A stretch of 64,000 nt of DNA, taken from assembly GCA_003724185.1 (NCBI GenBank), contig RHGM01000003.1, positions 124,001 to 188,000 of the forward strand. The letters are read 5' to 3'. This DNA is from Porphyrobacter sp. IPPAS B-1204. Its GTDB lineage: Bacteria > Pseudomonadota > Alphaproteobacteria > Sphingomonadales > Sphingomonadaceae. Position numbers and translations under genes: made by a program. Positions 1-64,000 of the stretch are shown here, piece after piece (the first letter of the stretch is position 1; each line of letters begins with the position of its first letter). Below the pieces are notes generated by a model. The model saw only the letters and a list, made by a program, of their open reading frames with translations. It was not told the origin of the DNA and searched no databases.

Positions 1-856
1 TCTTCAACGCATGGGCCAGATTGCCCGCATGACGCCGCGCTTCCTCGGCCTGCTTTTCGGAATGTTCGAGCAAGCCGTTCAGCTCCTCGACCAGCGGCTG
101 CACTTCGAGCGGCAGGGGTTCAGTGATGCGGTTTGCCCCGGTGGTGCGCAGGTTCTGGATCGCCGCCCGCACGCGCCGCAGTGGCGAAAGGCCGTAACGG
201 ATTTGCAGCAGCGCCATCACCAGCAGGCCAAGGCCCAGCACGGCAAAGCTCCAGATCAGGATCAGCCGCACCCGCCCGATCTGGGCGTCCATCTGCTCGG
301 TCGCGCTGGCAACCGCGAAGGTCCAGCGCGTCTCGCTGCCCGGCAGGATCACCGTGCGTTCGGCCAGCCGCAGCGGTTCGCCTGCAAATTGTGCGGAGTT
401 GTAGAAGTGCACATCGCTGTCGAAATGGTCGCCATTGGCCTCGACCCCTTGCAGCTTCAAGGTGCGGTCCCACAGGCTGCGTGATGGCCAGGGCTCGTAA
501 TTGCCGCCGCTGATCTGCCAGTAAAGGCCGCTGCCGGGCTCAAGGAAGCGCTGGTCGCCCAGGGTGCGGTAAAAATAGACCTCGCCGCTGGCATCGATTT
601 CGGCGGACGCGATCATCGCGGTGAGAATGTAATCGAGCTGTTCGTCGAAATTGGCTTCGACCTGTGTGGTCAGCGTGCGTTCGAGCGCGATGCCGCCGCC
701 CAGCAACAGAACGAAGATCCACCCGGCCGCAATCAACCCCATGCGCCGCGCAAGGCTGGCGCGCTGCTGGGGTGCCGCAGCCGCGCTCACATCATCCGGC
801 GCGCCCGCAGGCACGGCCGCTGGCGCATCGCCGCCAGTCGCCGCCGCCTCAGGCAC
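1..856 (-). CDS. Sensor histidine kinase, N-terminal part (truncated by window edge)
   Basis: Membrane sensor kinase that would phosphorylate the response regulator encoded just upstream on the same strand. Visible parts are an Ala/Pro-rich cytoplasmic start, a first membrane segment (MGLIAAGW..FVLLLGGG), a periplasmic domain of roughly 110 residues, a second membrane segment (LILIWSFAVLGLGLLVMALL), a HAMP-like linker, and the start of the HisKA helix (AGNLAHALK, with the likely phospho-accepting His). The ATPase domain lies beyond position 1. The start is uncertain: GTG at 856 would overlap the regulator stop almost directly, while ATG at 742 would begin at the first membrane segment. The PhoQ-like layout and the gene order support the call. 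Confidence 0.85.
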   Translation of the reverse strand, partial: MPEAAATGGDAPAAVPAGAPDDVSAAAAPQQRASLARRMGLIAAGWIFVLLLGGGIALERTLTTQVEANFDEQLDYILTAMIASAEIDASGEVYFYRTLGDQRFLEPGSGLYWQISGGNYEPWPSRSLWDRTLKLQGVEANGDHFDSDVHFYNSAQFAGEPLRLAERTVILPGSETRWTFAVASATEQMDAQIGRVRLILIWSFAVLGLGLLVMALLQIRYGLSPLRRVRAAIQNLRTTGANRITEPLPLEVQPLVEELNGLLEHSEKQAEEARRHAGNLAHALK

Positions 857-860
857 ACCC

Positions 861-1538
861 TTAGGCGCGGGGCTGATCGGCGGGGTCGTCGAGGCTGTAA
901 CCGAGGCCACGGATGGTCGTTATCACGTCTGCGCCAAGCTTCTTGCGGATGCGGGTGACGAAGACTTCGATGGTGTTGGAATCGCGATCGAAATCCTGAT
1001 CGTAGATATGCTCGATCAATTCGGTGCGGCTGACCACCTTGCCCTTGTGGTGCATCAGGTAGCTCAGCAGCTTGTATTCCTGCGCGGTCAGCTTGACCGG
1101 CTCACCCGCCAGCGTCACGCGGCCAGACCGCGTGTCCAGCCGCACATCGCCTGCCGTCAGTTCGGACGATGTGTTGCCCGAAGCACGGCGGATCAGCGCG
1201 CGCAGGCGGGCAATCAGTTCTTCGGTCTGGAACGGCTTGGCGAGGTAATCATCCGCGCCCGCATCCAGCCCGGCAACCTTGTCAGACCATGAATCGCGTG
1301 CGGTGAGCACCAGCACCGGGAAGGTCCGCCCTTCGCGCCGCCACATGCCGAGCACAGTCAGCCCGTCAATCTCGGGCAGGCCAAGATCGAGCACCACCGC
1401 GTCATAATCCTCGGTCGAGCCCATGAAGTGCCCGTCCTCGCCATCGGCCGACAGATCGACGGCATAGCCCTGCCCTTCAAGTGTCGACTTGAGCTGTGCG
1501 CCAAGGGTCGGTTCGTCTTCGACGATCAGAATGCGCAT
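861..1538 (-). CDS. OmpR/PhoB-family response regulator
   Basis: Two-component DNA-binding regulator of 225 residues, the usual length for the family. The receiver domain (about 1-115) has the acidic pair near residues 8-9 (VEDEP), the phospho-accepting Asp51 in VVLDLGLP, the switch Thr in LTARD and the conserved Lys101 in AKPF. The C-terminal half (about 125-218) is a winged helix with the typical EYKLLSYLMHH and VTRIRKKLG segments. It precedes the histidine kinase by only a few bases, so the two form one transcription unit, probably together with the PepSY gene 123 bases upstream. The signal sensed is not evident. Periplasmic PepSY partners are common in this type of envelope-sensing system. 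Confidence 0.93.
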   Translation of the reverse strand: MRILIVEDEPTLGAQLKSTLEGQGYAVDLSADGEDGHFMGSTEDYDAVVLDLGLPEIDGLTVLGMWRREGRTFPVLVLTARDSWSDKVAGLDAGADDYLAKPFQTEELIARLRALIRRASGNTSSELTAGDVRLDTRSGRVTLAGEPVKLTAQEYKLLSYLMHHKGKVVSRTELIEHIYDQDFDRDSNTIEVFVTRIRKKLGADVITTIRGLGYSLDDPADQPRA

Positions 1539-1661
1539 GTTCCACCATTTCCAAGCGTTGTGTTGCCGGAGGTCGTGCGCTTTTGGCTGTCACGCGTCAA
1601 GCAAGCGCCGTGCGCCCTCCCCGCCGCTTTCCCCCGATGAAAGTGCATACCGGCCCGTCCG

Positions 1662-1970
1662 TCAGCGCGAACGGCCGATGATCCGCCCGGTGCGGGCATC
1701 AACATCGACATGGGTAACGCGGCCATCCTTGATGAACTTGAGACGGTAGGCCCGCGCGCTCGAATCATAGGCAAAGCCGAGATATTCAGCGCCCTTCATC
1801 TGCGGCAGGATCTTCGCCTCGATCTCGCCGGACCGCATGATGTTGCCGGCCTGTGCCTCTCGGCGCGCCTCGCCCTGATCACCGCGCGCCTGGTCCTGCG
1901 CCGCCGCAGGCGCGGCGGTGAGGACACATGCGGCAAGCGGGCCAAGCAGCAGGGGGGCAAGGTGTCTCAT
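1662..1970 (-). CDS. PepSY-domain secreted protein
   Basis: Small exported protein of 102 residues. Residues 1-24 form a Sec signal peptide (hydrophobic LLLGPLAACVLTAAPAAA followed by AQ). The mature part ends in a PepSY-like strand pattern (YRLKFIKDGRVTHVDVDARTG). PepSY domains are commonly found beside two-component genes and are thought to modulate sensors or peptidases. Here the gene sits directly upstream of the response regulator on the same strand. The Cys in the signal region (LAAC) is not followed by a good lipobox context, so Sec cleavage is more likely than lipidation. Confidence 0.8.
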   Translation of the reverse strand: MRHLAPLLLGPLAACVLTAAPAAAQDQARGDQGEARREAQAGNIMRSGEIEAKILPQMKGAEYLGFAYDSSARAYRLKFIKDGRVTHVDVDARTGRIIGRSR

Positions 1971-2018
1971 AACAGGATCATGCCTAGTGCTGTTCCATTG
2001 AACAAGCCGTGAATGACA

Positions 2019-2762
2019 TTATTGCGCGGGCGCGGCGTTGCTATTGGTCAATTCATAGGTGATCGCAATGTTCACCCCGGCCTGCACCATGCCCGGCTGC
2101 ACCGGCGCAGCGTCAGCCGCCATTGCCAGCATTCCGCGCCCTTTGGCCATTTCCGGCATTGGCCCGTTGCCCGCGATGCTTTCATTGATCGCCAGAACCT
2201 TCACCCCGTCATAGCCGAGCATCATCGCGTAGGCCTTGGCCTGCGCCCCGGCGCGGGCGACGGCACGCTTGCGCGCTTCATCCTTGGCGGCGGTGTCATC
2301 ATCAATGCTGAAGCTGGGGCCATTGAGGTCATTGGCGCCTGCCGCGACCAGCGCATCAAGCACGCGGCCCGTGTCGTCAATCTTGCGCAGGATCACACTC
2401 ACCCGGTTCGACGCCATGTAGCCACGAAACACCTGGCGCTGGGTCTGCTGGTCGTAATCGTAACGGGCGTTCAGATTGATGCCGGTGGTCTGGATGTCCT
2501 TTTCGGCCACGCCCAGCGCCTTGATCCGGGCGATTACTGTCTGCATCTCCGCCGAATTCTGCCGCAGAGCCTCGGTCGCGGTCGCCGCTTCGGTGGTGAC
2601 GCCTGCGCCGATGGTGGCGGTGTCAGGGGCAACATCGATGCTTTCATAGACGCTGAGTTCAACCACCGGGCCGGCCGCGTCGATTTCGACATTGGCGGCA
2701 AAGGCGGCGGCGGGCAGCGTCAGGGCCGAAGCGGCGATGAGAGCAAGGGCGGGTTTCAGCAT
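2019..2762 (-). CDS. SIMPL-domain (DUF541) periplasmic protein
   Basis: Secreted protein of 247 residues with a clear signal peptide (LALIAASALTLPAAAFA, cleavage near residue 22) and a SIMPL/DUF541 domain over the rest. Recognisable elements are the early VYESIDVAPDTATIGAGV strand, the IKALGVAEKDIQTTGINL segment, and the C-terminal AQAKAYAMMLGYDGVKVLAI motif. Family members such as E. coli YggE are linked to oxidative-stress tolerance, but the biochemical role is unknown. The gene leads the minus-strand group that continues into the PepSY and two-component genes. A start at 2762 is supported by a GGAGGAA-like ribosome-binding site a few bases upstream. Confidence 0.85.
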   Translation of the reverse strand: MLKPALALIAASALTLPAAAFAANVEIDAAGPVVELSVYESIDVAPDTATIGAGVTTEAATATEALRQNSAEMQTVIARIKALGVAEKDIQTTGINLNARYDYDQQTQRQVFRGYMASNRVSVILRKIDDTGRVLDALVAAGANDLNGPSFSIDDDTAAKDEARKRAVARAGAQAKAYAMMLGYDGVKVLAINESIAGNGPMPEMAKGRGMLAMAADAAPVQPGMVQAGVNIAITYELTNSNAAPAQ

Positions 2763-2873
2763 GGTGTGTGTTCCTCCGATAGGTCGCGCCTCTGGACCCG
2801 TTCAGCTTTCGCCGCCCTGAACCGGAAACGCGCTCTTGTGGCGCAGGGGCTGTGCCACTACTTGCCGCATCCC

Positions 2874-4718
2874 ATGGCACAGCCCCCCATTTTCTCGTTC
2901 GAAGGCCTCGCATTGCAGCAGGGCGGACGCTGGCTGTTCGGCGGCCCGACCCCTACCAGCGGTGCGGCACCGATTGACCTGCACGTGCTGCCGGGGGACA
3001 GGCTGGCGCTGATCGGCAGGAACGGCGCGGGCAAGACCACGCTGCTCAGGCTCATCATGGAGCGGATCGACGCGGACCGCGGCCAGCGCCGGGTGAAGCC
3101 GGGGACACGGCTGGTGTTTCTGGAACAGGAGCCTGATTTCGGGGACGCCGAAACGCTGATGGACTTTGCGATCGGCGGCGAACTGCCGCCCGAACGCCAC
3201 GAGGTGGAGGCCATCGCCGGCCAGCTCGGCATCGACATGGCCCGCCCCGCCGCCACCGCCAGCGGGGGCGAACGCCGCCGCGCAGCCCTCGCCCGCGCGC
3301 TGGCGCAAGACCCCGATCTGATCCTGCTGGACGAGCCGACCAACCACCTGGATCTGGGCGCGATTGACTGGCTGGAGGATTGGCTCAGCCGGTATCGCGG
3401 CGCCTTCATCACCATCAGCCACGACCGAACCTTCCTCACCCGCCTGACACGGGCAACCCTGTGGCTCGACCGGGGGACGCTGCGGCGCAAGGAGGTCGGC
3501 TTTGGCGGGTATGAGGCGTGGGAAGAACAGGTCTATGCCGAAGAAGCCCGCGCGGCGGATCGGATGGACGCCAAGCTGAAGCTTGAGGCGCATTGGCTGG
3601 AGCGCGGCGTGACCGCCCGGCGCAAGCGCAATCAGGGGCGGCTGGAAAAACTCTACCAGATGCGCGCCGCCCGTGCCTCGATGATCTCCAGCGCGGGGAC
3701 GGCCAAGCTGAAGCTGTCCAGCGATGATGACTTCAAGTCGAAATCGGTGATCGTTGCGGACAATATTTCAAAGTCTTACGGTGATCGTGCGATCATCAAG
3801 CCGTTCTCCCTGCGCATCCAGAACGGCGACCGCATCGGCATCGTCGGATCGAACGGTGCGGGCAAGACCACGCTGCTGAAATTGCTCACCAAGGAACTTG
3901 AGCCTGACACCGGCACCATCACCCACGCCAAGACGCTGACCGGGGTGATGATCGACCAGCAGCGCAAACTGCTCGAACCCGGTGCCACGGTGCGCCAGAT
4001 CCTCGCCGAAGGGGGCGACTGGATTGATGTTCGGGGGGTGCGCAAGCATGTGATGGCCTATCTCAAGGACTTCCTGTTTGATCCCGGTCTGGTCGACACC
4101 AAGATCGGCATTCTGTCGGGCGGCGAACGGTCGCGCCTGCTGCTGGCGCGCGAATTTGCCCGCACCGCCAACCTGCTGGTGCTGGACGAGCCGACCAATG
4201 ACCTCGACCTTGAAACCCTTGATCTGCTTCAGGAAGTCATCGCCGACTTTGACGGCACCGTGCTGATCGTCAGCCACGACCGCGACTTTCTGGATCGCAC
4301 TGTCACCATCACTTTGGGGCTCGACGGGTCGGGCAAGGTGGACATTGTGGCGGGCGGATATGCCGATTGGGAGGCCAAGCGCAAGCAGGACGCTAGCGGG
4401 GGTCAAGGCGGGTCTAAAGGGGGTCAGGCCCGGTCAGGCGAAGCACAGGCCGGGGCCGCCAAGTCCATGCCCGTCAAGGCAGGCGCCGCACCCAAACTGT
4501 CCTACAAGGACCAGCGTGATTACGAAATCCTGCCCGCCCGGATCGAGGAATTGGAAGCCGCCATCGCCAAGGGCGAGGCACTGCTGGCTGACCCCGAACT
4601 CTACACCAAAGACCCGCAACGCTTCGCCACGATCAGCAAGGGGATTGAAAACGCCCGGGCTGAAAAGGACGCAGCCGAAGAACGCTGGCTGATGCTGGCC
4701 GAGATGGTCGAGGGGTGA
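2874..4718 (+). CDS. uup: ABC-F ATPase, Uup type
   Basis: Soluble tandem ABC ATPase of 614 residues. Both nucleotide-binding domains are intact: Walker A GRNGAGKTTL, signature SGGERRRAALARAL and Walker B LILLDEPTNHLD in the first; GSNGAGKTTL, LSGGERSRLLLAR and LLVLDEPTNDLD in the second. There are no membrane segments, as expected for ABC-F. The C-terminal 70 residues (about 545-614) form the charged coiled coil typical of Uup rather than EttA. Uup proteins act on the ribosome and have been linked to DNA-structure binding and transposon excision. The frame is open back to 2013, but that stretch lies antisense to the SIMPL gene; MAQPPIFSFEG at 2874 is the family-typical start. Its stop overlaps the next gene. 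Confidence 0.93.
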   Translation: MAQPPIFSFEGLALQQGGRWLFGGPTPTSGAAPIDLHVLPGDRLALIGRNGAGKTTLLRLIMERIDADRGQRRVKPGTRLVFLEQEPDFGDAETLMDFAIGGELPPERHEVEAIAGQLGIDMARPAATASGGERRRAALARALAQDPDLILLDEPTNHLDLGAIDWLEDWLSRYRGAFITISHDRTFLTRLTRATLWLDRGTLRRKEVGFGGYEAWEEQVYAEEARAADRMDAKLKLEAHWLERGVTARRKRNQGRLEKLYQMRAARASMISSAGTAKLKLSSDDDFKSKSVIVADNISKSYGDRAIIKPFSLRIQNGDRIGIVGSNGAGKTTLLKLLTKELEPDTGTITHAKTLTGVMIDQQRKLLEPGATVRQILAEGGDWIDVRGVRKHVMAYLKDFLFDPGLVDTKIGILSGGERSRLLLAREFARTANLLVLDEPTNDLDLETLDLLQEVIADFDGTVLIVSHDRDFLDRTVTITLGLDGSGKVDIVAGGYADWEAKRKQDASGGQGGSKGGQARSGEAQAGAAKSMPVKAGAAPKLSYKDQRDYEILPARIEELEAAIAKGEALLADPELYTKDPQRFATISKGIENARAEKDAAEERWLMLAEMVEG

Positions 4719-5323
4719 GCGCCCCTCCACTGGGGGATCACGTCGAAGAACTTCGCGAAAGAATCGCCGCTTGCACGCTTTGCGCAGCGCACCTGCCACT
4801 CGGCCCACGCCCGGTTGCGCGCTTTTCCGCCACCAGCCGTCTGCTCATTATCGGACAAGCCCCGGGCACCAAAGTCCATGCCAGCGGCGTGCCGTGGGAC
4901 GATGACAGCGGCGACCGGCTGCGCGATTGGCTGGGGCTGGAAAAGGCGACTTTTTATGACGCGGCCAAGGTCGCTCAGATGCCGATGGGGTTCTGTTATC
5001 CCGGCAAGGCCAGCGGCGGAGACGCCCCGCCGCGCAAGGAATGTGCGCCGCAGTGGCATGACGCGGTGCTCGGCGTGCTGCCGGCAGACCGCCTGACACT
5101 GCTGGTCGGCATCCATGCCCAAGCGCGTTACCTGCCGCATCTGAAGCGCCTCAGCCTCGCCGAACGGGTCAGCCGCTTTGGCGAGGATTGGCCCTTTGTC
5201 GCCCTGCCCCACCCCGCCTGGCGATCGCGGCTGTTCATGGCAAAGCACCCGTGGTTCGAACGCGATGTGCTTCCGCAGCTGCGCGTCAGGGTGCAGGCGA
5301 TGTTGGGTCACGTGATCCGGTAG
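4715..5323 (+). CDS. Uracil-DNA glycosylase-family protein
   Basis: A 202-residue member of the uracil-DNA glycosylase superfamily. The GQAPGTKVH motif at residues 47-55 corresponds to the catalytic water-activating loop, and LPHPAWRS near residue 169 matches the C-terminal His motif. A CTLC pair at 20-23 and further Cys residues (FCYPG, KECAPQ) could ligate metal, but no cluster is proven. Translation starts at GTG 4715 in a GTGA overlap with the uup stop, so the two are co-translated. The expected role is base-excision repair or a related nucleic-acid binding activity. Substrate specificity cannot be read from the sequence. Confidence 0.85.
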   Translation: MSAPPLGDHVEELRERIAACTLCAAHLPLGPRPVARFSATSRLLIIGQAPGTKVHASGVPWDDDSGDRLRDWLGLEKATFYDAAKVAQMPMGFCYPGKASGGDAPPRKECAPQWHDAVLGVLPADRLTLLVGIHAQARYLPHLKRLSLAERVSRFGEDWPFVALPHPAWRSRLFMAKHPWFERDVLPQLRVRVQAMLGHVIR

Positions 5324-5787
5324 AATTCCGCCACCCGCTCCAGCGCAATGCGCAGCACCAGCTTGCCGCTGCGGGCGGGCCAGCCGAGGGTCTTTTCCGC
5401 TTCGGGCAAAGCCTCACCCGCGCAGACCACGCGCCACAGGATATCCTCCAGCCCGCGCCCCGCCGCCTTGATCGCCCCGTCGAAACGTTGGCGCGCGGCG
5501 ATCTGCTTTTCGCTGGGGGCAAGGCCGCGCTCTCCCGTGGATTTCATCCGCACCGGATCCCAGCGCATGGTGATGCTGGCCGACAATTGCGCACGCTCGT
5601 AATCGCCCCGCAACGCCTCGCCGGCATCGAACAGGCGGTCATCCAGATGTCCGCGCGCGTGCAGCCATGCGAGCGGGCTTTCGGCGATGTTGACGGTCAC
5701 CGTGCGCCGGGGATTTGCCCCGCCCTTGATCGCACCCCGGCGCGGGCCTTCGGTGGTGAGTTCGCGTTCGACCAGCTGGCGCTTCAT
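5308..5787 (-). CDS. DUF6456-type conserved protein
   Basis: A 159-residue, basic, soluble protein that I associate with the DUF6456 family found in alphaproteobacteria. It has the characteristic C-terminal stretch with AGRGLEDILWRVVCAGE and GWPARSGKLVLRIALERVAEFY. It has no signal peptide and no known catalytic motif. The frame is open up to 5835, but ATG at 5787 is preceded by a strong GGAGGA site about 8 bases away and gives the sensible MKRQLVEREL start. It overlaps the end of the glycosylase gene convergently by 16 bases and is divergent from the XRE regulator, so the 5788-5916 interval should carry both promoters. Function is unknown; a DNA-binding or cell-cycle link would be inference. 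Confidence 0.7.
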   Translation of the reverse strand: MKRQLVERELTTEGPRRGAIKGGANPRRTVTVNIAESPLAWLHARGHLDDRLFDAGEALRGDYERAQLSASITMRWDPVRMKSTGERGLAPSEKQIAARQRFDGAIKAAGRGLEDILWRVVCAGEALPEAEKTLGWPARSGKLVLRIALERVAEFYRIT

Positions 5788-5916
5788 GGCATGTTCCTCC
5801 GCTTGAATAGCGCAGGGGACTTGCCAAGGCCGCACATCTGTAGGAAAGAAAAAACCAAACCGGTTAATTCAGGCGCGTACTTGTTCGCCTACCGCTTTGC
5901 TACTTGAGGGCGTGAT

Positions 5917-6507
5917 ATGACCAACCGCATCCGCGATATCCGTAAGGCCAAGGGCCTGACCCTCGCCGATCTGGGCGCCGCCTGCGATCCGCCAACCACC
6001 GCCCAGACCATAGGACGGCTGGAGACGGGGATGCGGCAATTGTCGCTCACCTGGATGAACCGCATTGCCGCTGCGCTCGGCGTGGAGCCTGCCACGCTGA
6101 TGCGCGCAGAGGCCGCTGCCCCTGCACAGATCATCGCCGAACTCGGGAGCAATGGTGCCGAAGCGCTCACCGCCCCGCGAGAGGCGCTTCTGCCCAGCGA
6201 GCTCACAAGTGAAGACGGCCCGGCCCCGCTGGTGCTGGCGGTGCGTGACAGCGTCGGAGAATATCGCCCCGGCGATCTGGTCTGGCTGCGGGTGCTGGAC
6301 CCCGATCAGGCACAAGGGGCGATCAACCGCGCCATGAATCGCGATTGTCTGGTGCCCCGGCCGGGCGGGCGCTTTGCCTTTGGCCGGCTGATCGACCGGC
6401 GCGGCACGCTGGTCGGTCTGCTGCCGCCGGGGGCCGGACAAAAGCAGGTGGTGGTCGACAATCCGCCATGGATCGCGGTCGCCTTCATGCTTGTCCGGCC
6501 GTTGTGA
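5917..6507 (+). CDS. XRE-family regulator with S24-like C-terminal domain
   Basis: A 196-residue regulator. Residues 3-62 form a helix-turn-helix of the XRE/Cro type (IRDIRKAKGLTLADLGAAC, then a second helix with TIGRLETG). Residues about 105-196 resemble the LexA/S24 peptidase fold, with DSVGEYRPGDLVWLRV in place of the usual Asp-Ser-Met...GD motif. The Ser is present but the catalytic Lys cannot be placed, so self-cleavage is uncertain. The layout is that of phage-repressor-like host regulators. It is divergent from the DUF6456 gene, a pairing that may be functional. It is followed closely by the glycosyltransferase, whose start is 10 bases past its stop. Confidence 0.78.
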   Translation: MTNRIRDIRKAKGLTLADLGAACDPPTTAQTIGRLETGMRQLSLTWMNRIAAALGVEPATLMRAEAAAPAQIIAELGSNGAEALTAPREALLPSELTSEDGPAPLVLAVRDSVGEYRPGDLVWLRVLDPDQAQGAINRAMNRDCLVPRPGGRFAFGRLIDRRGTLVGLLPPGAGQKQVVVDNPPWIAVAFMLVRPL

Positions 6508-6517
6508 GGGGCAGACG

Positions 6518-7702
6518 ATGAAACACGTCCTTGCCCTGTCGACGCTCTATCCCAATCCGGTCAACCCGCGGTTCGGCACCTTCGTCGCCCGCTCGCTGGA
6601 GGCGCTGGCCAAGCGCGGGGACTGGCGGGTGACGCTGGTCAACCCCATCGGCCTGCCCCCGCTGGCGCTGGGCCGTTACCGCCCGCTCGCCGATCTGCCG
6701 GCCGTGGCCGAGGAAGGCGGCGTGACCGTCCACCGCCCGCATTTCACGCTGATCCCGCGTATCGGTGCGCGCCGCAATGCGGGTGCGATCGCGCGGGCGG
6801 TGTTGCCGCTGGTGCGGCGCATCCATGCCGAAACGTCGATCGACGTGCTGGATGCGCAGTTCTTCTTCCCCGATGGCCCTGCGGCAGCGCAAATTGCGCG
6901 TGAAACTGGCTTGCCACTGTCCATCAAGGCGCGCGGCAGCGATATCAGCTTCTGGAGCGAATATGATTTTGCCCGGGCACAGATGCTGGACGCGGCGCAA
7001 ACTGCGACCGGGCTGCTCGCGGTCAGCCGCGATCTAGCCGGACAGATGGCTGCGATGGGCATGGATGGGGCCAAGATCACCGTTCATTACACCGGGCTGG
7101 ACCGCGACCGCTTCCGTCCTTTCGGCCACACACAGCTGCGCGCCCAACTTGGCCGGGAGCTGGACTTTGCCATGCCCGACAATGCGCCTCTGCTCGCTTG
7201 CGTGGGCGCGCTGATCGAGCGCAAGGGTCAGGGCATCGCCATCACCGCCCTGCGCGACATTCCCGGTGCGCGGCTGATACTGGTCGGCAAGGGCGAGGAC
7301 GAGGCCCGGCTGCGCGCCCTGGCGGCGAGCGAGGGCGTGGGCGACCGTGTGCATTTCGCCGGCTCTATCGATCACAATCTGATGCCGCTGATCCTGTCAG
7401 CCGCCGATGTCATGGTGTTGCCGACGGTCAGCGAGGGGCTCGCCAATGCCTGGGTCGAAGCGCTCGCCTGCGGGACGCCGGTGGTGACCAGCGATGTCGG
7501 CGGAGCGCGTGAACTGATCACCTGCGACACCGCCGGGCGTCTGGTCGAACGCACGCCAGAGGCGGTGGCAGCAGGCGTGAACGCAGTGCTCAACAACCCG
7601 CCTCCGCGTGAAGTTGTGGCGGCACTGACGGAGCATTTCAGCTGGGACGCCAACGCCGAAGCGCTGGCGGCGCATTACGAGCGGCTGGCGGGCGCGGACT
7701 GA
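6518..7702 (+). CDS. Group 1 glycosyltransferase (GT4-like)
   Basis: A 394-residue GT-B fold glycosyltransferase that transfers a sugar from an activated donor to an acceptor, probably for surface polysaccharide. The N-terminal half carries STLYPNPVNPRFGTFV, typical of GT4 proteins. The C-terminal half has LIERKGQGIAITAL, ARLILVGKGEDEARLR and the donor-binding PTVSEGLANAWVEALACGTPVV with the EX7E-type pattern. ATG 6518 has a GAGGGG site 8 bases upstream; the frame is open 27 bases further but the longer form lacks support. There is no membrane segment. The donor and acceptor are unknown and there are no other polysaccharide genes beside it. Confidence 0.88.
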   Translation: MKHVLALSTLYPNPVNPRFGTFVARSLEALAKRGDWRVTLVNPIGLPPLALGRYRPLADLPAVAEEGGVTVHRPHFTLIPRIGARRNAGAIARAVLPLVRRIHAETSIDVLDAQFFFPDGPAAAQIARETGLPLSIKARGSDISFWSEYDFARAQMLDAAQTATGLLAVSRDLAGQMAAMGMDGAKITVHYTGLDRDRFRPFGHTQLRAQLGRELDFAMPDNAPLLACVGALIERKGQGIAITALRDIPGARLILVGKGEDEARLRALAASEGVGDRVHFAGSIDHNLMPLILSAADVMVLPTVSEGLANAWVEALACGTPVVTSDVGGARELITCDTAGRLVERTPEAVAAGVNAVLNNPPPREVVAALTEHFSWDANAEALAAHYERLAGAD

Positions 7703-7719
7703 ACCGCGCCCTCCCCCGC

Positions 7720-8703
7720 TTACACTTCCCCGTGAGCGATCTTGTCCTGCCGGTCAGCCGCGCTTTCGGTCGGCACGAAGCTGGTCGAGGTCACCCCCAT
7801 CCAGATCAGCAGCGGCCCGGCGAGATAGACGCTGGAATAGGTGCCGATGAACAGGCCCACAGTGATTGCCGCGACCATGCCGAACAGGCTCGGCGGGCCG
7901 AAGATCAGCAGCGGCACCAGCGCAACGAACAGCGTCAGCGAGGTCATCACCGTGCGCGCCAGCGTCTCGTTGACCGACAGATCGAGCAGTTCAGGCACCG
8001 GCATTTTGCGGAACTTCTTAAGGTTTTCGCGGATGCGGTCATAGACGACGATGGTATCGTTCAGTGAATAGCCGATGATCGCGAGGATCGCAGCCACGAT
8101 CTGCAGGCTGAACTCCATCTGGGTCAGCGCGAACAGGCCCACCGTCACCGACACGTCATGCACCAGCGCGAACATCGCACCGACGCCGAACTGCCATTCG
8201 AACCGCACCCAGATGTAAAGCGACACCGCCGCCATTGCCGCCAGCAGGGCGAGGATGGCCTGATTGCGGAACTCGCCCGCGACCTTGCCCGATACCGTGT
8301 CATTGCCGTCTGGCGGCAGGGCGACATCGGGGTATTCCTTGGCGATCGCGGCGATCACCTCGGCACCGATGGCGGTGGCTGCGCCCGGCGTATCCTCGGT
8401 CCCTTCGGGCAAAGGCACGCGGATCGAGACGGATTGCGGCCCGCCGAATTCCTGCACCACCGGCTCACCATAACCCAGACCGCCCACCAGCTCACGCAGC
8501 TGCGGGATCGGTGCGGTCTCGCGCTCGGCAAAGGTCAGGCGCACTTCCTGACCCCCGGCGAAATCGACGCCGAAGTTGAGGCCATTGACCGCAACTGCCG
8601 TCCAGCTTCCCAGGATCAGCACCAGGCTGAGCACGAAGAACGGCACGCGCAGTTTCAGGAACTTGATATTGGTGTTGTCGGGGACGAGCTTCAGAAGTTT
8701 CAT
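7720..8703 (-). CDS. secF: Protein translocase subunit SecF
   Basis: Inner-membrane subunit of the SecDF complex, which uses proton motive force to complete Sec-dependent export. It has 327 residues, a normal length. The first membrane helix (FVLSLVLILGSWTAVAV) is followed by the conserved GLNFGVDFAGG motif, then a periplasmic domain of about 100 residues and five further helices. YSLNDTIVVYDRIREN is the SecF/RND signature in the membrane half. It follows secD by 13 bases and is the last gene of yajC-secD-secF. The C-terminal tail after the last helix is short and charged. Confidence 0.97.
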   Translation of the reverse strand: MKLLKLVPDNTNIKFLKLRVPFFVLSLVLILGSWTAVAVNGLNFGVDFAGGQEVRLTFAERETAPIPQLRELVGGLGYGEPVVQEFGGPQSVSIRVPLPEGTEDTPGAATAIGAEVIAAIAKEYPDVALPPDGNDTVSGKVAGEFRNQAILALLAAMAAVSLYIWVRFEWQFGVGAMFALVHDVSVTVGLFALTQMEFSLQIVAAILAIIGYSLNDTIVVYDRIRENLKKFRKMPVPELLDLSVNETLARTVMTSLTLFVALVPLLIFGPPSLFGMVAAITVGLFIGTYSSVYLAGPLLIWMGVTSTSFVPTESAADRQDKIAHGEV

Positions 8704-8716
8704 CGTCTCGCGCTCC

Positions 8717-10291
8717 TTAAATCGTGATGTCGTTGGGGCGCGCCTTGCGCAGCCACCCGGCGACGAACATGCGGGTCAGCGTCACCCCGGTGAAAACCGA
8801 GGTCGCAATGCCGATCACCAGCACCACCGCGAAGCCCTTGACCGGCCCCGACCCGAACGCAAACAGCGCCACGCCGGAAATCACGTTGGTGAGGTTGGCA
8901 TCGAAGATGGCCCGGCTGGCTTCCTTGTAACCGGTTTCCACCGCCGCGATCACCTTGCGGCCGCGGGCGCGTTCCTCTCGGATACGCTCGTTGATCAGAA
9001 CGTTGGCGTCCACCGCTGCGCCGATCGTGATAACGAAGCCCGCGATCCCCGGCAGGGTCAGCGTGAAGCCCCCCAGCGCCATCAGCCCGAGCAGCATCAG
9101 CACGTTGAACACCAGCGCCACGGTCGCATAGACGCCGAACCGGCCATAGGTGGCCATCATCAATGCGATCACGGCAAGAGAGCCGATCCCCATCGCCAGC
9201 AGGCCCTTGCGGATCGAATCTGCACCCAGATCCGGCCCGACGGTGCGTTCCTCGACAATCGCCAGCGGCACCGGCAGCGCGCCCGACCGCAGTGCAATCG
9301 CCAGCTGGTTGGCGCTTTCCGGCGTGAAGCTGCCCGAAATCTGCGCGCTCCCGCCGATGATCGGCGTCTGGATGGTCGGCGCGGACAGCACCTGACCGTC
9401 AAGGATGATCGCGAAGGGCTTGCCGACATTCTCGGTCGTCAGCTTGGCAAACTTGGCACCGCCCTGCGCATCGAAGGTGATGTTGACGACATTCTGGTTG
9501 TTCTGCGGATCGACCCCGGCCTGCGCGCCAGTCAGGTTCTCGCCGCGAATGCCGCCCAAACGGCGCACCGACAGCATCTCGCCGTCAAGCCCGGTGCCGG
9601 GGGCATAGGGGAAGGTTTCCACACCGACCTGCGATCCGGCAGGATCGGCAACCAGCTTGAATTCGAGCTGCGCGGTCTGGCCCACCAGCGCCTTCAGCGC
9701 CTCGGGATCCTGCAAGCCCGGCACCTGCACCACAATGCGGGTGTCGCCCTGTCGGATGATCGTCGGCTCGCGCGTGCCCAGTTCGTCGATACGGCGGCGC
9801 ACCACTTCGGTTGCGCTCGCCATCGCATCGTCAATTGCCTGATTGACGCCCGCATCGGTCTGCTTGAGCACCACGCGCTGGCCGTCGACCACCTGCAATT
9901 CCCACTCTCGCACCGAGGTCTGGCCCTGCATCGTCGGCTCGATCAAACCACGCGCACGGTCAATATCGGCGGCGCTTTCGAGCATGAAGGACAGTTCGCC
10001 GCCCGCCGTCGAGACATCGCCGATGCGGATGCGCGGCTTGGCGTTGCGCATCAGCTGGCGCACCGTCTCTTCCATGACGTCGAGCCGCTGGCTCCGCACA
10101 TCATCGGCTTTCGCCTCAAGCAGCAGGTGCGAGCCACCGGCCAGATCCAGCCCGAGATTGACCTGCGGGTTGGGCAGCGCCGAGGGCCAGTCCAGACCGG
10201 AGACATTGAACAGCGAAGGCAGCGCCAGCAGCGAGGCGGCCAATGTCAGCCCCCACAGCCAGAGCTTTTTCCATAAGGGGAAGTCGAGCAT
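8717..10291 (-). CDS. secD: Protein translocase subunit SecD
   Basis: SecD, 524 residues, partner of SecF in the Sec translocon accessory complex. It starts with a membrane helix (WLWGLTLAASLLALPSLF) and the GLDLAGGSHLLLE motif. The large periplasmic P1 domain includes ELGTREPTIIRQGDTRIVVQVPG, and the membrane bundle contains GFVITIGAAVDANVLINERIREE, the diagnostic RND/SecD segment. Length and domain order match the short alphaproteobacterial type. It is the middle gene of a yajC-secD-secF operon, 55 bases after yajC. Confidence 0.97.
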   Translation of the reverse strand: MLDFPLWKKLWLWGLTLAASLLALPSLFNVSGLDWPSALPNPQVNLGLDLAGGSHLLLEAKADDVRSQRLDVMEETVRQLMRNAKPRIRIGDVSTAGGELSFMLESAADIDRARGLIEPTMQGQTSVREWELQVVDGQRVVLKQTDAGVNQAIDDAMASATEVVRRRIDELGTREPTIIRQGDTRIVVQVPGLQDPEALKALVGQTAQLEFKLVADPAGSQVGVETFPYAPGTGLDGEMLSVRRLGGIRGENLTGAQAGVDPQNNQNVVNITFDAQGGAKFAKLTTENVGKPFAIILDGQVLSAPTIQTPIIGGSAQISGSFTPESANQLAIALRSGALPVPLAIVEERTVGPDLGADSIRKGLLAMGIGSLAVIALMMATYGRFGVYATVALVFNVLMLLGLMALGGFTLTLPGIAGFVITIGAAVDANVLINERIREERARGRKVIAAVETGYKEASRAIFDANLTNVISGVALFAFGSGPVKGFAVVLVIGIATSVFTGVTLTRMFVAGWLRKARPNDITI

Positions 10292-10346
10292 TGCGTCAGG
10301 GTCTCACGCGCAAAAGGTCAGAAGCGGCACTTGGTCAGGCGACCGG

Positions 10347-10676
10347 TCAATCATTGGCAGGCGTGCCGCCCGGCGGAATGATGTCACCGATGGTCGCCTT
10401 GATCGCCTTCACGCGGACATTGGTGCCCAGTTCCAGTTCGACATAGACATCGTCAACCTTGACGACCTTGCCGACAAGTCCGCCGGCGGTGACCACCTGA
10501 TCACCCTTCTTGACGGCCGCGATCTTGGCCTGGTGTTCCTTCTGCCGCTTCATTTGAGGGCGGATGATCAGGAACCAGAAGATGGCGATCATGCCGACGA
10601 TCGGCAGGAAGCTCATCCAGGCAGGCGGCGCTGCTGCGGCACCGGCGCCAGCGGCGGCAAGAAGGTCGAATGTCAT
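10347..10676 (-). CDS. yajC: Preprotein translocase subunit YajC
   Basis: A 109-residue single-span inner-membrane protein that associates with SecDF. The membrane segment is FLPIVGMIAIFWFLIIRPQ, followed by the diagnostic RPQMKRQKEHQAKIAAVKKGD and a small beta domain with VVTAGGLVGKVVKVDD. It is the first gene of the operon. The upstream 300 bases contain the operon promoter region and a large perfect inverted repeat before a divergently oriented tRNA gene. Confidence 0.96.
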   Translation of the reverse strand: MTFDLLAAAGAGAAAAPPAWMSFLPIVGMIAIFWFLIIRPQMKRQKEHQAKIAAVKKGDQVVTAGGLVGKVVKVDDVYVELELGTNVRVKAIKATIGDIIPPGGTPAND

Positions 10677-10787
10677 AGGTTGAACCCGTCAATATCCCGT
10701 GAAATTTATGCAAGGGCCATGCCCCTGCCGTTCAAGTGGGCGCGCCTAGCAGCATTGCAAGCGCCCCGCAATCGCGCCCTCCTTTAG

Positions 10788-10803
10788 GCCACCTGTCGGT
10801 GGC
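10788..10803. repeat. Small hairpin with TGTC loop
   Basis: GCCACC at 10788-10793 and GGTGGC at 10798-10803 form a perfect 6-bp stem around a four-base loop. It directly abuts the much larger inverted repeat that begins at 10803. No T-run follows on either strand, so a terminator role is not supported. Confidence 0.5.
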
Positions 10804-10893
10804 GCAGACCACCCGCCCCGCCTCCCCACCCGGCCGCCATAGATTAGTGGTACTATCAGCGGCCGGGTGGGGAGGCGGGGCGGGTGGTCTGCG
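10803..10893. repeat. Perfect 35-bp inverted repeat with 21-base spacer
   Basis: The arms 10803-10837 and 10859-10893 are exact reverse complements over 35 bases and are almost pure G/C. The 21-base spacer is AT-rich and contains a second small palindrome (TAGT at 10845-10848, ACTA at 10852-10855). Right after the repeat, 10892-10913 can fold into a small stem closed by a GAAA loop. The structure lies between yajC (minus) and tRNA-Pro (plus). No poly-T follows either arm, so it is not a standard terminator. It could be a dispersed repeat, a leader structure or a mobile-element relic; a genome search for the arm would decide. Confidence 0.85.
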
Positions 10894-10980
10894 GGTCGCG
10901 AAAGCGAACCCGCAAACGAGGATGCCAAACCCGCTTGCCAGCCTCGGACCTGCGCCCTATAGGCCCCGCTCCACTGGTGA

Positions 10981-11057
10981 CGGGACGTAGCGCAGCCTGG
11001 TAGCGCATCACACTGGGGGTGTGGGGGTCGGAGGTTCGAATCCTCTCGTCCCGACCA
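10981..11057 (+). tRNA. tRNA-Pro (anticodon GGG)
   Basis: A 77-base cloverleaf. The acceptor CGGGACG pairs with CGTCCCG, the T arm GGAGG-TTCGAAT-CCTCT is canonical, and the 3' end encodes CCA. The anticodon loop is CTGGGGG with GGG at 11015-11017, reading CCC/CCU proline codons. Nothing co-transcribed is evident upstream. It points away from the yajC operon. Confidence 0.96.
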
Positions 11058-11318
11058 GTGGACAATTTTCCTTCCTGTCGGTCGCCGAGCATTGCGCGGG
11101 CCACCAGGCCCGCTGGCGGTGAAGGCTGAGCCGCCCCTCGCGCCGGCCGGAGCTTTCTGCATTCGCACACGAGAAACCCGGCCGCCGCCGCAAGACCGTG
11201 CAAGCACCCATCGCTTGCGGCGAGGCAGACCCAATCTGCAACGGCCCGCACAACACGCACAAAACCCGTTGCCACCCGCCCGCCCGATGGCTAAAGCGCC
11301 CCCCTGCCCAAAAGGCGC

Positions 11319-11394
11319 GCCGCTTTAGCTCAGTCGGTAGAGCACATCATTCGTAATGATGGGGTCACGTGTTCGAGTCACGTAAGCGGCACCA
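11319..11394 (+). tRNA. tRNA-Thr (anticodon CGT)
   Basis: A 76-base cloverleaf. The acceptor GCCGCTT pairs with AAGCGGC, the D arm contains AGCTCAGTCGGTAGAGC, and the anticodon stem CATCA/TGATG encloses TTCGTAA with CGT at 11352-11354. The T arm is CACGTGTTCGAGTCACGT-like and CCA is encoded. The 261 bases between the two tRNA genes contain no supportable gene. It is the last stable-RNA gene before the DUF11 locus, which makes it a candidate integration point for that locus. Confidence 0.96.
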
Positions 11395-11866
11395 CTCCCT
11401 AAAAACTCATTTTTTATCAAAGACTTAAGGCGCTTTCGCGCCCAATGTACCGCACAGTTGTGTCACCCTCGCGCCGTTGCCGGGTGTCCTGCTCACACTT
11501 GCCAACCGTTTGGCGGCACGCTGTGCGCCTGACGCTGCAGGGTGTTTTGCAAGTGCGCGGCAGAAGTGGTCCGACGCCGTCCCCGGAGACCTTGCGTGTG
11601 AGCCTTGCGGTTTAACACCGCCCTCGTTTTACAGGCGTTTTGGCCGCCATTCCGCATTTTGGAGCTGATAGATCCGTCGCTGGACTTCGCCCGCCCTGTC
11701 GCCCCAATACACGAACTTTCCTTACATTTCAGCGGGCAACCTGCCCGTGCAGAACGGCTCAGGATGCACGCTCACCGTCGTTCGAGGCGACAGGAGGCTG
11801 TCCGAAACACCATTTTACAATCGTGGCTAACGAAAAACTAACCTTCCCTGCGTAATTCATCGCAGC
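11395..11866. other. 472-base non-coding interval upstream of the DUF11 locus
   Basis: No gene is supportable here. The short open frames have no ribosome-binding site and read as random Arg/Pro/Ala-rich peptide. A small hairpin (GGCGC-TTTC-GCGCC near 11430) and an AT-rich stretch just before 11867 are visible. The interval should hold the promoter of the five-gene locus, but no clear -35/-10 pair was identified. If the locus is an island inserted beside tRNA-Thr, its left junction would lie here. Confidence 0.4.
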
Positions 11867-12862
11867 ATGACAACATACCCTCGCCTTTACGTTTCGTCAG
11901 CTTCCATCATGGGCACCGCGCTGTTCGCAGTGGCGCTGTCCTCAGCACCGGCATGGGCCGGCGGTGTGACCGCCGGCACATTGATCGAGAACACCGCCGT
12001 CGCCAATTATGAAGAGGCGGGCGTACCTCGCAGCATCAATTCGAACACCGTCACGGTGCGCGTTGACGAATTGCTGGATGTGACGCTGGCATCGCTTGAT
12101 CCCGGCCCCGTTGTGGCGCGCCCGGGCAATGCGGTGCTGACGTTCGAGCTTACCAATCAGGGCAACGGGCCCGAAGCCTTCCGCCTGCTCGCCAACACGG
12201 CGGTCGGCGGCAATGATTTCGACGTTTCTTTTCGTGCCATTGCAATCGATAGCAATGGCAACGGTATCTATGATGAGGGGATCGACGAGATCCTCGCCGC
12301 ACCGCAGACCACGGCAATTCTAGCGCCGGATGCAGCACTGACGATATTCGTGCTCGTGACCGTGCCCGATGGCGTGGGCGATGCCCAGACCAGCAATGTC
12401 GACCTTACCGCAGAAGCGGTGACCGGCAGCGGCACGCCCGGAACCACCTTTGCGGGCGCGGGCGTTGATGGCGGCAACGCGATTGTCGGCAATACCGGCG
12501 CGCAGGCCGTGGCGCGTGGCAGGCTGATCAACACCGTCGCCGGCGTCGAACTGATCAAGTCGGTTACGCTGCGCGATCCGTTTGGCGGCACCAGCGCTGT
12601 TCCCGGCACGATTGCCACCTTCACCATCGAAGCGCGGGTCAATGGCACCGGATCGGTCAACAATCTGGTGGTGACCGACGCGATTCCGGATGGGACGACC
12701 TACGTGCCCGGCACGCTCGCGCTGGATTCAGCGGCGCTTACCGATGCTGCCGATGGCGACGCGGGCGCGGCCTCGGACGCCGATGGGATCGCCGTGAATC
12801 TCGGGGAAGTGGCAGCCGGAACGCGGCACGCCGTTACCTTCAGCGTTACAGTTGACCAGTGA
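11867..12862 (+). CDS. Secreted DUF11-type repeat protein (locus gene 1)
   Basis: A 331-residue exported protein. A Sec signal peptide ends near residue 31 (MGTALFAVALSSAPAWA; the internal Met15 at 11909 is an alternative start). The mature N-terminus carries AGTLIENTAVANYEE..SNTVTVRVDELLDV, the strand pattern that opens DUF11-family proteins. There is a calcium-loop-like DSNGNGIYDEGIDE segment in the middle. Residues about 235-331 are a DUF11-like beta domain (FTIEARVNGTGSVNNLVVTDAIPDGTTYVPGTL). No membrane anchor or sorting motif is seen. The gene leads a five-gene same-strand locus and is probably an extracellular or surface-associated beta-sandwich protein. The exact function is unknown. 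Confidence 0.8.
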   Translation: MTTYPRLYVSSASIMGTALFAVALSSAPAWAGGVTAGTLIENTAVANYEEAGVPRSINSNTVTVRVDELLDVTLASLDPGPVVARPGNAVLTFELTNQGNGPEAFRLLANTAVGGNDFDVSFRAIAIDSNGNGIYDEGIDEILAAPQTTAILAPDAALTIFVLVTVPDGVGDAQTSNVDLTAEAVTGSGTPGTTFAGAGVDGGNAIVGNTGAQAVARGRLINTVAGVELIKSVTLRDPFGGTSAVPGTIATFTIEARVNGTGSVNNLVVTDAIPDGTTYVPGTLALDSAALTDAADGDAGAASDADGIAVNLGEVAAGTRHAVTFSVTVDQ

Positions 12863-12912
12863 TACGTTCCAGAATTCGACAATAAAAACAGATAATAAAT
12901 CGGGGAAGCACT

Positions 12913-13395
12913 ATGAAGTCGATCACCAAACTGATGCTGGCCGCAGCCGCCGCGCTTGCGTTGCCCGCCGTGCCGCTTGCGGCGCAGAACAACAGCGCGA
13001 TCGCGCTTACCGGCGACGTCAAGGCGGTCAAGGTCATTACCGACGCCGACGGCAAGGAACGCACCGATCTGGTGGAGCCGAGCACGATCGTGCCGGGTGA
13101 TCGCCTCGTTTTCGGCACGGACTACGCCAACAAGGGCAACGAGGTTGTGACCAATTTCACTGTCACCAACCCGCTTCCCGCAGCCGTCCGCCTCGCGCCC
13201 GATGCCGATCCGGCGCTTGAGGTGTCGGTAGACGGAGGCAAGACCTTCGGCGCCATCGCCGCGCTGACCATCGCAAATTCAGACGGGACCACCCGTCCCG
13301 CCGCCCATGCCGACGTGACCCACGTCCGCTGGGTGCTGGCAAGCATCGCACCCGGAGCATCGGGGCGACTTACCTATCCAGCCATCATCCGCTGA
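12913..13395 (+). CDS. Small secreted DUF11-like protein (locus gene 2)
   Basis: A 160-residue protein with a Sec signal peptide (LMLAAAAALALPAVPLAAQ, cleavage near residue 25). One beta domain follows with the DUF11-like progression VPGDRLVFGTDYANKGNEVVTNFTVTNPLPAAVRLAP...VRWVLASIAPGASGRLTY. It is about the size of a single repeat unit, so it could be a subunit or partner of the larger locus proteins. A GGGGAAG site precedes ATG 12913, 51 bases after gene 1. I recognise the fold type, not a named family. Confidence 0.75.
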   Translation: MKSITKLMLAAAAALALPAVPLAAQNNSAIALTGDVKAVKVITDADGKERTDLVEPSTIVPGDRLVFGTDYANKGNEVVTNFTVTNPLPAAVRLAPDADPALEVSVDGGKTFGAIAALTIANSDGTTRPAAHADVTHVRWVLASIAPGASGRLTYPAIIR

Positions 13396-13466
13396 CCAGC
13401 GGGAGATAACCGCCACGTCCTGCGGGCGGAAAGTCAGACGCGGGGCAAACACTCAGGACCAGAACC

Positions 13467-14519
13467 ATGAAGACCACCAAGCAGTTGCTGGGTGCGGTGA
13501 GCGCGTTTGCGCTTGTCGCAATGACCAGCGCCCCTGCCCTGGCCCAAGGGACCAGCGCAGGATCGACCATCCGAAACGAAGTGAGCGTCACCTATAATGT
13601 CGGTGGCGTGACCCAGAACGCGGCAACGGCGAGCGACGAGTTCACCGTTGACCAGAAGGTCAATGTCCTCGTCAACTTTGTCGGCAGCGCGACTGTCGTC
13701 AATCCCGGACAAGACGGCGCTGCCATCGCCTTTGACGTCACCAACCTGTCGAACAGTACAGTCGACCTCGATCTTGCAGCGGCGCTGCGGAACGGGACGG
13801 CGGGCAATATCGACAATTTCCGCATCTATCTCGATGCCGACAATGACGGCGTGTTGAGTGCTGTTGAAGAAGCTGCAGGCCCGATCACCTTCCTTGATGA
13901 AGTTGGCAACGCAGCCAATGGCGTCACCGTGAAGGTCATCGTCCTGGCTGACATCGGCCTTGGCGCTGCCAACGCCGATATCTTTGACGTGACGCTGACC
14001 GCCAACGCCCATGCGGGTGGCACTGTCGGCACGCTGGGCACCGAACTGGTTGAATCGGCGGGCAACAGCAGCGGCATCGACACGGTGCTGTTCGACGGCC
14101 AGGGCGATACCGATCAGGCCCGCGACGGTGCGTTCTCCGACACCGGCACCTACACCGTGGCTGGCGCCGTAGTGACCGTGGCCAAGTCCAGCCGCGTTGT
14201 CAGCGATCCGGTCAACTTCGAGAACAACCCGAAGGCGATTCCGGGCGCAACCGTCGAATACTGCATCACCGTGGCCAACGCCGCGGGCGCTGCGGCAGAG
14301 GCGACCGATGTGGCCGTGACCGACGATCTTCCGTTCGATGTGACCTTCATCGCAAACTCGATCTTCGTGAACGGTGATGGAAGCTGCGCCAACGGCGCAC
14401 CCGGTGGCAGCTTCAGCGAAGGAACCGGCGTTAGCGGGAAGGACCAGGTGCTGGGCGACCTCGACAATGTCGCGGCGGGTCAGACCCGTTCGCTCTACTT
14501 CCGGGTCGTGATCGACTAA
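13467..14519 (+). CDS. Secreted DUF11-type protein (locus gene 3)
   Basis: A 350-residue exported protein. The signal peptide ends at ALAQ (residue 27). The opening AGSTIRNEVSVTYNVGG matches the start of the gene 1 product. A calcium-loop-like DADNDGVLSAVEEAAG segment lies near residue 125. Residues about 245-350 form a DUF11 domain beginning with VVSDPVN..NPKAIPGATVEYCITV. Two Cys residues in this domain (YCITV, GSCANG) could form a disulfide. The SDPVN...NPKAIPGA block recurs in the gene 5 product, which ties the two together. It ends 21 bases before the 1713-residue gene. Confidence 0.8.
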   Translation: MKTTKQLLGAVSAFALVAMTSAPALAQGTSAGSTIRNEVSVTYNVGGVTQNAATASDEFTVDQKVNVLVNFVGSATVVNPGQDGAAIAFDVTNLSNSTVDLDLAAALRNGTAGNIDNFRIYLDADNDGVLSAVEEAAGPITFLDEVGNAANGVTVKVIVLADIGLGAANADIFDVTLTANAHAGGTVGTLGTELVESAGNSSGIDTVLFDGQGDTDQARDGAFSDTGTYTVAGAVVTVAKSSRVVSDPVNFENNPKAIPGATVEYCITVANAAGAAAEATDVAVTDDLPFDVTFIANSIFVNGDGSCANGAPGGSFSEGTGVSGKDQVLGDLDNVAAGQTRSLYFRVVID

Positions 14520-14540
14520 GCCCAGATCCGGACATTAGTC

Positions 14541-17500
14541 TTGCGTGTTTCCCCCTCTTTGCGGCGCGTGGCAGCAGCACTCTTTGCAGTGCTGCTGCCA
14601 TTCGGCGTGCCGCAAGAGGGGGTCAGCGCCCAAGGCATTGATAACGCGGCGGTGCGGTCCATCACCAACATCGCCGAAGCCACCTGGGAGGCTGACGGCA
14701 CGCGTCGGCGGATTGTCAGCAATCCGGTCCGGTTCGATGTCAGCCTTACCCCGCCTGCGCCCCCTGCGATCCGGGTTTTCCGGCGCGCGCCCGGCACAGG
14801 CTCCGAACTGGTCTATCGCCCGCCCAGCTGCTCTGTGCCCGGCGGTCCGCTTCAGCTTAACCGCAGCTCCGCGGTCGCCAGCACCACCCCCGGTTCCGGC
14901 GCGGTTTCGGTGCTCAATACCGCCATCGTCCAGCCAACTGACCGGCTGCGCGGGGGCGAGCCGCTCTTTTTCGAAGTGACCGCGGCCAGCGCCAACCGTG
15001 ATCCCGCCGCAATCGACAGCCTCACCGTGGTGCTCACCAGCGCCGAGGGCGACCGTGAGACCATGACCGTCTTCGAAACCGCCCCGGACAGCGGCGTGTT
15101 CACCGGCGTGATCGACACCTTCCGCATCCCCCCGCCCGTCGTGCAGGAAGACTGCCGCCTTAGCGTCGGGCCGGATTCGCGCATCACCGTGGCCGCCATG
15201 AACCCGGGCAGTGACGATGTTCTGGTGCAGATCGACGTTGCCGTGCTGGTCGATCCCTTTGGCGTGGTGTTCGACAGCGAAACCGGCGAGCCGGTCGACG
15301 GCGCCCGCATCACGCTGGTCGATGACGCAACCGGCGCGCCAGCCACGGTCTTTGCCGAGGATGGCGTAACATCATGGCCATCCAGCGTTATTTCGGGGAC
15401 GAATGTCACCGATGGCGCGGGCCGCAGTGTGCCGATGGGGCCGGGCGAGTTCTGGTTTCCGCTCACCGCACAAGGCCGTTACCGCCTCGCGGTCGAGCCG
15501 CCCACCCCCTACACCGCCCCTTCAGCCGCCCCGCGCGAGCTGCTGGCGCGCGTCACCCGCCCTGACGGCAGGCCCCATGTGATCCGCGAAGGATCGTTCG
15601 GCGATGCCTTTGTGCTCGACAGCCCGATTCCCTTCGAAGTCGACATCCCGGTTGACCGTCCGGGGATCGATCTGGCGATGACCAAGACCGCATCGCGCAC
15701 CAATGCCGCGCCCGGCGATGTTGTTTTCTACACCGTGACCGTGCGCAACGCCGATCCATCGCGGATCAAGCGGGCTGTGACGCTCACCGATACGCCCTCG
15801 CGCTGGCTGCGCCTGCGGGCAGACACGATCCGCATCAACGGTGCCGCCGCCCCGCAAGCGGTGGCGATCGCCCCCGATGGCCGCGTTCTGACGATCGCGC
15901 TCGGCGATCTCGCCGCCGGAGCCAGCGCGCGGGTGACCTATGCCATGACCGTGCGCCCCGATGCCCCTCCGGGCCGTGTGCTCAACGATGCGCTCGCGCG
16001 GGACGGGCTTGGCCGCCAGTCACGCGCCAGCGCGGCGGTTGATCTGGTGCGTGACGGTATCGCCGACCGGATGACCATCATCGGCCGGATCACGGCTGGC
16101 CCCTGCACCTTCGACGAAACACAGCGCACCGGCATTGCCGGGGTTCGCGTGATGCTCGAAGACGGCAGCTTCGCGGTCACCGATGCCGATGGCCGCTATC
16201 ACTTCGAAGGCGTGGTGCCCGGCACCCACGTGGTGCAGGTCTCGCGCATGACCCTGCCCGAAGGCGCGCGGATGGTGGATTGCTCGGCATCGACCCGCAA
16301 TGCCCGCAGCGCTTCGTCGCGCTTCGCAATCGGACAGGGCGGCAGCCTGGTCGTCGCCGATTTCCACGCTGTTCTGCCCGAAGCCGCGAGCCCCGCCCCG
16401 GTCGCTGCTCCTGCCCCTGAGGCAGCGCCGGTCAAGCCCGCCAATCCGGCCGAGCCCAGCACGGCGCCGACCGATTTCCTCGCGCTGGGCGATGGCGAAG
16501 ACGGCTTCCTTGCCCCCGCCGCAGATGCCAACCCGCGCGCGCCTGCCGTGCGCGTCGCCATCCGCCACCGCCGCGGGCAGAGCGTCGAACTGCTGGTCGA
16601 TGGCAAGCCGGTCGACAGCCTTGCCTTTGATGGCACCCAGACCCCGCAAAAGGGCAAATATGCCGTCAGCCAGTGGCGCGGGGTGCCGCTGATCAATGAA
16701 CGCACCGTGCTCGAAGCGCGGATCCTCAACAGCTTCGGCGAAGTCGCCAAGACCTTCACCCGCGAGGTGTTTTTCACACGCGCCCCGGCGAAGATCGAAT
16801 TCCTGCCTGACCTGTCCAACCTTGTCGCTGATGGCCGCACCCGTCCGGTGGTGGCAATCCGCGTGCTGGACCGGAACAACCGCCCCCTGCGTGAGGGGAT
16901 TTCGGGCAACTTCAGGCTCAACGCGCCGTACCAGAGCGCCGAGCAGATTGATCGCCAGCAGCTCGACCAGCTGACAGGCACCGCTCCGATCGCTGCGCGC
17001 TGGGTGGTCGAGGGCGAGGAAGGCATCGCCCGGATCGAACTTGCGCCCACCATGGTCAGCGGCTCGCTGCGCCTCGATTTCGCCTTTGACGATGGCAACA
17101 TCACCCGCCATCAGGAGCTTGAGGCGTGGATCGAGCCGGGCGATATCGAATGGACCATCGTGGGCCTTGCCGAAGGCACGGTCGGCGCGCGGTCTGTCGC
17201 TGACAACATGGAGCGCGCCGGGCAGTTCGACAGTGATCTGGGCGATGATGCGCGGGTCGCTCTTTATGCCAAGGGCCGGGTGCTGGGCAAATACCTGCTC
17301 ACCCTCGCCTATGACAGCGCCAAGCAGCGCGATGACCAGCGCGTGCTGGGCGCGATTGATCCGCAGGCCTATTACACGGTGTTCGGCGATGCCTCGGCCC
17401 GCCAGTTCGATGCCGCCAGCCGCGAAAAGCTGTATGTCCGCATCGAAACCGCAACCTTCTATGCGCTTTACGGCGACTTCCAGACCGCCTTCAACCAGAC

Positions 17501-19682
17501 GCGCCTTGCCAATTACAACCGCACCGCCACCGGCGTGAAGGCCGAGGCCCGGGTCGGACAGATCAAGGCGCAGGGCTTTGCCGCCGAGATCGCCAGCCGG
17601 TTCCAGCGCCAGGAAATCCAGGGCCAGGGCATTTCCGGACCCTACAGCCTCGCCAGCCGCCGCCTCCTGCCCAATTCCGAACGCGTGACGATCGAAGTGC
17701 GTGACCGTTTCCGGCCCGAACTGATTGTCACAACCCGCGAACTCACCCGCTTTACCGATTACGACATCGATCTGCTGGCCGGCACGATCAGCTTTGCCGC
17801 GCCGGTGCTGAGCCGCGACGAAAACCTCAACCCGCAATTCATCGTCATCGAATTCGAGACCGACGGCGCAGGCGAGGCTGAGATGAATGCGGGCGTGCGC
17901 GCTGACTGGACCAGCGCCAATGGCCGCGTGCGGATCGGCGCGAGCGCGATAACCGATGCCGGCCTCGAAGGGCGCGACGGTCAGGCGCAGCGGACCGAGA
18001 TCGGCGCAGTGGACCTGCTCGCCCGCGTGGGTGACAACACCGAAATCCGTGCCGAACTCGGGCTGAGCCGCCGTGAAGGAGAGGCTGCGACGGGCTGGCT
18101 GGTCGAAGCCCAGCACCAGACCGGCAAGCTGGATCTGCTTGGCTATGCCCGCCAGATCGATGAGGATTACGGCATCGGCCAGCAGAACGTGGCTGAGCGT
18201 GGGCGCCGCAAGGTCGGCGTTGATGGCCGGGTGCTGCTGAGTCAGGAGCTGAGCTTTATCGGCAGCCTGTGGCAGGACGAGGCTCTCGCCCAAACCACCC
18301 GCCGCCGCGCTGCGCAGGGCCAGCTGGCGCTGACCCGTCAGCAGACCGACCTTCGGCTGGGGCTTGTCCATTTCAACGACCGCCTGGCCGATGGCGCAAG
18401 TGCCACATCGACCGTGCTGGAGACAGGCGCGACCCAGCGCCTGTTCGACAACAAGCTGGAGCTTTCCGCAGGCACGGCAATCGCGCTTGGCAAGTCCGAA
18501 AGCCTCGATCTGCCCGCGCGCCACCGTCTCGGCGTGCGTTATGCGGTCACGCAGGACGTGCGGCTTGTCGGCACCTATGAACTGGCCGACGGCGAAAACC
18601 TCAAGTCACGCCAGCTGCGTGGCGGGATCGAGGTTGCCCCGTGGCGGGGCGGACAAGTGGTGACCACGCTGGGCGAGGAAACGATTAGCGAAAACGGCAC
18701 CCGCAGCTTTGCCGCCTTCGGCCTGTCGCAGACGCTCGCCCTGAGCCCGGCGCTGACGATCGATGCCACCATCGACGGCAACCGCACGCTTGGTGGCAAT
18801 CCGGGGACCAACGGGGTCATCAATCCTGCCCAACCCCCGGCCAGCGGCGGCCAGATCACCGGCGGTTTGCTGTTCGAGGATTTCACCGCCGTCACCTTTG
18901 GCGCGGCCTGGCGCAAGGACCGCTGGAGCGTGGTTGCACGCGGCGAGGTGCGTGACGGTAAGACAGCCGACCGCAAGGGCTTCACCTTTGGCGCAATCCG
19001 CCAGCTTGGCGAAGGCAGCCTTGTCGGCTCTGGCGCGACCTGGACGCTGTCCGAAGCCGCAGGCGGGGCGAAGGCCGAGATTCTCGATGCCAGCATCGCC
19101 TTTGCCCACCGTCCGGATGCCTCGCCGCTGGCGATGCTCGGGCGGATCGAATTCCGCAGCGACCAGATCACCGGCGGGGTTGCAGGTGAAATCGGCGGGG
19201 CGGGCGGCGCCGGACGCACGGCGCTGGTGGTCGATGGCAATGCGACCTCGCGCCGGCTTGTGGGCAGCCTTTCGACCAATTTCTCGCCGCGCGGGACAGT
19301 GGATGGTGCCGAAGTGCGCCGCCATGAAGTCAGTCTTTTCCTTGGCGCCCGGCACAATTTCGACCAGTTCGAAGGCACTGAATTTTCAGGCACCAGCGTG
19401 CTGGTCGGCACGGACGCGCGCATCGGCATCGGCGAACGGTTTGAAATCGGCGCCAGCGCCACCGTGCGGTCCAACCTCAACGACAACACCACCAGCTTCG
19501 CTTATGGCCCGACCATCGGCGTCTCCCCGGTGAAGGACATGCTGCTGACCGTGGGTTACAATATCGACGGTTTCCGCGACGGCGATTTCGGCCCTGCGCG
19601 CAACACCGACAAAGGCGTGTTCGCAGCGGTGCGCATGAAGTTCGATGCCGACAGCTTCGGCTTTCTTGGATTGGGACGATAA
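14541..19682 (+). CDS. Giant multidomain secreted protein with probable outer-membrane beta-barrel end (locus gene 4)
   Basis: A 1713-residue protein. It has an N-terminal signal peptide, an opening DUF11-family motif ([22 protein letters not shown]), and a beta domain at about 140-240 ([27 protein letters not shown]). A carboxypeptidase-regulatory-like domain follows near 250-330, then a DUF11 domain at about 375-505 and an SdrD-B-like domain at about 515-610 ([25 protein letters not shown]). A Pro/Ala linker at about 612-645 leads to beta domains ending in [23 protein letters not shown]. Residues about 1110-1713 are alternating hydrophobic/polar strands that end in FGFLGLGR, as expected for a barrel. 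The start is TTG 14541 with only a weak ribosome site. Likely an outer-membrane anchor or scaffold of the locus; this role is inferred. Confidence 0.8.
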   Translation: [1713 protein letters not shown]

Positions 19683-19685
19683 GCG

Positions 19686-21623
19686 ATGCGCGCCGTCCCC
19701 GTCCTCCGGTTTGCTAACCGTGTGTTTACCATGATTGCCTACACATCCGGCATGGTCGCCTGCAGCTTTCAGCTTCGCCGTCTGCTTGCTCTGCTGCTGT
19801 TGGTGGGAGGGCTGATGTGGAGCCCTGCCGCACAGGCGCAGAGCTGCAGCCAGGCGGCCACCCAAGGCTCCGCGCCAGCCAGCTGGCAGACCTATTGCTG
19901 GCTCAACTTCGTCAATTACAACGATGCAACAGCGCGCACAGCAGCGGGGCAGAACCTCAGCTTCACCTTGCCTGACGGATCCACCCTCACCTTCAACGCG
20001 CGGGTTACGGGAACCACCACTGGCACGGCGTATAACGCGGTGGCCGCACCTTCATGGAGCGGTTCGGCAGTTGGCAACAGTTCCTTCAGAGACATCCCCG
20101 GACGCCCCGTGCTCTACACAGCAAGTGCCGGCACGCGGACGATCGCGCTGTCCAACATCACCATCACCCCGCCGGCCGGCGCCAGCGCCACGGTCTATTC
20201 CTTCGTCGTCGCCGATGGTGAATCAAGCAATGATGGCGAGGCGCTGCGCATCAGCACCAATGGCGGCGCATGGCAGCTGCTCGATTCCGTACCGCCCATC
20301 AGCGGATCAAACTTCCCGCCAATTTCGGGGATCGGCACCAGCAATGTGAACATCACCGGTGCGCCAGGGACTGTCGGGGCCTATATCGTCGGCAGCAACA
20401 GCCCGACCAGCGTGACGGTCGAGACCCAGGCCGGGGGCCTGCAAGGGGTGATGTTCGCGGTCCGCTTCGCCACGATCCGGCTGCAGACAACCATCGTCGG
20501 CTCGCGCTTCAACAGTGCTGACCAGTTCCAGTACCAGATCGCATCGACCACGAGCGGCTCCGCGATCATCAGCGGCACCACAACCGGATCGGGCAATGGC
20601 CCCTTTTCCACCCCGGCGCTCAATCTGTCGGCAGGGATGCCGATCACCCTGCGCGAAACCATGGCAGCGGGCAGTGTCAGCGCCTTGGCGCAATACAGCA
20701 CGACGCTGACCTGCGTGAACACCAACGGGGCGACAAGGCCAGGCCTCCCCAACAATCTGGCCACCACCAATTTCAACATCGGCCAGCTTCAGTTTGGCGA
20801 GTTTCTGGTTTGCACCTTCGTCAACGGCGGGCCGCCGCGGCTGCGGCTGCGCAAGCTGCTGGGATCGGGCGGACGGCAGTTCGGCGGCGACCAGTTCACG
20901 ATCCGCATCCGCGACGGTGAGACTGTGGTCGCCACACGCACCACCACAGGCAGCGGCGGCACTGTGAACAATGGTGACACGGGGCTTGTCCAGCTGAGCA
21001 GCGGGCAACCCTACACCCTCGACGAAATTGCCGCTGGCGACACCATCCTCGCCAATTACAACGCGTCCATCGCCTGCAGCAACGCGACCAGCGGATCGGC
21101 AACATCGCTGCCGACCAGCGTGGGCGGGACGATCACCCTGCGCCCCGGCGACACAGTCACCTGCACAATCACCAACACCCGCCGCGCAGCAGCATTGCTG
21201 ATTGTGAGCAAGACCAGCACTGTGATTTCCGATCCGGTCAACGGCACCGTCAATCCCAAGGCGATCCCCGGGGCGATCGTGGAATACACGATCAACGTGC
21301 GCAATGCCGGCGGCGGCACTGTCGATTCCAGTTCGATCATCATCCTTGACGAGATGCCCGCCAACGCAGCCTTTGCCACCGGCACGCCCGTGACCTTTGC
21401 CAACGGCACGCCCAGCAGCCAGCTAAACGCCTTCAACGCCGCCACGATGGTGCGCTTTTCTGCGGCACCGGAAGGCGCGGCGCCCTATACCTACACTCCG
21501 GTTGGCGCGTTCGACGCCAATGTGCGGGGCATCCGGATTGCACCCACCGGCACGATGGCCGCAGCAACAAGCGCGACCAACCAGCCGAATTTCACCATCC
21601 GCTTCCGGGCAAGGGTGCAATAG
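19686..21623 (+). CDS. CshA-like fibrillar adhesin-related protein with DUF11 domain (locus gene 5)
   Basis: A 645-residue exported protein starting 3 bases after the giant gene. A long N-terminus with a hydrophobic core (LLALLLLVGGLMWSPAAQAQ) ends near residue 51. The first mature domain (SWQTYCWLNFVNYND, then LSFTLPDGSTLTFNARVTG and YSFVVADGESSNDGE) resembles the non-repetitive domain of CshA-type adhesins. The middle has two prealbumin-like repeats (each with tTLtCvN or ASIACSN and a CTFVN/CTITNT end). The C-terminus is a DUF11 domain with VISDPVN..NPKAIPGAIVEYTINV, shared with gene 3. No sortase motif is present, as expected in a Gram-negative. A surface adhesin role is plausible but inferred. 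Confidence 0.78.
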   Translation: MRAVPVLRFANRVFTMIAYTSGMVACSFQLRRLLALLLLVGGLMWSPAAQAQSCSQAATQGSAPASWQTYCWLNFVNYNDATARTAAGQNLSFTLPDGSTLTFNARVTGTTTGTAYNAVAAPSWSGSAVGNSSFRDIPGRPVLYTASAGTRTIALSNITITPPAGASATVYSFVVADGESSNDGEALRISTNGGAWQLLDSVPPISGSNFPPISGIGTSNVNITGAPGTVGAYIVGSNSPTSVTVETQAGGLQGVMFAVRFATIRLQTTIVGSRFNSADQFQYQIASTTSGSAIISGTTTGSGNGPFSTPALNLSAGMPITLRETMAAGSVSALAQYSTTLTCVNTNGATRPGLPNNLATTNFNIGQLQFGEFLVCTFVNGGPPRLRLRKLLGSGGRQFGGDQFTIRIRDGETVVATRTTTGSGGTVNNGDTGLVQLSSGQPYTLDEIAAGDTILANYNASIACSNATSGSATSLPTSVGGTITLRPGDTVTCTITNTRRAAALLIVSKTSTVISDPVNGTVNPKAIPGAIVEYTINVRNAGGGTVDSSSIIILDEMPANAAFATGTPVTFANGTPSSQLNAFNAATMVRFSAAPEGAAPYTYTPVGAFDANVRGIRIAPTGTMAAATSATNQPNFTIRFRARVQ

Positions 21624-21711
21624 GCCGACCCGGCATCTGGTGCTGCATTGATGCCCTCCCCCACGCAAGGCTCCGCTGCCCCAACGGTGCGCGGATCACG
21701 GGAGGGATCAA

Positions 21712-22779
21712 TTGCGTGCGCGGTTCGGGCCGGTTAGGGTGGCACACCGCCTCTTCATGAAAGCTGCCTGCCTGATGAGCCGCTGGCGCCTGACTGCCTC
21801 GACCGACGATATTCGTGCGCCCTTGCTTGCTGGGTCGATGCTGCCTGCGCAGTTCGCGATTGCCACGCTGGTGGCAGTTGACGGATCGGCCCCGCGCGAT
21901 GTCGGCGCACAGATGCTGATCACCGAGACAGAACACTGGGGCTTTCTTTCGGGCGGCTGCATCGAAGATGACGTGGCGCGCCACGGCCGTGAGGTGATGG
22001 CAGCGGGTGCGCCGCGGTTGCTGCGCTATGGTGAGGGCAGCCCGTGGATCGATATCAAGCTGGCCTGCGGATCGGGGATCAGCGTGCTGGTCGAACGGGT
22101 TGCAGGAGACGAGGCAGTGGTTGCAGAACTGCTCGATAGTTGGCGTGCGCGCCGCCCCGTCCTTTGGTCGAGCGACGGGACCAATCGCCGCGCCGATCCT
22201 TCGGACGAGGCGCAGGCCGATCACTGGGACGGCGCGCGTTACACCCGGTTGTTCGCGCCGCCCCTGCGTCTGGTGCTTGTGGGCGAGGATGGTGCCGCGC
22301 TCAGCGCTGCCTCACTCGCGCTGGCGATGGGATGGGATGTGGCGCTGATTGCCCCGGGCGGACCGGCCGCGCCGCCCTTGCCCGGTATTGCCTATCACAC
22401 AGGCTCGCCCGAAAGCGGGCTGGCTGCCATCGGGATCGATCACTGGACTGCGGTCGCCGTGCTGTCGCACGACCGTGAGGATGACGAGCGCGGCTTGGCA
22501 GCGGCCTTGCGCAGCGATGCATTCTATGTCGGCGCCATCGGAGCGCGGGCGCGGCTGGAGGCGCGTGTTTCGCGGCTGCGCGGGCACGGTTTGAACGAGG
22601 CTGATATCGCCCGCTTGCACGCCCCCATCGGGCTTTACGGTTTCGGCAAGGCGCCGCGTGAAGTGGCGCTGTCGCTGGTGGCAGAGGTGGCGCAGGCCTT
22701 CCACGCCCGTGTTGCTGCGGCAAGATCGCCGGGCGTGTCGATGTCAAGCAGCGCGCCAGTCTCGGCAGTGTCGCGGTAA
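21712..22779 (+). CDS. xdhC: XdhC/CoxI-family protein (molybdenum cofactor maturation)
   Basis: A 355-residue XdhC-family protein that helps load molybdenum cofactor into xanthine-dehydrogenase-type enzymes. The N-terminal domain has LVAVDGSAPRDVGAQML and the FLSGGCIEDDV motif; the C-terminal Rossmann-like domain has AVLSHDREDDERGLAAAL and VGAIGARARLEAR. The TTG start at 21712 has a good GGGAGGG site 5 bases away; ATG codons at 21757 and 21775 are alternatives. Its last 145 bases overlap convergently with the MobA-like gene, both proteins having low-complexity tails there. It faces the molybdenum hydroxylase operon, whose enzyme it presumably matures. Confidence 0.88.
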   Translation: MRARFGPVRVAHRLFMKAACLMSRWRLTASTDDIRAPLLAGSMLPAQFAIATLVAVDGSAPRDVGAQMLITETEHWGFLSGGCIEDDVARHGREVMAAGAPRLLRYGEGSPWIDIKLACGSGISVLVERVAGDEAVVAELLDSWRARRPVLWSSDGTNRRADPSDEAQADHWDGARYTRLFAPPLRLVLVGEDGAALSAASLALAMGWDVALIAPGGPAAPPLPGIAYHTGSPESGLAAIGIDHWTAVAVLSHDREDDERGLAAALRSDAFYVGAIGARARLEARVSRLRGHGLNEADIARLHAPIGLYGFGKAPREVALSLVAEVAQAFHARVAAARSPGVSMSSSAPVSAVSR

Positions 22780-23282
22780 GCCACGTCCTTGCGCTGACGC
22801 AGCAGCGCGTTCGCGCCGGTATCGCCATCAAGCGCCATCAGATCGGCAAAGGCGGCGCGGGTGAAGGCGGCGGGGTGGCCGGGTGTGCCCGAAACACGCG
22901 GGCGTGCGGCGTAGCCTGCCTGGTCGGCAAGCGCCGCAAGCTCGGTGCACAGCCCGACCGGCACCAGCGGCATATCGCCCAGAAACACGAAGACGCCGTT
23001 CGTGTCCGGAGCCAGCGCGGCAATCCCCTCGCGCAAAGTCGCGGCCATGCCCTCGGCCCAGCGAGGCGCATGGATGACCCTCACTGCGAGGCCGTCAAGC
23101 GCCGCCTGCACCGCTGTATCATCGGCCCCGGTCACAACCAGCACCTCGGCAAAGCCGCCCTGCACCACTCTCTCTGCGACACGCCGGATCACCGGCGCAC
23201 CTGCCAGATCGGCCAGCAGCTTGCCCCCGCCAAAACGCCGCCCCGCCCCACCGGCGAGGATCAGCGCAGACCAGCCCTGCAA
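22635..23282 (-). CDS. MobA/MocA-like nucleotidyltransferase
   Basis: A 215-residue nucleotidyltransferase of the MobA/MocA type, which attaches CMP or GMP to molybdopterin to make the dinucleotide form of the cofactor. It has the N-terminal LILAGGAGRRFGGGKLL motif that binds the nucleotide, VFLGDMPLVP with the metal-binding Asp, and GHPAAFTRAAFADL and LLDIDTPGDLAAA near the end. It starts 1 base after the large hydroxylase subunit stops, so it is the third gene of that operon. Association with XdhC and a Mo-hydroxylase favours the MocA (cytosine dinucleotide) activity, by inference. Confidence 0.85.
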   Translation of the reverse strand: MQGWSALILAGGAGRRFGGGKLLADLAGAPVIRRVAERVVQGGFAEVLVVTGADDTAVQAALDGLAVRVIHAPRWAEGMAATLREGIAALAPDTNGVFVFLGDMPLVPVGLCTELAALADQAGYAARPRVSGTPGHPAAFTRAAFADLMALDGDTGANALLRQRKDVAYRDTAETGALLDIDTPGDLAAATRAWKACATSATSDSATSRGALPKP

Positions 23283-23283
23283 C

Positions 23284-25551
23284 TTACGCTTTCGCCTGCG
23301 TCAGCAGTGGCAGGGTGCGGATACGCTTGCCGGTCAACGCCGCCAGCGCATTGGCAAGCGCCGGGCTGGCAGGCGGCAGGCCCGGTTCGCCAATCCCGCC
23401 GGTCTTCGCCCCGCTGGCGATGAAGATCACATCCACCTTCGGCGGCGCGTCGGCGAGCTTCAGGATCGGGTAGTCGGTGAAATTGCTCTGCTGCACCGCG
23501 CCCTTGTCGAGCGTCACCTGCTCGCCAATTGCCGAGGAGAGGCCCATGATAAGGCCGCCCATGATCTGCGCTTCGGCGTTGAGCGGGTTGATCGCTGTCC
23601 CGCAATCGACCACCGCAAAGGCATTCAGCACCTTGGGGCTGCCATCATCCTTGAGGGTCACTTCAACCACTTCGGCAACGATGGTGTCGAAACTCTCCAC
23701 GATCGCGATCCCGCGCCCCACGCCTTCGGGCAGCGGGGTGCCCCAGCCGGAACGCTTGGCGACTTCATCAAGCGCCGCGCGATGCCGCGAACCGTCAGGC
23801 AGATGCTTGCGCCGGAACTGGTAGGGATCCTCCCCCGCCGCCGCCGCGAGTTCATCCATGAAGCTCTCGGTGTAGAACCCGATCTGGGTCGCATTCACCG
23901 ACCGCCACGGCCCGTCGATCTGGTTCGACTGGTAAGCGAAATGGCGGCGCGAGGTGGCCGGGATATTGTAGATGAAGGGAACCTCCCCTTCCGCATTGCC
24001 GCTCTGGACATAATCCATGCGCATGGCAGTGATCTGCCCGCTCTGCAGCGACGCCTTCAGCCCTGCCGAGGATTGCGGGCGATAGGTGCCGTGACGCACC
24101 TCCTCCTCACGGCTCCACACCAGTTTGACGGGATAGGGCACTTGCTTCGCCAGCAGCGCGACCTGATCGATGATCTCGACCAGATCGGGGAAGCGCCGGC
24201 CGAAACCGCCGCCCATGATCATCGGGTTGAAGACGACCTGATCAACCTCCAGCCCGGCTGCCGCCGCAGCCTTGGTGCGGGTGCTGAGCGGATCCTGCAT
24301 CCCGCCCCACAGGGTGAGCGTGCCATCCTTGAAATGGCCGGTCATGGCGAAGGGCTCCATCATCGCGTGATGGAGGAAGGGGACACGGTATTCGGCCTCG
24401 ACCACTTGCGCGCCCACAGTCGCGAAGGCAGCGTCAACATCGCCTTCGCCGCCTTCGTTATCGGGCTTTTCAGCCGTCTGGCGCAGCTTGTCCTGCGCGG
24501 CGTAGATCGCCGGGGTGGACACCGCCGCATGACCGCCATCGGTGAACTTGGGGCTGAGCGCAGCAAGGCCCTTTTGTGCCTGCCAGTACCCCTTGGCGAT
24601 GACGATCACCGCGTCATCCAGCTTCACCACCTTTTCCACGCCCTTGACGGCCAGCGCCGGGGCTTCATCCACGCTTTCCAGCTTCCCGCCGCGCACCGGT
24701 GCTGCAGCAATCGTGGCAACGCGCATGTCGGGCAGGGTGAAATCGATGCCATAAACGGCGCTGCCATCGACCTTGGCGGGGATATCGCGGCGCGGCACGG
24801 GCTTGCCGATCAGTTTCCACTGCTCGCGGGTCTTGAGCACCGGATCGGAGCTGAGCGAACGCTCCGCCGCGCCCGCCGCCAGCTCGCCATAACGCAGCGA
24901 CCTGCCCGAATTGGCGTGGGTAACGACACTGTCCGATGTGGTCAGTTCGCTTTCCGGAACGCCCAGCCGGTCAGCCGCTTCGGCGATCAGCGCCGCGCGC
25001 ACCGCGGCACCGGTCTTGCGCATCCCGACTTCGCCGGTGAAGCGGATCGCGGAGGAACCGCCGGTGATCTGGAGCGGCATGGAACGCGCCATCATGCCGA
25101 TGATCGCATCGGGCAGCAGGCCCGCCACAGTCTCGCCAACCATCGTGGGCAGAAAGCCCTTGGCCAGCGCGGCATTGGCAAAGGCAAGGTCAGCCGGGGC
25201 CTGTTCGACCTTCACCTTGTCCCACGCGGCATCAAGCTCGTCCGCCAGCATCTGCCCGAGTGCGGTGTGCGAGCCCTGGCCGAAATCGATATGCGGCGAA
25301 TAGAGCGTGACGGTGTCATCTTCGGCGATCTTCATCCAGGTGTTGAAGCCATGCTCGCCATCGCCCACGGTCAGGCTCTTGGCTTTCGCCTTCACGCTGC
25401 TGTCGGTCCACCACACGCCGAAGATGCCGCCGCCCACCAGCAAGGCGCTGCCGGCGAGGAAGATGCGGCGCTTCACGCCCTTCTTCTTCGGCTTGGTGGC
25501 CGGAGCTTCGGTTTCGGGCAGATCGAGATCGGGATTGGGGTTATCGGCCAT
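23284..25551 (-). CDS. Xanthine dehydrogenase-family molybdopterin-binding subunit (isoquinoline oxidoreductase-like)
   Basis: A 755-residue large subunit of a molybdenum hydroxylase. The N-terminus has a charged start and KRRIFLAGSALLVGGGIFGVWW, which looks like a Tat-type signal or membrane anchor, so the enzyme is probably periplasmic or membrane-attached. Cofactor motifs visible are MGGGFGRRFPD and, near the end, TGGIGEPGLPPASPA with the catalytic Glu. The duplicated domain layout resembles the IorB group that oxidises N-heterocycles or aldehydes. The start overlaps the stop of the 2Fe-2S subunit gene by one base (TGATG), indicating coupled translation. The substrate cannot be deduced. 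Confidence 0.9.
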   Translation of the reverse strand: MADNPNPDLDLPETEAPATKPKKKGVKRRIFLAGSALLVGGGIFGVWWTDSSVKAKAKSLTVGDGEHGFNTWMKIAEDDTVTLYSPHIDFGQGSHTALGQMLADELDAAWDKVKVEQAPADLAFANAALAKGFLPTMVGETVAGLLPDAIIGMMARSMPLQITGGSSAIRFTGEVGMRKTGAAVRAALIAEAADRLGVPESELTTSDSVVTHANSGRSLRYGELAAGAAERSLSSDPVLKTREQWKLIGKPVPRRDIPAKVDGSAVYGIDFTLPDMRVATIAAAPVRGGKLESVDEAPALAVKGVEKVVKLDDAVIVIAKGYWQAQKGLAALSPKFTDGGHAAVSTPAIYAAQDKLRQTAEKPDNEGGEGDVDAAFATVGAQVVEAEYRVPFLHHAMMEPFAMTGHFKDGTLTLWGGMQDPLSTRTKAAAAAGLEVDQVVFNPMIMGGGFGRRFPDLVEIIDQVALLAKQVPYPVKLVWSREEEVRHGTYRPQSSAGLKASLQSGQITAMRMDYVQSGNAEGEVPFIYNIPATSRRHFAYQSNQIDGPWRSVNATQIGFYTESFMDELAAAAGEDPYQFRRKHLPDGSRHRAALDEVAKRSGWGTPLPEGVGRGIAIVESFDTIVAEVVEVTLKDDGSPKVLNAFAVVDCGTAINPLNAEAQIMGGLIMGLSSAIGEQVTLDKGAVQQSNFTDYPILKLADAPPKVDVIFIASGAKTGGIGEPGLPPASPALANALAALTGKRIRTLPLLTQAKA

Positions 25552-26027
25552 CAGGCGTCTCCCACTTGCGCGGCTGCGCCGGTCGCGGCGAGGATCGCTG
25601 TGCGGATGCGCGGATAGGTGCCGCAGCGGCAGATATTGGTCATCGCCTCGTCAATCTGCGAGTCAGTGGGCGTGCCGACCTTTTCGATCAGCGCCACCGC
25701 CGCCATGATCTGGCCAGACTGGCAGTAACCGCATTGCGGCACCTGCGCATCGATCCATGCCTGCTGCACCTTGTGAAGCGTGCCGTCGGCAGCCTTCAGC
25801 CCCTCGATCGTCGTCACCGCCTTGCCCGCAATGTCGCTGAGCGGCACGCTGCACGAACGGGTGAGGCTGCCATCGACATGCACCGAACACGCCCCGCAAG
25901 CCGCGACCCCGCAGCCAAACTTGGTCCCGGTCATGCCGAGATCGTCGCGCAGCGCCCACAGCAGAGGCGTGTCGGCATCGGCCTCCACGCTCACAGGTTT
26001 GCCATTGACCGAAAATGCGATTGCCAC
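25551..26027 (-). CDS. (2Fe-2S)-binding subunit of molybdenum hydroxylase
   Basis: A 158-residue small subunit carrying two 2Fe-2S clusters. The plant-ferredoxin-like cluster uses [17 protein letters not shown] (Cys spacing 4 and 2) plus a later SCSVPL Cys. The C-terminal helical cluster uses CGYCQSGQ and CRCGTYPRI. It passes electrons from the molybdopterin subunit to an outside acceptor. It is the first gene of the three-gene operon with the large subunit and the MobA-like gene. There is no FAD subunit, as in the isoquinoline-oxidoreductase type. Confidence 0.94.
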
Positions 26028-26265
26028 TGCTGCTCCCCCGAGGATTGAATTTCCCGTCCTTCATAGCAACCTGTCGGCACGCCGCCTAATGCAAAAGACG
26101 TTGCGGCCATCGAAGCCCGGACGCACCGGGCGGGTCAAGTGGCCAGATGCCCCATGACTGCCGCGATCCGCCTGCCTGCATTCGTCGACCGTCAACCCAC
26201 CTTCAACGATACCGACGTCTGCAAACACTCGACATCGCAAAGCTTTTCCGGTCAAGCGCCGCCCT

Positions 26266-28365
26266 ATGATCCTGTCTCTGCGTCCCGCTTCCGCTGTCTG
26301 GCTGGCCATCGCCGCCAGCCTTGCCGTGCCTGCACAGGCGCAGGAAGCAGGCACCGATCAGGCCGCGCCCCCATCTGCCTCCCCTGCGCCTGCCGCGACC
26401 ACGCGCAGCACATTCCTTCCCGAAGACTTCGCCCGCTTCGCTCCGCGCAGCGCGCTCGACATGGCGCGGCAGGTGCCGGGTTTTTCGATCCGCTCGGGCG
26501 ATGGGGCGCGCGGGCTTGGGCAAGCCGATACCAATGTGCTCGTCAACGGTCGGCGCATTTCGGGCAAATCCAATGGTCCGGTCGAAGCGCTGCGCCGCAT
26601 TTCGGCCGAGGATGTGGTGCGGCTGGAACTGGTCGACGGGGCAAGCCTCGATATCGGCGGGTTGACCGGGCAAGTGCTCAATGTTGTCACTGGATCAAGC
26701 GGACGGATCACGGGGCAATTCCGCTATTCGCCCGAACAGCGCAGTTTCGGCACCCCTGCGCGGCTGCTGAACGGCAGCGTGGCGCTGGCGGGCGGCGGTG
26801 CGAAAAGCGAATGGACGCTGGCGCTGCGCAATGAATCCAACCGGCGCGGCAACGAGGGGATCGAGCAGGTCTTCGACGGCACCGGCGCGCTGACAGCGCT
26901 GCGTGACGAACAGGCCAACTTCAACACTGACCGCGTGAGCCTGTCAGGCTCGTTCACGCGTTCAGCCGACAATGGCAATGTGCTCAATCTGACCGGCCAG
27001 ACGCAGGGGTTCTTCTTCCGCGAGACCGAAATCTCGCGCCAGAACACCCCCGGCGCGCCCATCGACAGGGTGCGCAACCTGCGGCGCACCGAGGACGAAT
27101 TCAATTTCGAGCTTGGCGCGGATTACGAATTTGCCGCCGGGCCCGGACGGCTCAAGCTGATTGCCTATCACCGCTATGAAGACAGCCCCTTCACCAATGC
27201 GGTGGTCACCACCTTTACCGGCGGCGGCGCACCGCAGGGCTCGCTGTTCGTGCAGGACGCAGACGAGGCCGAAACGATCCTCCGTTCGGAATACACCTTG
27301 CGGGCGGGCGGCGGCAATCTGGTCGCCGCTGTCGAAGGCGTGCGCAATTTCCTCGAAATCAATTCCGCACTGGATGTGCGTGACAGCGCCGGCGTGCTGC
27401 AACCTGCCCCGCTGCCCGGCGCGAGCGACCGGGTGGACGAAGACCGCATCGATGCCGGGCTGACCTTCAGCCGCGCGCTCGCCGCCAATCTGCAATTGCA
27501 GCTTTCGGCGGGGGGCGAATATTCGCGCCTCAGCCAGGCTGGGCCGCAGGGTCTCACCCGCACGTTCTGGCGGCCCAAGGGGTTTGCCGCGCTGGACTGG
27601 AAGGTGAGCCCCGCGCTCAACCTTGCAGGGCGGGCCGAACGGGTGGTCGGCCAGCTCGATTTCTTCGATTTCATCGCCTCGGTCGATCTCGATCAGGACC
27701 GCGAGGATGTCAGCAACGCCAATCTCGTGCCCGAACAAAGCTGGGTTTACGAGCTGGAGGCAAGCTGGCGGCTGGGGCCGCTCGGAAATCTCACGGTCAG
27801 CGGCTTTCTCGAGGACATCTCCGACATCGTCGACCAGATTCCCATCGAAGGCGGCGGGCAGGCTCCGGGCAACCTGCCCTCGGCCCGGTTCTACGGGATC
27901 GAAAGCAACGCCACGCTGCTGTCCGATGGCCTCGGGTGGAAGGGCACCCGGCTGGATCTGGCGGCAAACTGGGCGACCAGCGCGGTGCGCGATCCATTGC
28001 TGGGCAATGTCCGTGAGGTTTCGGGCAACGACCTGTTTTCGTTCAACCTGAACTTCCGCCACGATATCCCCTCCACCGACTGGGCCTTTGGCGGAGATAC
28101 CGGCTGGGAAAAGAACGCGCGCCAGGTGCGGCTGGACGAGATCTCTCTCAACCAGCCGAGCTTCGCCTTTGCGTCTGCGTTCGTCGAGAACAAGGACGTC
28201 GCCGGCATGACCCTGCGCGCACGGGTCGGCAATCTGCTGGACCAGCGCGACCGTTTCTCGCGCACCGTGTTTACCGATCGCGCCGCCGGACAAATCGCCT
28301 TTTCCGAGCGCCGCGACCGGCGCTTCGGGACGATTTTCACCTTCGATGTCGAGGGTTCGTTCTAG
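26266..28365 (+). CDS. TonB-dependent receptor-like outer-membrane protein
   Basis: A 699-residue outer-membrane protein. The signal peptide ends at AQAQ near residue 25, followed by an Ala/Pro linker. A plug domain covers about 45-150 with ALDMARQVPGFSIRSGD, TNVLVNGRRISGK and ISAEDVVRLELVDGASL. The remainder is a beta barrel ending in FDVEGSF with a terminal Phe. It is shorter than most siderophore receptors, and no TonB box is obvious. The 238 bases upstream contain no gene. The transported ligand is unknown; proximity to the molybdenum operon does not by itself suggest one. Confidence 0.85.
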   Translation: MILSLRPASAVWLAIAASLAVPAQAQEAGTDQAAPPSASPAPAATTRSTFLPEDFARFAPRSALDMARQVPGFSIRSGDGARGLGQADTNVLVNGRRISGKSNGPVEALRRISAEDVVRLELVDGASLDIGGLTGQVLNVVTGSSGRITGQFRYSPEQRSFGTPARLLNGSVALAGGGAKSEWTLALRNESNRRGNEGIEQVFDGTGALTALRDEQANFNTDRVSLSGSFTRSADNGNVLNLTGQTQGFFFRETEISRQNTPGAPIDRVRNLRRTEDEFNFELGADYEFAAGPGRLKLIAYHRYEDSPFTNAVVTTFTGGGAPQGSLFVQDADEAETILRSEYTLRAGGGNLVAAVEGVRNFLEINSALDVRDSAGVLQPAPLPGASDRVDEDRIDAGLTFSRALAANLQLQLSAGGEYSRLSQAGPQGLTRTFWRPKGFAALDWKVSPALNLAGRAERVVGQLDFFDFIASVDLDQDREDVSNANLVPEQSWVYELEASWRLGPLGNLTVSGFLEDISDIVDQIPIEGGGQAPGNLPSARFYGIESNATLLSDGLGWKGTRLDLAANWATSAVRDPLLGNVREVSGNDLFSFNLNFRHDIPSTDWAFGGDTGWEKNARQVRLDEISLNQPSFAFASAFVENKDVAGMTLRARVGNLLDQRDRFSRTVFTDRAAGQIAFSERRDRRFGTIFTFDVEGSF

Positions 28366-28430
28366 GGTCTGATCCGGGGACTTGCGGGGCCGCTTGAGGC
28401 TTCGTAAGCGGGCTTCGAGAGGATCGTTCC

Positions 28431-29333
28431 ATGCCCACCACCGCCCCTGCCCTGCCGAAAATGCGTTCATGGCTGTTTGCCCCCGGCGACAGCGAAAAGA
28501 AGATGGGCAAGGCGATTGCCGGCGCGGCGGATATTGCGCTGCTGGATCTTGAGGATTCGGTCTCGCCCGAAAACAAGGCGGCGGCGCGCGCGATGGTGGC
28601 CGATCAGATCGCCGCATCGGACAACCGGGGGCGGCTGTGGGTGCGGATCAACCCGGTCTCGACGGCCGCGTGCATCGCCGATCTGGTCGCCGTGATCCCC
28701 GCGCAGCCGGGCGGGGTTTTCCTGCCCAAAGCCGAAGGTGCGGCGGACATCACCCGGCTGCACCACTATCTCACCGCTTTGGAGGCCGCGAACGGCATCC
28801 CCCAGGGGCGCACGCTGATTGCGGCGCTGGTGACAGAGACGGCAGCGGCGATGTTCCGCACCGGCGACTATGCGGGCGACTATCCCGGCAAGGCGCGGCT
28901 GGTGGCGATGAGCTGGGGGGCGGAGGACTTGTCTGCGGCGCTGGGGGCACGCGAGCAGCGCGGGCCGGGCGGAGAATATTCCCACACCTATGAAATGGCG
29001 CGCAGCCTGTGCCTGATCGGCGCTTCGGCAGCGGGCGTGGCGGCCATCGAGACGGTGCAACCGGAATTTCGTGACCTTGAGGCGCTGGAAAATCGTGCGC
29101 GAAGCGTCCGGGCGCAGGGTTTTCGCGGGATGCTGGCGATCCACCCCGCACAGGTCGATCCGATCAACGCCGCCTTCACCCCGAGCGCCGAGGAACTGGC
29201 CCATGCCCGCGCCGTGGTGCAGGCCTTTGCGGAACACCCGGGCGCGGGCGTGGTGGCACTGGACGGAGCAATGCTTGACCGTCCGCATCTGGCATTGGCG
29301 CAGCGGCTGCTTGCTGAAGCGGACACAGAATAG
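28431..29333 (+). CDS. CoA ester lyase (HpcH/HpaI, citrate lyase beta-like)
   Basis: A 300-residue TIM-barrel lyase of the CitE-like group that cleaves or hydrolyses acyl-CoA esters such as malyl-CoA or citramalyl-CoA. Diagnostic segments are MRSWLFAPGDSEKKM, ALLDLEDSVSPENK (metal-binding Glu/Asp), VFLPKAEGAADI, TLIAALVTETAAAM and GMLAIHPAQVDPINAAF. ATG 28431 has AGAGGA 8 bases upstream. There are no partner genes of a CoA pathway nearby. Its stop codon is embedded in a 10-bp inverted repeat. Confidence 0.88.
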   Translation: MPTTAPALPKMRSWLFAPGDSEKKMGKAIAGAADIALLDLEDSVSPENKAAARAMVADQIAASDNRGRLWVRINPVSTAACIADLVAVIPAQPGGVFLPKAEGAADITRLHHYLTALEAANGIPQGRTLIAALVTETAAAMFRTGDYAGDYPGKARLVAMSWGAEDLSAALGAREQRGPGGEYSHTYEMARSLCLIGASAAGVAAIETVQPEFRDLEALENRARSVRAQGFRGMLAIHPAQVDPINAAFTPSAEELAHARAVVQAFAEHPGAGVVALDGAMLDRPHLALAQRLLAEADTE

Positions 29334-29361
29334 GTTAAATCGTTTTCCTACTTTAACCTAT
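29330..29361. repeat. 10-bp inverted repeat across the lyase stop codon
   Basis: ATAGGTTAAA at 29330-29339 and TTTAACCTAT at 29352-29361 are exact reverse complements with a 12-base spacer. The left arm contains the TAG stop of the CoA lyase gene. It is AT-rich in a GC-rich background and sits 42 bases before the holin start. It could act as a weak bidirectional terminator or as an operator for the holin gene. No T-run of the standard type follows. Confidence 0.55.
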
Positions 29362-29402
29362 TTGGTCATTTCTGGCGCGACTCACGCAATCAGGAGCGCG
29401 CC

Positions 29403-29816
29403 ATGTCTCTCGTCGACGCACTTATCGGCCCCCTCGCCTCGATTATCGACAAGATCATTCCCGACAAGGAAGCGCGGGCGAAGGCCAAGCTGGAACTAAT
29501 CGCGCTCGAAGGGACGCAGGAAATGCGGATGATCGAGGCGCAATTGCAGGCCATCGTCGCCGAGGCCAACTCCGCCGACCCCTGGACCAGCCGCGCGCGG
29601 CCGAGCTTCCTCTATGTCATGTACATCCTGCTGCTCGCCGCGCTGCCGATGGGGCTGCTGAGCGCCTTTAGCCCTGCCGCCGCGCAGGACATCGCGGCGG
29701 GGATGAATGCCTATCTGAACGGGCTGCCCGAGCCGCTCTATGCGCTGTTTGGCACCGGGTATTTGGGCTACACAGCGGCGCGCCAGTGGGGGAAGGTCAA
29801 GGGCGTGGACCGGTAG
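29403..29816 (+). CDS. Holin family protein of the GTA 3TM type
   Basis: A 137-residue protein I assign to the 3TM holin family associated with gene transfer agent release. It starts with an amphipathic segment (LVDALIGPLASIIDKIIPDKEARAKAK-like, then a Gln/Glu-rich helix). It has the family hallmark PWTSRARPSFLYVMYILLL, followed by a hydrophobic helix and a C-terminal GYLGYTAARQWGK. Two membrane helices are clear, with the third less so. ATG 29403 has AGGAG 8 bases upstream. No endolysin, capsid or other phage gene lies nearby, so this is a detached copy. In Rhodobacter-type GTAs lysis genes are often outside the main cluster. Confidence 0.8.
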   Translation: MSLVDALIGPLASIIDKIIPDKEARAKAKLELIALEGTQEMRMIEAQLQAIVAEANSADPWTSRARPSFLYVMYILLLAALPMGLLSAFSPAAAQDIAAGMNAYLNGLPEPLYALFGTGYLGYTAARQWGKVKGVDR

Positions 29817-29867
29817 CGGCGTCCCGGCGCCGGGCGCAAACAAGCGCCACAGCGGGCATCAGCCGCT

Positions 29868-30257
29868 TCAGAACGTGACGCTTGTCTCGCCCCAGCCGAT
29901 GCCGTGGACCTCGGCAAAGTATGTCTTTCCGGGCATCACCTTCAGAGGATGGACCTCTCGCCATCCCATCGGCACGACCCCCACTTCAACGGCGGCAAGG
30001 CCAACGCATTGCGCATCGCGGTCGAGCCTGATTGACCACACGTAATTGGCGCGCCGATCAGCGCCCTGTTCGTAAATCCCGACATGCCTGATGCAGGGAA
30101 CCTTGGGATTTCTGAAGACAACACCCCGGACCTGAGAGAAGCCAAGCACCGTGCGGCCGTCTGATTGCTTGACCACAATATCAATCATTGGCTGCTGACA
30201 CCCCACAAGTGCCCCGAAAAGAGCCAATACAAGCAAGCATTTGGCGGCGGAGGTCAT
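29868..30257 (-). CDS. Small putative lipoprotein, unknown function
   Basis: A 129-residue protein with a signal peptide and lipobox (LALFGALVGC, Cys at 20) followed by Gln-Gln, which favours outer-membrane sorting. The mature part is a short beta-rich domain with several conserved-looking Trp/Gly turns (VYSIRL-like, GWREVHPLKVMPGKTYFAEVHGIGWGETSV). I recognise no family. It is convergent with the holin gene and divergent from aroQ. Nothing in the context indicates its role. Confidence 0.7.
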   Translation of the reverse strand: MTSAAKCLLVLALFGALVGCQQPMIDIVVKQSDGRTVLGFSQVRGVVFRNPKVPCIRHVGIYEQGADRRANYVWSIRLDRDAQCVGLAAVEVGVVPMGWREVHPLKVMPGKTYFAEVHGIGWGETSVTF

Positions 30258-30332
30258 TGCTTGCGCATATCACCGCCCGCAGCCGCGGCAAAGCACCTTT
30301 GCGAAGGCCTGCCTTCCCGCTATCCCCGCCCC

Positions 30333-30773
30333 ATGACCAACCTTGTCTACGTCCTCAATGGCCCCAACCTCAATCTCCTCGGCACGCGCGAGCCGGAGAT
30401 TTACGGCACCACCACGCTCGACGATATCGCCGGAATGCTCGAAGACCGCGCCCGTGAACTCGGGCTCGAAATCGAGATGCGCCAGACCAATCACGAAGGG
30501 ATGCTGGTCGATTGGCTGCACGAGGCGCAGGCGGAAGGCGCACGGGCGGTGCTGCTCAATGCGGCGGCCTATACCCACACCTCCATCGCGCTGCTGGATG
30601 CGATCAAGGCGATCCGGACGCCGGTGATCGAAGTCCACCTGTCCGACCCCAAGACCCGTGAGACGTTTCGCCACCTCTCCTTTGTCGGCATGGCCGCTGC
30701 CATGACGGTCGAGGGGCACGGCGCCGACTCCTACCGCATCGCGCTCGAAGCCGTAGCGTCGGGTCAGGTCTGA
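30333..30773 (+). CDS. aroQ: Type II 3-dehydroquinate dehydratase
   Basis: Cytosolic shikimate-pathway enzyme converting 3-dehydroquinate to 3-dehydroshikimate. It has 146 residues, the normal length. Signatures are VLNGPNLNLLGTREPEIYG (active-site Tyr), QTNHEGMLVDWLHEA, LLNAAAYTHTSIALLDAI and VEVHLSDP-like IEVHLSDPKTRETFRHLSF. The frame is open from 30165, but that extension crosses the lipoprotein promoter; ATG 30333 gives the standard MTNLVYVLNGPN start. It is followed 105 bases later by accB, an arrangement common in proteobacteria. Confidence 0.96.
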   Translation: MTNLVYVLNGPNLNLLGTREPEIYGTTTLDDIAGMLEDRARELGLEIEMRQTNHEGMLVDWLHEAQAEGARAVLLNAAAYTHTSIALLDAIKAIRTPVIEVHLSDPKTRETFRHLSFVGMAAAMTVEGHGADSYRIALEAVASGQV

Positions 30774-30878
30774 AACGTCACCCAACTTTCACATTTTGCA
30801 CCCTTGCCACTTGCCAGCCGCAATTGGCGTGAATAGGTCGCTCGCATAAACGGGCTTAGCATTCACCAAGGGGCATTC

Positions 30879-31397
30879 ATGTCGAACGACGATGGACAGG
30901 GCAAAGATTCGGGTAAGCGCAAGTCGGGGGGCATGAACATCGACACCGCGCTGGTGCGTGAACTCGCCGAACTGCTCAACGAAACCGGTCTGACCGAGAT
31001 CGAGGTCGAGGATGACGACCGCAAGATCCGCGTTTCGCGCGGCGCGGTGGCCTCGGCTGCCCCGGTCTATGCCGCAGCGCCTGCGCCGGTCGCAGCTGCT
31101 CCCGCCCCGGCGGCTGCCGCGCCTGCGCCGGCGGAAGCTGCCGCTCCTGCCGGGCCGGACATGAAAAATGCGGTGAAGTCGCCGATGGTCGGCACCGCCT
31201 ATCTGACGCCGGAACCGGGCGCAGCGCCGTTCATCGCGGTCGGAAAGCCGGTCAAGGAAGGCGACACGCTGCTGATCGTCGAGGCGATGAAGGTGATGAA
31301 CCCGATTACCGCGCCGCGTGCGGGCACTGTCACCGCGATTCTGATCGAAACCGCCCAGCCGGTCGAATTCGACCAGCCGCTGGTGGTGATCTCTTAA
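30879..31397 (+). CDS. accB: Acetyl-CoA carboxylase biotin carboxyl carrier protein
   Basis: A 172-residue biotin carrier of acetyl-CoA carboxylase, the first step of fatty-acid synthesis. The N-terminal domain (about 20-55) is followed by an Ala/Pro linker (about 60-92) and the biotinyl domain with EAMKVMN, whose Lys is the biotin site. AAGGGG precedes ATG 30879. It lies 3 bases before accC, a conserved pair that is co-transcribed. Confidence 0.97.
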
Positions 31398-31400
31398 ACC

Positions 31401-32750
31401 ATGGCCATCAAACGCATCCTGATCGCCAATCGCGGCGAAATCGCGCTGCGCATTCACCGCGCGGCTCATGAAATGGGGATCGAGACGGTCGCGGTGCACT
31501 CCACCGCCGATGCCGACGCGATGCACGTTCGCCTCGCCGATCACGCGGTGTGCATCGGCCCGCCGCCTGCGGGTGAGAGCTATCTCAACATCGCCAACAT
31601 CATCTCGGCGGCGGAAATCGCGCAGTGCGATGCGATCCACCCCGGATATGGCTTCCTGTCGGAGAACGCCAAGTTCGCCGACATCGTCGAAGCGCATGAC
31701 ATCATCTGGATCGGCCCCAAGCCTGAACATATCCGCACGATGGGCGACAAGGTCGAGGCCAAGCGCACCGCAGGCGCATTGGGCCTGCCGCTGGTGCCGG
31801 GTTCCGATGGCGCCGTTTCCGATTTCGACGAGGCGCGCAAAATCGCCAAGGAAATCGGCTACCCCGTGATCATCAAGGCCGCGTCTGGCGGCGGTGGCCG
31901 CGGCATGAAGGTGTGCGAGAGCGAGGACAAGCTCGAAACCCTGATGCAGCAGGCCGGGAGCGAGGCGAAGGCCGCGTTCGGCGATGCCACGGTCTATATC
32001 GAGAAATACCTCGGCAACCCGCGCCACATCGAATTCCAGGTGTTCGGTGACGGCAACGGCAACGCGATCCACTTGGGTGAGCGTGACTGTTCCTTGCAGC
32101 GCCGCCACCAGAAGGTGCTGGAAGAAGCCCCTTCCCCCGTCATCAGCCACGAAGAACGCATGCGGATGGGCGAAGTCTGCTCAAAGGCGATGCGCGACAT
32201 GGCCTATCGCGGGGCGGGCACGATCGAATTCCTGTGGGAAAACGGCGAGTTCTATTTCATCGAAATGAACACCCGCCTGCAGGTCGAACACCCCGTGACC
32301 GAGGCGATCACGGGCGTCGATCTGGTGCGCGAACAGATCCGCATCGCCGAAGGCAAGCCGCTGTCGGTGACGCAGGACGAGCTGGAGTTTCAGGGCCATG
32401 CGATTGAGTGCCGGATCAACGCCGAAGACCCGTTTAACTTCGCGCCCTCGCCCGGCCTCGTGACCTATTACCACGCAGCGGGCGGCATGCATGTGCGTGT
32501 CGATTCAGGGCTTTACGCCGGATACCGGATCCCGCCTTACTACGACAGCATGATCGCCAAGGTCATCGTTTACGGCCGCACCCGCGAAGGCTGCATCATG
32601 CGCCTGCGCCGCGCGCTTGAGGAAATGGTGGTCGAAGGCGTTAAGACCAACATCCCGCTGCATCAGGCCTTGCTGCGGCAGGATGATGTGCTGAACGGCG
32701 ACTATTCGATCAAGTGGCTGGAAAAGTGGCTGGAGGAGCGCGAGGTCTGA
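31401..32750 (+). CDS. accC: Acetyl-CoA carboxylase biotin carboxylase subunit
   Basis: A 449-residue ATP-grasp enzyme that carboxylates biotin on AccB. Visible motifs are [15 protein letters not shown] at the N-terminus, [10 protein letters not shown], the ATP-binding [13 protein letters not shown], the metal and bicarbonate site [14 protein letters not shown], and ECRINAEDP. The length is standard. It forms an operon with accB. A GC-rich hairpin lies about 70 bases downstream. Confidence 0.97.
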
Positions 32751-32820
32751 TCCTGCGCGCCGCTGTCACTGCCATCCGGTGCAATTATGCTGCATCGCAA
32801 CAATAAAAGTCATGCGAGGG

Positions 32821-32847
32821 GGGCGGAAGGCTTGGCGCTTTCCGCCC
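32821..32847. terminator. Hairpin downstream of accC, weak terminator candidate
   Basis: GGGCGGAA at 32821-32828 and TTCCGCCC at 32840-32847 pair, and the stem extends inward to about 11 bp with one G-U pair around a five-base loop. Only two T residues follow, so intrinsic termination would be weak. The rest of the 240-base interval up to the next gene holds a further small inverted repeat (TCATGCC/GGCATGA near 32890-32913) and no gene. Confidence 0.4.
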
Positions 32848-32990
32848 TTGACGCTATGCCCCCGGTCAACCTCCCCTCCCGAGAACGGTCATGCCCGCCG
32901 CCACCGGCATGATTTGACGCGATTTTATTCTGCCGTCCGGCTATGTGTCCCAGCGGGATTGCGCAGCACGCTTGTGCGAAGGAGTGATTG

Positions 32991-34301
32991 ATGAACCGCA
33001 AGACCCAGATTGTTGTTGTCGGCGGCGGTGCAGGCGGGCTGGAACTCGTCCGCAGGCTCGGCGCGAAATATGGTCGCAAGCGGCACGACATCATCCTGGT
33101 CGACAAGAACCTCAGCCACATCTGGAAACCGCTGCTGCACGAAGTCGCGGCCGGATCGCTCGACGCGAACCTCGACGAAGTGGGGTATCGCGGCCATTGC
33201 TACCGCTGGGGCTATCGCTTCTTTCAGGGCAGCCTTGAACGCGTTGACCGCGAGGCGAAGACCATCAGCCTTGCTGCGGTGAAGGACGAAGACGGCAGCG
33301 AACTGATCGAGGCGCATACCATCCGTTACGATATCCTCGCGATTGCGCTGGGATCGGTGTCGAACGATTTCGGCGTGCCGGGGGTCAAGGAACACTGCCT
33401 CTATCTCGACAGCCGCGTTCAGGCCGACCGGTTCCGCACGCGGCTGCTCAATCACTGCCTGCGTGTGAGCCGGGCGATGATGAACGATCCGACCGCCAAC
33501 GAGCAGGTGCGCGTCGCCATCGTCGGCGGCGGGGCGACGGGGGTGGAATTGGCAGCCGAACTCTACAACGCGGCCGGCGCGCTGCGGCACTACGGCCTCG
33601 AAGTCTTCGATGAGAGCCGGATGCACGTGACCCTGCTCGAGGCCGGCCCGCGTATTCTCCCCGCCTTGCCGGAAAAGCTGGCGGCCGCTGCCACGCATGA
33701 ACTCGGGGTGTTGGGCGTGGCTGTGCGCCCCGATGTGCAGGTGGTCGAAGCCCGCCCGCGCCAGCTGATTACCAAGACGGGCGAGGTGATCGAGGCCGAT
33801 CTGATCGTCTGGGCCGCCGGCGTGAAGGGGGCAGATTTCCTGTCGGGCCTTGGCCTGGAAACGAATCCAAGGAACCAGATCCTCGTCACCGATACGCTGC
33901 AAACCACGGTCGATCCCAACATCTTCGCGCTGGGGGACTGCGCCAGCTACACCCCGCCGGGCGAAGATCGCCCCGTGCCGCCGCGCGCACAGGCCGCGCA
34001 CCAGATGGCCAGCGTGGTGTTCGACAATATCGTGCGAATGCAGAAGGGCCGCCCGCTCAAGAAGTTTGTCTACCAGGACAACGGCTCGCTGGTGTCATTG
34101 AGCCGGTTTTCGACCGTGGGCAGCCTGATGGGCAACCTGATCGGCGGCAGCATGGCGATCGAAGGGCGGATTGCGCGGTTCATCTACACTTCGCTCTACC
34201 GGCTCCACCTGATCGGCATTCACGGCTGGGTGAAGGCGACATTCCTGATGCTGGTGGGCCGGGTCAACCGCATCGTGCGGCCACGGCTCAAGCTGCATTA
34301 A
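32991..34301 (+). CDS. ndh: Type II NADH dehydrogenase (FAD-dependent)
   Basis: A 436-residue flavoprotein of the NDH-2 family that passes electrons from NADH to quinone without pumping protons. The first nucleotide fold is QIVVVGGGAGGLELVRRLG (FAD), followed by HIWKPLLHEVAAG; the second is VRVAIVGGGATGVELAAEL (NADH). FALGDCASYTPPGED and the quinone-site AQAAHQMA segment complete the signature. The C-terminal part has amphipathic helices suited to membrane attachment. ATG 32991 has AAGGAG 8 bases upstream. It overlaps convergently by 4 bases with the next minus-strand gene. Confidence 0.9.
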   Translation: MNRKTQIVVVGGGAGGLELVRRLGAKYGRKRHDIILVDKNLSHIWKPLLHEVAAGSLDANLDEVGYRGHCYRWGYRFFQGSLERVDREAKTISLAAVKDEDGSELIEAHTIRYDILAIALGSVSNDFGVPGVKEHCLYLDSRVQADRFRTRLLNHCLRVSRAMMNDPTANEQVRVAIVGGGATGVELAAELYNAAGALRHYGLEVFDESRMHVTLLEAGPRILPALPEKLAAAATHELGVLGVAVRPDVQVVEARPRQLITKTGEVIEADLIVWAAGVKGADFLSGLGLETNPRNQILVTDTLQTTVDPNIFALGDCASYTPPGEDRPVPPRAQAAHQMASVVFDNIVRMQKGRPLKKFVYQDNGSLVSLSRFSTVGSLMGNLIGGSMAIEGRIARFIYTSLYRLHLIGIHGWVKATFLMLVGRVNRIVRPRLKLH

Positions 34302-34687
34302 AAGTCGATCTTCAGCCGCACCTCGCCGCCGTTGGCGTTGAAACCGCCGACGGGTGTGTTGTGGACGTTGGCTTCGGCTGCGGCCTTGTCGGACAGCTTG
34401 ATCCGGGCGCGCGGAATCGCGCTGGCGAAGCCTTCATCCACCGGGCCGATCTGGGGGCCGATGCGGGGAGACGGGCCGCTATCCCTGCACACCACGATTT
34501 CGGAGGTGAAGGGATCGGGTTCGTCCAATTCGCAATCCTGCTGCCGGGCCACGGGCGCGAGAAGATCGATCACCAGCGTCCCGTCAGCGCGGCTCTCCAT
34601 CGGCAGGTGCGGGGCGACTTCCGGCCCCCTCTCGGCGTGGACAGGCGGGGCTTCGGGCGGGCTTGCGGGCGGTTCGGTCATCAACAT
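34298..34687 (-). CDS. Conserved hypothetical protein, sphingomonad-type
   Basis: A 129-residue protein without signal peptide or membrane segment. It is Pro-rich at the N-terminus, then DGTLVIDLLAPVARQQDCELDEPDPFTSEIVVC and a C-terminal strand ending GGEVRLKIDF. The EIVVC block followed by an acidic/Pro segment is a pattern I associate with short sphingomonad proteins of unknown function. A GGGAGGG site precedes ATG 34687 well. Two Cys residues are present. No function is proposed. The convergent overlap with ndh suggests no operon link there. Confidence 0.6.
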   Translation of the reverse strand: MLMTEPPASPPEAPPVHAERGPEVAPHLPMESRADGTLVIDLLAPVARQQDCELDEPDPFTSEIVVCRDSGPSPRIGPQIGPVDEGFASAIPRARIKLSDKAAAEANVHNTPVGGFNANGGEVRLKIDF

Positions 34688-34708
34688 CGCTGCCCTCCCC
34701 CGCCTTGC

Positions 34709-35158
34709 CTATGCGCCGAAATCAAGCCCCAGCGCCATCGCCTCGGCGATCACTTCAGGCCCGGTCTTCATCGGGCTTTCCTGAGCAATATCATACCAAT
34801 CGGGCTTTTCGTCGACAAAAATCTGCTGCTCGATCCCGAACCCGGGCGGCAGGTCGAACAGGCCCGCCAGAAACGAACGCCCACCGGTCGGCAGGAAACT
34901 ATACCACAGGTTGCTGCCGCAAGTTCCGCAAAAGGCACGCTCGGCCCAAGGGCTTGATCGGTAGACGGTGATCGCGTCTTCGCCTGAGACTTCCGCGCCC
35001 TCGCCCTTCACGCCAGCGTAGAATGCGCCGCCCCAACGCTGACACATCGCGCAGTGGCAGATATCCACTTCGGCCTGCATCGCCGTCACTGTGATTGTCA
35101 CGGCCCCGCACAGGCAGCGCCCTGTCACAGGCTCGGCCAGGCGCGGCGCATCACTCAC
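34709..35158 (-). CDS. GFA-family zinc protein
   Basis: A 149-residue member of the GFA (glutathione-dependent formaldehyde-activating enzyme-like) family. The zinc-binding Cys set is clear: GRCLCGAVT, ICHCAMCQRWGG and FCGTCGSNLWY. The biochemical role of most family members is uncertain, so formaldehyde activation should not be assumed. GTG 35158 overlaps the stop of the Lrp-type gene (GTGA), indicating coupled translation; the longer open frame to 35326 runs through the Lrp gene and is discarded. Confidence 0.88.
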   Translation of the reverse strand: MSDAPRLAEPVTGRCLCGAVTITVTAMQAEVDICHCAMCQRWGGAFYAGVKGEGAEVSGEDAITVYRSSPWAERAFCGTCGSNLWYSFLPTGGRSFLAGLFDLPPGFGIEQQIFVDEKPDWYDIAQESPMKTGPEVIAEAMALGLDFGA

Positions 35159-35616
35159 AGAGGAACGCCGGGTTCCTGCTTGGCGGTGCGGATGGTGAGC
35201 GAGGTTTTCACGCTCTCCACATTGGGAGCAGGTGTCAGCTTGCCGGTCAGGAATTCCTGAAAGCTCTGCAGATCCTTGCTGACGATTTTCAGGATGAAGT
35301 CGATTTCGCCATTGAGCATATGGCATTCACGCACTTCGGGCAGCGCCCGCATGTGCTCTTCAAACTCGCGCAGGGAGCTTTCGGCCTGGCTCTTCAGGCT
35401 GACCATGGCGAACACCGTGATCGCAAACCCCAGTTTCGACGGATCAAGATCGGCGTGATAACCGCGGATCACACCGTCTTCTTCAAGGCCCCGCACACGG
35501 CGCAGGCACGGCGGGGCGGTCAGCCCGACCCGCTGGGCAAGTTCGACATTGGTCACGCGGCCTTCTGCCTGCAATTCCGCCAGCAACCGGCGGTCGATAT
35601 CGTCAAGATTGGCCAC
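35155..35616 (-). CDS. Lrp/AsnC-family transcriptional regulator
   Basis: A 153-residue regulator with an N-terminal helix-turn-helix (LDDIDRRLLAELQAEGRVTNVELAQRVGLTAPPCLRRVRGLE) and a C-terminal RAM ligand-binding domain (LGFAITVFAMVSLKS, VRECHMLNGEIDFILKIVSKD). Such proteins sense amino acids. GTG 35616 has GGAGGAG about 9 bases upstream and is preferred over TTG 35643. It is translationally coupled to the GFA gene. The 271 bases upstream, shared with the divergent kinase gene, should hold both promoters. Confidence 0.92.
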   Translation of the reverse strand: MANLDDIDRRLLAELQAEGRVTNVELAQRVGLTAPPCLRRVRGLEEDGVIRGYHADLDPSKLGFAITVFAMVSLKSQAESSLREFEEHMRALPEVRECHMLNGEIDFILKIVSKDLQSFQEFLTGKLTPAPNVESVKTSLTIRTAKQEPGVPL

Positions 35617-35887
35617 GTGGCTAAAGCTCCTCCGGCACGGCAACGTGTGCCGGGCGGCAACGCGCGTGCAATCTCATCCCAAAGTAACACAATGCGTGGC
35701 CAGCGCCCCGCTAGGCTAATATTATTAGGTCTGCCAGCAATTGTCCCGCTTTGCAACGCGCCTTGCGCGTCAGACTGTGACAATTGTTCCAGCCTGATAA
35801 GACGGTAAGGCTGGCGTGAGCTATTGATGCTCGGCGCCCGGCGTTGGTCTGTGCGATTCGGCCCGTTGGGGTCTGCTGGAGTGCTGT

Positions 35888-37657
35888 TTGTTTTTCGATG
35901 ATCGCCTTGCCACCGTGTTGCGCCAGCGCGCCACTGGCGAGGGGTCGTTGCGCACGCAATACCGGCAATTGCTCGATCTGCTGGGCAAGGACCGTACCCA
36001 TTCCCGCGGGAACGATCAGAGCCTGCTGGCGGCGGCGTGGCCGCGGATGGATGCGCTGGCCGATGCCATTCCCGCAGCCGAACGGGCGCGCATGATCCGC
36101 GAGCCCGGCTGGCGGTTTCGCAGCCCCGATCTGGCGGTTCATCTGGCGGATTGCGAGCCGGAGGTTGCCGCTGCCGCCATCTCCCGCGCCGACCTGACGT
36201 CGGATGACTGGGCGGCGCTGATCCCGCGCCTGCCGGTGCGGGCGCGCGGCTTCCTGCGTTTGCGCCGCGATCTGCCTGTGGATGTCGAGGCGCTGCTAGC
36301 GCGGCTGGGGGTGCATGACCGCGGCTTGCCTGCGCCTGCGCCCATTCCCTCCCGCGAGCCTGCGCCCACAAGCGCTGCGCCTGACAGTGGCGATACTGTT
36401 GCGTCACCAGACACAGCCATCCCGTTGCGCCCGGTGCCCGCGACGCCGCAGCCGACCCCTGCCCCGCTCCTACCGCGTGACCGGGACGACAGCGGACGCA
36501 CCGAAATCTCTGCTCTGGTCGAACGTATTGCGCAGTACCGCAAGGCACGCGGCAACGCCCCGCTCGATCTCGAACAATCACCGCGCCTGCCGCTGGGCGA
36601 ATTGCCCGAGCGGCCGGAGCGCATGATCTCCAGCTTTGGCTTTGCCGCCGATACCAGCGGCCGGATCGGCTGGGCGGTGGGCGAAGTCGCGCCGATGGTG
36701 GTCGGCATCCGCCTGTTCGCCGCGCAGCCAGCCGGCACAGGCAGCGACAGCCTTGCCCGCGCCTTTGCCCGCCGCCAGCCAATCACGGGCGGCGCCATCA
36801 CCCTTGCAGGCGCGCCGGCCATCGCGGGCGAGTGGATCGTCGATGCCGAGCCGCGCTTCAACGATGATGGCCACTTCACCGGCTATGTCGGCCGCTTCCG
36901 CCGTGCGGTGGGGCCTGCTGCCACTCCCACCGGCCCCGAAGCACGCGAGGCCGACCGCATCCGGCAATTGCTCCACGAATTGCGCACGCCCGTCACGGCG
37001 GTGCAAGGCTATGCCGAGGTGATCCAGCAACAGCTGTTCGGCCCTGCCCCGCACGAATACCGCGCATTGGCCGCCGCCATAGCTGCCGATGCCGCGCGCA
37101 TCCTCGCCGGGTTCGAGGAGCTTGACCGGCTGGCACGGCTCGAAACGGGGGCGACGCGGATCGAGCCGGGTGAAACCGATCTGGCCGCGCTGGTGCGCCG
37201 CACTGCGGCCCAGCTCGATCCGGTTCTGGGACCGCAGGAGGCCGGCTTCACGCTTGGCTTTGGGCAGGATGTGACCTTGCTGATCGGGCTCGATCCTGAT
37301 GATGCCGAAGCGCTGGTCTGGCGGCTGCTGGCCAGCCTTGGCGCAGCCTGTGCGGACGGTGAACGGATCACGGTGCGGCTCGATCCGCTGATCGGCCCCA
37401 ATGGCGCAGCGGCCCGGCTGGTGTGCGATCTGCCCGCCGCGCTGGCAGGCGAGCAAAACCTGTTCGCCGCCACCACCCGCAGCGCCGCGACAAGCGCCAT
37501 CAATGCCGGTTTGTTCGGCACAGGTTTTGCCCTGCGCCTTGCCCGGGCAGAGGCCCGCGCCGCGGGTGGCAGTCTGCGGCGCGAGGACAAGGAAATCGTC
37601 CTCACCTTGCCCGTCTTGACCGACATGTGCGGCGTGCCTAGCGCTGCGGGTGCCTAG
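35888..37657 (+). CDS. Orphan sensor histidine kinase with degenerate ATPase domain
   Basis: A 589-residue soluble protein. The N-terminal 230 residues are helical and Pro/Ala-rich and match no domain I know. A PAS-like sensory part follows (about 240-340, ending FTGYVGRFRRA). The HisKA helix is intact (LLHELRTPVTAVQGYAEVI, His near 362). In the ATPase region the N-box Asn is replaced (WRLLASLGAACADG) and the DxGxG box is not visible, while the G2-like GTGFALRLARAEARAAGGSL is kept. It may be catalytically weak or a pseudokinase. The TTG 35888 start has GGAG 6 bases upstream. No response regulator lies next to it. Confidence 0.78.
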   Translation: MFFDDRLATVLRQRATGEGSLRTQYRQLLDLLGKDRTHSRGNDQSLLAAAWPRMDALADAIPAAERARMIREPGWRFRSPDLAVHLADCEPEVAAAAISRADLTSDDWAALIPRLPVRARGFLRLRRDLPVDVEALLARLGVHDRGLPAPAPIPSREPAPTSAAPDSGDTVASPDTAIPLRPVPATPQPTPAPLLPRDRDDSGRTEISALVERIAQYRKARGNAPLDLEQSPRLPLGELPERPERMISSFGFAADTSGRIGWAVGEVAPMVVGIRLFAAQPAGTGSDSLARAFARRQPITGGAITLAGAPAIAGEWIVDAEPRFNDDGHFTGYVGRFRRAVGPAATPTGPEAREADRIRQLLHELRTPVTAVQGYAEVIQQQLFGPAPHEYRALAAAIAADAARILAGFEELDRLARLETGATRIEPGETDLAALVRRTAAQLDPVLGPQEAGFTLGFGQDVTLLIGLDPDDAEALVWRLLASLGAACADGERITVRLDPLIGPNGAAARLVCDLPAALAGEQNLFAATTRSAATSAINAGLFGTGFALRLARAEARAAGGSLRREDKEIVLTLPVLTDMCGVPSAAGA

Positions 37658-37687
37658 TTCTGACACCAGGCGCCCGGGGGCGTTTCA

Positions 37688-38688
37688 ATGACCGCAGGAT
37701 CAATGTTCGATCTGCCGCCCCCGGGGCGCACAGCCGGTTTCGCACCCGGCTTCGGACAGCGCGTGCTGCTGACCGTCGATACCGAGGAGGAGTTCGACTG
37801 GGCCGGCCGTTCCGGCGCGATGGCTATGGCCTCAGCCATGTCGAGGCGATCCCGCGATTTCAGGCCATGTGCGAGCGGCTGGCGGCGCATCCGGTCTATA
37901 TGGTCGACTGGCCGGTGGTGCAGGATCCACGCGCGGTCGAGATCATCGGCGATGCGGTCCGGCGCGGCACGGCCGAGGTCGGCGTGCAGCTGCACCCATG
38001 GGTCAACCCGCCCTTCGACGAGGAATTGAGCGTCTACAACTCCTTTCCCGGCAACCTGCCGCCTGCGCTGGAGGAAGCCAAGTTCACCGCGCTTCGCGAT
38101 GCCATCGAAGGCGCCTTCGGCTGCGCTCCGCTGATCTACCGCGCCGGGCGTTATGGGCTGGGCCGGCACACCGCCGCCATGCTGAAGCAAGCGGGCATCC
38201 GGATCGATACTTCGGTGCGGCCGCTGTTCGATTACAGTCCGCTTGGCGGGCCTGATTACAGCGATCATCCCATCATGCCCTATTGGGTCGATGCCGATCG
38301 CAGCCTGCTGGAGCTGCCCTTGACCAGCACCTTTTGCGGGCCCTTGCGGCCATTGGGATCCGTCATTCACCGGGCGCAGCGGCATGTCCCTACCGTCTTT
38401 TCAGGCTTTTCCCGGTTCCGCCTGCTCGAACGGATCGCGCTGACGCCAGAAGGCGTTTCAAGCGAGGAAGCGCTGCGCGGGATCGACATTGCTCTGGGCA
38501 AAGGGCTGCCTTTGCTGGTGATGTCGCTCCACAGCCCGACCCTTGTGCCAGGTCACACGCCCTACGCCCGAGACGCGGCGGCGGTGGAGCGGGTGTATGA
38601 GTGGTTTGCCGCAATCTATGCCGATCTAGCCGCCCGCGGCGTGCGCAGCACCACCGTGGCCGAGATTGTCGCTGCAACCGGCCGATAA
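37688..38688 (+). pseudogene. Polysaccharide deacetylase-like gene with one frameshift
   Basis: Two overlapping frames together encode one protein. 37688 onward gives the N-terminal MTAGSMFDLPPP..VLLTVDTEEEFDW, the TxDxEEEFDW motif of polysaccharide deacetylase-like proteins. From about 37807 the homologous reading moves back one base (PFRRDGYGLSHVEAIPRF) and stays open to 38688, with VQLHPWVNPPF, YRAGRYGLGR and MSLHSPTLVPGH. The gene therefore lacks one base within 37798-37809, inside TGGGCCGGCCG. Either it is a recent pseudogene or the assembly has an error there. If intact, it would deacetylate a sugar polymer. No slippery heptamer supports programmed frameshifting. Confidence 0.8.
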
Positions 38689-38784
38689 TGGCCCGCACTT
38701 TCCGTGCTTGTTTCGCTGTCGGCAGCAGAGTAGGGGCTGACCATCGCCCTGCCTTCCGGTGCCTTGCGCGGACCCCGCGTCAAG

Positions 38785-38857
38785 GGGCCTGTAGCTCAGC
38801 GGTTAGAGCTGGCCGCTCATAACGGCTAGGTCGCGGGTTCGAATCCTGCCGGGCCCA
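38785..38857 (+). tRNA. tRNA-Ile (anticodon CAT, lysidine type)
   Basis: A 73-base cloverleaf with acceptor GGGCCTG/CGGGCCC (one G-U pair), D arm AGCTCAGCGGTTAGAGCT, and anticodon stem GGCCG/CGGCT around CTCATAA with CAT at 38818-38820. The CTCATAA loop and the D arm resemble tRNA-Ile2, whose C34 is converted to lysidine to read AUA, rather than the methionine tRNAs. The 3' end is followed by CCG, so the terminal CCA is not encoded. An elongator tRNA-Met cannot be fully excluded. Confidence 0.88.
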
Positions 38858-38882
38858 CCGGAAGGGCGAATGGAAATGGTGT

Positions 38883-38959
<77 letters not shown>

Positions 38960-39095
38960 CTTTCATCCAAATCGTTGCGTAAAAATCGCTTTCACCCCCC
39001 GCGGCGCGGGGCCCTACCCCATCGCTTGCCTTTGTGATGGATTGGGCAGACACCCGTCCTGCCCCATCAACCGGCGGCTGAGGAGATATGCGAGC

Positions 39096-39800
39096 ATGGA
39101 TCCGGCAAGCGCACATCCCGATGACCCACATTATGTCCACCGCACCGGCTGGCTGCGCGCTGCCGTGCTGGGGGCGAATGACGGGATCGTGTCTGTCTCA
39201 TCGCTGATCCTGGGCGTGGCAGCGGCGACGCCTGAGCCGCAGGCGGTTCTGGTTGCAGGGGTTGCCGGTCTGGTGGCCGGTGCGATGTCGATGGCTGCAG
39301 GCGAATACATCTCCGTCTCGTCCCAGCGCGATTCCGAACAGGCCGACATCAGCCGCGAGCGTCAGGCCTTGATGCAGACCCCGGAGGACGAGCAGGAAGA
39401 ACTGGCCGCGATATACCGCAGCCGGGGGCTCAGCGCCGCAACCGCTGCAACCGTAGCGCGCGAATTGACCGCGCTCGACCCGCTGGCAGCGCATGTGAGG
39501 GACGAACTGGGCCTGTCCGATGCCTTCGCAGCCCGGCCACTACAGGCAGCTCTCGCATCGGGGGTGACTTTCAGCGGCGCGGCGGCGGTCCCGTTGGTGG
39601 CGGCATGGCTTGCGCCTGCGACAGCGATCATTCCGGCGGTGCTGATGGTTTCTGTGGTCGCGCTGGCGATCCTCGGCGCGCTCGGCGCCCGGGCGGGGGC
39701 TGCGCCCCTGGTGCCTGCGGTCCTGCGAGTGGTGGGTTGGGGCGTCTTCGCGATGGCCATCACCGCCGCCGTCGGCTGGCTGTTCGGCGTGAGCGTCTGA
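39096..39800 (+). CDS. VIT1/CCC1-family membrane transporter
   Basis: A 234-residue integral membrane protein of the VIT1/CCC1 family, which moves Fe(II) or Mn(II). The N-terminal GWLRAAVLGANDGIVSVSSLILGV and AGAMSMAAGEYISVSSQRDSE are diagnostic. A cytoplasmic Glu-rich segment (EDEQEELAAIYRSRGL) is the metal-binding module, followed by three membrane helices to the C-terminus. ATG 39096 lies after AGGAG at 39081; the frame is open further up into tRNA-Pro, which is discarded. It opens the stress-type gene group. Confidence 0.9.
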   Translation: MDPASAHPDDPHYVHRTGWLRAAVLGANDGIVSVSSLILGVAAATPEPQAVLVAGVAGLVAGAMSMAAGEYISVSSQRDSEQADISRERQALMQTPEDEQEELAAIYRSRGLSAATAATVARELTALDPLAAHVRDELGLSDAFAARPLQAALASGVTFSGAAAVPLVAAWLAPATAIIPAVLMVSVVALAILGALGARAGAAPLVPAVLRVVGWGVFAMAITAAVGWLFGVSV

Positions 39801-39887
39801 CCGGACCCGAACCTGTTGCTGCGCCCGCTAGTGCCAGTTTCACGCGCGCAGCAACAAGCTTCAGTGCCCCTGCAAAGGGCAGGAACG

Positions 39888-40337
39888 TCAGGTCATCGAA
39901 TGCTTGAGATCGCGCATCTGGTCATGGCCCTGCTTGATCGAGGCAAAGCATTCGCGGATCGTGTGCATGACTTGGGGCGACAATTCGGTGTCCGCCATTG
40001 CCTCTTCGAACATGGCCTTGATATGGTCTTCGCCCTGCTCGACTTCAGCGATGATCGCTGCATCGTCGCGGCCGGTAACCACCGACTTGAGGTTCAGGAA
40101 CATCCGGTGCGCGCCGCCCATCATCGTGCCGTCGTCTTCGGGATTGCCGCCCAGCCGGGTCACCTCGCTGCGAAGCGACGTAATCACGGCCTCCCGTTCA
40201 AGCATGCGCGCTTTGAACAGTGCGGTGAACCGATCGCCGTCCGAGTTCTTGGCCGCTTCGGCATAGCCGTCGACACTATCGAAGGTGGTCGCGAGGAGAT
40301 TGTTCAGGGTTGAGATGTCGTGCGATGTCGAGTTCAT
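39888..40337 (-). CDS. DUF2383/PA2169-type four-helix-bundle protein
   Basis: A 149-residue helical, soluble protein. The sequence runs through four amphipathic helices typical of DUF2383 proteins (LNNLLATTFDSVDGYAEAAKN, MLEREAVITSLRSEVTRLG, then GRDDAAIIAEVEQGEDHIKAMFEEAM). GGNPEDDGTMMGGAHR is a recognisable loop. These ferritin-like bundles occur with stress-induced genes, and the function is unknown. It is followed upstream on the same strand by the DUF883-like and CsbD-like genes. Confidence 0.85.
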   Translation of the reverse strand: MNSTSHDISTLNNLLATTFDSVDGYAEAAKNSDGDRFTALFKARMLEREAVITSLRSEVTRLGGNPEDDGTMMGGAHRMFLNLKSVVTGRDDAAIIAEVEQGEDHIKAMFEEAMADTELSPQVMHTIRECFASIKQGHDQMRDLKHSMT

Positions 40338-40386
40338 GGATTTTTCCAGATTGTTGGGGTGAGCGCGAATTGGTGCGTTGAGCGCC

Positions 40387-40713
40387 TTAATCCGCAGCGT
40401 GCGCGCCGCGCCGGTTGACGGCCACCACGCCCATCACGGCGACGACGGCCGTGAGTGCTGCTGCCAGCGATGCCAGCGGATGGGCTTCAACCTCAGCCTT
40501 GGCATAACGTGCGGCATCCCTGGCTCCATCGACAGCGTGGGTGCGCAGGCTTTCGGCCAGCCGGGTGATTTCCGCGGTCGCATTCGACAGCATCTCGCTC
40601 GCGTCTTCCGAGAATTCGTGCGTGCCCGAGGCGGCGGCCTTCAGCGCATCAGCTGCGGTGTCGACGCTGTCCTGAAAATGGGCAGTCAGGTTGGAGGTTT
40701 GATCGTGGGACAT
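40387..40713 (-). CDS. DUF883/ElaB-like membrane-anchored protein
   Basis: A 108-residue protein with a long amphipathic helix (residues 1-75, repeated Ala/Glu/Lys) and a C-terminal membrane segment (PLASLAAALTAVVAVMGVVAV) ended by NRRGAHAAD. This layout matches ElaB/YqjD-type proteins, which tether to the inner membrane and in E. coli bind ribosomes in stationary phase. AAGGAACC precedes ATG 40713. The assignment is by layout rather than strong motif. Confidence 0.65.
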   Translation of the reverse strand: MSHDQTSNLTAHFQDSVDTAADALKAAASGTHEFSEDASEMLSNATAEITRLAESLRTHAVDGARDAARYAKAEVEAHPLASLAAALTAVVAVMGVVAVNRRGAHAAD

Positions 40714-40761
40714 TGCGGGTTCCTTGGTGCGCTCGCATGATGGCGGGCGGTGGTGGCGGGA

Positions 40762-40944
40762 TCAGATCTTGTTGCCGAGTGCGCCTTTGACTGCGGCTGT
40801 GAAGCGTTGGGCCTTGCCCTTGCGTTGCTGCGCGATGCCCTTTGACAGCATGGTGCTGCTGCCCATCACGCGGCCCGCAGCGGCTCTGCATTTCCCGACG
40901 GTGATGTTTGCCGCGCTTCTGGCCTTTTCAGTGAATTCACCCAT
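40762..40944 (-). CDS. CsbD-like small stress protein
   Basis: A 60-residue basic protein. The repeated KARSAANITVGKCRAAAGRVMG and SKGIAQQRKGKAQRF pattern resembles CsbD proteins, which are sigma-stress-induced in other bacteria. ATG 40944 has AAGGAA upstream; a 16-codon upstream extension is unlikely. It lies between the DUF883-like gene and the lmo0937-type gene on the same strand. The similarity is modest. Confidence 0.5.
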   Translation of the reverse strand: MGEFTEKARSAANITVGKCRAAAGRVMGSSTMLSKGIAQQRKGKAQRFTAAVKGALGNKI

Positions 40945-40988
40945 GCTGGTTTCCTTCAGATTGTGATGGAATTCCTGTCCGCGCAGCG

Positions 40989-41135
40989 TCACGCGCTCTC
41001 TTCGGTCATGAATTCAACGGCGAAGACGAAGATCGCGATGATCAGCAGAAGGTGGATCAAGCCGCCCAGCATGATGAAGGACGCAAGGCCGGCCAGCCAC
41101 AGCAGCACAAGGATCGCGATGACCTTGTAGAGCAC
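40989..41135 (-). CDS. lmo0937-type small membrane protein
   Basis: A 48-residue peptide with two membrane helices separated by GGLIHLLL, the hallmark of lmo0937/DUF5670 proteins (LYKVIAILVLLWLAGL, then MLGGLIHLLLIIAIFVFAVEF). GTG 41135 gives the family-typical start; the frame is open to 41186 without a better signal. These peptides are widespread with stress genes and have no known activity. The length is normal for the family. Confidence 0.75.
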   Translation of the reverse strand: MLYKVIAILVLLWLAGLASFIMLGGLIHLLLIIAIFVFAVEFMTEESA

Positions 41136-41176
41136 CGATCCGCCGCCCTTCCATGCTGTGACCGGCGGCGGCCAGG

Positions 41177-41584
41177 CTATCGGCACCGGACTTCGCGGTT
41201 GCGGTCGATTGCGCGGCCGGCCACGCCGCCGCCGAGCGCGCCGAGGATCGTGCCGACCACTTCCGAACCGCCCGGCGCGATGACATTGCCGAGAACGCCG
41301 CCAGCGACTGCGCCGACAATCAGACCGGTCGTGCCGTCAGACCGGCGGCAGTAATATCGCCCGTCCTGTCCGCGATAGATCCGTTCCTGCGAGGACATCC
41401 GCCTTTCGCGGTAGCGGCGCGGATCATCGCGGTGGTAACGATCGGCGTTGTAATTCCCGTATGCAGGATCGGGCCGGTCATAATCGTAGCGAGACCAGTC
41501 TGACCGGTAACCGCCGTCCTGCGGGGTGCTGACGCAACCCGCCAGCAATCCTGCCGCTGCTATTCCCAATGCAAATCTGAACAT
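41177..41584 (-). CDS. Glycine-zipper lipoprotein
   Basis: A 135-residue protein. The signal peptide ends in a lipobox (AAAGLLAGC, Cys18). A Tyr/Arg/Asp-rich region (about 25-75) is followed by a glycine-zipper 2TM-like domain (LIVGAVAGGVLGNVIAPGGS, TILGALGGGVAGRAID), as in 17-kDa surface antigen-type proteins. ATG 41584 has AAGGTGG upstream; a longer open frame to 41776 is rejected. The leader contains a terminator-like hairpin and, further up, a 15-base repeat shared with the crp promoter region. It is probably an envelope stress protein. Confidence 0.82.
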   Translation of the reverse strand: MFRFALGIAAAGLLAGCVSTPQDGGYRSDWSRYDYDRPDPAYGNYNADRYHRDDPRRYRERRMSSQERIYRGQDGRYYCRRSDGTTGLIVGAVAGGVLGNVIAPGGSEVVGTILGALGGGVAGRAIDRNREVRCR

Positions 41585-41598
41585 GGCCCACCTTTCCC

Positions 41599-41655
41599 AA
41601 AAAGAGCGGGCGTCCGGCCGGAGCATCAGGGGCTGAGGTTCCAATCCGGACGCCC
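41599..41655 (-). promoter_or_regulatory. Terminator-like hairpin in the lipoprotein leader
   Basis: On the minus strand GGGCGTCCGG (41655-41646) pairs exactly with CCGGACGCCC (41617-41608), a 10-bp stem with a 28-base loop that can form its own TCAG/CTGA hairpin. Five T residues follow at 41603-41599, immediately before the ribosome-binding site of the lipoprotein gene. It is 121 bases past the Crp stop. It could terminate crp transcription or attenuate the lipoprotein gene. Confidence 0.5.
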
Positions 41656-41704
41656 TAGTCGGGGTCAACAGCAGGGATGGCCCAGGATTGTCCGCTTGGT
41701 CAGC

Positions 41705-41719
41705 CTCGGAATCTACGCA
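41705..41719 (-). promoter_or_regulatory. 15-base repeat, copy upstream of the lipoprotein gene
   Basis: On the minus strand this reads TGCGTAGATTCCGAG. An identical copy lies at 42600-42614. Both are upstream of minus-strand genes, this one 120 bases before the lipoprotein start. A shared operator or promoter element is the simplest reading; the binding protein is unknown. Confidence 0.5.
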
Positions 41720-41775
41720 AATGCGGGCGGTGCGTGGAGGCAGAGGCATCCGGGGTTGGAGATCGGCACACGTCA

Positions 41776-42513
41776 TCAGGTCATCTCGGCCTGGAACGCG
41801 GCGATGGGCGCATGGTCGAGATATGCGGGATCGAAGTAGGCGCGGGCTTTCAGGAACGGCAGGTCAAGAATTTCGATGTTTTTCGACTTCAGCCTGATCA
41901 GGCGCTCCTGACGCAGATCCTGAAGCTTGCGGTTCACGTGGACCGGCGTCAGGCCAAGGGCATCAGCAAAATCGCTTTGCGTCAGCGGCAGGGTAAAGGA
42001 ATTGGCGGACTTCGCTTCGACCTGATGCATCCGGTGCTGCAATTCGCAAAGAAGGTGCGAAATCCGTTCAAGCGCGTTGCGCCTGCCAAGGCTCACCAGC
42101 CATGCGTTGGAAATGGCATATTCTGCGGCCGCATAGGCTTGCAAGGCATCGGCAATGGCGGGTCGCTCTTCCATGAGATCATGGAGGTCGCGGCGGGAAA
42201 TCAAGGCCACCCGGCACACGGAAAGCGCGATGATTTCCTCGACGGCGACAGATGTCGCATGCCGGCTTGAATAGGCCAGATCGCCCGGCAGCAATAAGCC
42301 GGTGATCTGGCGTTCCCCGTTCGAGAACATGTGGCACCGGGCCGCCCAACCGGCGAGGACAACCGGATAATATTCAACCGGCTCGCCAGCGCGGCACACA
42401 ATGCCCCTCGCTTCAATGCTGAGGGATTTGCGGATGAGGTGTTTCAGCAAGGATTGCTCAGCTGCTCCCAAGGGAGATAAGCTGCACAATCGCGTCAGGA
42501 AACGGTTTTCCAT
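41776..42513 (-). CDS. Crp/Fnr-family transcriptional regulator
   Basis: A 245-residue regulator with an N-terminal cyclic-nucleotide-binding-like beta roll (about 15-130; IVCRAGEPVEYYPVVLAGWA, ITGLLLPGDLA), a long dimer helix (NALERISHLLCELQHRM) and a C-terminal winged helix (LPLTQSDFADALGLTPVHVNRKLQDLRQERLI). No Cys cluster of the FNR type is present, and the cAMP-site Arg is not evident, so the ligand is unknown. ATG 42513 has AGGGG 8 bases upstream and gives MENRFLTRL; ATG 42573 is an alternative. It sits between the lipoprotein gene and the giant sensor fusion. Confidence 0.9.
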   Translation of the reverse strand: MENRFLTRLCSLSPLGAAEQSLLKHLIRKSLSIEARGIVCRAGEPVEYYPVVLAGWAARCHMFSNGERQITGLLLPGDLAYSSRHATSVAVEEIIALSVCRVALISRRDLHDLMEERPAIADALQAYAAAEYAISNAWLVSLGRRNALERISHLLCELQHRMHQVEAKSANSFTLPLTQSDFADALGLTPVHVNRKLQDLRQERLIRLKSKNIEILDLPFLKARAYFDPAYLDHAPIAAFQAEMT

Positions 42514-42599
42514 AGCACGGGCCCCTGTCATGGCTCCCAGGGGCAAGAATTGGCCCTCGGACAATGCGGGCATGGACCCATTACTAACCTATGATGAGA

Positions 42600-42614
42600 C
42601 TCGGAATCTACGCA
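42600..42614 (-). promoter_or_regulatory. 15-base repeat, copy upstream of the crp-type gene
   Basis: Identical to 41705-41719 over 15 bases (TGCGTAGATTCCGAG on the minus strand). It lies 87 bases upstream of the preferred Crp start and 27 bases before the alternative ATG. It falls in the 81-base gap between the sensor fusion gene and that alternative start, and suggests common control of the regulator and the lipoprotein. Confidence 0.5.
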
Positions 42615-42655
42615 GACGGGGCAGGTGCCGCGTGGGGAATCCGGCGCGGTTCGGG

Positions 42656-45600
42656 TTATGCAGGCGTGATCCGCAGCACCGCGCGGACAAGATCGGGGAT
42701 CGTGCGCACACCCAGTTTGTGCATGATCTGCGCACGGTGGCTTTCAACGGTGCGCTGCGCAATGCCGAGATCGGCGGCGATATTCTTGCTCGGTGCGCCC
42801 GCCATGACCATGTCCAGAACGTCCTTTTGCCGGCTTGTCAGAGAGGCCAGCTTGCGGATGTCGGCCTCGGCTGCGGCATCGTGCTGCCGGTCTGCGGGAA
42901 CACGCAGCACAGCGCGTTCGATGCTGTCGATCAAGTCCCTGCGGCTGACCGGCCGTTCGATGAAATCGCTCGCCCCAGACCGCATGGCTTCCACCGCCAG
43001 AGCGATGTCGCCCGTGCCGGTGATCAGGATCGCCGGGATGGTGTCACCCTTTGCGCGCAGGTGTTCGATCAGCGAAATCCCGCTCATGCCGGGCAAATTC
43101 GTGTCGATGATCAGGCACTGGTCACCCTCCGGGCTTTCCGCCTCCAGAAAGGCTTCGGCGCTGGGGTAGGTGATCACCGGCCAGTCTTCGTGTTCAAGAA
43201 CGCTGCGCATTGTGCCGTGGATATCGGGATTGTCTTCGCCGACGCAGATCAGCCGGGCAAGCTGCGGCGCATCCAGCCGCCGGGGTGCGCGGCCTTCGGG
43301 TGACAGCTTGCTGATCGCGTCATGCAGCACCGCAGCGGTGACCGGCTTGTTGAGCAGCAGGCAATCGGCCAGTTCGACCCCCGCAAGCGTGTCCTTGGAG
43401 ATATCGCCCGTCAGGACAATCCCCGGCAAGGCGTGCTTCAATTGTTCGCGCAGGGCGGTCAGCACGTCGATGCCGTTCATGCCGCCGGGCAGGTTGTAGT
43501 CTGTCAGAACCAGATCGGGCAGGATCATGCCATCGCTGACCAGCGCCAAGGCAGTGGGGCCATCCGGGGCTGAGATGATCGTGTGGCCAGCCCCGGTCAG
43601 CAAGGCCTCCAGCGCCTCGCGCACGCCGGGATCATCTTCGATCAGCGCGATGGTGCATCCGGTTGACGATGTTGCGGGCGCGATGGGGATGCACGCGCGC
43701 TCCTCCTCAAACGATCCGCGCGGCACGGTCACCGTAAACACCGAACCCTTGCCCGGCCGGGATTGCACGCAGACATCGTGCCCCAGCAACTGACCCAATT
43801 CGCGCACGATCGTCAGGCCCAGACCAAACCCGCGTTCACGCTCGCGTGCGGGGTTATCGACCTGATGAAATTCCTCGAAAATCGGATGCAGCTGATCGGC
43901 TGCGATACCGATTCCGGTGTCCCACACCTCGAACCGCATCATGTCGCCGTGCGGGCGGCAACCCAGCAGAATGCGACCCTTGGGCGGGGTGTACTTGACT
44001 GCGTTGGCAAGCAGATTGCGCAGGATCACCTCGATCAGGCGCGGGTCGCTCAGCAGAATGGCCGAGCTCGGGATCACCCGCAGTTCCAGCGACTGCGCCT
44101 TTGCCAGAGGCTGAAATTCGGCCCGCAGCCGTTCGAGCAAGTCGGAGGCACGGAAAGAGGCGGTGCAGACTTCCAGAACGCCGGATTCGATCTGGTTGAT
44201 ATCGAGCAGCGAATTGAGCATCCCCAGCATCGCATCCAGCGTCAGCCCAAAGCGATTGATCAGATCATGCGCCTTGTCGCTTTCGGCGTGTTGCAGCAGC
44301 AATTCCTGGATCAGCCGGAGCGATTGCAGCGGTTGGCGCAGATCATGGCTGGCGACCGCCAGAAACCGGGATTTGCCGCGGTTGGACTGTTCCGCCGCGC
44401 GCCGCGCCTCGTCCAGCGCGGTGGCTGTCCGGCGGCGTTCGGTGATGTCGATGAAGGTGATGACAACACCTTCCACCCGGTCATCATGCGTGCGGTAGGG
44501 GAAGATGCGGCGCTGGAACCATGATTGGTCCGGCCCGCTGACCTCCCGTTCGATGGTGGTTTCGTCACGCAGCACAATCGCGGCATCGGCCAGCAGATCA
44601 TTGTCATCCGCCAGCGGTTTCAGATCGACCAGCGGACGCCCGATATCGCCGGGGATGACATTGAAAATCGTCTTGGTGGCAGGCGTATAGAAGCGGATTT
44701 GCAGCTTCTGATCGAGAAACAGCGTGGCGACATTGGTGCTGTAGAGGATGTTCTGAAGATCGTCCGAGGCGATCCGCTGCCGGTCGAGCGTTTCCTGCAG
44801 CTGGCCGTTCAGCGCGATCAGTTCTTCGTTGAGCGATTGCAGTTCCTCCTTGGAGGTCAGCAGCTCCTCGTTGGTGGACTGGAACTCCTCGTTGACCGAC
44901 AGCGCCTCGTCATTGATCGCCCGCTGTTCGAGCACCAGCGCATCGCGGCTCTGGATCGCCTTGAGCAGATCGGCATGGGCGGCTTCAAGTTCGCGTTCAA
45001 GCTCGCGCACCTGCGCTGTGCTGTCCTCGCCAGAATGTGCGGCGGCCCCCGTCGGCGGCGCCGCTTCTTCGAGGAAGGTCACAAGATGCAGCTTTTCGCC
45101 GTCATGCTCCAGCAAGCGGACGACGATCTTGAAGGCCACGGCGGTGCCCTCCACGGTGGCGTGGCACAGGCTGGTTTCGACCGTCGGCCGGTCGCGGTCA
45201 GCCCGGGACAGGGCATAGCGCAAGGTGGCGCGCAAATCGTCGGGCGCCAGTGCCAGCAGATCCAGCGTCGGCGGCCCGCTGGCGACCCGCAGATACCGGC
45301 TGACAGGGCCGACCGAATAGATGCATTCGCGCTGCGCATTGACCAGCAGGCTGGCAGGCGCGAAGCGTTCCAGCACCGTATCGCGGCACAGATTGGCAAG
45401 CTCGGTCTGGCGGGTCAGCTGCCGTTTGGTTTCCGACCCGCTAAGCTTGGGGATGCTGTCGACAAAGCTGGGCGGTGAGCCCGTCTCGCCCGGCTTGGTC
45501 TGCGACGAATGGCGATAGATGCGTTCGGCCTTGTGCAGCACCGTAAACCGCCCGGTCACATCGCCGGGGCTTTCGGCCATGCCCAGCATCAGCAGGCCGT

Positions 45601-47032
45601 CCTTGCGCAAGGCAAAGTGAAACAGGCCGATAACCTTGGCCTGCGCTTCGGGTTTGAGATAAATCAGGAGGTTGCGGCAGGATACGATGTCCATCCGCGA
45701 AAACGGCGGATCGGTCAGCACGTCCTGCACGGTGAACACCACCGATCCGCGCAAGGACGGGGTGACACGGTAACCGCCATCCTCCTCCAAAAAGTACCGC
45801 GCGATCCGTTCGGCCGAAATCTCATCCTTGATCGCCAGAGCGTAAAGCCCTTCGCGCGCCACCGCGATGGCCTGGGCATCAATGTCCGATGCAAACACCT
45901 GCAGCTTGATATCGCGCCGGGACGCCGCGATGGCTTCGCGGGCGATGATCGCCAGCGAATAGGCTTCCTCTCCGGTGCTGCACCCCGCCACCCAGATGCG
46001 CAGCGCCTGATTGGCGGGCAGGCTTTCGATCAGATCGGGTATGACGCTGCTTTCCAGCAGATCGAACACCGCAGTGTCGCGGAAGAAGCTAGTGACGTTG
46101 ATCAGCAGGTCTTCGGCCAGAGCGAGGCATTCCTCCTCATTGCGGGCAAGCTCGTCACGGTACCGGGTCAGCGCACCCGCAGGCAGCCCGCGCAGGCCCA
46201 TCCGGCGGTGGATACGCCGTTCCAGCGTGCCGCGCTTGTAGGCGCTGAAATCCTGTCCGAGTTTCTGCTGCAACAGCGTGATGACGGTCTGGATGTCGCC
46301 TGACCCCTCTTCCTCAGGGTCGGCCGCCGTGCCTGACGAGGCATCGGCGATCTGTGCGCAGATTTTCGTCAGTTCCTGCGGTATCTTGTCCAGCGGCACC
46401 ACCGCGTCGGCAAGCCCGGTGGCGATGGCGCTGCGCGGCATCCCGTCGTGTTCCGCTTCCTCAGGGTCCTGAACGATGATGCGCCCACCACTTTCATGCA
46501 GCGCCGCAAGCGCGCTGCTGCCGTCATTGCCGGTGCCCGACAGAATGATGCAGGTGGATCGCTTTCCGCATTCCGCGGCCAGAGAATTGATCAGAAAGTC
46601 GATCGGCAGGCGGATGTGATCGCCATCGAGCGGTCGTGAAAGATGCAGCACACCAAACCGGATCGCCATGAAATAGCCTGGCGGGCTGACGAAGATCGCG
46701 TTCGCGCTGATCTCCATCCCCTCTGCCGCCTCGACAATCGGCATCGTGGTGTGGGTGGCGAGCAGTTCGGCCAGCAGGCTGGGGTGATGGGGATCAAGAT
46801 GCTGGACCAGCAGAAATGCCATTCCGGTATCGGTTGCCATGCCATCGAGCAGCCGTGCCATCGCCTCCAACCCGCCCGCCGATGCGCCAATCGCCACGAC
46901 ATGAATTGGCGATGTTGCTGCAGTTTTCGGCTTTGGGGATGCCGACGCGGGACGTTGCTGCCCCTTCCCGGCGTGCAAGACCTTCCCGACGAGCCTGTCG
47001 CCACCTGCTTGAGGAGGACTGCTGTTCGGCAT
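42656..47032 (-). CDS. CheB-CheR-PAS-histidine kinase-REC-REC-LuxR fusion protein
   Basis: A single 1458-residue polypeptide. Domains in order: CheB methylesterase (about 43-225) with Ser in GASAGG, His in VQHLDPHH and Asp in SGTGNDGSS; CheR N-terminal and methyltransferase domains (about 250-505) with VAGCSTGEEAYSLA; and a coiled coil (670-750) with the NEEFQSTNEELLTSKEELQS pattern. A PAS domain (765-865), HisKA with His near 896 (VASHDLRQ) and HATPase (1000-1105) with NAVKYTP, DTGIGI and GFGLGLTIV follow. Receiver 1 has Asp near 1178 (LTDYNLP) and FixJ-like receiver 2 has Asp near 1310 (IIDTNLPGMSG). A LuxR helix-turn-helix (1395-1455) ends it. All catalytic residues seem present. ATG 47032 is preferred over TTG 47035. 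It may run a complete phosphorelay to DNA. Confidence 0.9.
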   Translation of the reverse strand: MPNSSPPQAGGDRLVGKVLHAGKGQQRPASASPKPKTAATSPIHVVAIGASAGGLEAMARLLDGMATDTGMAFLLVQHLDPHHPSLLAELLATHTTMPIVEAAEGMEISANAIFVSPPGYFMAIRFGVLHLSRPLDGDHIRLPIDFLINSLAAECGKRSTCIILSGTGNDGSSALAALHESGGRIIVQDPEEAEHDGMPRSAIATGLADAVVPLDKIPQELTKICAQIADASSGTAADPEEEGSGDIQTVITLLQQKLGQDFSAYKRGTLERRIHRRMGLRGLPAGALTRYRDELARNEEECLALAEDLLINVTSFFRDTAVFDLLESSVIPDLIESLPANQALRIWVAGCSTGEEAYSLAIIAREAIAASRRDIKLQVFASDIDAQAIAVAREGLYALAIKDEISAERIARYFLEEDGGYRVTPSLRGSVVFTVQDVLTDPPFSRMDIVSCRNLLIYLKPEAQAKVIGLFHFALRKDGLLMLGMAESPGDVTGRFTVLHKAERIYRHSSQTKPGETGSPPSFVDSIPKLSGSETKRQLTRQTELANLCRDTVLERFAPASLLVNAQRECIYSVGPVSRYLRVASGPPTLDLLALAPDDLRATLRYALSRADRDRPTVETSLCHATVEGTAVAFKIVVRLLEHDGEKLHLVTFLEEAAPPTGAAAHSGEDSTAQVRELERELEAAHADLLKAIQSRDALVLEQRAINDEALSVNEEFQSTNEELLTSKEELQSLNEELIALNGQLQETLDRQRIASDDLQNILYSTNVATLFLDQKLQIRFYTPATKTIFNVIPGDIGRPLVDLKPLADDNDLLADAAIVLRDETTIEREVSGPDQSWFQRRIFPYRTHDDRVEGVVITFIDITERRRTATALDEARRAAEQSNRGKSRFLAVASHDLRQPLQSLRLIQELLLQHAESDKAHDLINRFGLTLDAMLGMLNSLLDINQIESGVLEVCTASFRASDLLERLRAEFQPLAKAQSLELRVIPSSAILLSDPRLIEVILRNLLANAVKYTPPKGRILLGCRPHGDMMRFEVWDTGIGIAADQLHPIFEEFHQVDNPARERERGFGLGLTIVRELGQLLGHDVCVQSRPGKGSVFTVTVPRGSFEEERACIPIAPATSSTGCTIALIEDDPGVREALEALLTGAGHTIISAPDGPTALALVSDGMILPDLVLTDYNLPGGMNGIDVLTALREQLKHALPGIVLTGDISKDTLAGVELADCLLLNKPVTAAVLHDAISKLSPEGRAPRRLDAPQLARLICVGEDNPDIHGTMRSVLEHEDWPVITYPSAEAFLEAESPEGDQCLIIDTNLPGMSGISLIEHLRAKGDTIPAILITGTGDIALAVEAMRSGASDFIERPVSRRDLIDSIERAVLRVPADRQHDAAAEADIRKLASLTSRQKDVLDMVMAGAPSKNIAADLGIAQRTVESHRAQIMHKLGVRTIPDLVRAVLRITPA

Positions 47033-47094
47033 CAAGCCAGCGGCCTAGCATCAATCCAGCCAGCGCACATCACACAAGTTAAACCGGTCGAATC

Positions 47095-47340
47095 TTTGCG
47101 GTGGTTGCCAACGAAGTGCGCCAACTGGCCCAGCGTTCCGCCAAGTCGGCCAGCGCGATCAATGCCGCCATGACGACGCTGGACCGGGGAATGCAGCAGA
47201 ATGCGGCAATGGCCGAGCAGACCAGCGCCGCCTCGGTCGAACTGCTGCGCAGTGCCAATGACCTGACCGGACAAGTCGCCCGCTTCCAGCGTGACGATGA
47301 CGCCCGGCCTGCTGCGCCGATGGTCAGTGCGGCCGCCTAG
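47095..47340 (+). pseudogene. Methyl-accepting chemotaxis protein C-terminal remnant
   Basis: The frame encodes FAVVANEVRQLAQRSAKSA followed by a Gln/Ala-rich helix and a short acidic tail. This is the descending arm and end of an MCP signalling hairpin. Everything upstream (ligand domain, membrane helices, HAMP, hairpin tip) is absent, and an in-frame TAA occurs at 47080-47082. No ribosome-binding site supports independent expression from GTG 47101. It lies divergent from, and 60 bases from, the CheB-CheR fusion start, so a chemoreceptor was probably lost when this region was rearranged. Confidence 0.78.
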
Positions 47341-47342
47341 AC

Positions 47343-48755
47343 TTACTGGCCCTGCATGATCGCGGGGGCCGAGGGGATCGGCCCGCCGGTCTGGATCGAC
47401 GTGCTTTCATTGGCGAGAATGCCGACCACCTGCGTCCACACGGCGACATTCTGGCGCAGTTGCGCCGGATCGATCTTGTCGAGCGTGTCGTCGGGCGTGT
47501 GGTGCAAGTCGAAATAGCGCAGGCCATCCTGCTGCAAATCGATCAGCGCGCCCTTCTGGTCGCGCACGATGTTGAGGTCCGCACCGCCGGTGGCGACATC
47601 GCTGCCCGCCGAAACACCGAAGCGGGCGACGGCGGCGGCGATCTTCTTGTGCAAGGCGGGGTTGGTTTCGCGGAAATTGCTGTCAAAGCGCCAGATGCGA
47701 TCGGCGCCGAAATCACTCTCCAGCCCCACCGCGATGGGTTCGTTGATGTGGGCCTTGCTGTAGGCCGCGCTGCCCCATAGCCCGGTTTCCTCGGCGCCCG
47801 CCATCAGCACGCGGATGGTGCGCAGCGGCTGGCCAGCCTGTTTCACCTTGAGCGCCGCAGCCGCGATAATGCCGCAGCCCGCCCCGTCATCAAACGCGCC
47901 CGGCGCATTCCACCAACTGTCGATATGGCAGGCAAGCAGCACCGGAGGGAGCGACGGGTTCTGCCCGACAATCTCGCCGACCACGTTGCCGCTTGCGGTC
48001 TGTCCGATCTGGCGCGGGTTCATTTCGAGTTTCAGCGTGATCGGCTTGCCCAATGCACGCGCGAACATCCGTTCAAGGTTCTCGGCATCGGGCAGGCTCA
48101 GCGCGCCCGCAGGGATGGCGGCGACGCCTGCGGGAAAGTTGGTGCCGCCAGTGTGCGGGTTGCGGTGATGATCGGTGCCCACCGACTTGATCACCACGCC
48201 AATCGCGCCCTTGCTTGCCGCGATGCCGGGGCCGACCCAGCGCACGGGGCCTGCAAAGCTGTAATGCGATCCATCCTGCGAAGGGCGCATCTGGTGGCTG
48301 ATATAGGCGATCTTGCCCTTGAGGCTGCCGTCGGGCGCGGCGCGCAGTTCATCGACCGTACGGAAGAACACGACTTCCCCCTCTACCCCGCCCGCAGGCG
48401 TGGCCGCCGAATTGCCGAGCGGCAGAACCACAAGATCCTGCGCGAAGGGCGCGGTCACGCGGGCGCGGGCGATGTCGCCGGGCAACCATGTGTCCATCAT
48501 GAAGGGCTCGTCGGCGACGTTCTTGAAGCCCTTGGCCTTCAGCCATTGGGCCGCCCAGGCCCGTCCACGCGCTTCGGCCTCGGTCCCGGCCTGGCGCGGG
48601 CCGACTTCGGTGGTCAGCCCTTCGACAAAGGCATAGGCATTTGTGTCATTGGCCAAGGCGTCGTCTGCCTGCTGTTCGAGCGTCAGCGGCGGCGGTGTGG
48701 CGGCGGCGGGGACAGAAAGTGAAAGCGCGGCAAGCGCAGCAAGGGTGCGGGTCAT
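47343..48755 (-). CDS. M28-family zinc peptidase
   Basis: A 470-residue secreted peptidase with signal peptide MTRTLAALAALSLSVPAAAT. A PA-type insert (about 120-230) precedes the di-zinc domain. Metal ligands are visible in ACHIDSWWNAPGAFDDGAG, MAGAEETGLWG (catalytic Glu), ESDFGADR and DLHHTPDDTLDKID. The layout matches carboxypeptidase Q-like aminopeptidases of the M28 group. Its ATG overlaps the stop of the diguanylate cyclase gene (ATGA), so the two are co-translated, though no functional link is obvious. Confidence 0.92.
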   Translation of the reverse strand: MTRTLAALAALSLSVPAAATPPPLTLEQQADDALANDTNAYAFVEGLTTEVGPRQAGTEAEARGRAWAAQWLKAKGFKNVADEPFMMDTWLPGDIARARVTAPFAQDLVVLPLGNSAATPAGGVEGEVVFFRTVDELRAAPDGSLKGKIAYISHQMRPSQDGSHYSFAGPVRWVGPGIAASKGAIGVVIKSVGTDHHRNPHTGGTNFPAGVAAIPAGALSLPDAENLERMFARALGKPITLKLEMNPRQIGQTASGNVVGEIVGQNPSLPPVLLACHIDSWWNAPGAFDDGAGCGIIAAAALKVKQAGQPLRTIRVLMAGAEETGLWGSAAYSKAHINEPIAVGLESDFGADRIWRFDSNFRETNPALHKKIAAAVARFGVSAGSDVATGGADLNIVRDQKGALIDLQQDGLRYFDLHHTPDDTLDKIDPAQLRQNVAVWTQVVGILANESTSIQTGGPIPSAPAIMQGQ

Positions 48756-50062
48756 GCCCCGCTTGCTATCGCCGCCCCTTGCCCAAGTCCAGCAGCTTGA
48801 CCCCGGCCTGCACGGTGCGGCTTGCGGGGCGCGTTCAGGTGGGAGGCTGGCAAAGGCGTGACAGCTTCCGGCAATTCTGCCGTCGCTGCCTCTTGTGCGT
48901 CCGTCACCACCCGGTTGCGGCCCTGCTGCTTGGCCCGGTACAGCGCCGCATCGGCCCGCATGTAAAGATCATCGAAGCCATCTTCGGGGCGCATTTCGGC
49001 GACCCCAAAGCTGGCGGTCAGCACGCTGTCTGCATCGATGCCATCCACCGCTTGCGTGACGAGTGCTGTCCGCAGCCGTTCGGCAAGGTTGCCCGCCGCC
49101 TGCCCCGGGCAGCCCCATGCAAGGATGCAGAACTCCTCGCCGCCCATGCGCCCGGCCAGATCGCCGGGCCGGATCGTGCCGGAAATGATCGCGCTGAAGC
49201 CCCGGATCGCGGCATCGCCCGCCGGGTGGCCCCAGCGGTCGTTGACCTGCTTGAAGTGATCAATATCGGCCACCACCATGCTGAGCGTGACATTGTCCTC
49301 GCGCGCTTTGGTCATGACAGCGCGCGCCTGTTCCTCGAAGGCGTTGCGCCGCAACAGGCCGGTCAGATCGTCCGTGCGGGCCGATCGCTTTACCGCGTTG
49401 AGCTGGTCGGAAATCGTCGCCGCCAGAATTGCGGCGGTCAGCACCAGCGTGAACATCGCCGCCGTCACCACCAGCACCGCGTGCCCTGCACTGCCGCGAT
49501 ATTCGGCGGTGCTCATGGTGTCGCTGAGCATGATGACCGTGATTGGGCGAATGAAGAACTGCGCCGCCACCAGTCCGAAAATCCACACCAGCAGGCGGTC
49601 CACCATCTGGCGTGAGCCGGCGGAGGACATGATCTGCGCGCCCATCACCATGACAACGCCGCAATAGCAATTCACCGCCAGCAGGCTGGCACTGACATCG
49701 CGGGAATGATCGACAAAAAACACCAGCGCCACCGTGCACAGCGCGCCAGCCAGCCACAACAGCAGCGGCGTGCGCTGGCCGAGCCGGTGGCACATGCTCC
49801 ACACCAGCGAAATCACCGCCGTGATCGAAAGCGCCGCGACGAGCATCTGCACGGCGCGCTGGCCGGTGTCATTGCTGTATTGATTGATGGCAAAGCTGAA
49901 CCCGATCAGGAGCGCTGCCAGGACATAGCCGAGCACATAGATCAGACTGCGGTCACGCAGCCACAGGGCAAACCCGCCGGCGGCAAAGATCAGCGACATA
50001 CCCGGATTGATCAACCCGACAATCTGATCCGACACCACAACCCCCGCTTGCTTGCGCTTCAA
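48752..50062 (-). CDS. Membrane-bound diguanylate cyclase (GGDEF)
   Basis: A 436-residue protein. About six membrane helices occupy residues 10-220 (GMSLIFAAGGFALWL, LLIGFSFAI, ALCTVALVFFV, LLVWIFGLVAAQFF and others). The GGDEF domain (about 230-390) has DDLTGLLRRNAF, DIDHFKQVNDRWGH, and an intact active-site GGEEF. The inhibitory site RPGD lies five residues before GGEEF, so product inhibition by c-di-GMP is expected. The C-terminal 45 residues are low-complexity Ala/Pro. It makes c-di-GMP in response to an unknown signal. Confidence 0.93.
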   Translation of the reverse strand: MKRKQAGVVVSDQIVGLINPGMSLIFAAGGFALWLRDRSLIYVLGYVLAALLIGFSFAINQYSNDTGQRAVQMLVAALSITAVISLVWSMCHRLGQRTPLLLWLAGALCTVALVFFVDHSRDVSASLLAVNCYCGVVMVMGAQIMSSAGSRQMVDRLLVWIFGLVAAQFFIRPITVIMLSDTMSTAEYRGSAGHAVLVVTAAMFTLVLTAAILAATISDQLNAVKRSARTDDLTGLLRRNAFEEQARAVMTKAREDNVTLSMVVADIDHFKQVNDRWGHPAGDAAIRGFSAIISGTIRPGDLAGRMGGEEFCILAWGCPGQAAGNLAERLRTALVTQAVDGIDADSVLTASFGVAEMRPEDGFDDLYMRADAALYRAKQQGRNRVVTDAQEAATAELPEAVTPLPASHLNAPRKPHRAGRGQAAGLGQGAAIASGA

Positions 50063-50212
50063 GGCACGCCGCCAAAGTAAGGGAACTGGGTTAACACCAG
50101 ACTAATTGACTGCCTTTGCCGCTGATTGGCCTCGCACCTTGCTCTTGCCGGTGCAGCGCCCTATCTGCGGCGCAAATCGACCCCTGATCTCTCGACCCAA
50201 AAGGACGACCCG

Positions 50213-51886
50213 ATGGCCGCGCAATACGCCTATGTCATGAAGGGCATGACCAAGACATTCCCCGGCGCCCAGAAGCCGGTGCTCAGCAACATCTCGCTGC
50301 AATTCTACCAGGGTGCCAAGATCGGCATCGTTGGCCCCAATGGCGCGGGCAAATCGACGCTGATCAAGATCATGGCCGGGATCGACAAGGATTTCACCGG
50401 TGAAGCCTGGCCGGGCGAAAACATCACCGTCGGCTATCTGGAGCAGGAGCCGGAGCTCGACAACACCAAGACCGTGCTCGAAAACGTCAAGGATGGCGCA
50501 CGCGGGATTGCCGACATGGTCGACCGCTTCAACGAGATTTCCGCGCTGATGTGCGAGCCCGACGCCGATTTTGACGTGCTGGGCGCGGAAATGGGCGAGC
50601 TTCAGGACAAGATCGACGCGGTCGATGGCTGGACGCTCGACAACCAGCTCGAAGTGGCGATGGAGGCTCTGCGCTGCCCGCCGGGCGACTGGGCGGTGGA
50701 AAGCCTGTCGGGCGGGGAAAAGCGCCGCGTCGCGCTGACCCGCCTGCTGATCCAGAAGCCCTCGATCCTGCTGTTGGACGAACCGACCAACCACCTCGAT
50801 GCAGAATCCGTCCAGTGGCTTGAAAACCACCTCAAGGAATATGCCGGCGCGGTGCTGATGATCACCCACGACCGTTATTTCCTTGATAACGTGGTGGAAT
50901 GGATCCTCGAACTCGATCGCGGCAGCTACTACCCCTACGAAGGCAACTATTCGACCTACCTCGAAAAGAAGGCCAAGCGTCTGGAGCAGGAAAGCCGCGA
51001 GGAATCCGGCAAGCAGAAGGCGCTGCAACGCGAGCTCGAATGGATCCGGCAGACCCCCGCTGCCCGCCAGACGAAGTCCAAGGCGCGTATCCGCAAGTTC
51101 GAAGAACTGCAGAATGCGCAGGACAATCGCTCGCTCGGCAAGGCGCAGATCGTCATCCAGGTGCCCGAGCGCCTTGGCGGCAAGGTGATCGAGGCAAAGA
51201 ACATCACCAAGTCCTATGGCGACAAGCTGCTGTTCGAAAACCTCAGCTTCATTCTGCCTCCGGGCGGGATCGTCGGCGTGATCGGACCGAACGGCGCGGG
51301 CAAATCGACCCTGTTCAAGATCATTACCGGCAAGGAACAGCCCGACAGCGGCACGATCGAGATCGGCAGCACCGTGCACCTTGGCTATGTTGACCAGAGC
51401 CGCGACCATCTGAATCCGGCTAACAATGTGTGGCAGGAAATCAGCGACGGGCTGGATTACATGACCGTCAACAAGCAGGAAACCTCGACCCGTGCCTATG
51501 TTGGCGCGTTCAACTTCAAGGGCGCGGACCAGCAGAAGAATGTCGGCAAGCTTTCAGGCGGTGAGCGCAACCGCGTGCACATGGCCAAGATGCTGAAGCA
51601 GGGCGGCAACGTGCTGCTGCTGGACGAGCCGACCAACGATCTCGACGTGGAAACACTGGCCGCACTGGAAGACGCGATCGAGAACTTCGCGGGCTGCGCC
51701 GTGGTCATCAGCCACGACCGCTTCTTCCTTGATCGTCTCGCCACCCACATCCTCGCCTTCGAAGGCAACAGCCATGTCGAATGGTTCGAAGGCAACTTCG
51801 AAGCTTACGAGGAAGACAAGCGCCGCCGTCTGGGCGACGCCGCCGACCGCCCGACCCGCCTCGCCTACAAGAAGCTCACGCGCTGA
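50213..51886 (+). CDS. ettA: Energy-dependent translational throttle protein EttA (ABC-F)
   Basis: A 557-residue ABC-F ATPase that binds the ribosomal E site and gates the first steps of elongation by ATP/ADP ratio. Two intact cassettes: GPNGAGKSTL, SGGEKRRVALTRLL and LLLDEPTNHLD; then GPNGAGKSTLF, SGGERNRVHMAK and LLLDEPTNDLD. The EttA linker (about 245-320) with ELEWIRQTPAARQTKSKARI and the N-terminal YAYVMKGMTKTFPG are diagnostic. ATG 50213 has AAGGACG upstream. It is the second ABC-F protein in this window, distinct from Uup. Confidence 0.97.
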   Translation: MAAQYAYVMKGMTKTFPGAQKPVLSNISLQFYQGAKIGIVGPNGAGKSTLIKIMAGIDKDFTGEAWPGENITVGYLEQEPELDNTKTVLENVKDGARGIADMVDRFNEISALMCEPDADFDVLGAEMGELQDKIDAVDGWTLDNQLEVAMEALRCPPGDWAVESLSGGEKRRVALTRLLIQKPSILLLDEPTNHLDAESVQWLENHLKEYAGAVLMITHDRYFLDNVVEWILELDRGSYYPYEGNYSTYLEKKAKRLEQESREESGKQKALQRELEWIRQTPAARQTKSKARIRKFEELQNAQDNRSLGKAQIVIQVPERLGGKVIEAKNITKSYGDKLLFENLSFILPPGGIVGVIGPNGAGKSTLFKIITGKEQPDSGTIEIGSTVHLGYVDQSRDHLNPANNVWQEISDGLDYMTVNKQETSTRAYVGAFNFKGADQQKNVGKLSGGERNRVHMAKMLKQGGNVLLLDEPTNDLDVETLAALEDAIENFAGCAVVISHDRFFLDRLATHILAFEGNSHVEWFEGNFEAYEEDKRRRLGDAADRPTRLAYKKLTR

Positions 51887-51894
51887 ACCGGCAA

Positions 51895-51922
51895 GCGGCG
51901 GGCCGGCGAGGCCGCCCGCCGC
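51895..51922. repeat. GC-rich hairpin after ettA
   Basis: GCGGCGGGC (51895-51903) pairs with GCCCGCCGC (51914-51922) around a 10-base loop, 9 bases past the ettA stop. The downstream bases are CCCC then AT-rich, without a T-run. It may stabilise the 3' end or act as a factor-dependent terminator. Confidence 0.4.
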
Positions 51923-52016
51923 CCCCATCACCAATTTGGCGGGTTTTACGGTTCCTTAAAGCGATATAGGTCACTCTACTTAGCGATTACAATAAGTCGC
52001 AAAGGGGTGGCAGGGC

Positions 52017-52691
52017 GTGACAATGGGGATGGCTGTGCCGCTGGAGCTGGCGGTGGCGCTCTGCGCAATTTGCGCTGGGCTGGGTTCTTGGGCCGGACAG
52101 GCACTGGCGCGGCGCAGGCTCGATCCGCGCCGGCCGTCACATAACAATCCGCTCGGCGACCTGCTCAAACCTTCCGTGCTGGCCGAGGCCGTTGACATGG
52201 CCGCCCGCCGCAGTTCGCTGCGCAGCGGGCCTCACGCCGTTCTGCATGGCCGGATCGATCAGTTCGCCGCCCTGCACCCCGCTTGGAATGCCCAGACCCG
52301 CGATGAGGTTCGCGCCCATATTGCTGCCGTGATGCGCGCAGGTCTGCGCCGGGGTGACCGTATTGCGCTGGCCGAAAGCGCGGCGGGCGGGGGCTTCACC
52401 ATCCTTGTGCCGGGCGCTGACGAGCGCGCTGCGGTGCATATCGCCGACCGGCTGCGCCGCGCCCTCGGGCAATTGCGCCTGCCGCAGATAGGCTCCGCCG
52501 CGCACCTCACTGCCAGCTTCGGGGTCGCCGCCGACCGGTTTGGCGACAATATCGACGTGATCGACCAGCGGGCCCGGCGTGCGCTCGATTCCGCGGATTG
52601 CGATCACGTCGTGCCCGCCAGCGACATCGAGGAAATCATGCTGCTGCCCGCGCCAACCCCCACCGCCGCTCCGGCGGCATCAGCGGCCTAA
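52017..52691 (+). CDS. Degenerate GGDEF-domain protein
   Basis: A 224-residue protein with one N-terminal membrane helix (VALCAICAGLGSWAGQAL) and a GGDEF-like domain (about 60-200). The active-site motif reads GGGFT instead of GGEEF, so both catalytic acidic residues are lost and cyclase activity is not expected. An RRGD motif resembling the inhibitory site lies upstream, although its spacing to GGGFT is longer than usual. The fold is otherwise recognisable (LTASFGVAAD, IDQRARRALDSA). It may sense c-di-GMP or GTP. GTG 52017 and ATG 52023 are both possible starts. Confidence 0.75.
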   Translation: MTMGMAVPLELAVALCAICAGLGSWAGQALARRRLDPRRPSHNNPLGDLLKPSVLAEAVDMAARRSSLRSGPHAVLHGRIDQFAALHPAWNAQTRDEVRAHIAAVMRAGLRRGDRIALAESAAGGGFTILVPGADERAAVHIADRLRRALGQLRLPQIGSAAHLTASFGVAADRFGDNIDVIDQRARRALDSADCDHVVPASDIEEIMLLPAPTPTAAPAASAA

Positions 52692-52715
52692 GCAGGGCAG
52701 GTCAAGCAGGGCCGG

Positions 52716-53303
52716 TCAGGGCGAAACCCAGCGCCCGGCCCATTCCGCCGCACCTTCCGTGCGGGTGAACTGCGCCCGGACATGGCCGGTGTGGGCGAGA
52801 TATAGCCAATCGAGCGCGGTGAGCGTGATCTTCAGCAGCGCGAAATTCTCCCGCGCCGGGATCAGCTGTGCATCATCCGGCTCCACGCCTTCGAATTCCG
52901 GCGGCAGGCCGGATGTCGGCGCATCGGTCCCGGCGCCGGGCCCTTCCCCGAGATAACACCGCCGCGCAAAGTTGGTGCCGGCGGCCCAGGCAGCATCCAC
53001 CTCGGCCCCGTCCCGCAGCACGGCGCCTGTCCCGCGCGCGCGAATCTGGATCTTGGCGCCCTTGTCATAGAACAGCACCGCAGCGCGGGGATCGGCAGCG
53101 ATCACCTGCGCCTTGGGCGAGCGGGCATCGGTGTGCAGGCGAAGCGTCCACCCTTGCGAATCGAAGGCCCGCAGCACCATCACCCGTGCATCGACATCCC
53201 CGGTCACGATCACCGGCGTGTGCATCGGCGACTTGCGATCACGGGGCGCGCGAATCAGGCGGTTACGGCAATCGGTGAGACAATCGTCGAGCATTTCGAA
53301 CAT
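52716..53303 (-). CDS. Pyridoxamine 5'-phosphate oxidase-fold flavoprotein
   Basis: A 195-residue protein of the PNPOx-like split-barrel family. Indicators are RVMVLRAFDSQGWTLRLHTDARSPKAQVI (the FMN-binding strands), AAVLFYDKGAKIQIRARGTG, and a C-terminal DWLYLAHTGHVRAQF segment. It lacks the full PdxH signature, so a general FMN or heme-binding oxidoreductase role is more likely than vitamin B6 synthesis. It is divergent from the RcnB-like gene. Confidence 0.85.
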   Translation of the reverse strand: MFEMLDDCLTDCRNRLIRAPRDRKSPMHTPVIVTGDVDARVMVLRAFDSQGWTLRLHTDARSPKAQVIAADPRAAVLFYDKGAKIQIRARGTGAVLRDGAEVDAAWAAGTNFARRCYLGEGPGAGTDAPTSGLPPEFEGVEPDDAQLIPARENFALLKITLTALDWLYLAHTGHVRAQFTRTEGAAEWAGRWVSP

Positions 53304-53483
53304 GGTGTCAGGCCTTTGGCGGCAAAGCCTGATCCGTCAAGCACTCCGCAGTTTCATTCATTTTCACTGCATTTTTTCTGAACATCGGCAAACCGGTTCA
53401 TCCCTGCGACAGTCTGCACCTTCTAACAGGACGCATCTCAACAAGCCGCTTGTGGTGGGCGGGCGTTTCTGGAGGCATAACTG

Positions 53484-54728
53484 ATGATGACCCTCTTTGC
53501 CCCCCTCGCCAAATCTGGCGGATCGCTGGCGGCGCTGGCTGCCGTGCTCGCGCTGGCTGTGCCGGCCGCACCTGCCGAAGCGCAGAACTATCAGAACGGC
53601 CGGGGCGAAGCCCGTGCGCAGGCGCGGGCAGAGCGTGCACCGATGCGCACCGAGAACCGGGGCGGCCCGGCGCGTGTGCAGGTCGAACGGGCGGCACCGC
53701 CCCGCGCCGAACGGGCAGCGCCTCCCCAGCGTGCCGAACGGGCGGCCCCTCCCCAGCGCGCCGAACGGGCAGCGCCTCCGCAGCGTGCGGAACGGGCAGC
53801 CCCTCCTCAGCCCGCCCAGCGTACGGCACCGCCGACCCGCTATGAACCGCGGCCCCAGCCCGCTATGCGCGGCGGGTTCGGCAGCGATGTCGCTGCCCGC
53901 GCTCAGGCGGCACAGCGCAATGAACAGCGCGCAGGGCGAATTGACCGTCGCAGCGAAGTGCGCGCCGATCAGATCGACCGTCGCAGCGAAGTCCGGGCAG
54001 ACCGGGTTGAGCGGCGCGGCGATATCCGGGCCGATCAGCTTGATCGGCGCGGCCGCGATGGCGCCGCAATCCGGGTCGACCGTCGCACTGATGCAAGGGC
54101 GACCCAGATCGAAAACCGCGGCGACCGCCGTGCCGACCGGGTCGAGAATCGCGGTGATCGCCGCGCCGATCGCGTCGGCGGCAACCGTGACAACTGGCGC
54201 GACAATCGCGGTGGCGGCGGGTTCAACGAACAGGTGCGTGACATTGCCCGCGATGCCCGCCGTGCCGATGCCCGCCGGGATGACTGGCGCGATGGCCGCC
54301 GCGACAACTGGCGTGATGGCCGCCGCGACAACATCCGCAACGACCGGCGCAACTGGCGGCGTGACGACTGGCGCCATGGCTGGAACGGACGCCCGGGCTG
54401 GGACAACCGCGATTTCCGTCGCTGGAGCAACGGCTGGCGCAATGACCGGCGCTTTGGCTGGAACGACTGGCGGCGCAGCAACCAGTTCCTGTTCCGCCCC
54501 GGCCCCTACTACGCACCGTTCCGGGCGCACCGCTACAGCCGGTTGAATCAGGGCTTCTTCCTCGACAGCCTGTTCTTCCAGCCGCGCTTCTTCATCAATG
54601 ACCCGTGGCAGTACCGCCTGCCGCCGGTTTACGGTCCCTACCAGTGGGTTAGGTATTATGACGATGTGGTGCTGGTCGACATTTACACCGGCGAAGTGGT
54701 TGATGTGATCTACGACTTCTTCTGGTAG
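53484..54728 (+). CDS. RcnB-like secreted protein with long Arg-rich repeat region
   Basis: A 414-residue protein. The signal peptide ends at AEAQ near residue 34. A repeat region follows with about four copies of a nine-residue Ala/Pro/Gln/Arg unit (AERAAPPQR), then 11-residue RRSEVRADQID-type units, then ENRGDRRADRV repeats and WRDGRRDN repeats. The C-terminal 50 residues match the RcnB family (YRLPPVYGPYQWVRYYDDVVLVDIYTGEVVDVIYDFFW in pattern). RcnB affects Ni/Co homeostasis in E. coli, but most family members are uncharacterised. GGAGG lies 8 bases before ATG 53484. A strong terminator follows. Confidence 0.85.
   Translation: MMTLFAPLAKSGGSLAALAAVLALAVPAAPAEAQNYQNGRGEARAQARAERAPMRTENRGGPARVQVERAAPPRAERAAPPQRAERAAPPQRAERAAPPQRAERAAPPQPAQRTAPPTRYEPRPQPAMRGGFGSDVAARAQAAQRNEQRAGRIDRRSEVRADQIDRRSEVRADRVERRGDIRADQLDRRGRDGAAIRVDRRTDARATQIENRGDRRADRVENRGDRRADRVGGNRDNWRDNRGGGGFNEQVRDIARDARRADARRDDWRDGRRDNWRDGRRDNIRNDRRNWRRDDWRHGWNGRPGWDNRDFRRWSNGWRNDRRFGWNDWRRSNQFLFRPGPYYAPFRAHRYSRLNQGFFLDSLFFQPRFFINDPWQYRLPPVYGPYQWVRYYDDVVLVDIYTGEVVDVIYDFFW
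53679..53815 (+). repeat. 27-base tandem repeats inside the RcnB-like gene
   Basis: About four to five imperfect 27-base units begin near 53679, 53706, 53733, 53760 and 53787, each encoding the AERAAPPQR nonapeptide. They keep frame and differ mostly at third positions, so copy number could vary by slippage while leaving the protein in frame. No spacers are present, so this is not a CRISPR array. Confidence 0.75.
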
Positions 54729-54748
54729 GTCTTCACCGGATGCAAGGA

Positions 54749-54781
54749 AGCCCCGTCGGAGCAATCCGGCGGGGCTTTTTT
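54749..54781 (+). terminator. Intrinsic terminator after the RcnB-like gene
   Basis: AGCCCCGTCGG (54749-54759) pairs with CCGGCGGGGCT (54766-54776), an 11-bp stem with one G-U pair and a six-base loop, followed by six T residues (54776-54781). It lies 20 bases past the stop codon. It is the clearest intrinsic terminator in the window. Confidence 0.9.
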
Positions 54782-54805
54782 CATGGATCACGCCTTGCTA
54801 CCGGA

Positions 54806-55474
54806 ATGGTGATGACCGATCCGGTGCCCGATCAGACAGCGCTTGCCCGCCTCGGGGCGAAAGTGAGCGCGCGGCTCGCGGACAACCCGGCGATCCATCG
54901 CCTTCCGGCCGACGCCGTGGAGCTGTTCGCCATCCCCGATTTCCTCACCACGGACGAATGCACCTGCCTGTGCGCCATGATCGATGCCGTGGCGCGGCCT
55001 TCTGCGCTGCACGAGCTGGACTATGCCAGCGGGTTTCGCACGTCCTATTCGGGCGATCTTGATCCGCGGGATCGGTTGGTGGCCGACATCTCTGCGCGGA
55101 TTGACGCTGTGCTGGGCGTCAAACCCGCCATTGGCGAGCCGGTGCAGGGGCAGCGTTACCTCCAGGGCCAGCAGTTCAAGCCGCACAATGACTGGTTCTA
55201 CGTCACCGAAAGCTACTGGCCGCAGGAACGGCTGCGGGGCGGGCAGCGATCCTGGACGGCGATGGCCTACCTGAACGCGGTCGAGGCAGGCGGCGCGACC
55301 GCCTTTACGCATCTCGGCATCCAGATCGAGCCCAAGGCGGGCGCGCTCCTGCTGTGGAACAATGCCCTGCCCGATGGCCGCCCGAACGAGGCGACGCTGC
55401 ACGCCGGTCTTCCGGTCGATCGCGGGGTCAAATACGTCATCACCAAGTGGTATCGCACCCGGCAATGGCGCTGA
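54806..55474 (+). CDS. 2OG-Fe(II) oxygenase, prolyl 4-hydroxylase-like
   Basis: A 222-residue non-heme iron dioxygenase. The iron-binding HxD lies in FKPHNDWFY, the distal His in EATLHAGLPV, and the 2-oxoglutarate-binding Lys in KYVITKWYR. This is the prolyl 4-hydroxylase-type jelly roll, with a short N-terminal helical part (LPADAVELFAIPDFLTTDECTCL). The substrate, a protein or peptide proline or another residue, cannot be inferred. ATG 54806 and 54812 are both possible. It is convergent with lysK, 4 bases apart. Confidence 0.88.
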   Translation: MVMTDPVPDQTALARLGAKVSARLADNPAIHRLPADAVELFAIPDFLTTDECTCLCAMIDAVARPSALHELDYASGFRTSYSGDLDPRDRLVADISARIDAVLGVKPAIGEPVQGQRYLQGQQFKPHNDWFYVTESYWPQERLRGGQRSWTAMAYLNAVEAGGATAFTHLGIQIEPKAGALLLWNNALPDGRPNEATLHAGLPVDRGVKYVITKWYRTRQWR

Positions 55475-55478
55475 CCGG

Positions 55479-57095
55479 TCAGGCTTTCGCCAACGCCTCG
55501 GCAATCAGCGTGCGGGTCGGGTCGATGCCATACAGCGCGATAAAGCTGCCCATGCGCGGGCCTTGCTCGCTGCCAAGTAGCGTTTCGTAGAGCGCCTTGA
55601 ACCAGTCACGCAGGGATACGAACCCGAACTCCTCGATCTTGCCGATTTCGTAGACGATGGTCTGCAGGTCCTCCGCGCTCATCGCCTGATCAGCCTCGGC
55701 CAAAGCCGCGTCTAACGCTTGCAGCGCCCCCACCTCGCCGCCCGCAGGCGCGCGCTTGGTGAGTGTCGGGGCGACGAAATCGCGGTTATAGGCGAGCGCC
55801 CGGTCCACCAGCGCATCCAGCGCAGGGTGCGCCGCTGCATCTGCGCCCGCGACATAATTGCCAAGATAGGACCATACGGCGTCACGCGTCGCGCCCGCGC
55901 CCAGCACACCGACAAGGTTCAGCAGCAAGCTGAACGGCACCGGCAGGGTATCACCCTCACCCGGAGCCTCGGCGCCATCGCGGGGTTCATTGGCGCGCAG
56001 CAGGTGCCACACCGGATTGCCCAGCCGCTTGTCCACGTCCTGCCCGGGAATGGCGGCGCGGAACTGCCAGTAATCGTCCACCGCCTTGGGGATCACGCCC
56101 GCGTGCAACTGCTTGGCGCTCTTGGGATTGGCGAAAATGTAGTAGCCGAGGCTTTCCGGGCTGCCATATTGCAGCCACTGCTCGATCGAGAGGCCGTTGC
56201 CCTTGGACTTGCTGATCTTCTCGCCCTTGCCGTCAAGGAACAGCTCGTAAATCAGCCCATCGGGCTTTTGGCCGCCGAGCACGCGGGCGATCTTGCCGGA
56301 CTGGATGCCGGAATCAGTCAAATCCTTGCCGTACATTTCATAATCGACGCCCAGCGCCACCCAGCGCATCGCCCAGTCAACCTTCCACTGGCACTTGGCC
56401 ATGCCGCCCAGCGCGGATTGTTCGACCGTGCTGCCATCTTCATCGGTGAAGCGGATGATGCCCGCCGCTGCATCCACCACTTCGATCGGCACCTGCAACA
56501 CCGCGCCGGTGGTCGGACTGATCGGCATGACGGGCGAGTAAGTCCGGCGCCGTTCCTCTCCGAGGGTCGGCAGCATGATGTCCATGATCGCGCCGAAATT
56601 CGCCAGCACGCCCCGCAGCGCGTCATCGAACTGGCCCGAAGCGTAGCAATCGGAGGAACTGACGAATTCATACGCGAACCCGAAGCGATCCAGAAAATCG
56701 CGCAGCATCGCATTGTTGTGCGCGGCAAAGCTTTCGAACTTGCCGAAGGGATCGGGGATGCGCGACAGCGGCTTGCCGAGATGCTCGGCCAGCATATCGC
56801 GGTTGGGCACATTGTCCGGCACCTTGCGCAGCCCGTCCATGTCGTCCGAGAACGCCACCAGACGCGTCGGCGCACCGCCGGTCAGCGCTTCATAGGCGCG
56901 GCGGACCAGCGTGGTGCGCAGCACTTCCTGAAAGGTGCCGATATGTGGCAGGCCTGACGGGCCATAGCCGGTTTCGAACAATACGCCGCCGGGCTTGCCT
57001 TCGGGCAGCCGCTTGGCAAGCCGCTGCGCCTCCTGAAACGGCCAGGCCTTGGAGTTCTGTGCTGCGGCGATGAGGGCTTCGGGCGTGATGGTCAT
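55479..57095 (-). CDS. lysK: Lysyl-tRNA synthetase, class I
   Basis: A 538-residue class I lysyl-tRNA synthetase, the archaeal-type enzyme found in many alphaproteobacteria in place of the class II enzyme. The HIGH-type motif is GPSGLPHIGTFQEV near residue 46-59. The KMSKS-type motif is EKISKSKGNGLSIEQWL near residue 294. The length fits the family. No other tRNA-related gene is adjacent. The 290-base interval upstream, shared with the helicase gene, shows no gene. Confidence 0.95.
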   Translation of the reverse strand: MTITPEALIAAAQNSKAWPFQEAQRLAKRLPEGKPGGVLFETGYGPSGLPHIGTFQEVLRTTLVRRAYEALTGGAPTRLVAFSDDMDGLRKVPDNVPNRDMLAEHLGKPLSRIPDPFGKFESFAAHNNAMLRDFLDRFGFAYEFVSSSDCYASGQFDDALRGVLANFGAIMDIMLPTLGEERRRTYSPVMPISPTTGAVLQVPIEVVDAAAGIIRFTDEDGSTVEQSALGGMAKCQWKVDWAMRWVALGVDYEMYGKDLTDSGIQSGKIARVLGGQKPDGLIYELFLDGKGEKISKSKGNGLSIEQWLQYGSPESLGYYIFANPKSAKQLHAGVIPKAVDDYWQFRAAIPGQDVDKRLGNPVWHLLRANEPRDGAEAPGEGDTLPVPFSLLLNLVGVLGAGATRDAVWSYLGNYVAGADAAAHPALDALVDRALAYNRDFVAPTLTKRAPAGGEVGALQALDAALAEADQAMSAEDLQTIVYEIGKIEEFGFVSLRDWFKALYETLLGSEQGPRMGSFIALYGIDPTRTLIAEALAKA

Positions 57096-57385
57096 AGTGG
57101 GGCGGCTATTAGGGATAGAGCAAAGGCTTGCAAGCGGAATGGGCGGAAGAAGGGTTACAAAGGTTACACCGTGTCACCCTGAGAAATCTCATTATTCATC
57201 ATGTTTTTCATACAGTTGAACTCGCAAATCAGCAGCGGACGGACAGGGGAACGGGGCGCATCTTGCCGCATCCTCGCCGGGCATTTTCACTGTTGTAGCC
57301 CGCCGCCGCCATGTAGGACACTCGGCGGGGCACAGCGCAGGCGCCGTGCGTTTACAAGTAACGGTCGCTCGCCCACTTAAGGCCT

Positions 57386-60136
57386 GTGACCTCTCCCGCC
57401 ATTCTCCCCGATCCCGTCCCCCTGCCAGCGCTCCACGCCAGCCATGGCGGGCATTGGCTGCGCGACGCGTCGGGCCGGACAACGGCGGTGTCCAAGGGCG
57501 ATGCGATCATGGCCGCCGCCGATACGCCGGTGCTGATGCTGAACGCGCCGCTGGTGGCAAGCCGGCTGGGGTATCCCGATCTGTCCGGCCTCGATCTGCT
57601 GGAGGCCTTCGCCTTTATCCACCCTGCGCGGTTCTGCGTGCCGACCCCGCGCGGGCTGGCCGAGGCGCTCGGCATTCCGGTGCCCGAGAATGACGCTGCC
57701 GTGCCGGAGATGCTCCAGCGCGCAGGCGGCGCGTTGATCGCGGTGGCGCGCGATCCGGCATGGCCTGAGCGCGAGGGCGCATGGAGCGCGCTGCAATCGC
57801 TGGAGCGCCTGCGCTGGCCGTGGGCGCAGGTGCTCAAACCCCACATCGCCAAGCCCGAAAAGGCCGAACGCTGGCTGTTCGCCAGGCTGCCCGAATGGGA
57901 GGAGGCGGGTGAGCGCCCTGCCCCGCGGCAGGTTGAACTCGCCGCGCCTGCGGTCGAGGCGCAATTGGCACGGCTGACCGGCGATGGCGCCGAACAGCGC
58001 GAAGGCCAGCGCGCCTATGCCAAGGACGCCGCGCGCGTCTTTGCCCCGCGTCACCGCGAAGGACGCCCGCATCTGGCGCTGGCGCAGGCGGGCACGGGAA
58101 TCGGCAAGACGCTGGGCTATCTCGCGCCTGCCTCGCTGTGGGCCGAGCAGTCGGGCGGCACTGTCTGGGTATCGACCTTCACCAAGAACCTGCAACGCCA
58201 GCTGCGCGCCGAAAGCCGGCGGGCCTGGCCCGCCAAACGCGCCGACGGATCGCCCCCGGTGGTGGTGCGCAAGGGGCGCGAGAATTACCTCTGCTTGCTC
58301 AATCTGGAAGATGCGCTGCAAGGCGGGTTCGCGGGGCGGCCTGCGGTGCTCGCGCAATTGGTGGCGCGCTGGGGGGCTTACACCCGCGATGGCGACATGG
58401 TAGGCGGCGATCTGCCGGGGTGGCTCGGCACGCTGTTCAGGAAGCGCGGGATCGCGGCGCTCACCGACCAGCGCGGCGAGTGCATCTATGCCGGGTGCCC
58501 GCATTACCGCAAATGCTTCATCGAGCGCGCCGCCCGCGACAGTGCGCAGGCCGATCTGGTGATCGCCAACCATGCGCTCGTCATGGTCAATGCCGCCCGC
58601 GCCCGCGATCCGAACCAGCGCCCCACCCGGCTGATCTTCGACGAAGGCCACCACGTGTTCGACGCGGCGGATTCGACCTTTGCCGCCACGCTCAGCGGGC
58701 AGGAGACCATTGAACTAAGGCGTTGGATCATCGGGCCGGAGAAGGAATCGCGCGGGCGCAGGCGCGGGCTGTCGGCGCGGCTGGCCGATATTGCCAGCTA
58801 TGACGAGGCGGGCGCGGAGGCGATCGCGGCGGCTTGCAAGGCGGGACAATTGCTTCCCAGCGACGGCTGGCTGCAACGATTGTCCGAAAATGCGCCCTTC
58901 GGCCCTGTCGAAGCCCTGCTCGCCGCAGTGCGCACCGCCACCTATGCCCGCGATGAAAGCGGCGGGATTGACGCGGGCTACGGCATCGAGACCGAGGCGG
59001 CGGGCCTTCCCGGCGAGGTGATCGAGGCTGCCAGCAATGCCGCCGAAGCGCTCGCCAGCATTCGCGTGCCGCTGATCCGGCTGGGTGGACGGCTGGAGGC
59101 GATCCTGGCCGAACCGCCCGACTGGCTCGACGCGCAAGGCCGTGCCCGCATTGAAGGCGCACGGTTTGCGCTGGCGTGGCGGATCGATCTGCTTGCCGCG
59201 TGGGAGGCGCTGCTGGCGCGGCTTGGCGGCCCGGCCGATCCCGATTTCGTCGACTGGCTGGCGGTTGATCGTTCCGATGCGCGTGAATTCGACGTGGCGA
59301 TCCACCGGCGCTGGCTCGATCCGATGAAGCCCTTTGCCCGCGTGGTGCTGGAACCCGCGCACGGCGTGCTGCTGACCAGCGCCACCCTGACAGACCGCAC
59401 CCCAAGCGATGATGTCTGGGCCAGCGCGATTGCCCGTTCCGGCGCGGCCCATGTCGAGGTGCAGCCGCTGCTCTCCGCCGCAGAAAGCCCGTTCGATTAC
59501 GCCGTCCGCGCCGAAGTGCTGATCGTTACCGATGTCGCCAAGGGCGATCTGCCTGCCCTCGCCGGAGCCTATGCCCGCATCATCGAGGCCAGCGGCGGTG
59601 GTGTGCTGGGGCTGTTCACCGCGATCCGTCGGCTCAGGGCCGTGCATGGCCGCATTGCGGACCGCCTCGCCCGCGCAGGCCTGCCGGTCTATGCCCAGCA
59701 TGTCGACCCGATCGACACCGGCACGCTGGTCGACATCTTCCGCGACGATCCCCGTGCCAGCCTGATCGGAACCGACGCGCTGAGAGATGGCGTGGACGTT
59801 CCCGGCCATTCACTCAGATGCGTGGTGCTGGAACAGGTGCCCTGGCCGCGCCCCGATATCCTCCACAAGGCGCGCAGGCTGGCGGGGGGCGGCAGCCAGT
59901 ATGACGACCGTATCATCCGCGCCAAGCTAGCGCAGGCCTTTGGCCGCCTGATCCGCAGCAAGGACGATGCGGGGCATTTCATCGTCCTGTCCCCCGCCTT
60001 CCCCTCGCGCCTGCTCAGCGCCTTCCCGCCCGGCACCCCGGTGCTGCGCGTGACGCTCGATCAGGCTTTACAACGCGTCGCTGCTGGTGTTGGGGGCAGT
60101 CAGTCCCTCCCCGCGCACGGAGCCTTGCAGCCATGA
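57386..60136 (+). CDS. DinG/XPD-type ATP-dependent DNA helicase
   Basis: A 916-residue superfamily 2 helicase. The first 190 residues (LLEAFAFIHPARFCVPTPRGLAEALG and so on) look like the reduced exonuclease-like N-terminus of alphaproteobacterial DinG proteins. Walker A is AQAGTGIGKTLGYL, the iron-sulfur cluster ligands are Cys in RENYLCLL and CIYAGCPHYRKC, and Walker B is LIFDEGHHVFD. Motifs of the second RecA domain include LLTSATL and DALRDGVDVPG, with QAFGRLIRS near the end. It unwinds DNA 5' to 3' in repair. GTG 57386 is the start. The stop overlaps the next gene by 4 bases. Confidence 0.93.
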   Translation: MTSPAILPDPVPLPALHASHGGHWLRDASGRTTAVSKGDAIMAAADTPVLMLNAPLVASRLGYPDLSGLDLLEAFAFIHPARFCVPTPRGLAEALGIPVPENDAAVPEMLQRAGGALIAVARDPAWPEREGAWSALQSLERLRWPWAQVLKPHIAKPEKAERWLFARLPEWEEAGERPAPRQVELAAPAVEAQLARLTGDGAEQREGQRAYAKDAARVFAPRHREGRPHLALAQAGTGIGKTLGYLAPASLWAEQSGGTVWVSTFTKNLQRQLRAESRRAWPAKRADGSPPVVVRKGRENYLCLLNLEDALQGGFAGRPAVLAQLVARWGAYTRDGDMVGGDLPGWLGTLFRKRGIAALTDQRGECIYAGCPHYRKCFIERAARDSAQADLVIANHALVMVNAARARDPNQRPTRLIFDEGHHVFDAADSTFAATLSGQETIELRRWIIGPEKESRGRRRGLSARLADIASYDEAGAEAIAAACKAGQLLPSDGWLQRLSENAPFGPVEALLAAVRTATYARDESGGIDAGYGIETEAAGLPGEVIEAASNAAEALASIRVPLIRLGGRLEAILAEPPDWLDAQGRARIEGARFALAWRIDLLAAWEALLARLGGPADPDFVDWLAVDRSDAREFDVAIHRRWLDPMKPFARVVLEPAHGVLLTSATLTDRTPSDDVWASAIARSGAAHVEVQPLLSAAESPFDYAVRAEVLIVTDVAKGDLPALAGAYARIIEASGGGVLGLFTAIRRLRAVHGRIADRLARAGLPVYAQHVDPIDTGTLVDIFRDDPRASLIGTDALRDGVDVPGHSLRCVVLEQVPWPRPDILHKARRLAGGGSQYDDRIIRAKLAQAFGRLIRSKDDAGHFIVLSPAFPSRLLSAFPPGTPVLRVTLDQALQRVAAGVGGSQSLPAHGALQP

Positions 60137-60672
60137 AAATTCTCGGCCTCCTGCGCCACGCCAAGTCAGATTGGGACGACACCGCCCAGCGCGATTTCGA
60201 CCGCGGGCTGAACGCGCGCGGGCGCAAGGGTGCGCGGCTGATCGGGCGGCATATCCGCGAACACGGGATTGCGTGGGACCGGCTGATCGCCAGCCCGGCG
60301 GTGCGGGTCAAGCTGACGCTGGAAGGCGCCCTTCCGGAGATGGAGCCGATCTACGATCAGCGGCTCTACCTCGCCAGCTTTGACACCATCGTAGAGACGA
60401 TCGAGGCGCACGCGGGCAGCGGCGACGACGAGGCCGATACGATCCTGATTTCCGGCCACAACCCCGGTCTGCAGGACGTGCTGCTGGAACTGGTCGCGCC
60501 GGGCAAGGAGAACGCGCTGTTCAAGGAAGCGGTGGTGAAATTCCCGACCGCTGCCTACGCCGTGCTCGAATGTGACATTCAGCACTGGAGCGAGCTCAAG
60601 CGCTACTGCGCCGAGCTCGTCCATTTCGTCCGTCCCCGTGATCTTGATCCCGAACTGGGGCCGGAAGCCTAA
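60133..60672 (+). CDS. SixA-type histidine phosphatase
   Basis: A 179-residue histidine phosphatase. The catalytic RHAKSDWDD motif is at residues 8-16, with LIASPAVRVKLTLE and the second catalytic His in ISGHNPGLQDVL. In E. coli SixA removes phosphate from histidine of phosphotransfer domains, but other family members have other substrates. ATGA overlap with the helicase stop indicates co-translation. It is convergent with the M1/permease fusion, 8 bases apart. Confidence 0.9.
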   Translation: MKILGLLRHAKSDWDDTAQRDFDRGLNARGRKGARLIGRHIREHGIAWDRLIASPAVRVKLTLEGALPEMEPIYDQRLYLASFDTIVETIEAHAGSGDDEADTILISGHNPGLQDVLLELVAPGKENALFKEAVVKFPTAAYAVLECDIQHWSELKRYCAELVHFVRPRDLDPELGPEA

Positions 60673-60680
60673 GTCGTAAC

Positions 60681-63600
60681 CTAAGTCACCGGCACCAGAT
60701 TGTCGTCAGCATCGCGGTCGATGTAGAAGTTGTAAGGGTCGATCCCGGCATAGGTCGGGCGGCCCTTGCTGATGATCTCCACCACCTGCTTGCCACTCCG
60801 CACCGGCATCCGCTTGATCGACAGCACGTTGGCCTTGTCGAAGGCGCCCGCGCCCGGACGGTCGGTGAAAACGCCGACTTCGATGTTCTCGGCCAGCTTG
60901 GCGGGGCGTTCGTTGCCCTTGCCGTCCGCATAGAACTTGCCCGCCTGAATGGTGATGCGGGTGCGGTAGGTCAGATCGGGCAACTGCTGCGTCACCGCCT
61001 CGGTCGCCTTCAGATCGTAGATCGTGATCGCTTCGAACAGATCGGTGATCAGCGCCTGATGTTCGGGCGTGGTCGCTTCCTTGCGCAGTTCGGCAATCAG
61101 ATCGAGGCTGCGCGGGTACGGCGCAGGCTTGAACTTGAAGCGCGCCACCAGCCGCGCCAGGGCACGGTTCACCGCATCCTCGCCCAGCCGGTGCTGGAGC
61201 AGATACATGGCGATGCCGCCCTTGTTGTAATGGATGTGCTGCTGGTTCTCGACCCGCATCAGCGGCTGTTCGTCCAGCACATCGCCCTTGCGGCCCGCCA
61301 GATAGCGATCAAGCTCGAACTTCAGGAAGCGGCGGATCTTGTCCTCGCCATACAGCTGTTTCATCACCATCAGCGCGCTGTATTCAGCGAGGGTTTCGGA
61401 CAGCATGGTAGACCCCTGCATATCCCCGCCCACGATCTGGTGCGCCCAGTACTGGTGGCCGACTTCATGCGCGGTGACGAAGGTGACATAGTCGATGGTT
61501 TCGGGATCGCGCACATCGGCGGCAAAGCCGATGCTTTCGGAATAGGGCATGGTTCCGGCAAAGGCCTGCGCGAAGCTCTGGTAGCCCGGAAATTCGATGA
61601 TCCGCGCATAGCCGAACTGGTAGGGGCCGAAATTGCGCTGGTAGTAATCGAGCGAGGTCTTCATCGCCTTGAGCATCCCGGGCACGTTCCAGGCGTGGCG
61701 CGGATCGTGGTAGACCGATAGCAGCACCGGACCGGCCTGCTCCTCGGCCACGGCATAGCGCGCCGATTGCACCGAGAAAAAGTTGAGGATCGGTGCGGGG
61801 CTTTCAAACACCGCAATGCGGCGGCCATCCTTGACCGTGTCGGACAGCTTGTTGCCCGGCGCAATCGGCACCTGATCGGCCACCGTGCTGATGGTGATGC
61901 GCGAATTGACCCAATCGGCGCGGATGTAATTTTCGCCTTGGGCCTTCACGTCTTCCAGCTTGGCCATGCGCAATTCGTCGGGCAGGCCCTGGCGGCGGCG
62001 CGCAGTGCGATCGGTCAGCAGCCCGCGCTGGTCCATGCCGATGATGGGCGCGAAGGTGAAATTGTTCACGAAGGTGCCGTTGTCCACGATGTCGGTATCA
62101 GGCGAACCGTTCTTGAACCCGCGCCGCCACAGCTGCGACGTGAAATCGAGCCGGGTTGTCGCCCCCGGCGCAAGCGGGGTGTCAAACCGGTAGATGCGGT
62201 GGCCGAAATCCTCGTCAAAGCTTGCCTGACGGGCGCCTGCGATATCGAGCCGCTTGTACTCCACCCCTTCATCGCCCTGCCGCACATGCAGTTCGGTGAT
62301 CGGCACGCCGCTGTCGTTGCGCAGCATGTAATGCCCGGTCACGTCCATCCGCCGCTCAGCCGGATCGATCGCCACATCGAACTCCACATCGGTGACGACC
62401 GGGCGCGGCAGATCGGCAAACTTCAGATATTTGCGTTCATACTCCGCCGTGCTGGCTTCGACTTCATCGACAGTTTCGTAGGTGTTGAGCACCTTGATGT
62501 TGTGGTGGATCACCAGCCCCGTGCCGACCATGCCGGCAATCGCCGCGACCGCGATCCCGCCCGAGGCGAGGGTCACGCGCTGGCCGATGCCCTTCAGGCG
62601 CGGCAGCACCGCAACCACCGTCCCGCGTGGCCACGCCCAGTGCGACACCACCAGCAGCAGGACGGCAAAGCACACCCAATAGGCCCGCGCAATCATCCCG
62701 CCGACCCAGAACCGGCCCATCGCGTTCATGTCGGACAAGGGCTCACCCGGCCCGCCGCCGTAGCTGTAGAGCATGTTGGTGTAGCCAAGGTTCAGCAGGA
62801 AGATGCGCGTCAGGAACCACACCAGAAACAGCCCCCAGCCGATATACTTGTTGGGGCTGAGCACCTGAAAGAACACCGCCAGCACCGCGATCAGCAAAAG
62901 GTCGATGCTCTGCGGCACGACAAAGCCGACAAGATACAGGTCGATGTCGATGCTCGGCGCGCCCTTTAGCAGCTGGTAGACGATCCCCGCTGCCATCCCG
63001 GCCAGCGACATGGCCAGCAGCACGGCAAAGATCGCGAGGATCTTGGGCACGAACACCGCCCAAGCCGGCACCGGCGTGGCGGACAGGATCTCCCCGAACT
63101 TCACATCCCGCTCGCGCCAGACCAGCTCGCCGCCGTAGAACACGGCGACAATCATGCTGAACAGGAACATGTTGCCGGTGACGACTGTGATGACATCAGC
63201 CGTCAGCGGATAGGACGGCGTGCCGAAAACCGTTTCCGAAAAGGCCAAATTGAGCGCGATCAGCGTCAATGCCAGAAGCAGCAGTACGATCAGGCCGGGG
63301 CTTTTCAGCACCAGCAGCACCTCTGTCCTGAGGCGCACACGGAAGCTCGCCAGCACGTGGCCCAAGCCAAAGCTGCGGGTGACCGGCGCGGTCAGGGTTT
63401 GCGGGGCGACGGCGCCTGCCTTGGCGGTGCGCGCTGCCTGCTTGGCCAGCCGCCGCTGCCGCCAGCGCGACGGTGCGCGTTCCGTCATGCTGAAGCGGGC
63501 CCAGGCAAGGCCGAGGAACAGCGCCGACAGGCCCAGCACGAACACCCGGTTGAACAGCATATTGCCTTCAAGCGGGATCAGCTTCGTGTTCATGTCCGCC

Positions 63601-64000
63601 GCCGTCCAGTACCGCGACACCTCGCCAATCGCGCCCAGAGCCAGCGGTTCGTACCGGGCAAAGGTCTCCTGATAGGATGGATCGGCCGCCAGCACGGTGC
63701 CGATGGTGAGGTAGCCCATCACCAGCACCAGCACGCCGATATAACTCGCCAGCATCGACCGGGTGATCGTGGCGAGGCTGAACAACACCGCCGATGACAG
63801 GATGATGTTGGGGACAGCGATCACCAGAAACGGCCAGGCATAGGTGGCAAAGCCGCCCGGCCCCACTGTCTCGGGATCGACCCAGGGCATGGCCGCACCC
63901 AGCGCAATCCCCAGCGGCACGGCGATGTAGCCAAGCAGCGCGATCACCAGCCCGCCCAGAAAGCGCCCGGCGAGGAACTGCGTGCGCCCCACCGGTGTGG
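60681..64000 (-). CDS. ABC permease-M1 aminopeptidase fusion (truncated at right edge)
   Basis: The visible 1106 residues carry an N-terminal ABC-2-type permease half with about 10 membrane segments and a C-terminal M1 zinc peptidase. The zinc site is HEVGHQYWAHQ with the third ligand Glu in MLSETLAEYSALMVM, one residue further than in classic M1 enzymes. The Tyr segment near YNKGGIAMYLLQHRLG fits the M1 helical domain. The protein continues past 64000; the in-frame GTG near 63992 is internal. Such fusions occur in Bacteroidetes and proteobacteria beside an ABC ATPase, which would lie to the right. The extracytoplasmic peptidase would act on exported peptides. Confidence 0.87.
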   Translation of the reverse strand, partial: TPVGRTQFLAGRFLGGLVIALLGYIAVPLGIALGAAMPWVDPETVGPGGFATYAWPFLVIAVPNIILSSAVLFSLATITRSMLASYIGVLVLVMGYLTIGTVLAADPSYQETFARYEPLALGAIGEVSRYWTAADMNTKLIPLEGNMLFNRVFVLGLSALFLGLAWARFSMTERAPSRWRQRRLAKQAARTAKAGAVAPQTLTAPVTRSFGLGHVLASFRVRLRTEVLLVLKSPGLIVLLLLALTLIALNLAFSETVFGTPSYPLTADVITVVTGNMFLFSMIVAVFYGGELVWRERDVKFGEILSATPVPAWAVFVPKILAIFAVLLAMSLAGMAAGIVYQLLKGAPSIDIDLYLVGFVVPQSIDLLLIAVLAVFFQVLSPNKYIGWGLFLVWFLTRIFLLNLGYTNMLYSYGGGPGEPLSDMNAMGRFWVGGMIARAYWVCFAVLLLVVSHWAWPRGTVVAVLPRLKGIGQRVTLASGGIAVAAIAGMVGTGLVIHHNIKVLNTYETVDEVEASTAEYERKYLKFADLPRPVVTDVEFDVAIDPAERRMDVTGHYMLRNDSGVPITELHVRQGDEGVEYKRLDIAGARQASFDEDFGHRIYRFDTPLAPGATTRLDFTSQLWRRGFKNGSPDTDIVDNGTFVNNFTFAPIIGMDQRGLLTDRTARRRQGLPDELRMAKLEDVKAQGENYIRADWVNSRITISTVADQVPIAPGNKLSDTVKDGRRIAVFESPAPILNFFSVQSARYAVAEEQAGPVLLSVYHDPRHAWNVPGMLKAMKTSLDYYQRNFGPYQFGYARIIEFPGYQSFAQAFAGTMPYSESIGFAADVRDPETIDYVTFVTAHEVGHQYWAHQIVGGDMQGSTMLSETLAEYSALMVMKQLYGEDKIRRFLKFELDRYLAGRKGDVLDEQPLMRVENQQHIHYNKGGIAMYLLQHRLGEDAVNRALARLVARFKFKPAPYPRSLDLIAELRKEATTPEHQALITDLFEAITIYDLKATEAVTQQLPDLTYRTRITIQAGKFYADGKGNERPAKLAENIEVGVFTDRPGAGAFDKANVLSIKRMPVRSGKQVVEIISKGRPTYAGIDPYNFYIDRDADDNLVPVT

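Follow-up and report, generated by a model that had tools for sequence, protein, structure and literature searches.

Do five adjacent genes for exported, DUF11-like proteins, lying beside tRNA genes in Porphyrobacter sp. IPPAS B-1204, form a surface system of their own? We addressed this question in a 64,000-nucleotide stretch of contig RHGM01000003.1, referred to here as the window. Open reading frames for all five genes were found on the forward strand with the sizes and spacing originally predicted: A (11867..12862, 331 aa), B (12913..13395, 160 aa), C (13467..14519, 350 aa), D (14541..19682, 1713 aa, TTG start) and E. Read from 19686, E spans 19686-21623 (645 aa), and the A-B, B-C, C-D and D-E gaps measure 50, 71, 21 and 3 nt. 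Judging from the sequence, translation of E probably begins at the ATG at 19752 (19752..21623, 623 aa); this start widens the D-E gap to 69 nt, leaving space for a promoter-like box. Sec-type signal peptides, judged by eye, are visible in all five translations, in keeping with the proposed Sec export of every product.

The original prediction also held that all five proteins are built of DUF11 domains, which proved partly right. When scored against TIGR01451, a model of the DUF11-type repeat with a curated cut-off of 24 bits, A, C, D and E reach 36.2, 36.8, 30.4 and 32.7 bits. B, at 20.9 bits, falls under the cut-off and was therefore not counted as a member. The claim was overstated for D and E as well, since D combines one DUF11 domain with a predicted barrel as its second half, and E consists mainly of CshA/SpaA domains, ending in a DUF11-type tail. 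The organism's own genome yields 10 TIGR01451 matches, which are confined to three loci, each with a barrel gene of D's family.

We found that A, C and E have a terminal DUF11-type domain in common at their C-termini. It occupies 12512..12859 in A (residues 216-331), 14154..14516 in C (residues 230-350, placed by profile comparison and an AlphaFold2 model) and 21186..21620 in E, all on the forward strand. Profile matches connect A with C (probability 96.9) and C with E (99.5); against the DUF11 domain of D, A reaches 85.0 and E only 47 (the profile set was built without L052). An AlphaFold2 model of C (pLDDT 91.4, pTM 0.78) comprises two Ig-like domains, for which structure searches returned general Ig-like folds only. 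A begins with a domain akin to the N-domain of C, and the latter matches the N-terminal part of D with a probability of only 0.6. B contains one DUF11-like domain, whose link to the terminal domain is weak, with probabilities of 22.8 for the match to A and 0.4 for that to C. Orthologs of A, B and C end at near-fixed tetrapeptides, for example VTID and AIIR; partial genes (L030, L031, L036 and L045) were left out of these C-terminus counts and of the box counts below.

Gene E is the exchangeable member of the set. In the window, it encodes a CshA_NR2 domain (19890..20459, forward strand; E 3.8e-19, 70.1 bits against a cut-off of 24) followed by SpaA_3 and SpaA_4 domains (residues 69-258, 263-380 and 414-499, respectively, in the 645-aa numbering). 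The CshA_NR2 adhesin domain bears out the expectation that one product would resemble a fibrillar adhesin; a PDB sequence search with E gave no match. Across 27 loci, not counting L039, where the contig ends, the head is CshA-type in 15 and of another kind in 12, and all 12 non-CshA proteins keep the terminal domain. The terminal domains of the two kinds of E match with a probability of 99.8 and 45% identity over 133 columns. At one locus, L154, the same tail carries an Ice_binding head.

D is a composite protein. Its N-terminal half consists of small beta domains, among them a DUF11 domain (15669..15992, forward strand; residues 377-484, E 1.2e-9) and a CarboxypepD_reg/SdrD-like domain (16122..16247, forward strand; residues 528-569, E 9.5e-12). 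Its last ~840 residues are predicted to form an outer-membrane barrel (17154..19646, forward strand; residues 872-1702) with 38 strands of at least eight residues, which may not all lie within a closed barrel. The AlphaFold2 model of this region, built from 54 sequences, is of modest confidence (pLDDT 78.2, pTM 0.75, with blocks down to 42). A short tail, such as RFKFD in relatives, comes after the terminal strand. This predicted barrel fits the earlier suggestion that one product resembles an outer-membrane anchor. A PDB sequence search with D was uninformative, its best match (E 0.019) being an LPXTG protein aligned to the DUF11 part only.

Which kind of outer-membrane protein D might be was explored with Foldseek. 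SlpA (8ae1) ranks first among the matches to the barrel (E 2.1e-9, TM 0.20), and the match to SprA has an E value of 3.7e-6 and a TM-score of 0.19; at only ~0.2, these scores do not allow a relative to be chosen, and a fold missing from the Foldseek or VIA list was not counted as evidence against that fold. The SlpA match raises the possibility, which we consider less likely than not, that D is a static anchor like SlpA of Deinococcus, tying the outer membrane to other layers, with A, B, C and E forming an envelope layer that uses another export route or remains periplasmic. Such a role would suit the Ig/carboxypeptidase-like domains of the N-terminal half and the company of an OmpA protein, on the peptidoglycan side, in Acinetobacter, where an OmpA gene directly follows D on an Acinetobacter haemolyticus plasmid. 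However, Pfam finds no SLH domain in D, the TM-scores do not single out SlpA, and a swapped E head on a constant tail is more easily explained by a common sorting signal. It is improbable that D instead serves as a channel for the uptake or efflux of a large substrate, with A, B, C and E as its accessory binding proteins. A barrel protein with accessory exported proteins would suit such a channel, and distant relatives are publicly annotated as TonB-dependent receptor, but in D Pfam detects neither the plug nor the barrel of a TonB-dependent receptor, E has its CshA adhesin domain, and the E head in L154 is Ice_binding rather than a transport domain.

A synteny survey revealed how far the genes stay together. 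Of 33 named loci, 30 keep the A-B-C-D order and strand, the remaining three lying on contigs without the upstream part; the same arrangement is seen in all 20 sampled D-bearing loci of the sphingomonad family. Short contigs (L036, L048 and L053) were excluded from the A-B-C count; L006-L033 largely duplicate L034-L066 and were not added to the named-locus counts; and L129 and L062, with equal scores, are apparently one locus. The long D frame is present in 55 of 246 order-level genomes, and B is found in every one of these 55, at a distance of 4.1-4.9 kb from D in 54; B occurs without the long D frame in 26 of the 246, in some adjoining an unrelated E2 gene. The Fisher test on these genomes leaves the kinship among them out of account. 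Genome G215 has A-C-D with no B between, and blocks of similar kind exist beyond the order. Because gene order is kept across genera, the block is more than a chance arrangement: many proteobacteria keep A-B-C-D together as a conserved core. Conservation elsewhere, as anticipated, thus holds for the core, but not for the five genes as a unit, since E is swapped or absent. In a paralogous block of the same genome, no E was seen within 3.4 kb, and several family members likewise have no E. At distant type II loci, the N-terminal half of D is a separate protein, which in L161 has an OmpA domain; this fits a periplasmic location of that half in D.

The surroundings of the block are informative about its history. 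Between tRNA-Pro(GGG) (10981-11057) and xdhC lies an inserted segment, without a strand of its own (11062..21708), that holds tRNA-Thr(CGT) (11319..11394, forward strand) and genes A to E. The blastn homology of the window to genome G001 (L200) breaks off at 11061 and picks up again at 21709. Of ten same-genus genomes examined, five have xdhC immediately after tRNA-Pro, and none of the ten has the block or tRNA-Thr at that site. The homology break and the empty sites support acquisition of the block beside a tRNA, as had been proposed, and the empty sites imply that the slot is variable and that the block has moved. tRNA-Thr has one match per genome in nine of nine genomes searched and is located elsewhere in the eight relatives among them. 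In other genera, the block can also follow tRNA-Pro, beside yajC (L059, L131 and L137); the idea drawn from these loci, that the tRNA position is ancestral, was dropped given the empty same-genus sites. Near the block, no repeat of either tRNA of 13 bases or more turned up; the window has a single such repeat, at 38934, which is a second tRNA-Pro. By composition, the block does not look foreign (GC3 of 0.72-0.79 in the block genes, 0.83 in secD/secF and 0.81 in xdh).

We identified two CtrA-like boxes in the window, both on the forward strand. The box before A (11827..11842) reads CTAAC-N6-CTAAC, with TAAC at -39, or alternatively CTAA-N7-CTAACCTT, with mismatches to TTAA-N7-TTAAC; the box before E (19714..19732) reads CTAACC-N5-GTTTACCAT. 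Both resemble TTAA-N7-TTAAC with one mismatch per half and sit at a conserved position, as candidate sites of a CtrA regulon. Of 53 loci, 26 have TAAC-N7-TAAC in the 150 nt preceding A and 27 do not; ahead of B and C it is found in 0 of 54 and 0 of 53. Downstream of D, T[TA]AC-N7-T[TA]AC is present in 22 of 51 regions, exactly 37 nt before an ATG or GTG in 20 of the 22. Most Erythrobacter loci have a conserved box belonging to E itself, which speaks against the single five-gene transcript once envisaged. The informative feature is solely the constant position from one locus to the next: scored as 10 bases, single-locus values lie near those of shuffles. A sigma-70 promoter scan was weak (4 against a shuffle mean of 1.4) and picked up neither box, and a terminator scan did no better than shuffles (8 against a mean of 8.4). 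The mismatches of the window's A box to TTAA-N7-TTAAC leave some room, in our judgement a minor share, for a regulator other than CtrA binding the conserved upstream box and for the motility link being accidental. Against this, the N7 spacing and TAACCAT tail agree with the CtrA sites quoted in PMC6180460 and PMC3692519. Two of the four other genomic matches to the pattern stand ahead of CheY-like and MCP genes, and a reversed control pattern has none.

The reading that we favour, at about even confidence, is that the A-B-C-D core and its exchangeable E make up a D-dependent system displaying fibres or adhesins on the surface. D would be a very wide outer-membrane barrel whose N-terminal beta domains, including DUF11, extend into the periplasm. 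A, C and E would leave the cytoplasm via Sec, and we infer that their terminal DUF11-type domain acts as an address, recognised at D, through which the proteins would be exported and placed outside. A stalk or coat may then be built from A and C, with two Ig-like domains each; E, as exchangeable cargo with a variable outer part, would probably be an adhesin at the tip or on the surface. With its single DUF11-like domain, B could serve as chaperone, cap or adaptor. In Erythrobacter, the system would be linked to the motility programme through a pair of CtrA-like promoters, one ahead of A and one ahead of E.

How does this D-dependent display system compare with known machineries? A Pfam search of A to E at E <=1 detected no usher, PapD-type chaperone, SprA_N or SLH model, in line with the original placement outside known secretion and pilus families; membership of the chaperone-usher, type 9 secretion and S-layer groups was not adopted, as their defining sequence models are unmatched. 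Chaperone-usher pili (FimD/PapC) likewise combine Sec-exported Ig-like subunits, an outer-membrane barrel and an adhesin placed last in the gene set. However, FimD, of the usher family (PF00577), has 24 strands against ~38 predicted here, and here all cargo has the terminal domain at its C-terminus. Type 9 secretion also pairs a very large barrel with cargo bearing a C-terminal beta domain; PMC9581022 gives 36 strands for the SprA barrel and PF14349 for SprA_N. D differs in having no SprA_N, and its 38 predicted strands stand beside a TM-score to SprA of only 0.19; the organism's genome has no match at E <=0.1 to TIGR04183, the type A sorting domain of type 9 cargo. Deinococcus SlpA has a large barrel too; unlike it, the present system has no SLH and is a multi-gene block with a swapped adhesin. 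The Slam barrel of type 11 secretion, presumably covered by Pfam, is not among the matches of D at E <=1. Streptococcal CshA-type fibrillar adhesins share CshA_NR2 with one kind of E, and differ from it in the DUF11-type tail, the Gram-negative setting and the replacement of that domain by another head at 12 of the 27 loci. Going by the gene order at L219, FilA-F of the Acinetobacter fil operon ('type III pilus') perhaps correspond to B, A/C, D, OmpA and E; none of the Acinetobacter D-like proteins among the matches listed is named Fil. We found no description of the A-E gene set in the open-licence papers searched.

A stronger proposal, which we regard as doubtful though worth stating, is that these genes encode a categorically new proteobacterial outer-membrane secretion-assembly system, in which a single-chain barrel of at least SprA size would export and display several proteins bearing a C-terminal DUF11-type address, with interchangeable adhesin heads (CshA-like, P-domain and ice-binding) and CtrA control tied to the cell cycle or to motility. 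If the barrel size holds, D would rank among the widest single-chain barrels and, with its address domain, might represent a secretion route absent from current catalogues. Few 'unknown' surface proteins are as common as those with DUF11. In this system they gain a defined partner, a giant barrel, as well as a constant core of four genes, an adhesin that is swapped and a probable regulator, all in a genus that is harmless and can be cultivated; what was a vague annotation thereby becomes a system open to testing.

The five plus-strand genes at 11867..21623 (A to E, together the block) encode products of 331, 160, 350, 1713 and 645 residues. Their strand, lengths and gaps, and the two tRNA genes upstream of the block, were confirmed in the window sequence exactly as the original prediction described them. 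It took all five products to be built of DUF11-like domains; DUF11-type matches exceed the curated cut-off in A, C, D and E but not in B. Signal peptides were recognised by eye in all five products. Domain scans also revealed a CarboxypepD_reg/SdrD-like match in D, the predicted giant outer-membrane barrel protein, and CshA_NR2, SpaA_3 and SpaA_4 in E, the adhesin-like fifth product. All ten TIGR01451 matches in the genome fall within three loci: five in the block, two in a second A-B-C-D block and three in a type II locus, a kind in which the halves of D are separate genes. The second block (L067, contig C7:182000-198000) encodes a D that is 55% identical to that of the window, with no E-like gene in the 3.4 kb seen downstream.

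The five genes had been expected to be conserved together. A, B, C and D indeed keep company across loci, but E is exchanged for another protein in 12 of the 27 loci with sequence beyond D, and is of CshA type in the other 15. A search of named genomes for D yielded 33 loci, titled Erythrobacter, Porphyrobacter, Qipengyuania or unresolved sphingomonad MAGs, two being titled only Alphaproteobacteria. A, B and C precede D in identical order and strand in 30 of them, and the contigs of the remaining three (L036, L048, L053) are without the upstream part. The same arrangement recurred in 20 of 20 fetched loci of the wider family, which were picked for having D and of which L129 duplicates L062. 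Across an order-level sample of 246 genomes, the barrel profile A1 matched 59, in 55 of these within a frame of at least 1600 residues (a figure we counted from the match table), and the B profile A4 matched 81, including all 55. In 54 of these 55 genomes, 4.1-4.9 kb separates B from the barrel match; in the remaining one, G215, no B stands among A, C and D, and a B is located elsewhere. Profile A4 found no B in G019, G191, G213 and G218, the four whose barrel frames are all short.

Because 26 genomes of the order sample carry B without a long D, B is either not exclusive to the block or left over after block loss. In four such cases fetched (L223, L224, L225, L227), the solo B adjoins an E2 (2-oxoacid dehydrogenase) gene, and the full block occupies the same E2-adjacent place in L141, L145, L147 and L228. 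A natural in-frame deletion in G228 (L226) retains A and fuses the start of B to the terminal domain of E in one ORF; C and D are gone.

We used profile-profile comparison to assess kinship among the domains, and the scores are its match values. The terminal domains are related: A with C scored 96.9, C with E 99.5 over 71 columns, and the two kinds of E with each other 99.8 (45% identity, 133 columns). The end of A also matches the DUF11 domain of D (85.0), the N-domains of A and C are related (98.3), and the first 30 residues of A resemble those of D (88.8). Weak or negative values were obtained for the E end versus the D DUF11 domain (47.2), the N-domain of C versus that of D (0.6), and B versus the ends of A (22.8) and C (0.4). 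Unrelated pairs mostly scored below 6, and a 15-column match of B to the other-kind E reached 23, which sets the noise level; since the scores of B lie there, its kinship rests on Pfam and NCBIfam matches. Orthologs end in near-fixed tetrapeptides, VTID/VTIN-like in A and C and AIIR-like in B. All 12 non-CshA fifth genes match the E C-terminus, and among four that were scanned, DUF11 was present in every one and a P_proprotein domain in two.

Of 53 loci, 26 carry the motif TAAC-N7-TAAC in the 150 nt preceding A, 21 of them at -39; the motif is absent upstream of B (0/54) and C (0/53). Over both strands of the named loci (33 in number, 683,620 bp), all 24 copies are the 24 upstream of A. A scan of both strands of the 64-kb window for the looser T[TA]AC-N7-T[TA]AC gave two copies, one at 11828, position -39 relative to A, and one at 19715, position -37 relative to the ATG at 19752. 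Among 51 loci, many of which have no E, 22 contain this looser motif after D, and 20 of these 22 boxes lie exactly 37 nt ahead of an ATG or GTG. Taken as codons, the stretch before E has GCT at 20/29, TTT at 25/29 and TTC at 0/29; in the window's D, by contrast, GCT encodes 19 of 214 Ala and TTC encodes 52 of 72 Phe. This pattern points to constraint on the stretch as DNA rather than protein, which would place the start of E at 19752. Relevant passages of PMC6180460 and PMC3692519 give CtrA sites as TTAA-N7-TTAA(C) and TTAACCAT. The 3.55-Mb genome has five copies of YTAA-N7-YTWACCAT, ahead of E, a CheY-like gene flanked by CheW and CheB, an MCP gene, a LuxR-type gene and a gene without a Pfam match; the pattern read backwards has no occurrence there. 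From these sites and the published site form, CtrA is the likely regulator. The window site of A, with its CCTT end, does not match this stricter pattern.

Neither the block nor tRNA-Thr was found at this site beside tRNA-Pro in any of ten same-genus genomes examined. yajC, tRNA-Pro and xdhC are adjacent in five (G001, G022, G003, G025, G034), tRNA-Pro adjoins genes found further along the window in two (G026, G006), and different genes occupy the site in three (G030, G011, G028). The block lies at other places in G003, G025, G034, G030, G011 and G028; G001 and G022 gave no block match. tRNA-Thr has one match per genome in nine of nine genomes and a different location in the eight relatives, so it and the block reached their present place together, via transfer or rearrangement. 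In three loci of other genera (L059, L131, L137) the block follows tRNA-Pro beside yajC, so either the slot has served repeatedly or relatives have lost the block. Between yajC and tRNA-Pro lies a 35-bp near-perfect hairpin (10803-10891; DNA fold -62 kcal/mol versus a shuffle value of -26, z -12.4). The hairpin recurs in G001 (L200) and may be a strong terminator or else a small palindrome that is mobile. The ORF directly after tRNA-Thr in G003 (L210:1663-3075) could, by eye, be a phage-type integrase.

Beyond the order, profile A1 matched 55 of 398 genomes in a phylum sample. L154 carries the complete series in the order A-B-C-D-E, its fifth gene having the E tail and an Ice_binding head; L155 reads E-A-B-C-D, and L149 and L157 contain B, A-tail proteins and D. 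The L154 D is identical to a protein that its source labels Zetaproteobacteria, and other near relatives among the best 120 of 1472 matches bear the names Gallionella, Nitrosomonadales, Sulfuritalea, Thiobacillus and Methylococcaceae. Acinetobacter haemolyticus plasmid p4 (L219) carries B-like, D-like, OmpA and DUF11 genes, with small, seemingly broken or short DUF11 ORFs before the D-like gene. That D-like gene has a C-type N-domain fused at its start, and OmpA is next. In type II loci (C7, L068-L071 and others), neighbouring proteins end in DUF11 domains; a LysM-FecR gene adjoins the halves in L069, L070 and L071, and CHASE2 (kinase or cyclase) genes in L069 and L070. L068-L071 look like a sensor-coupled sister system of the block. 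Their related barrel has ...LLGKF-like terminal residues.

The C-terminal barrel and the OmpA partners would put the N-terminal half of D on the periplasmic side, and the predicted barrel width suggests that D could let folded or partly folded chains through. A terminal domain that stays constant while heads swap argues for a sorting role. Our best reading, to which we give even chances, is a D-dependent surface display system; its main rival, a static anchor or S-layer-like role for the block, seems to us rather unlikely. We class the block with the outer-membrane barrel systems for surface proteins, as a variant that the sequence models of known systems do not fit and whose mechanism the present data do not prove to be new.
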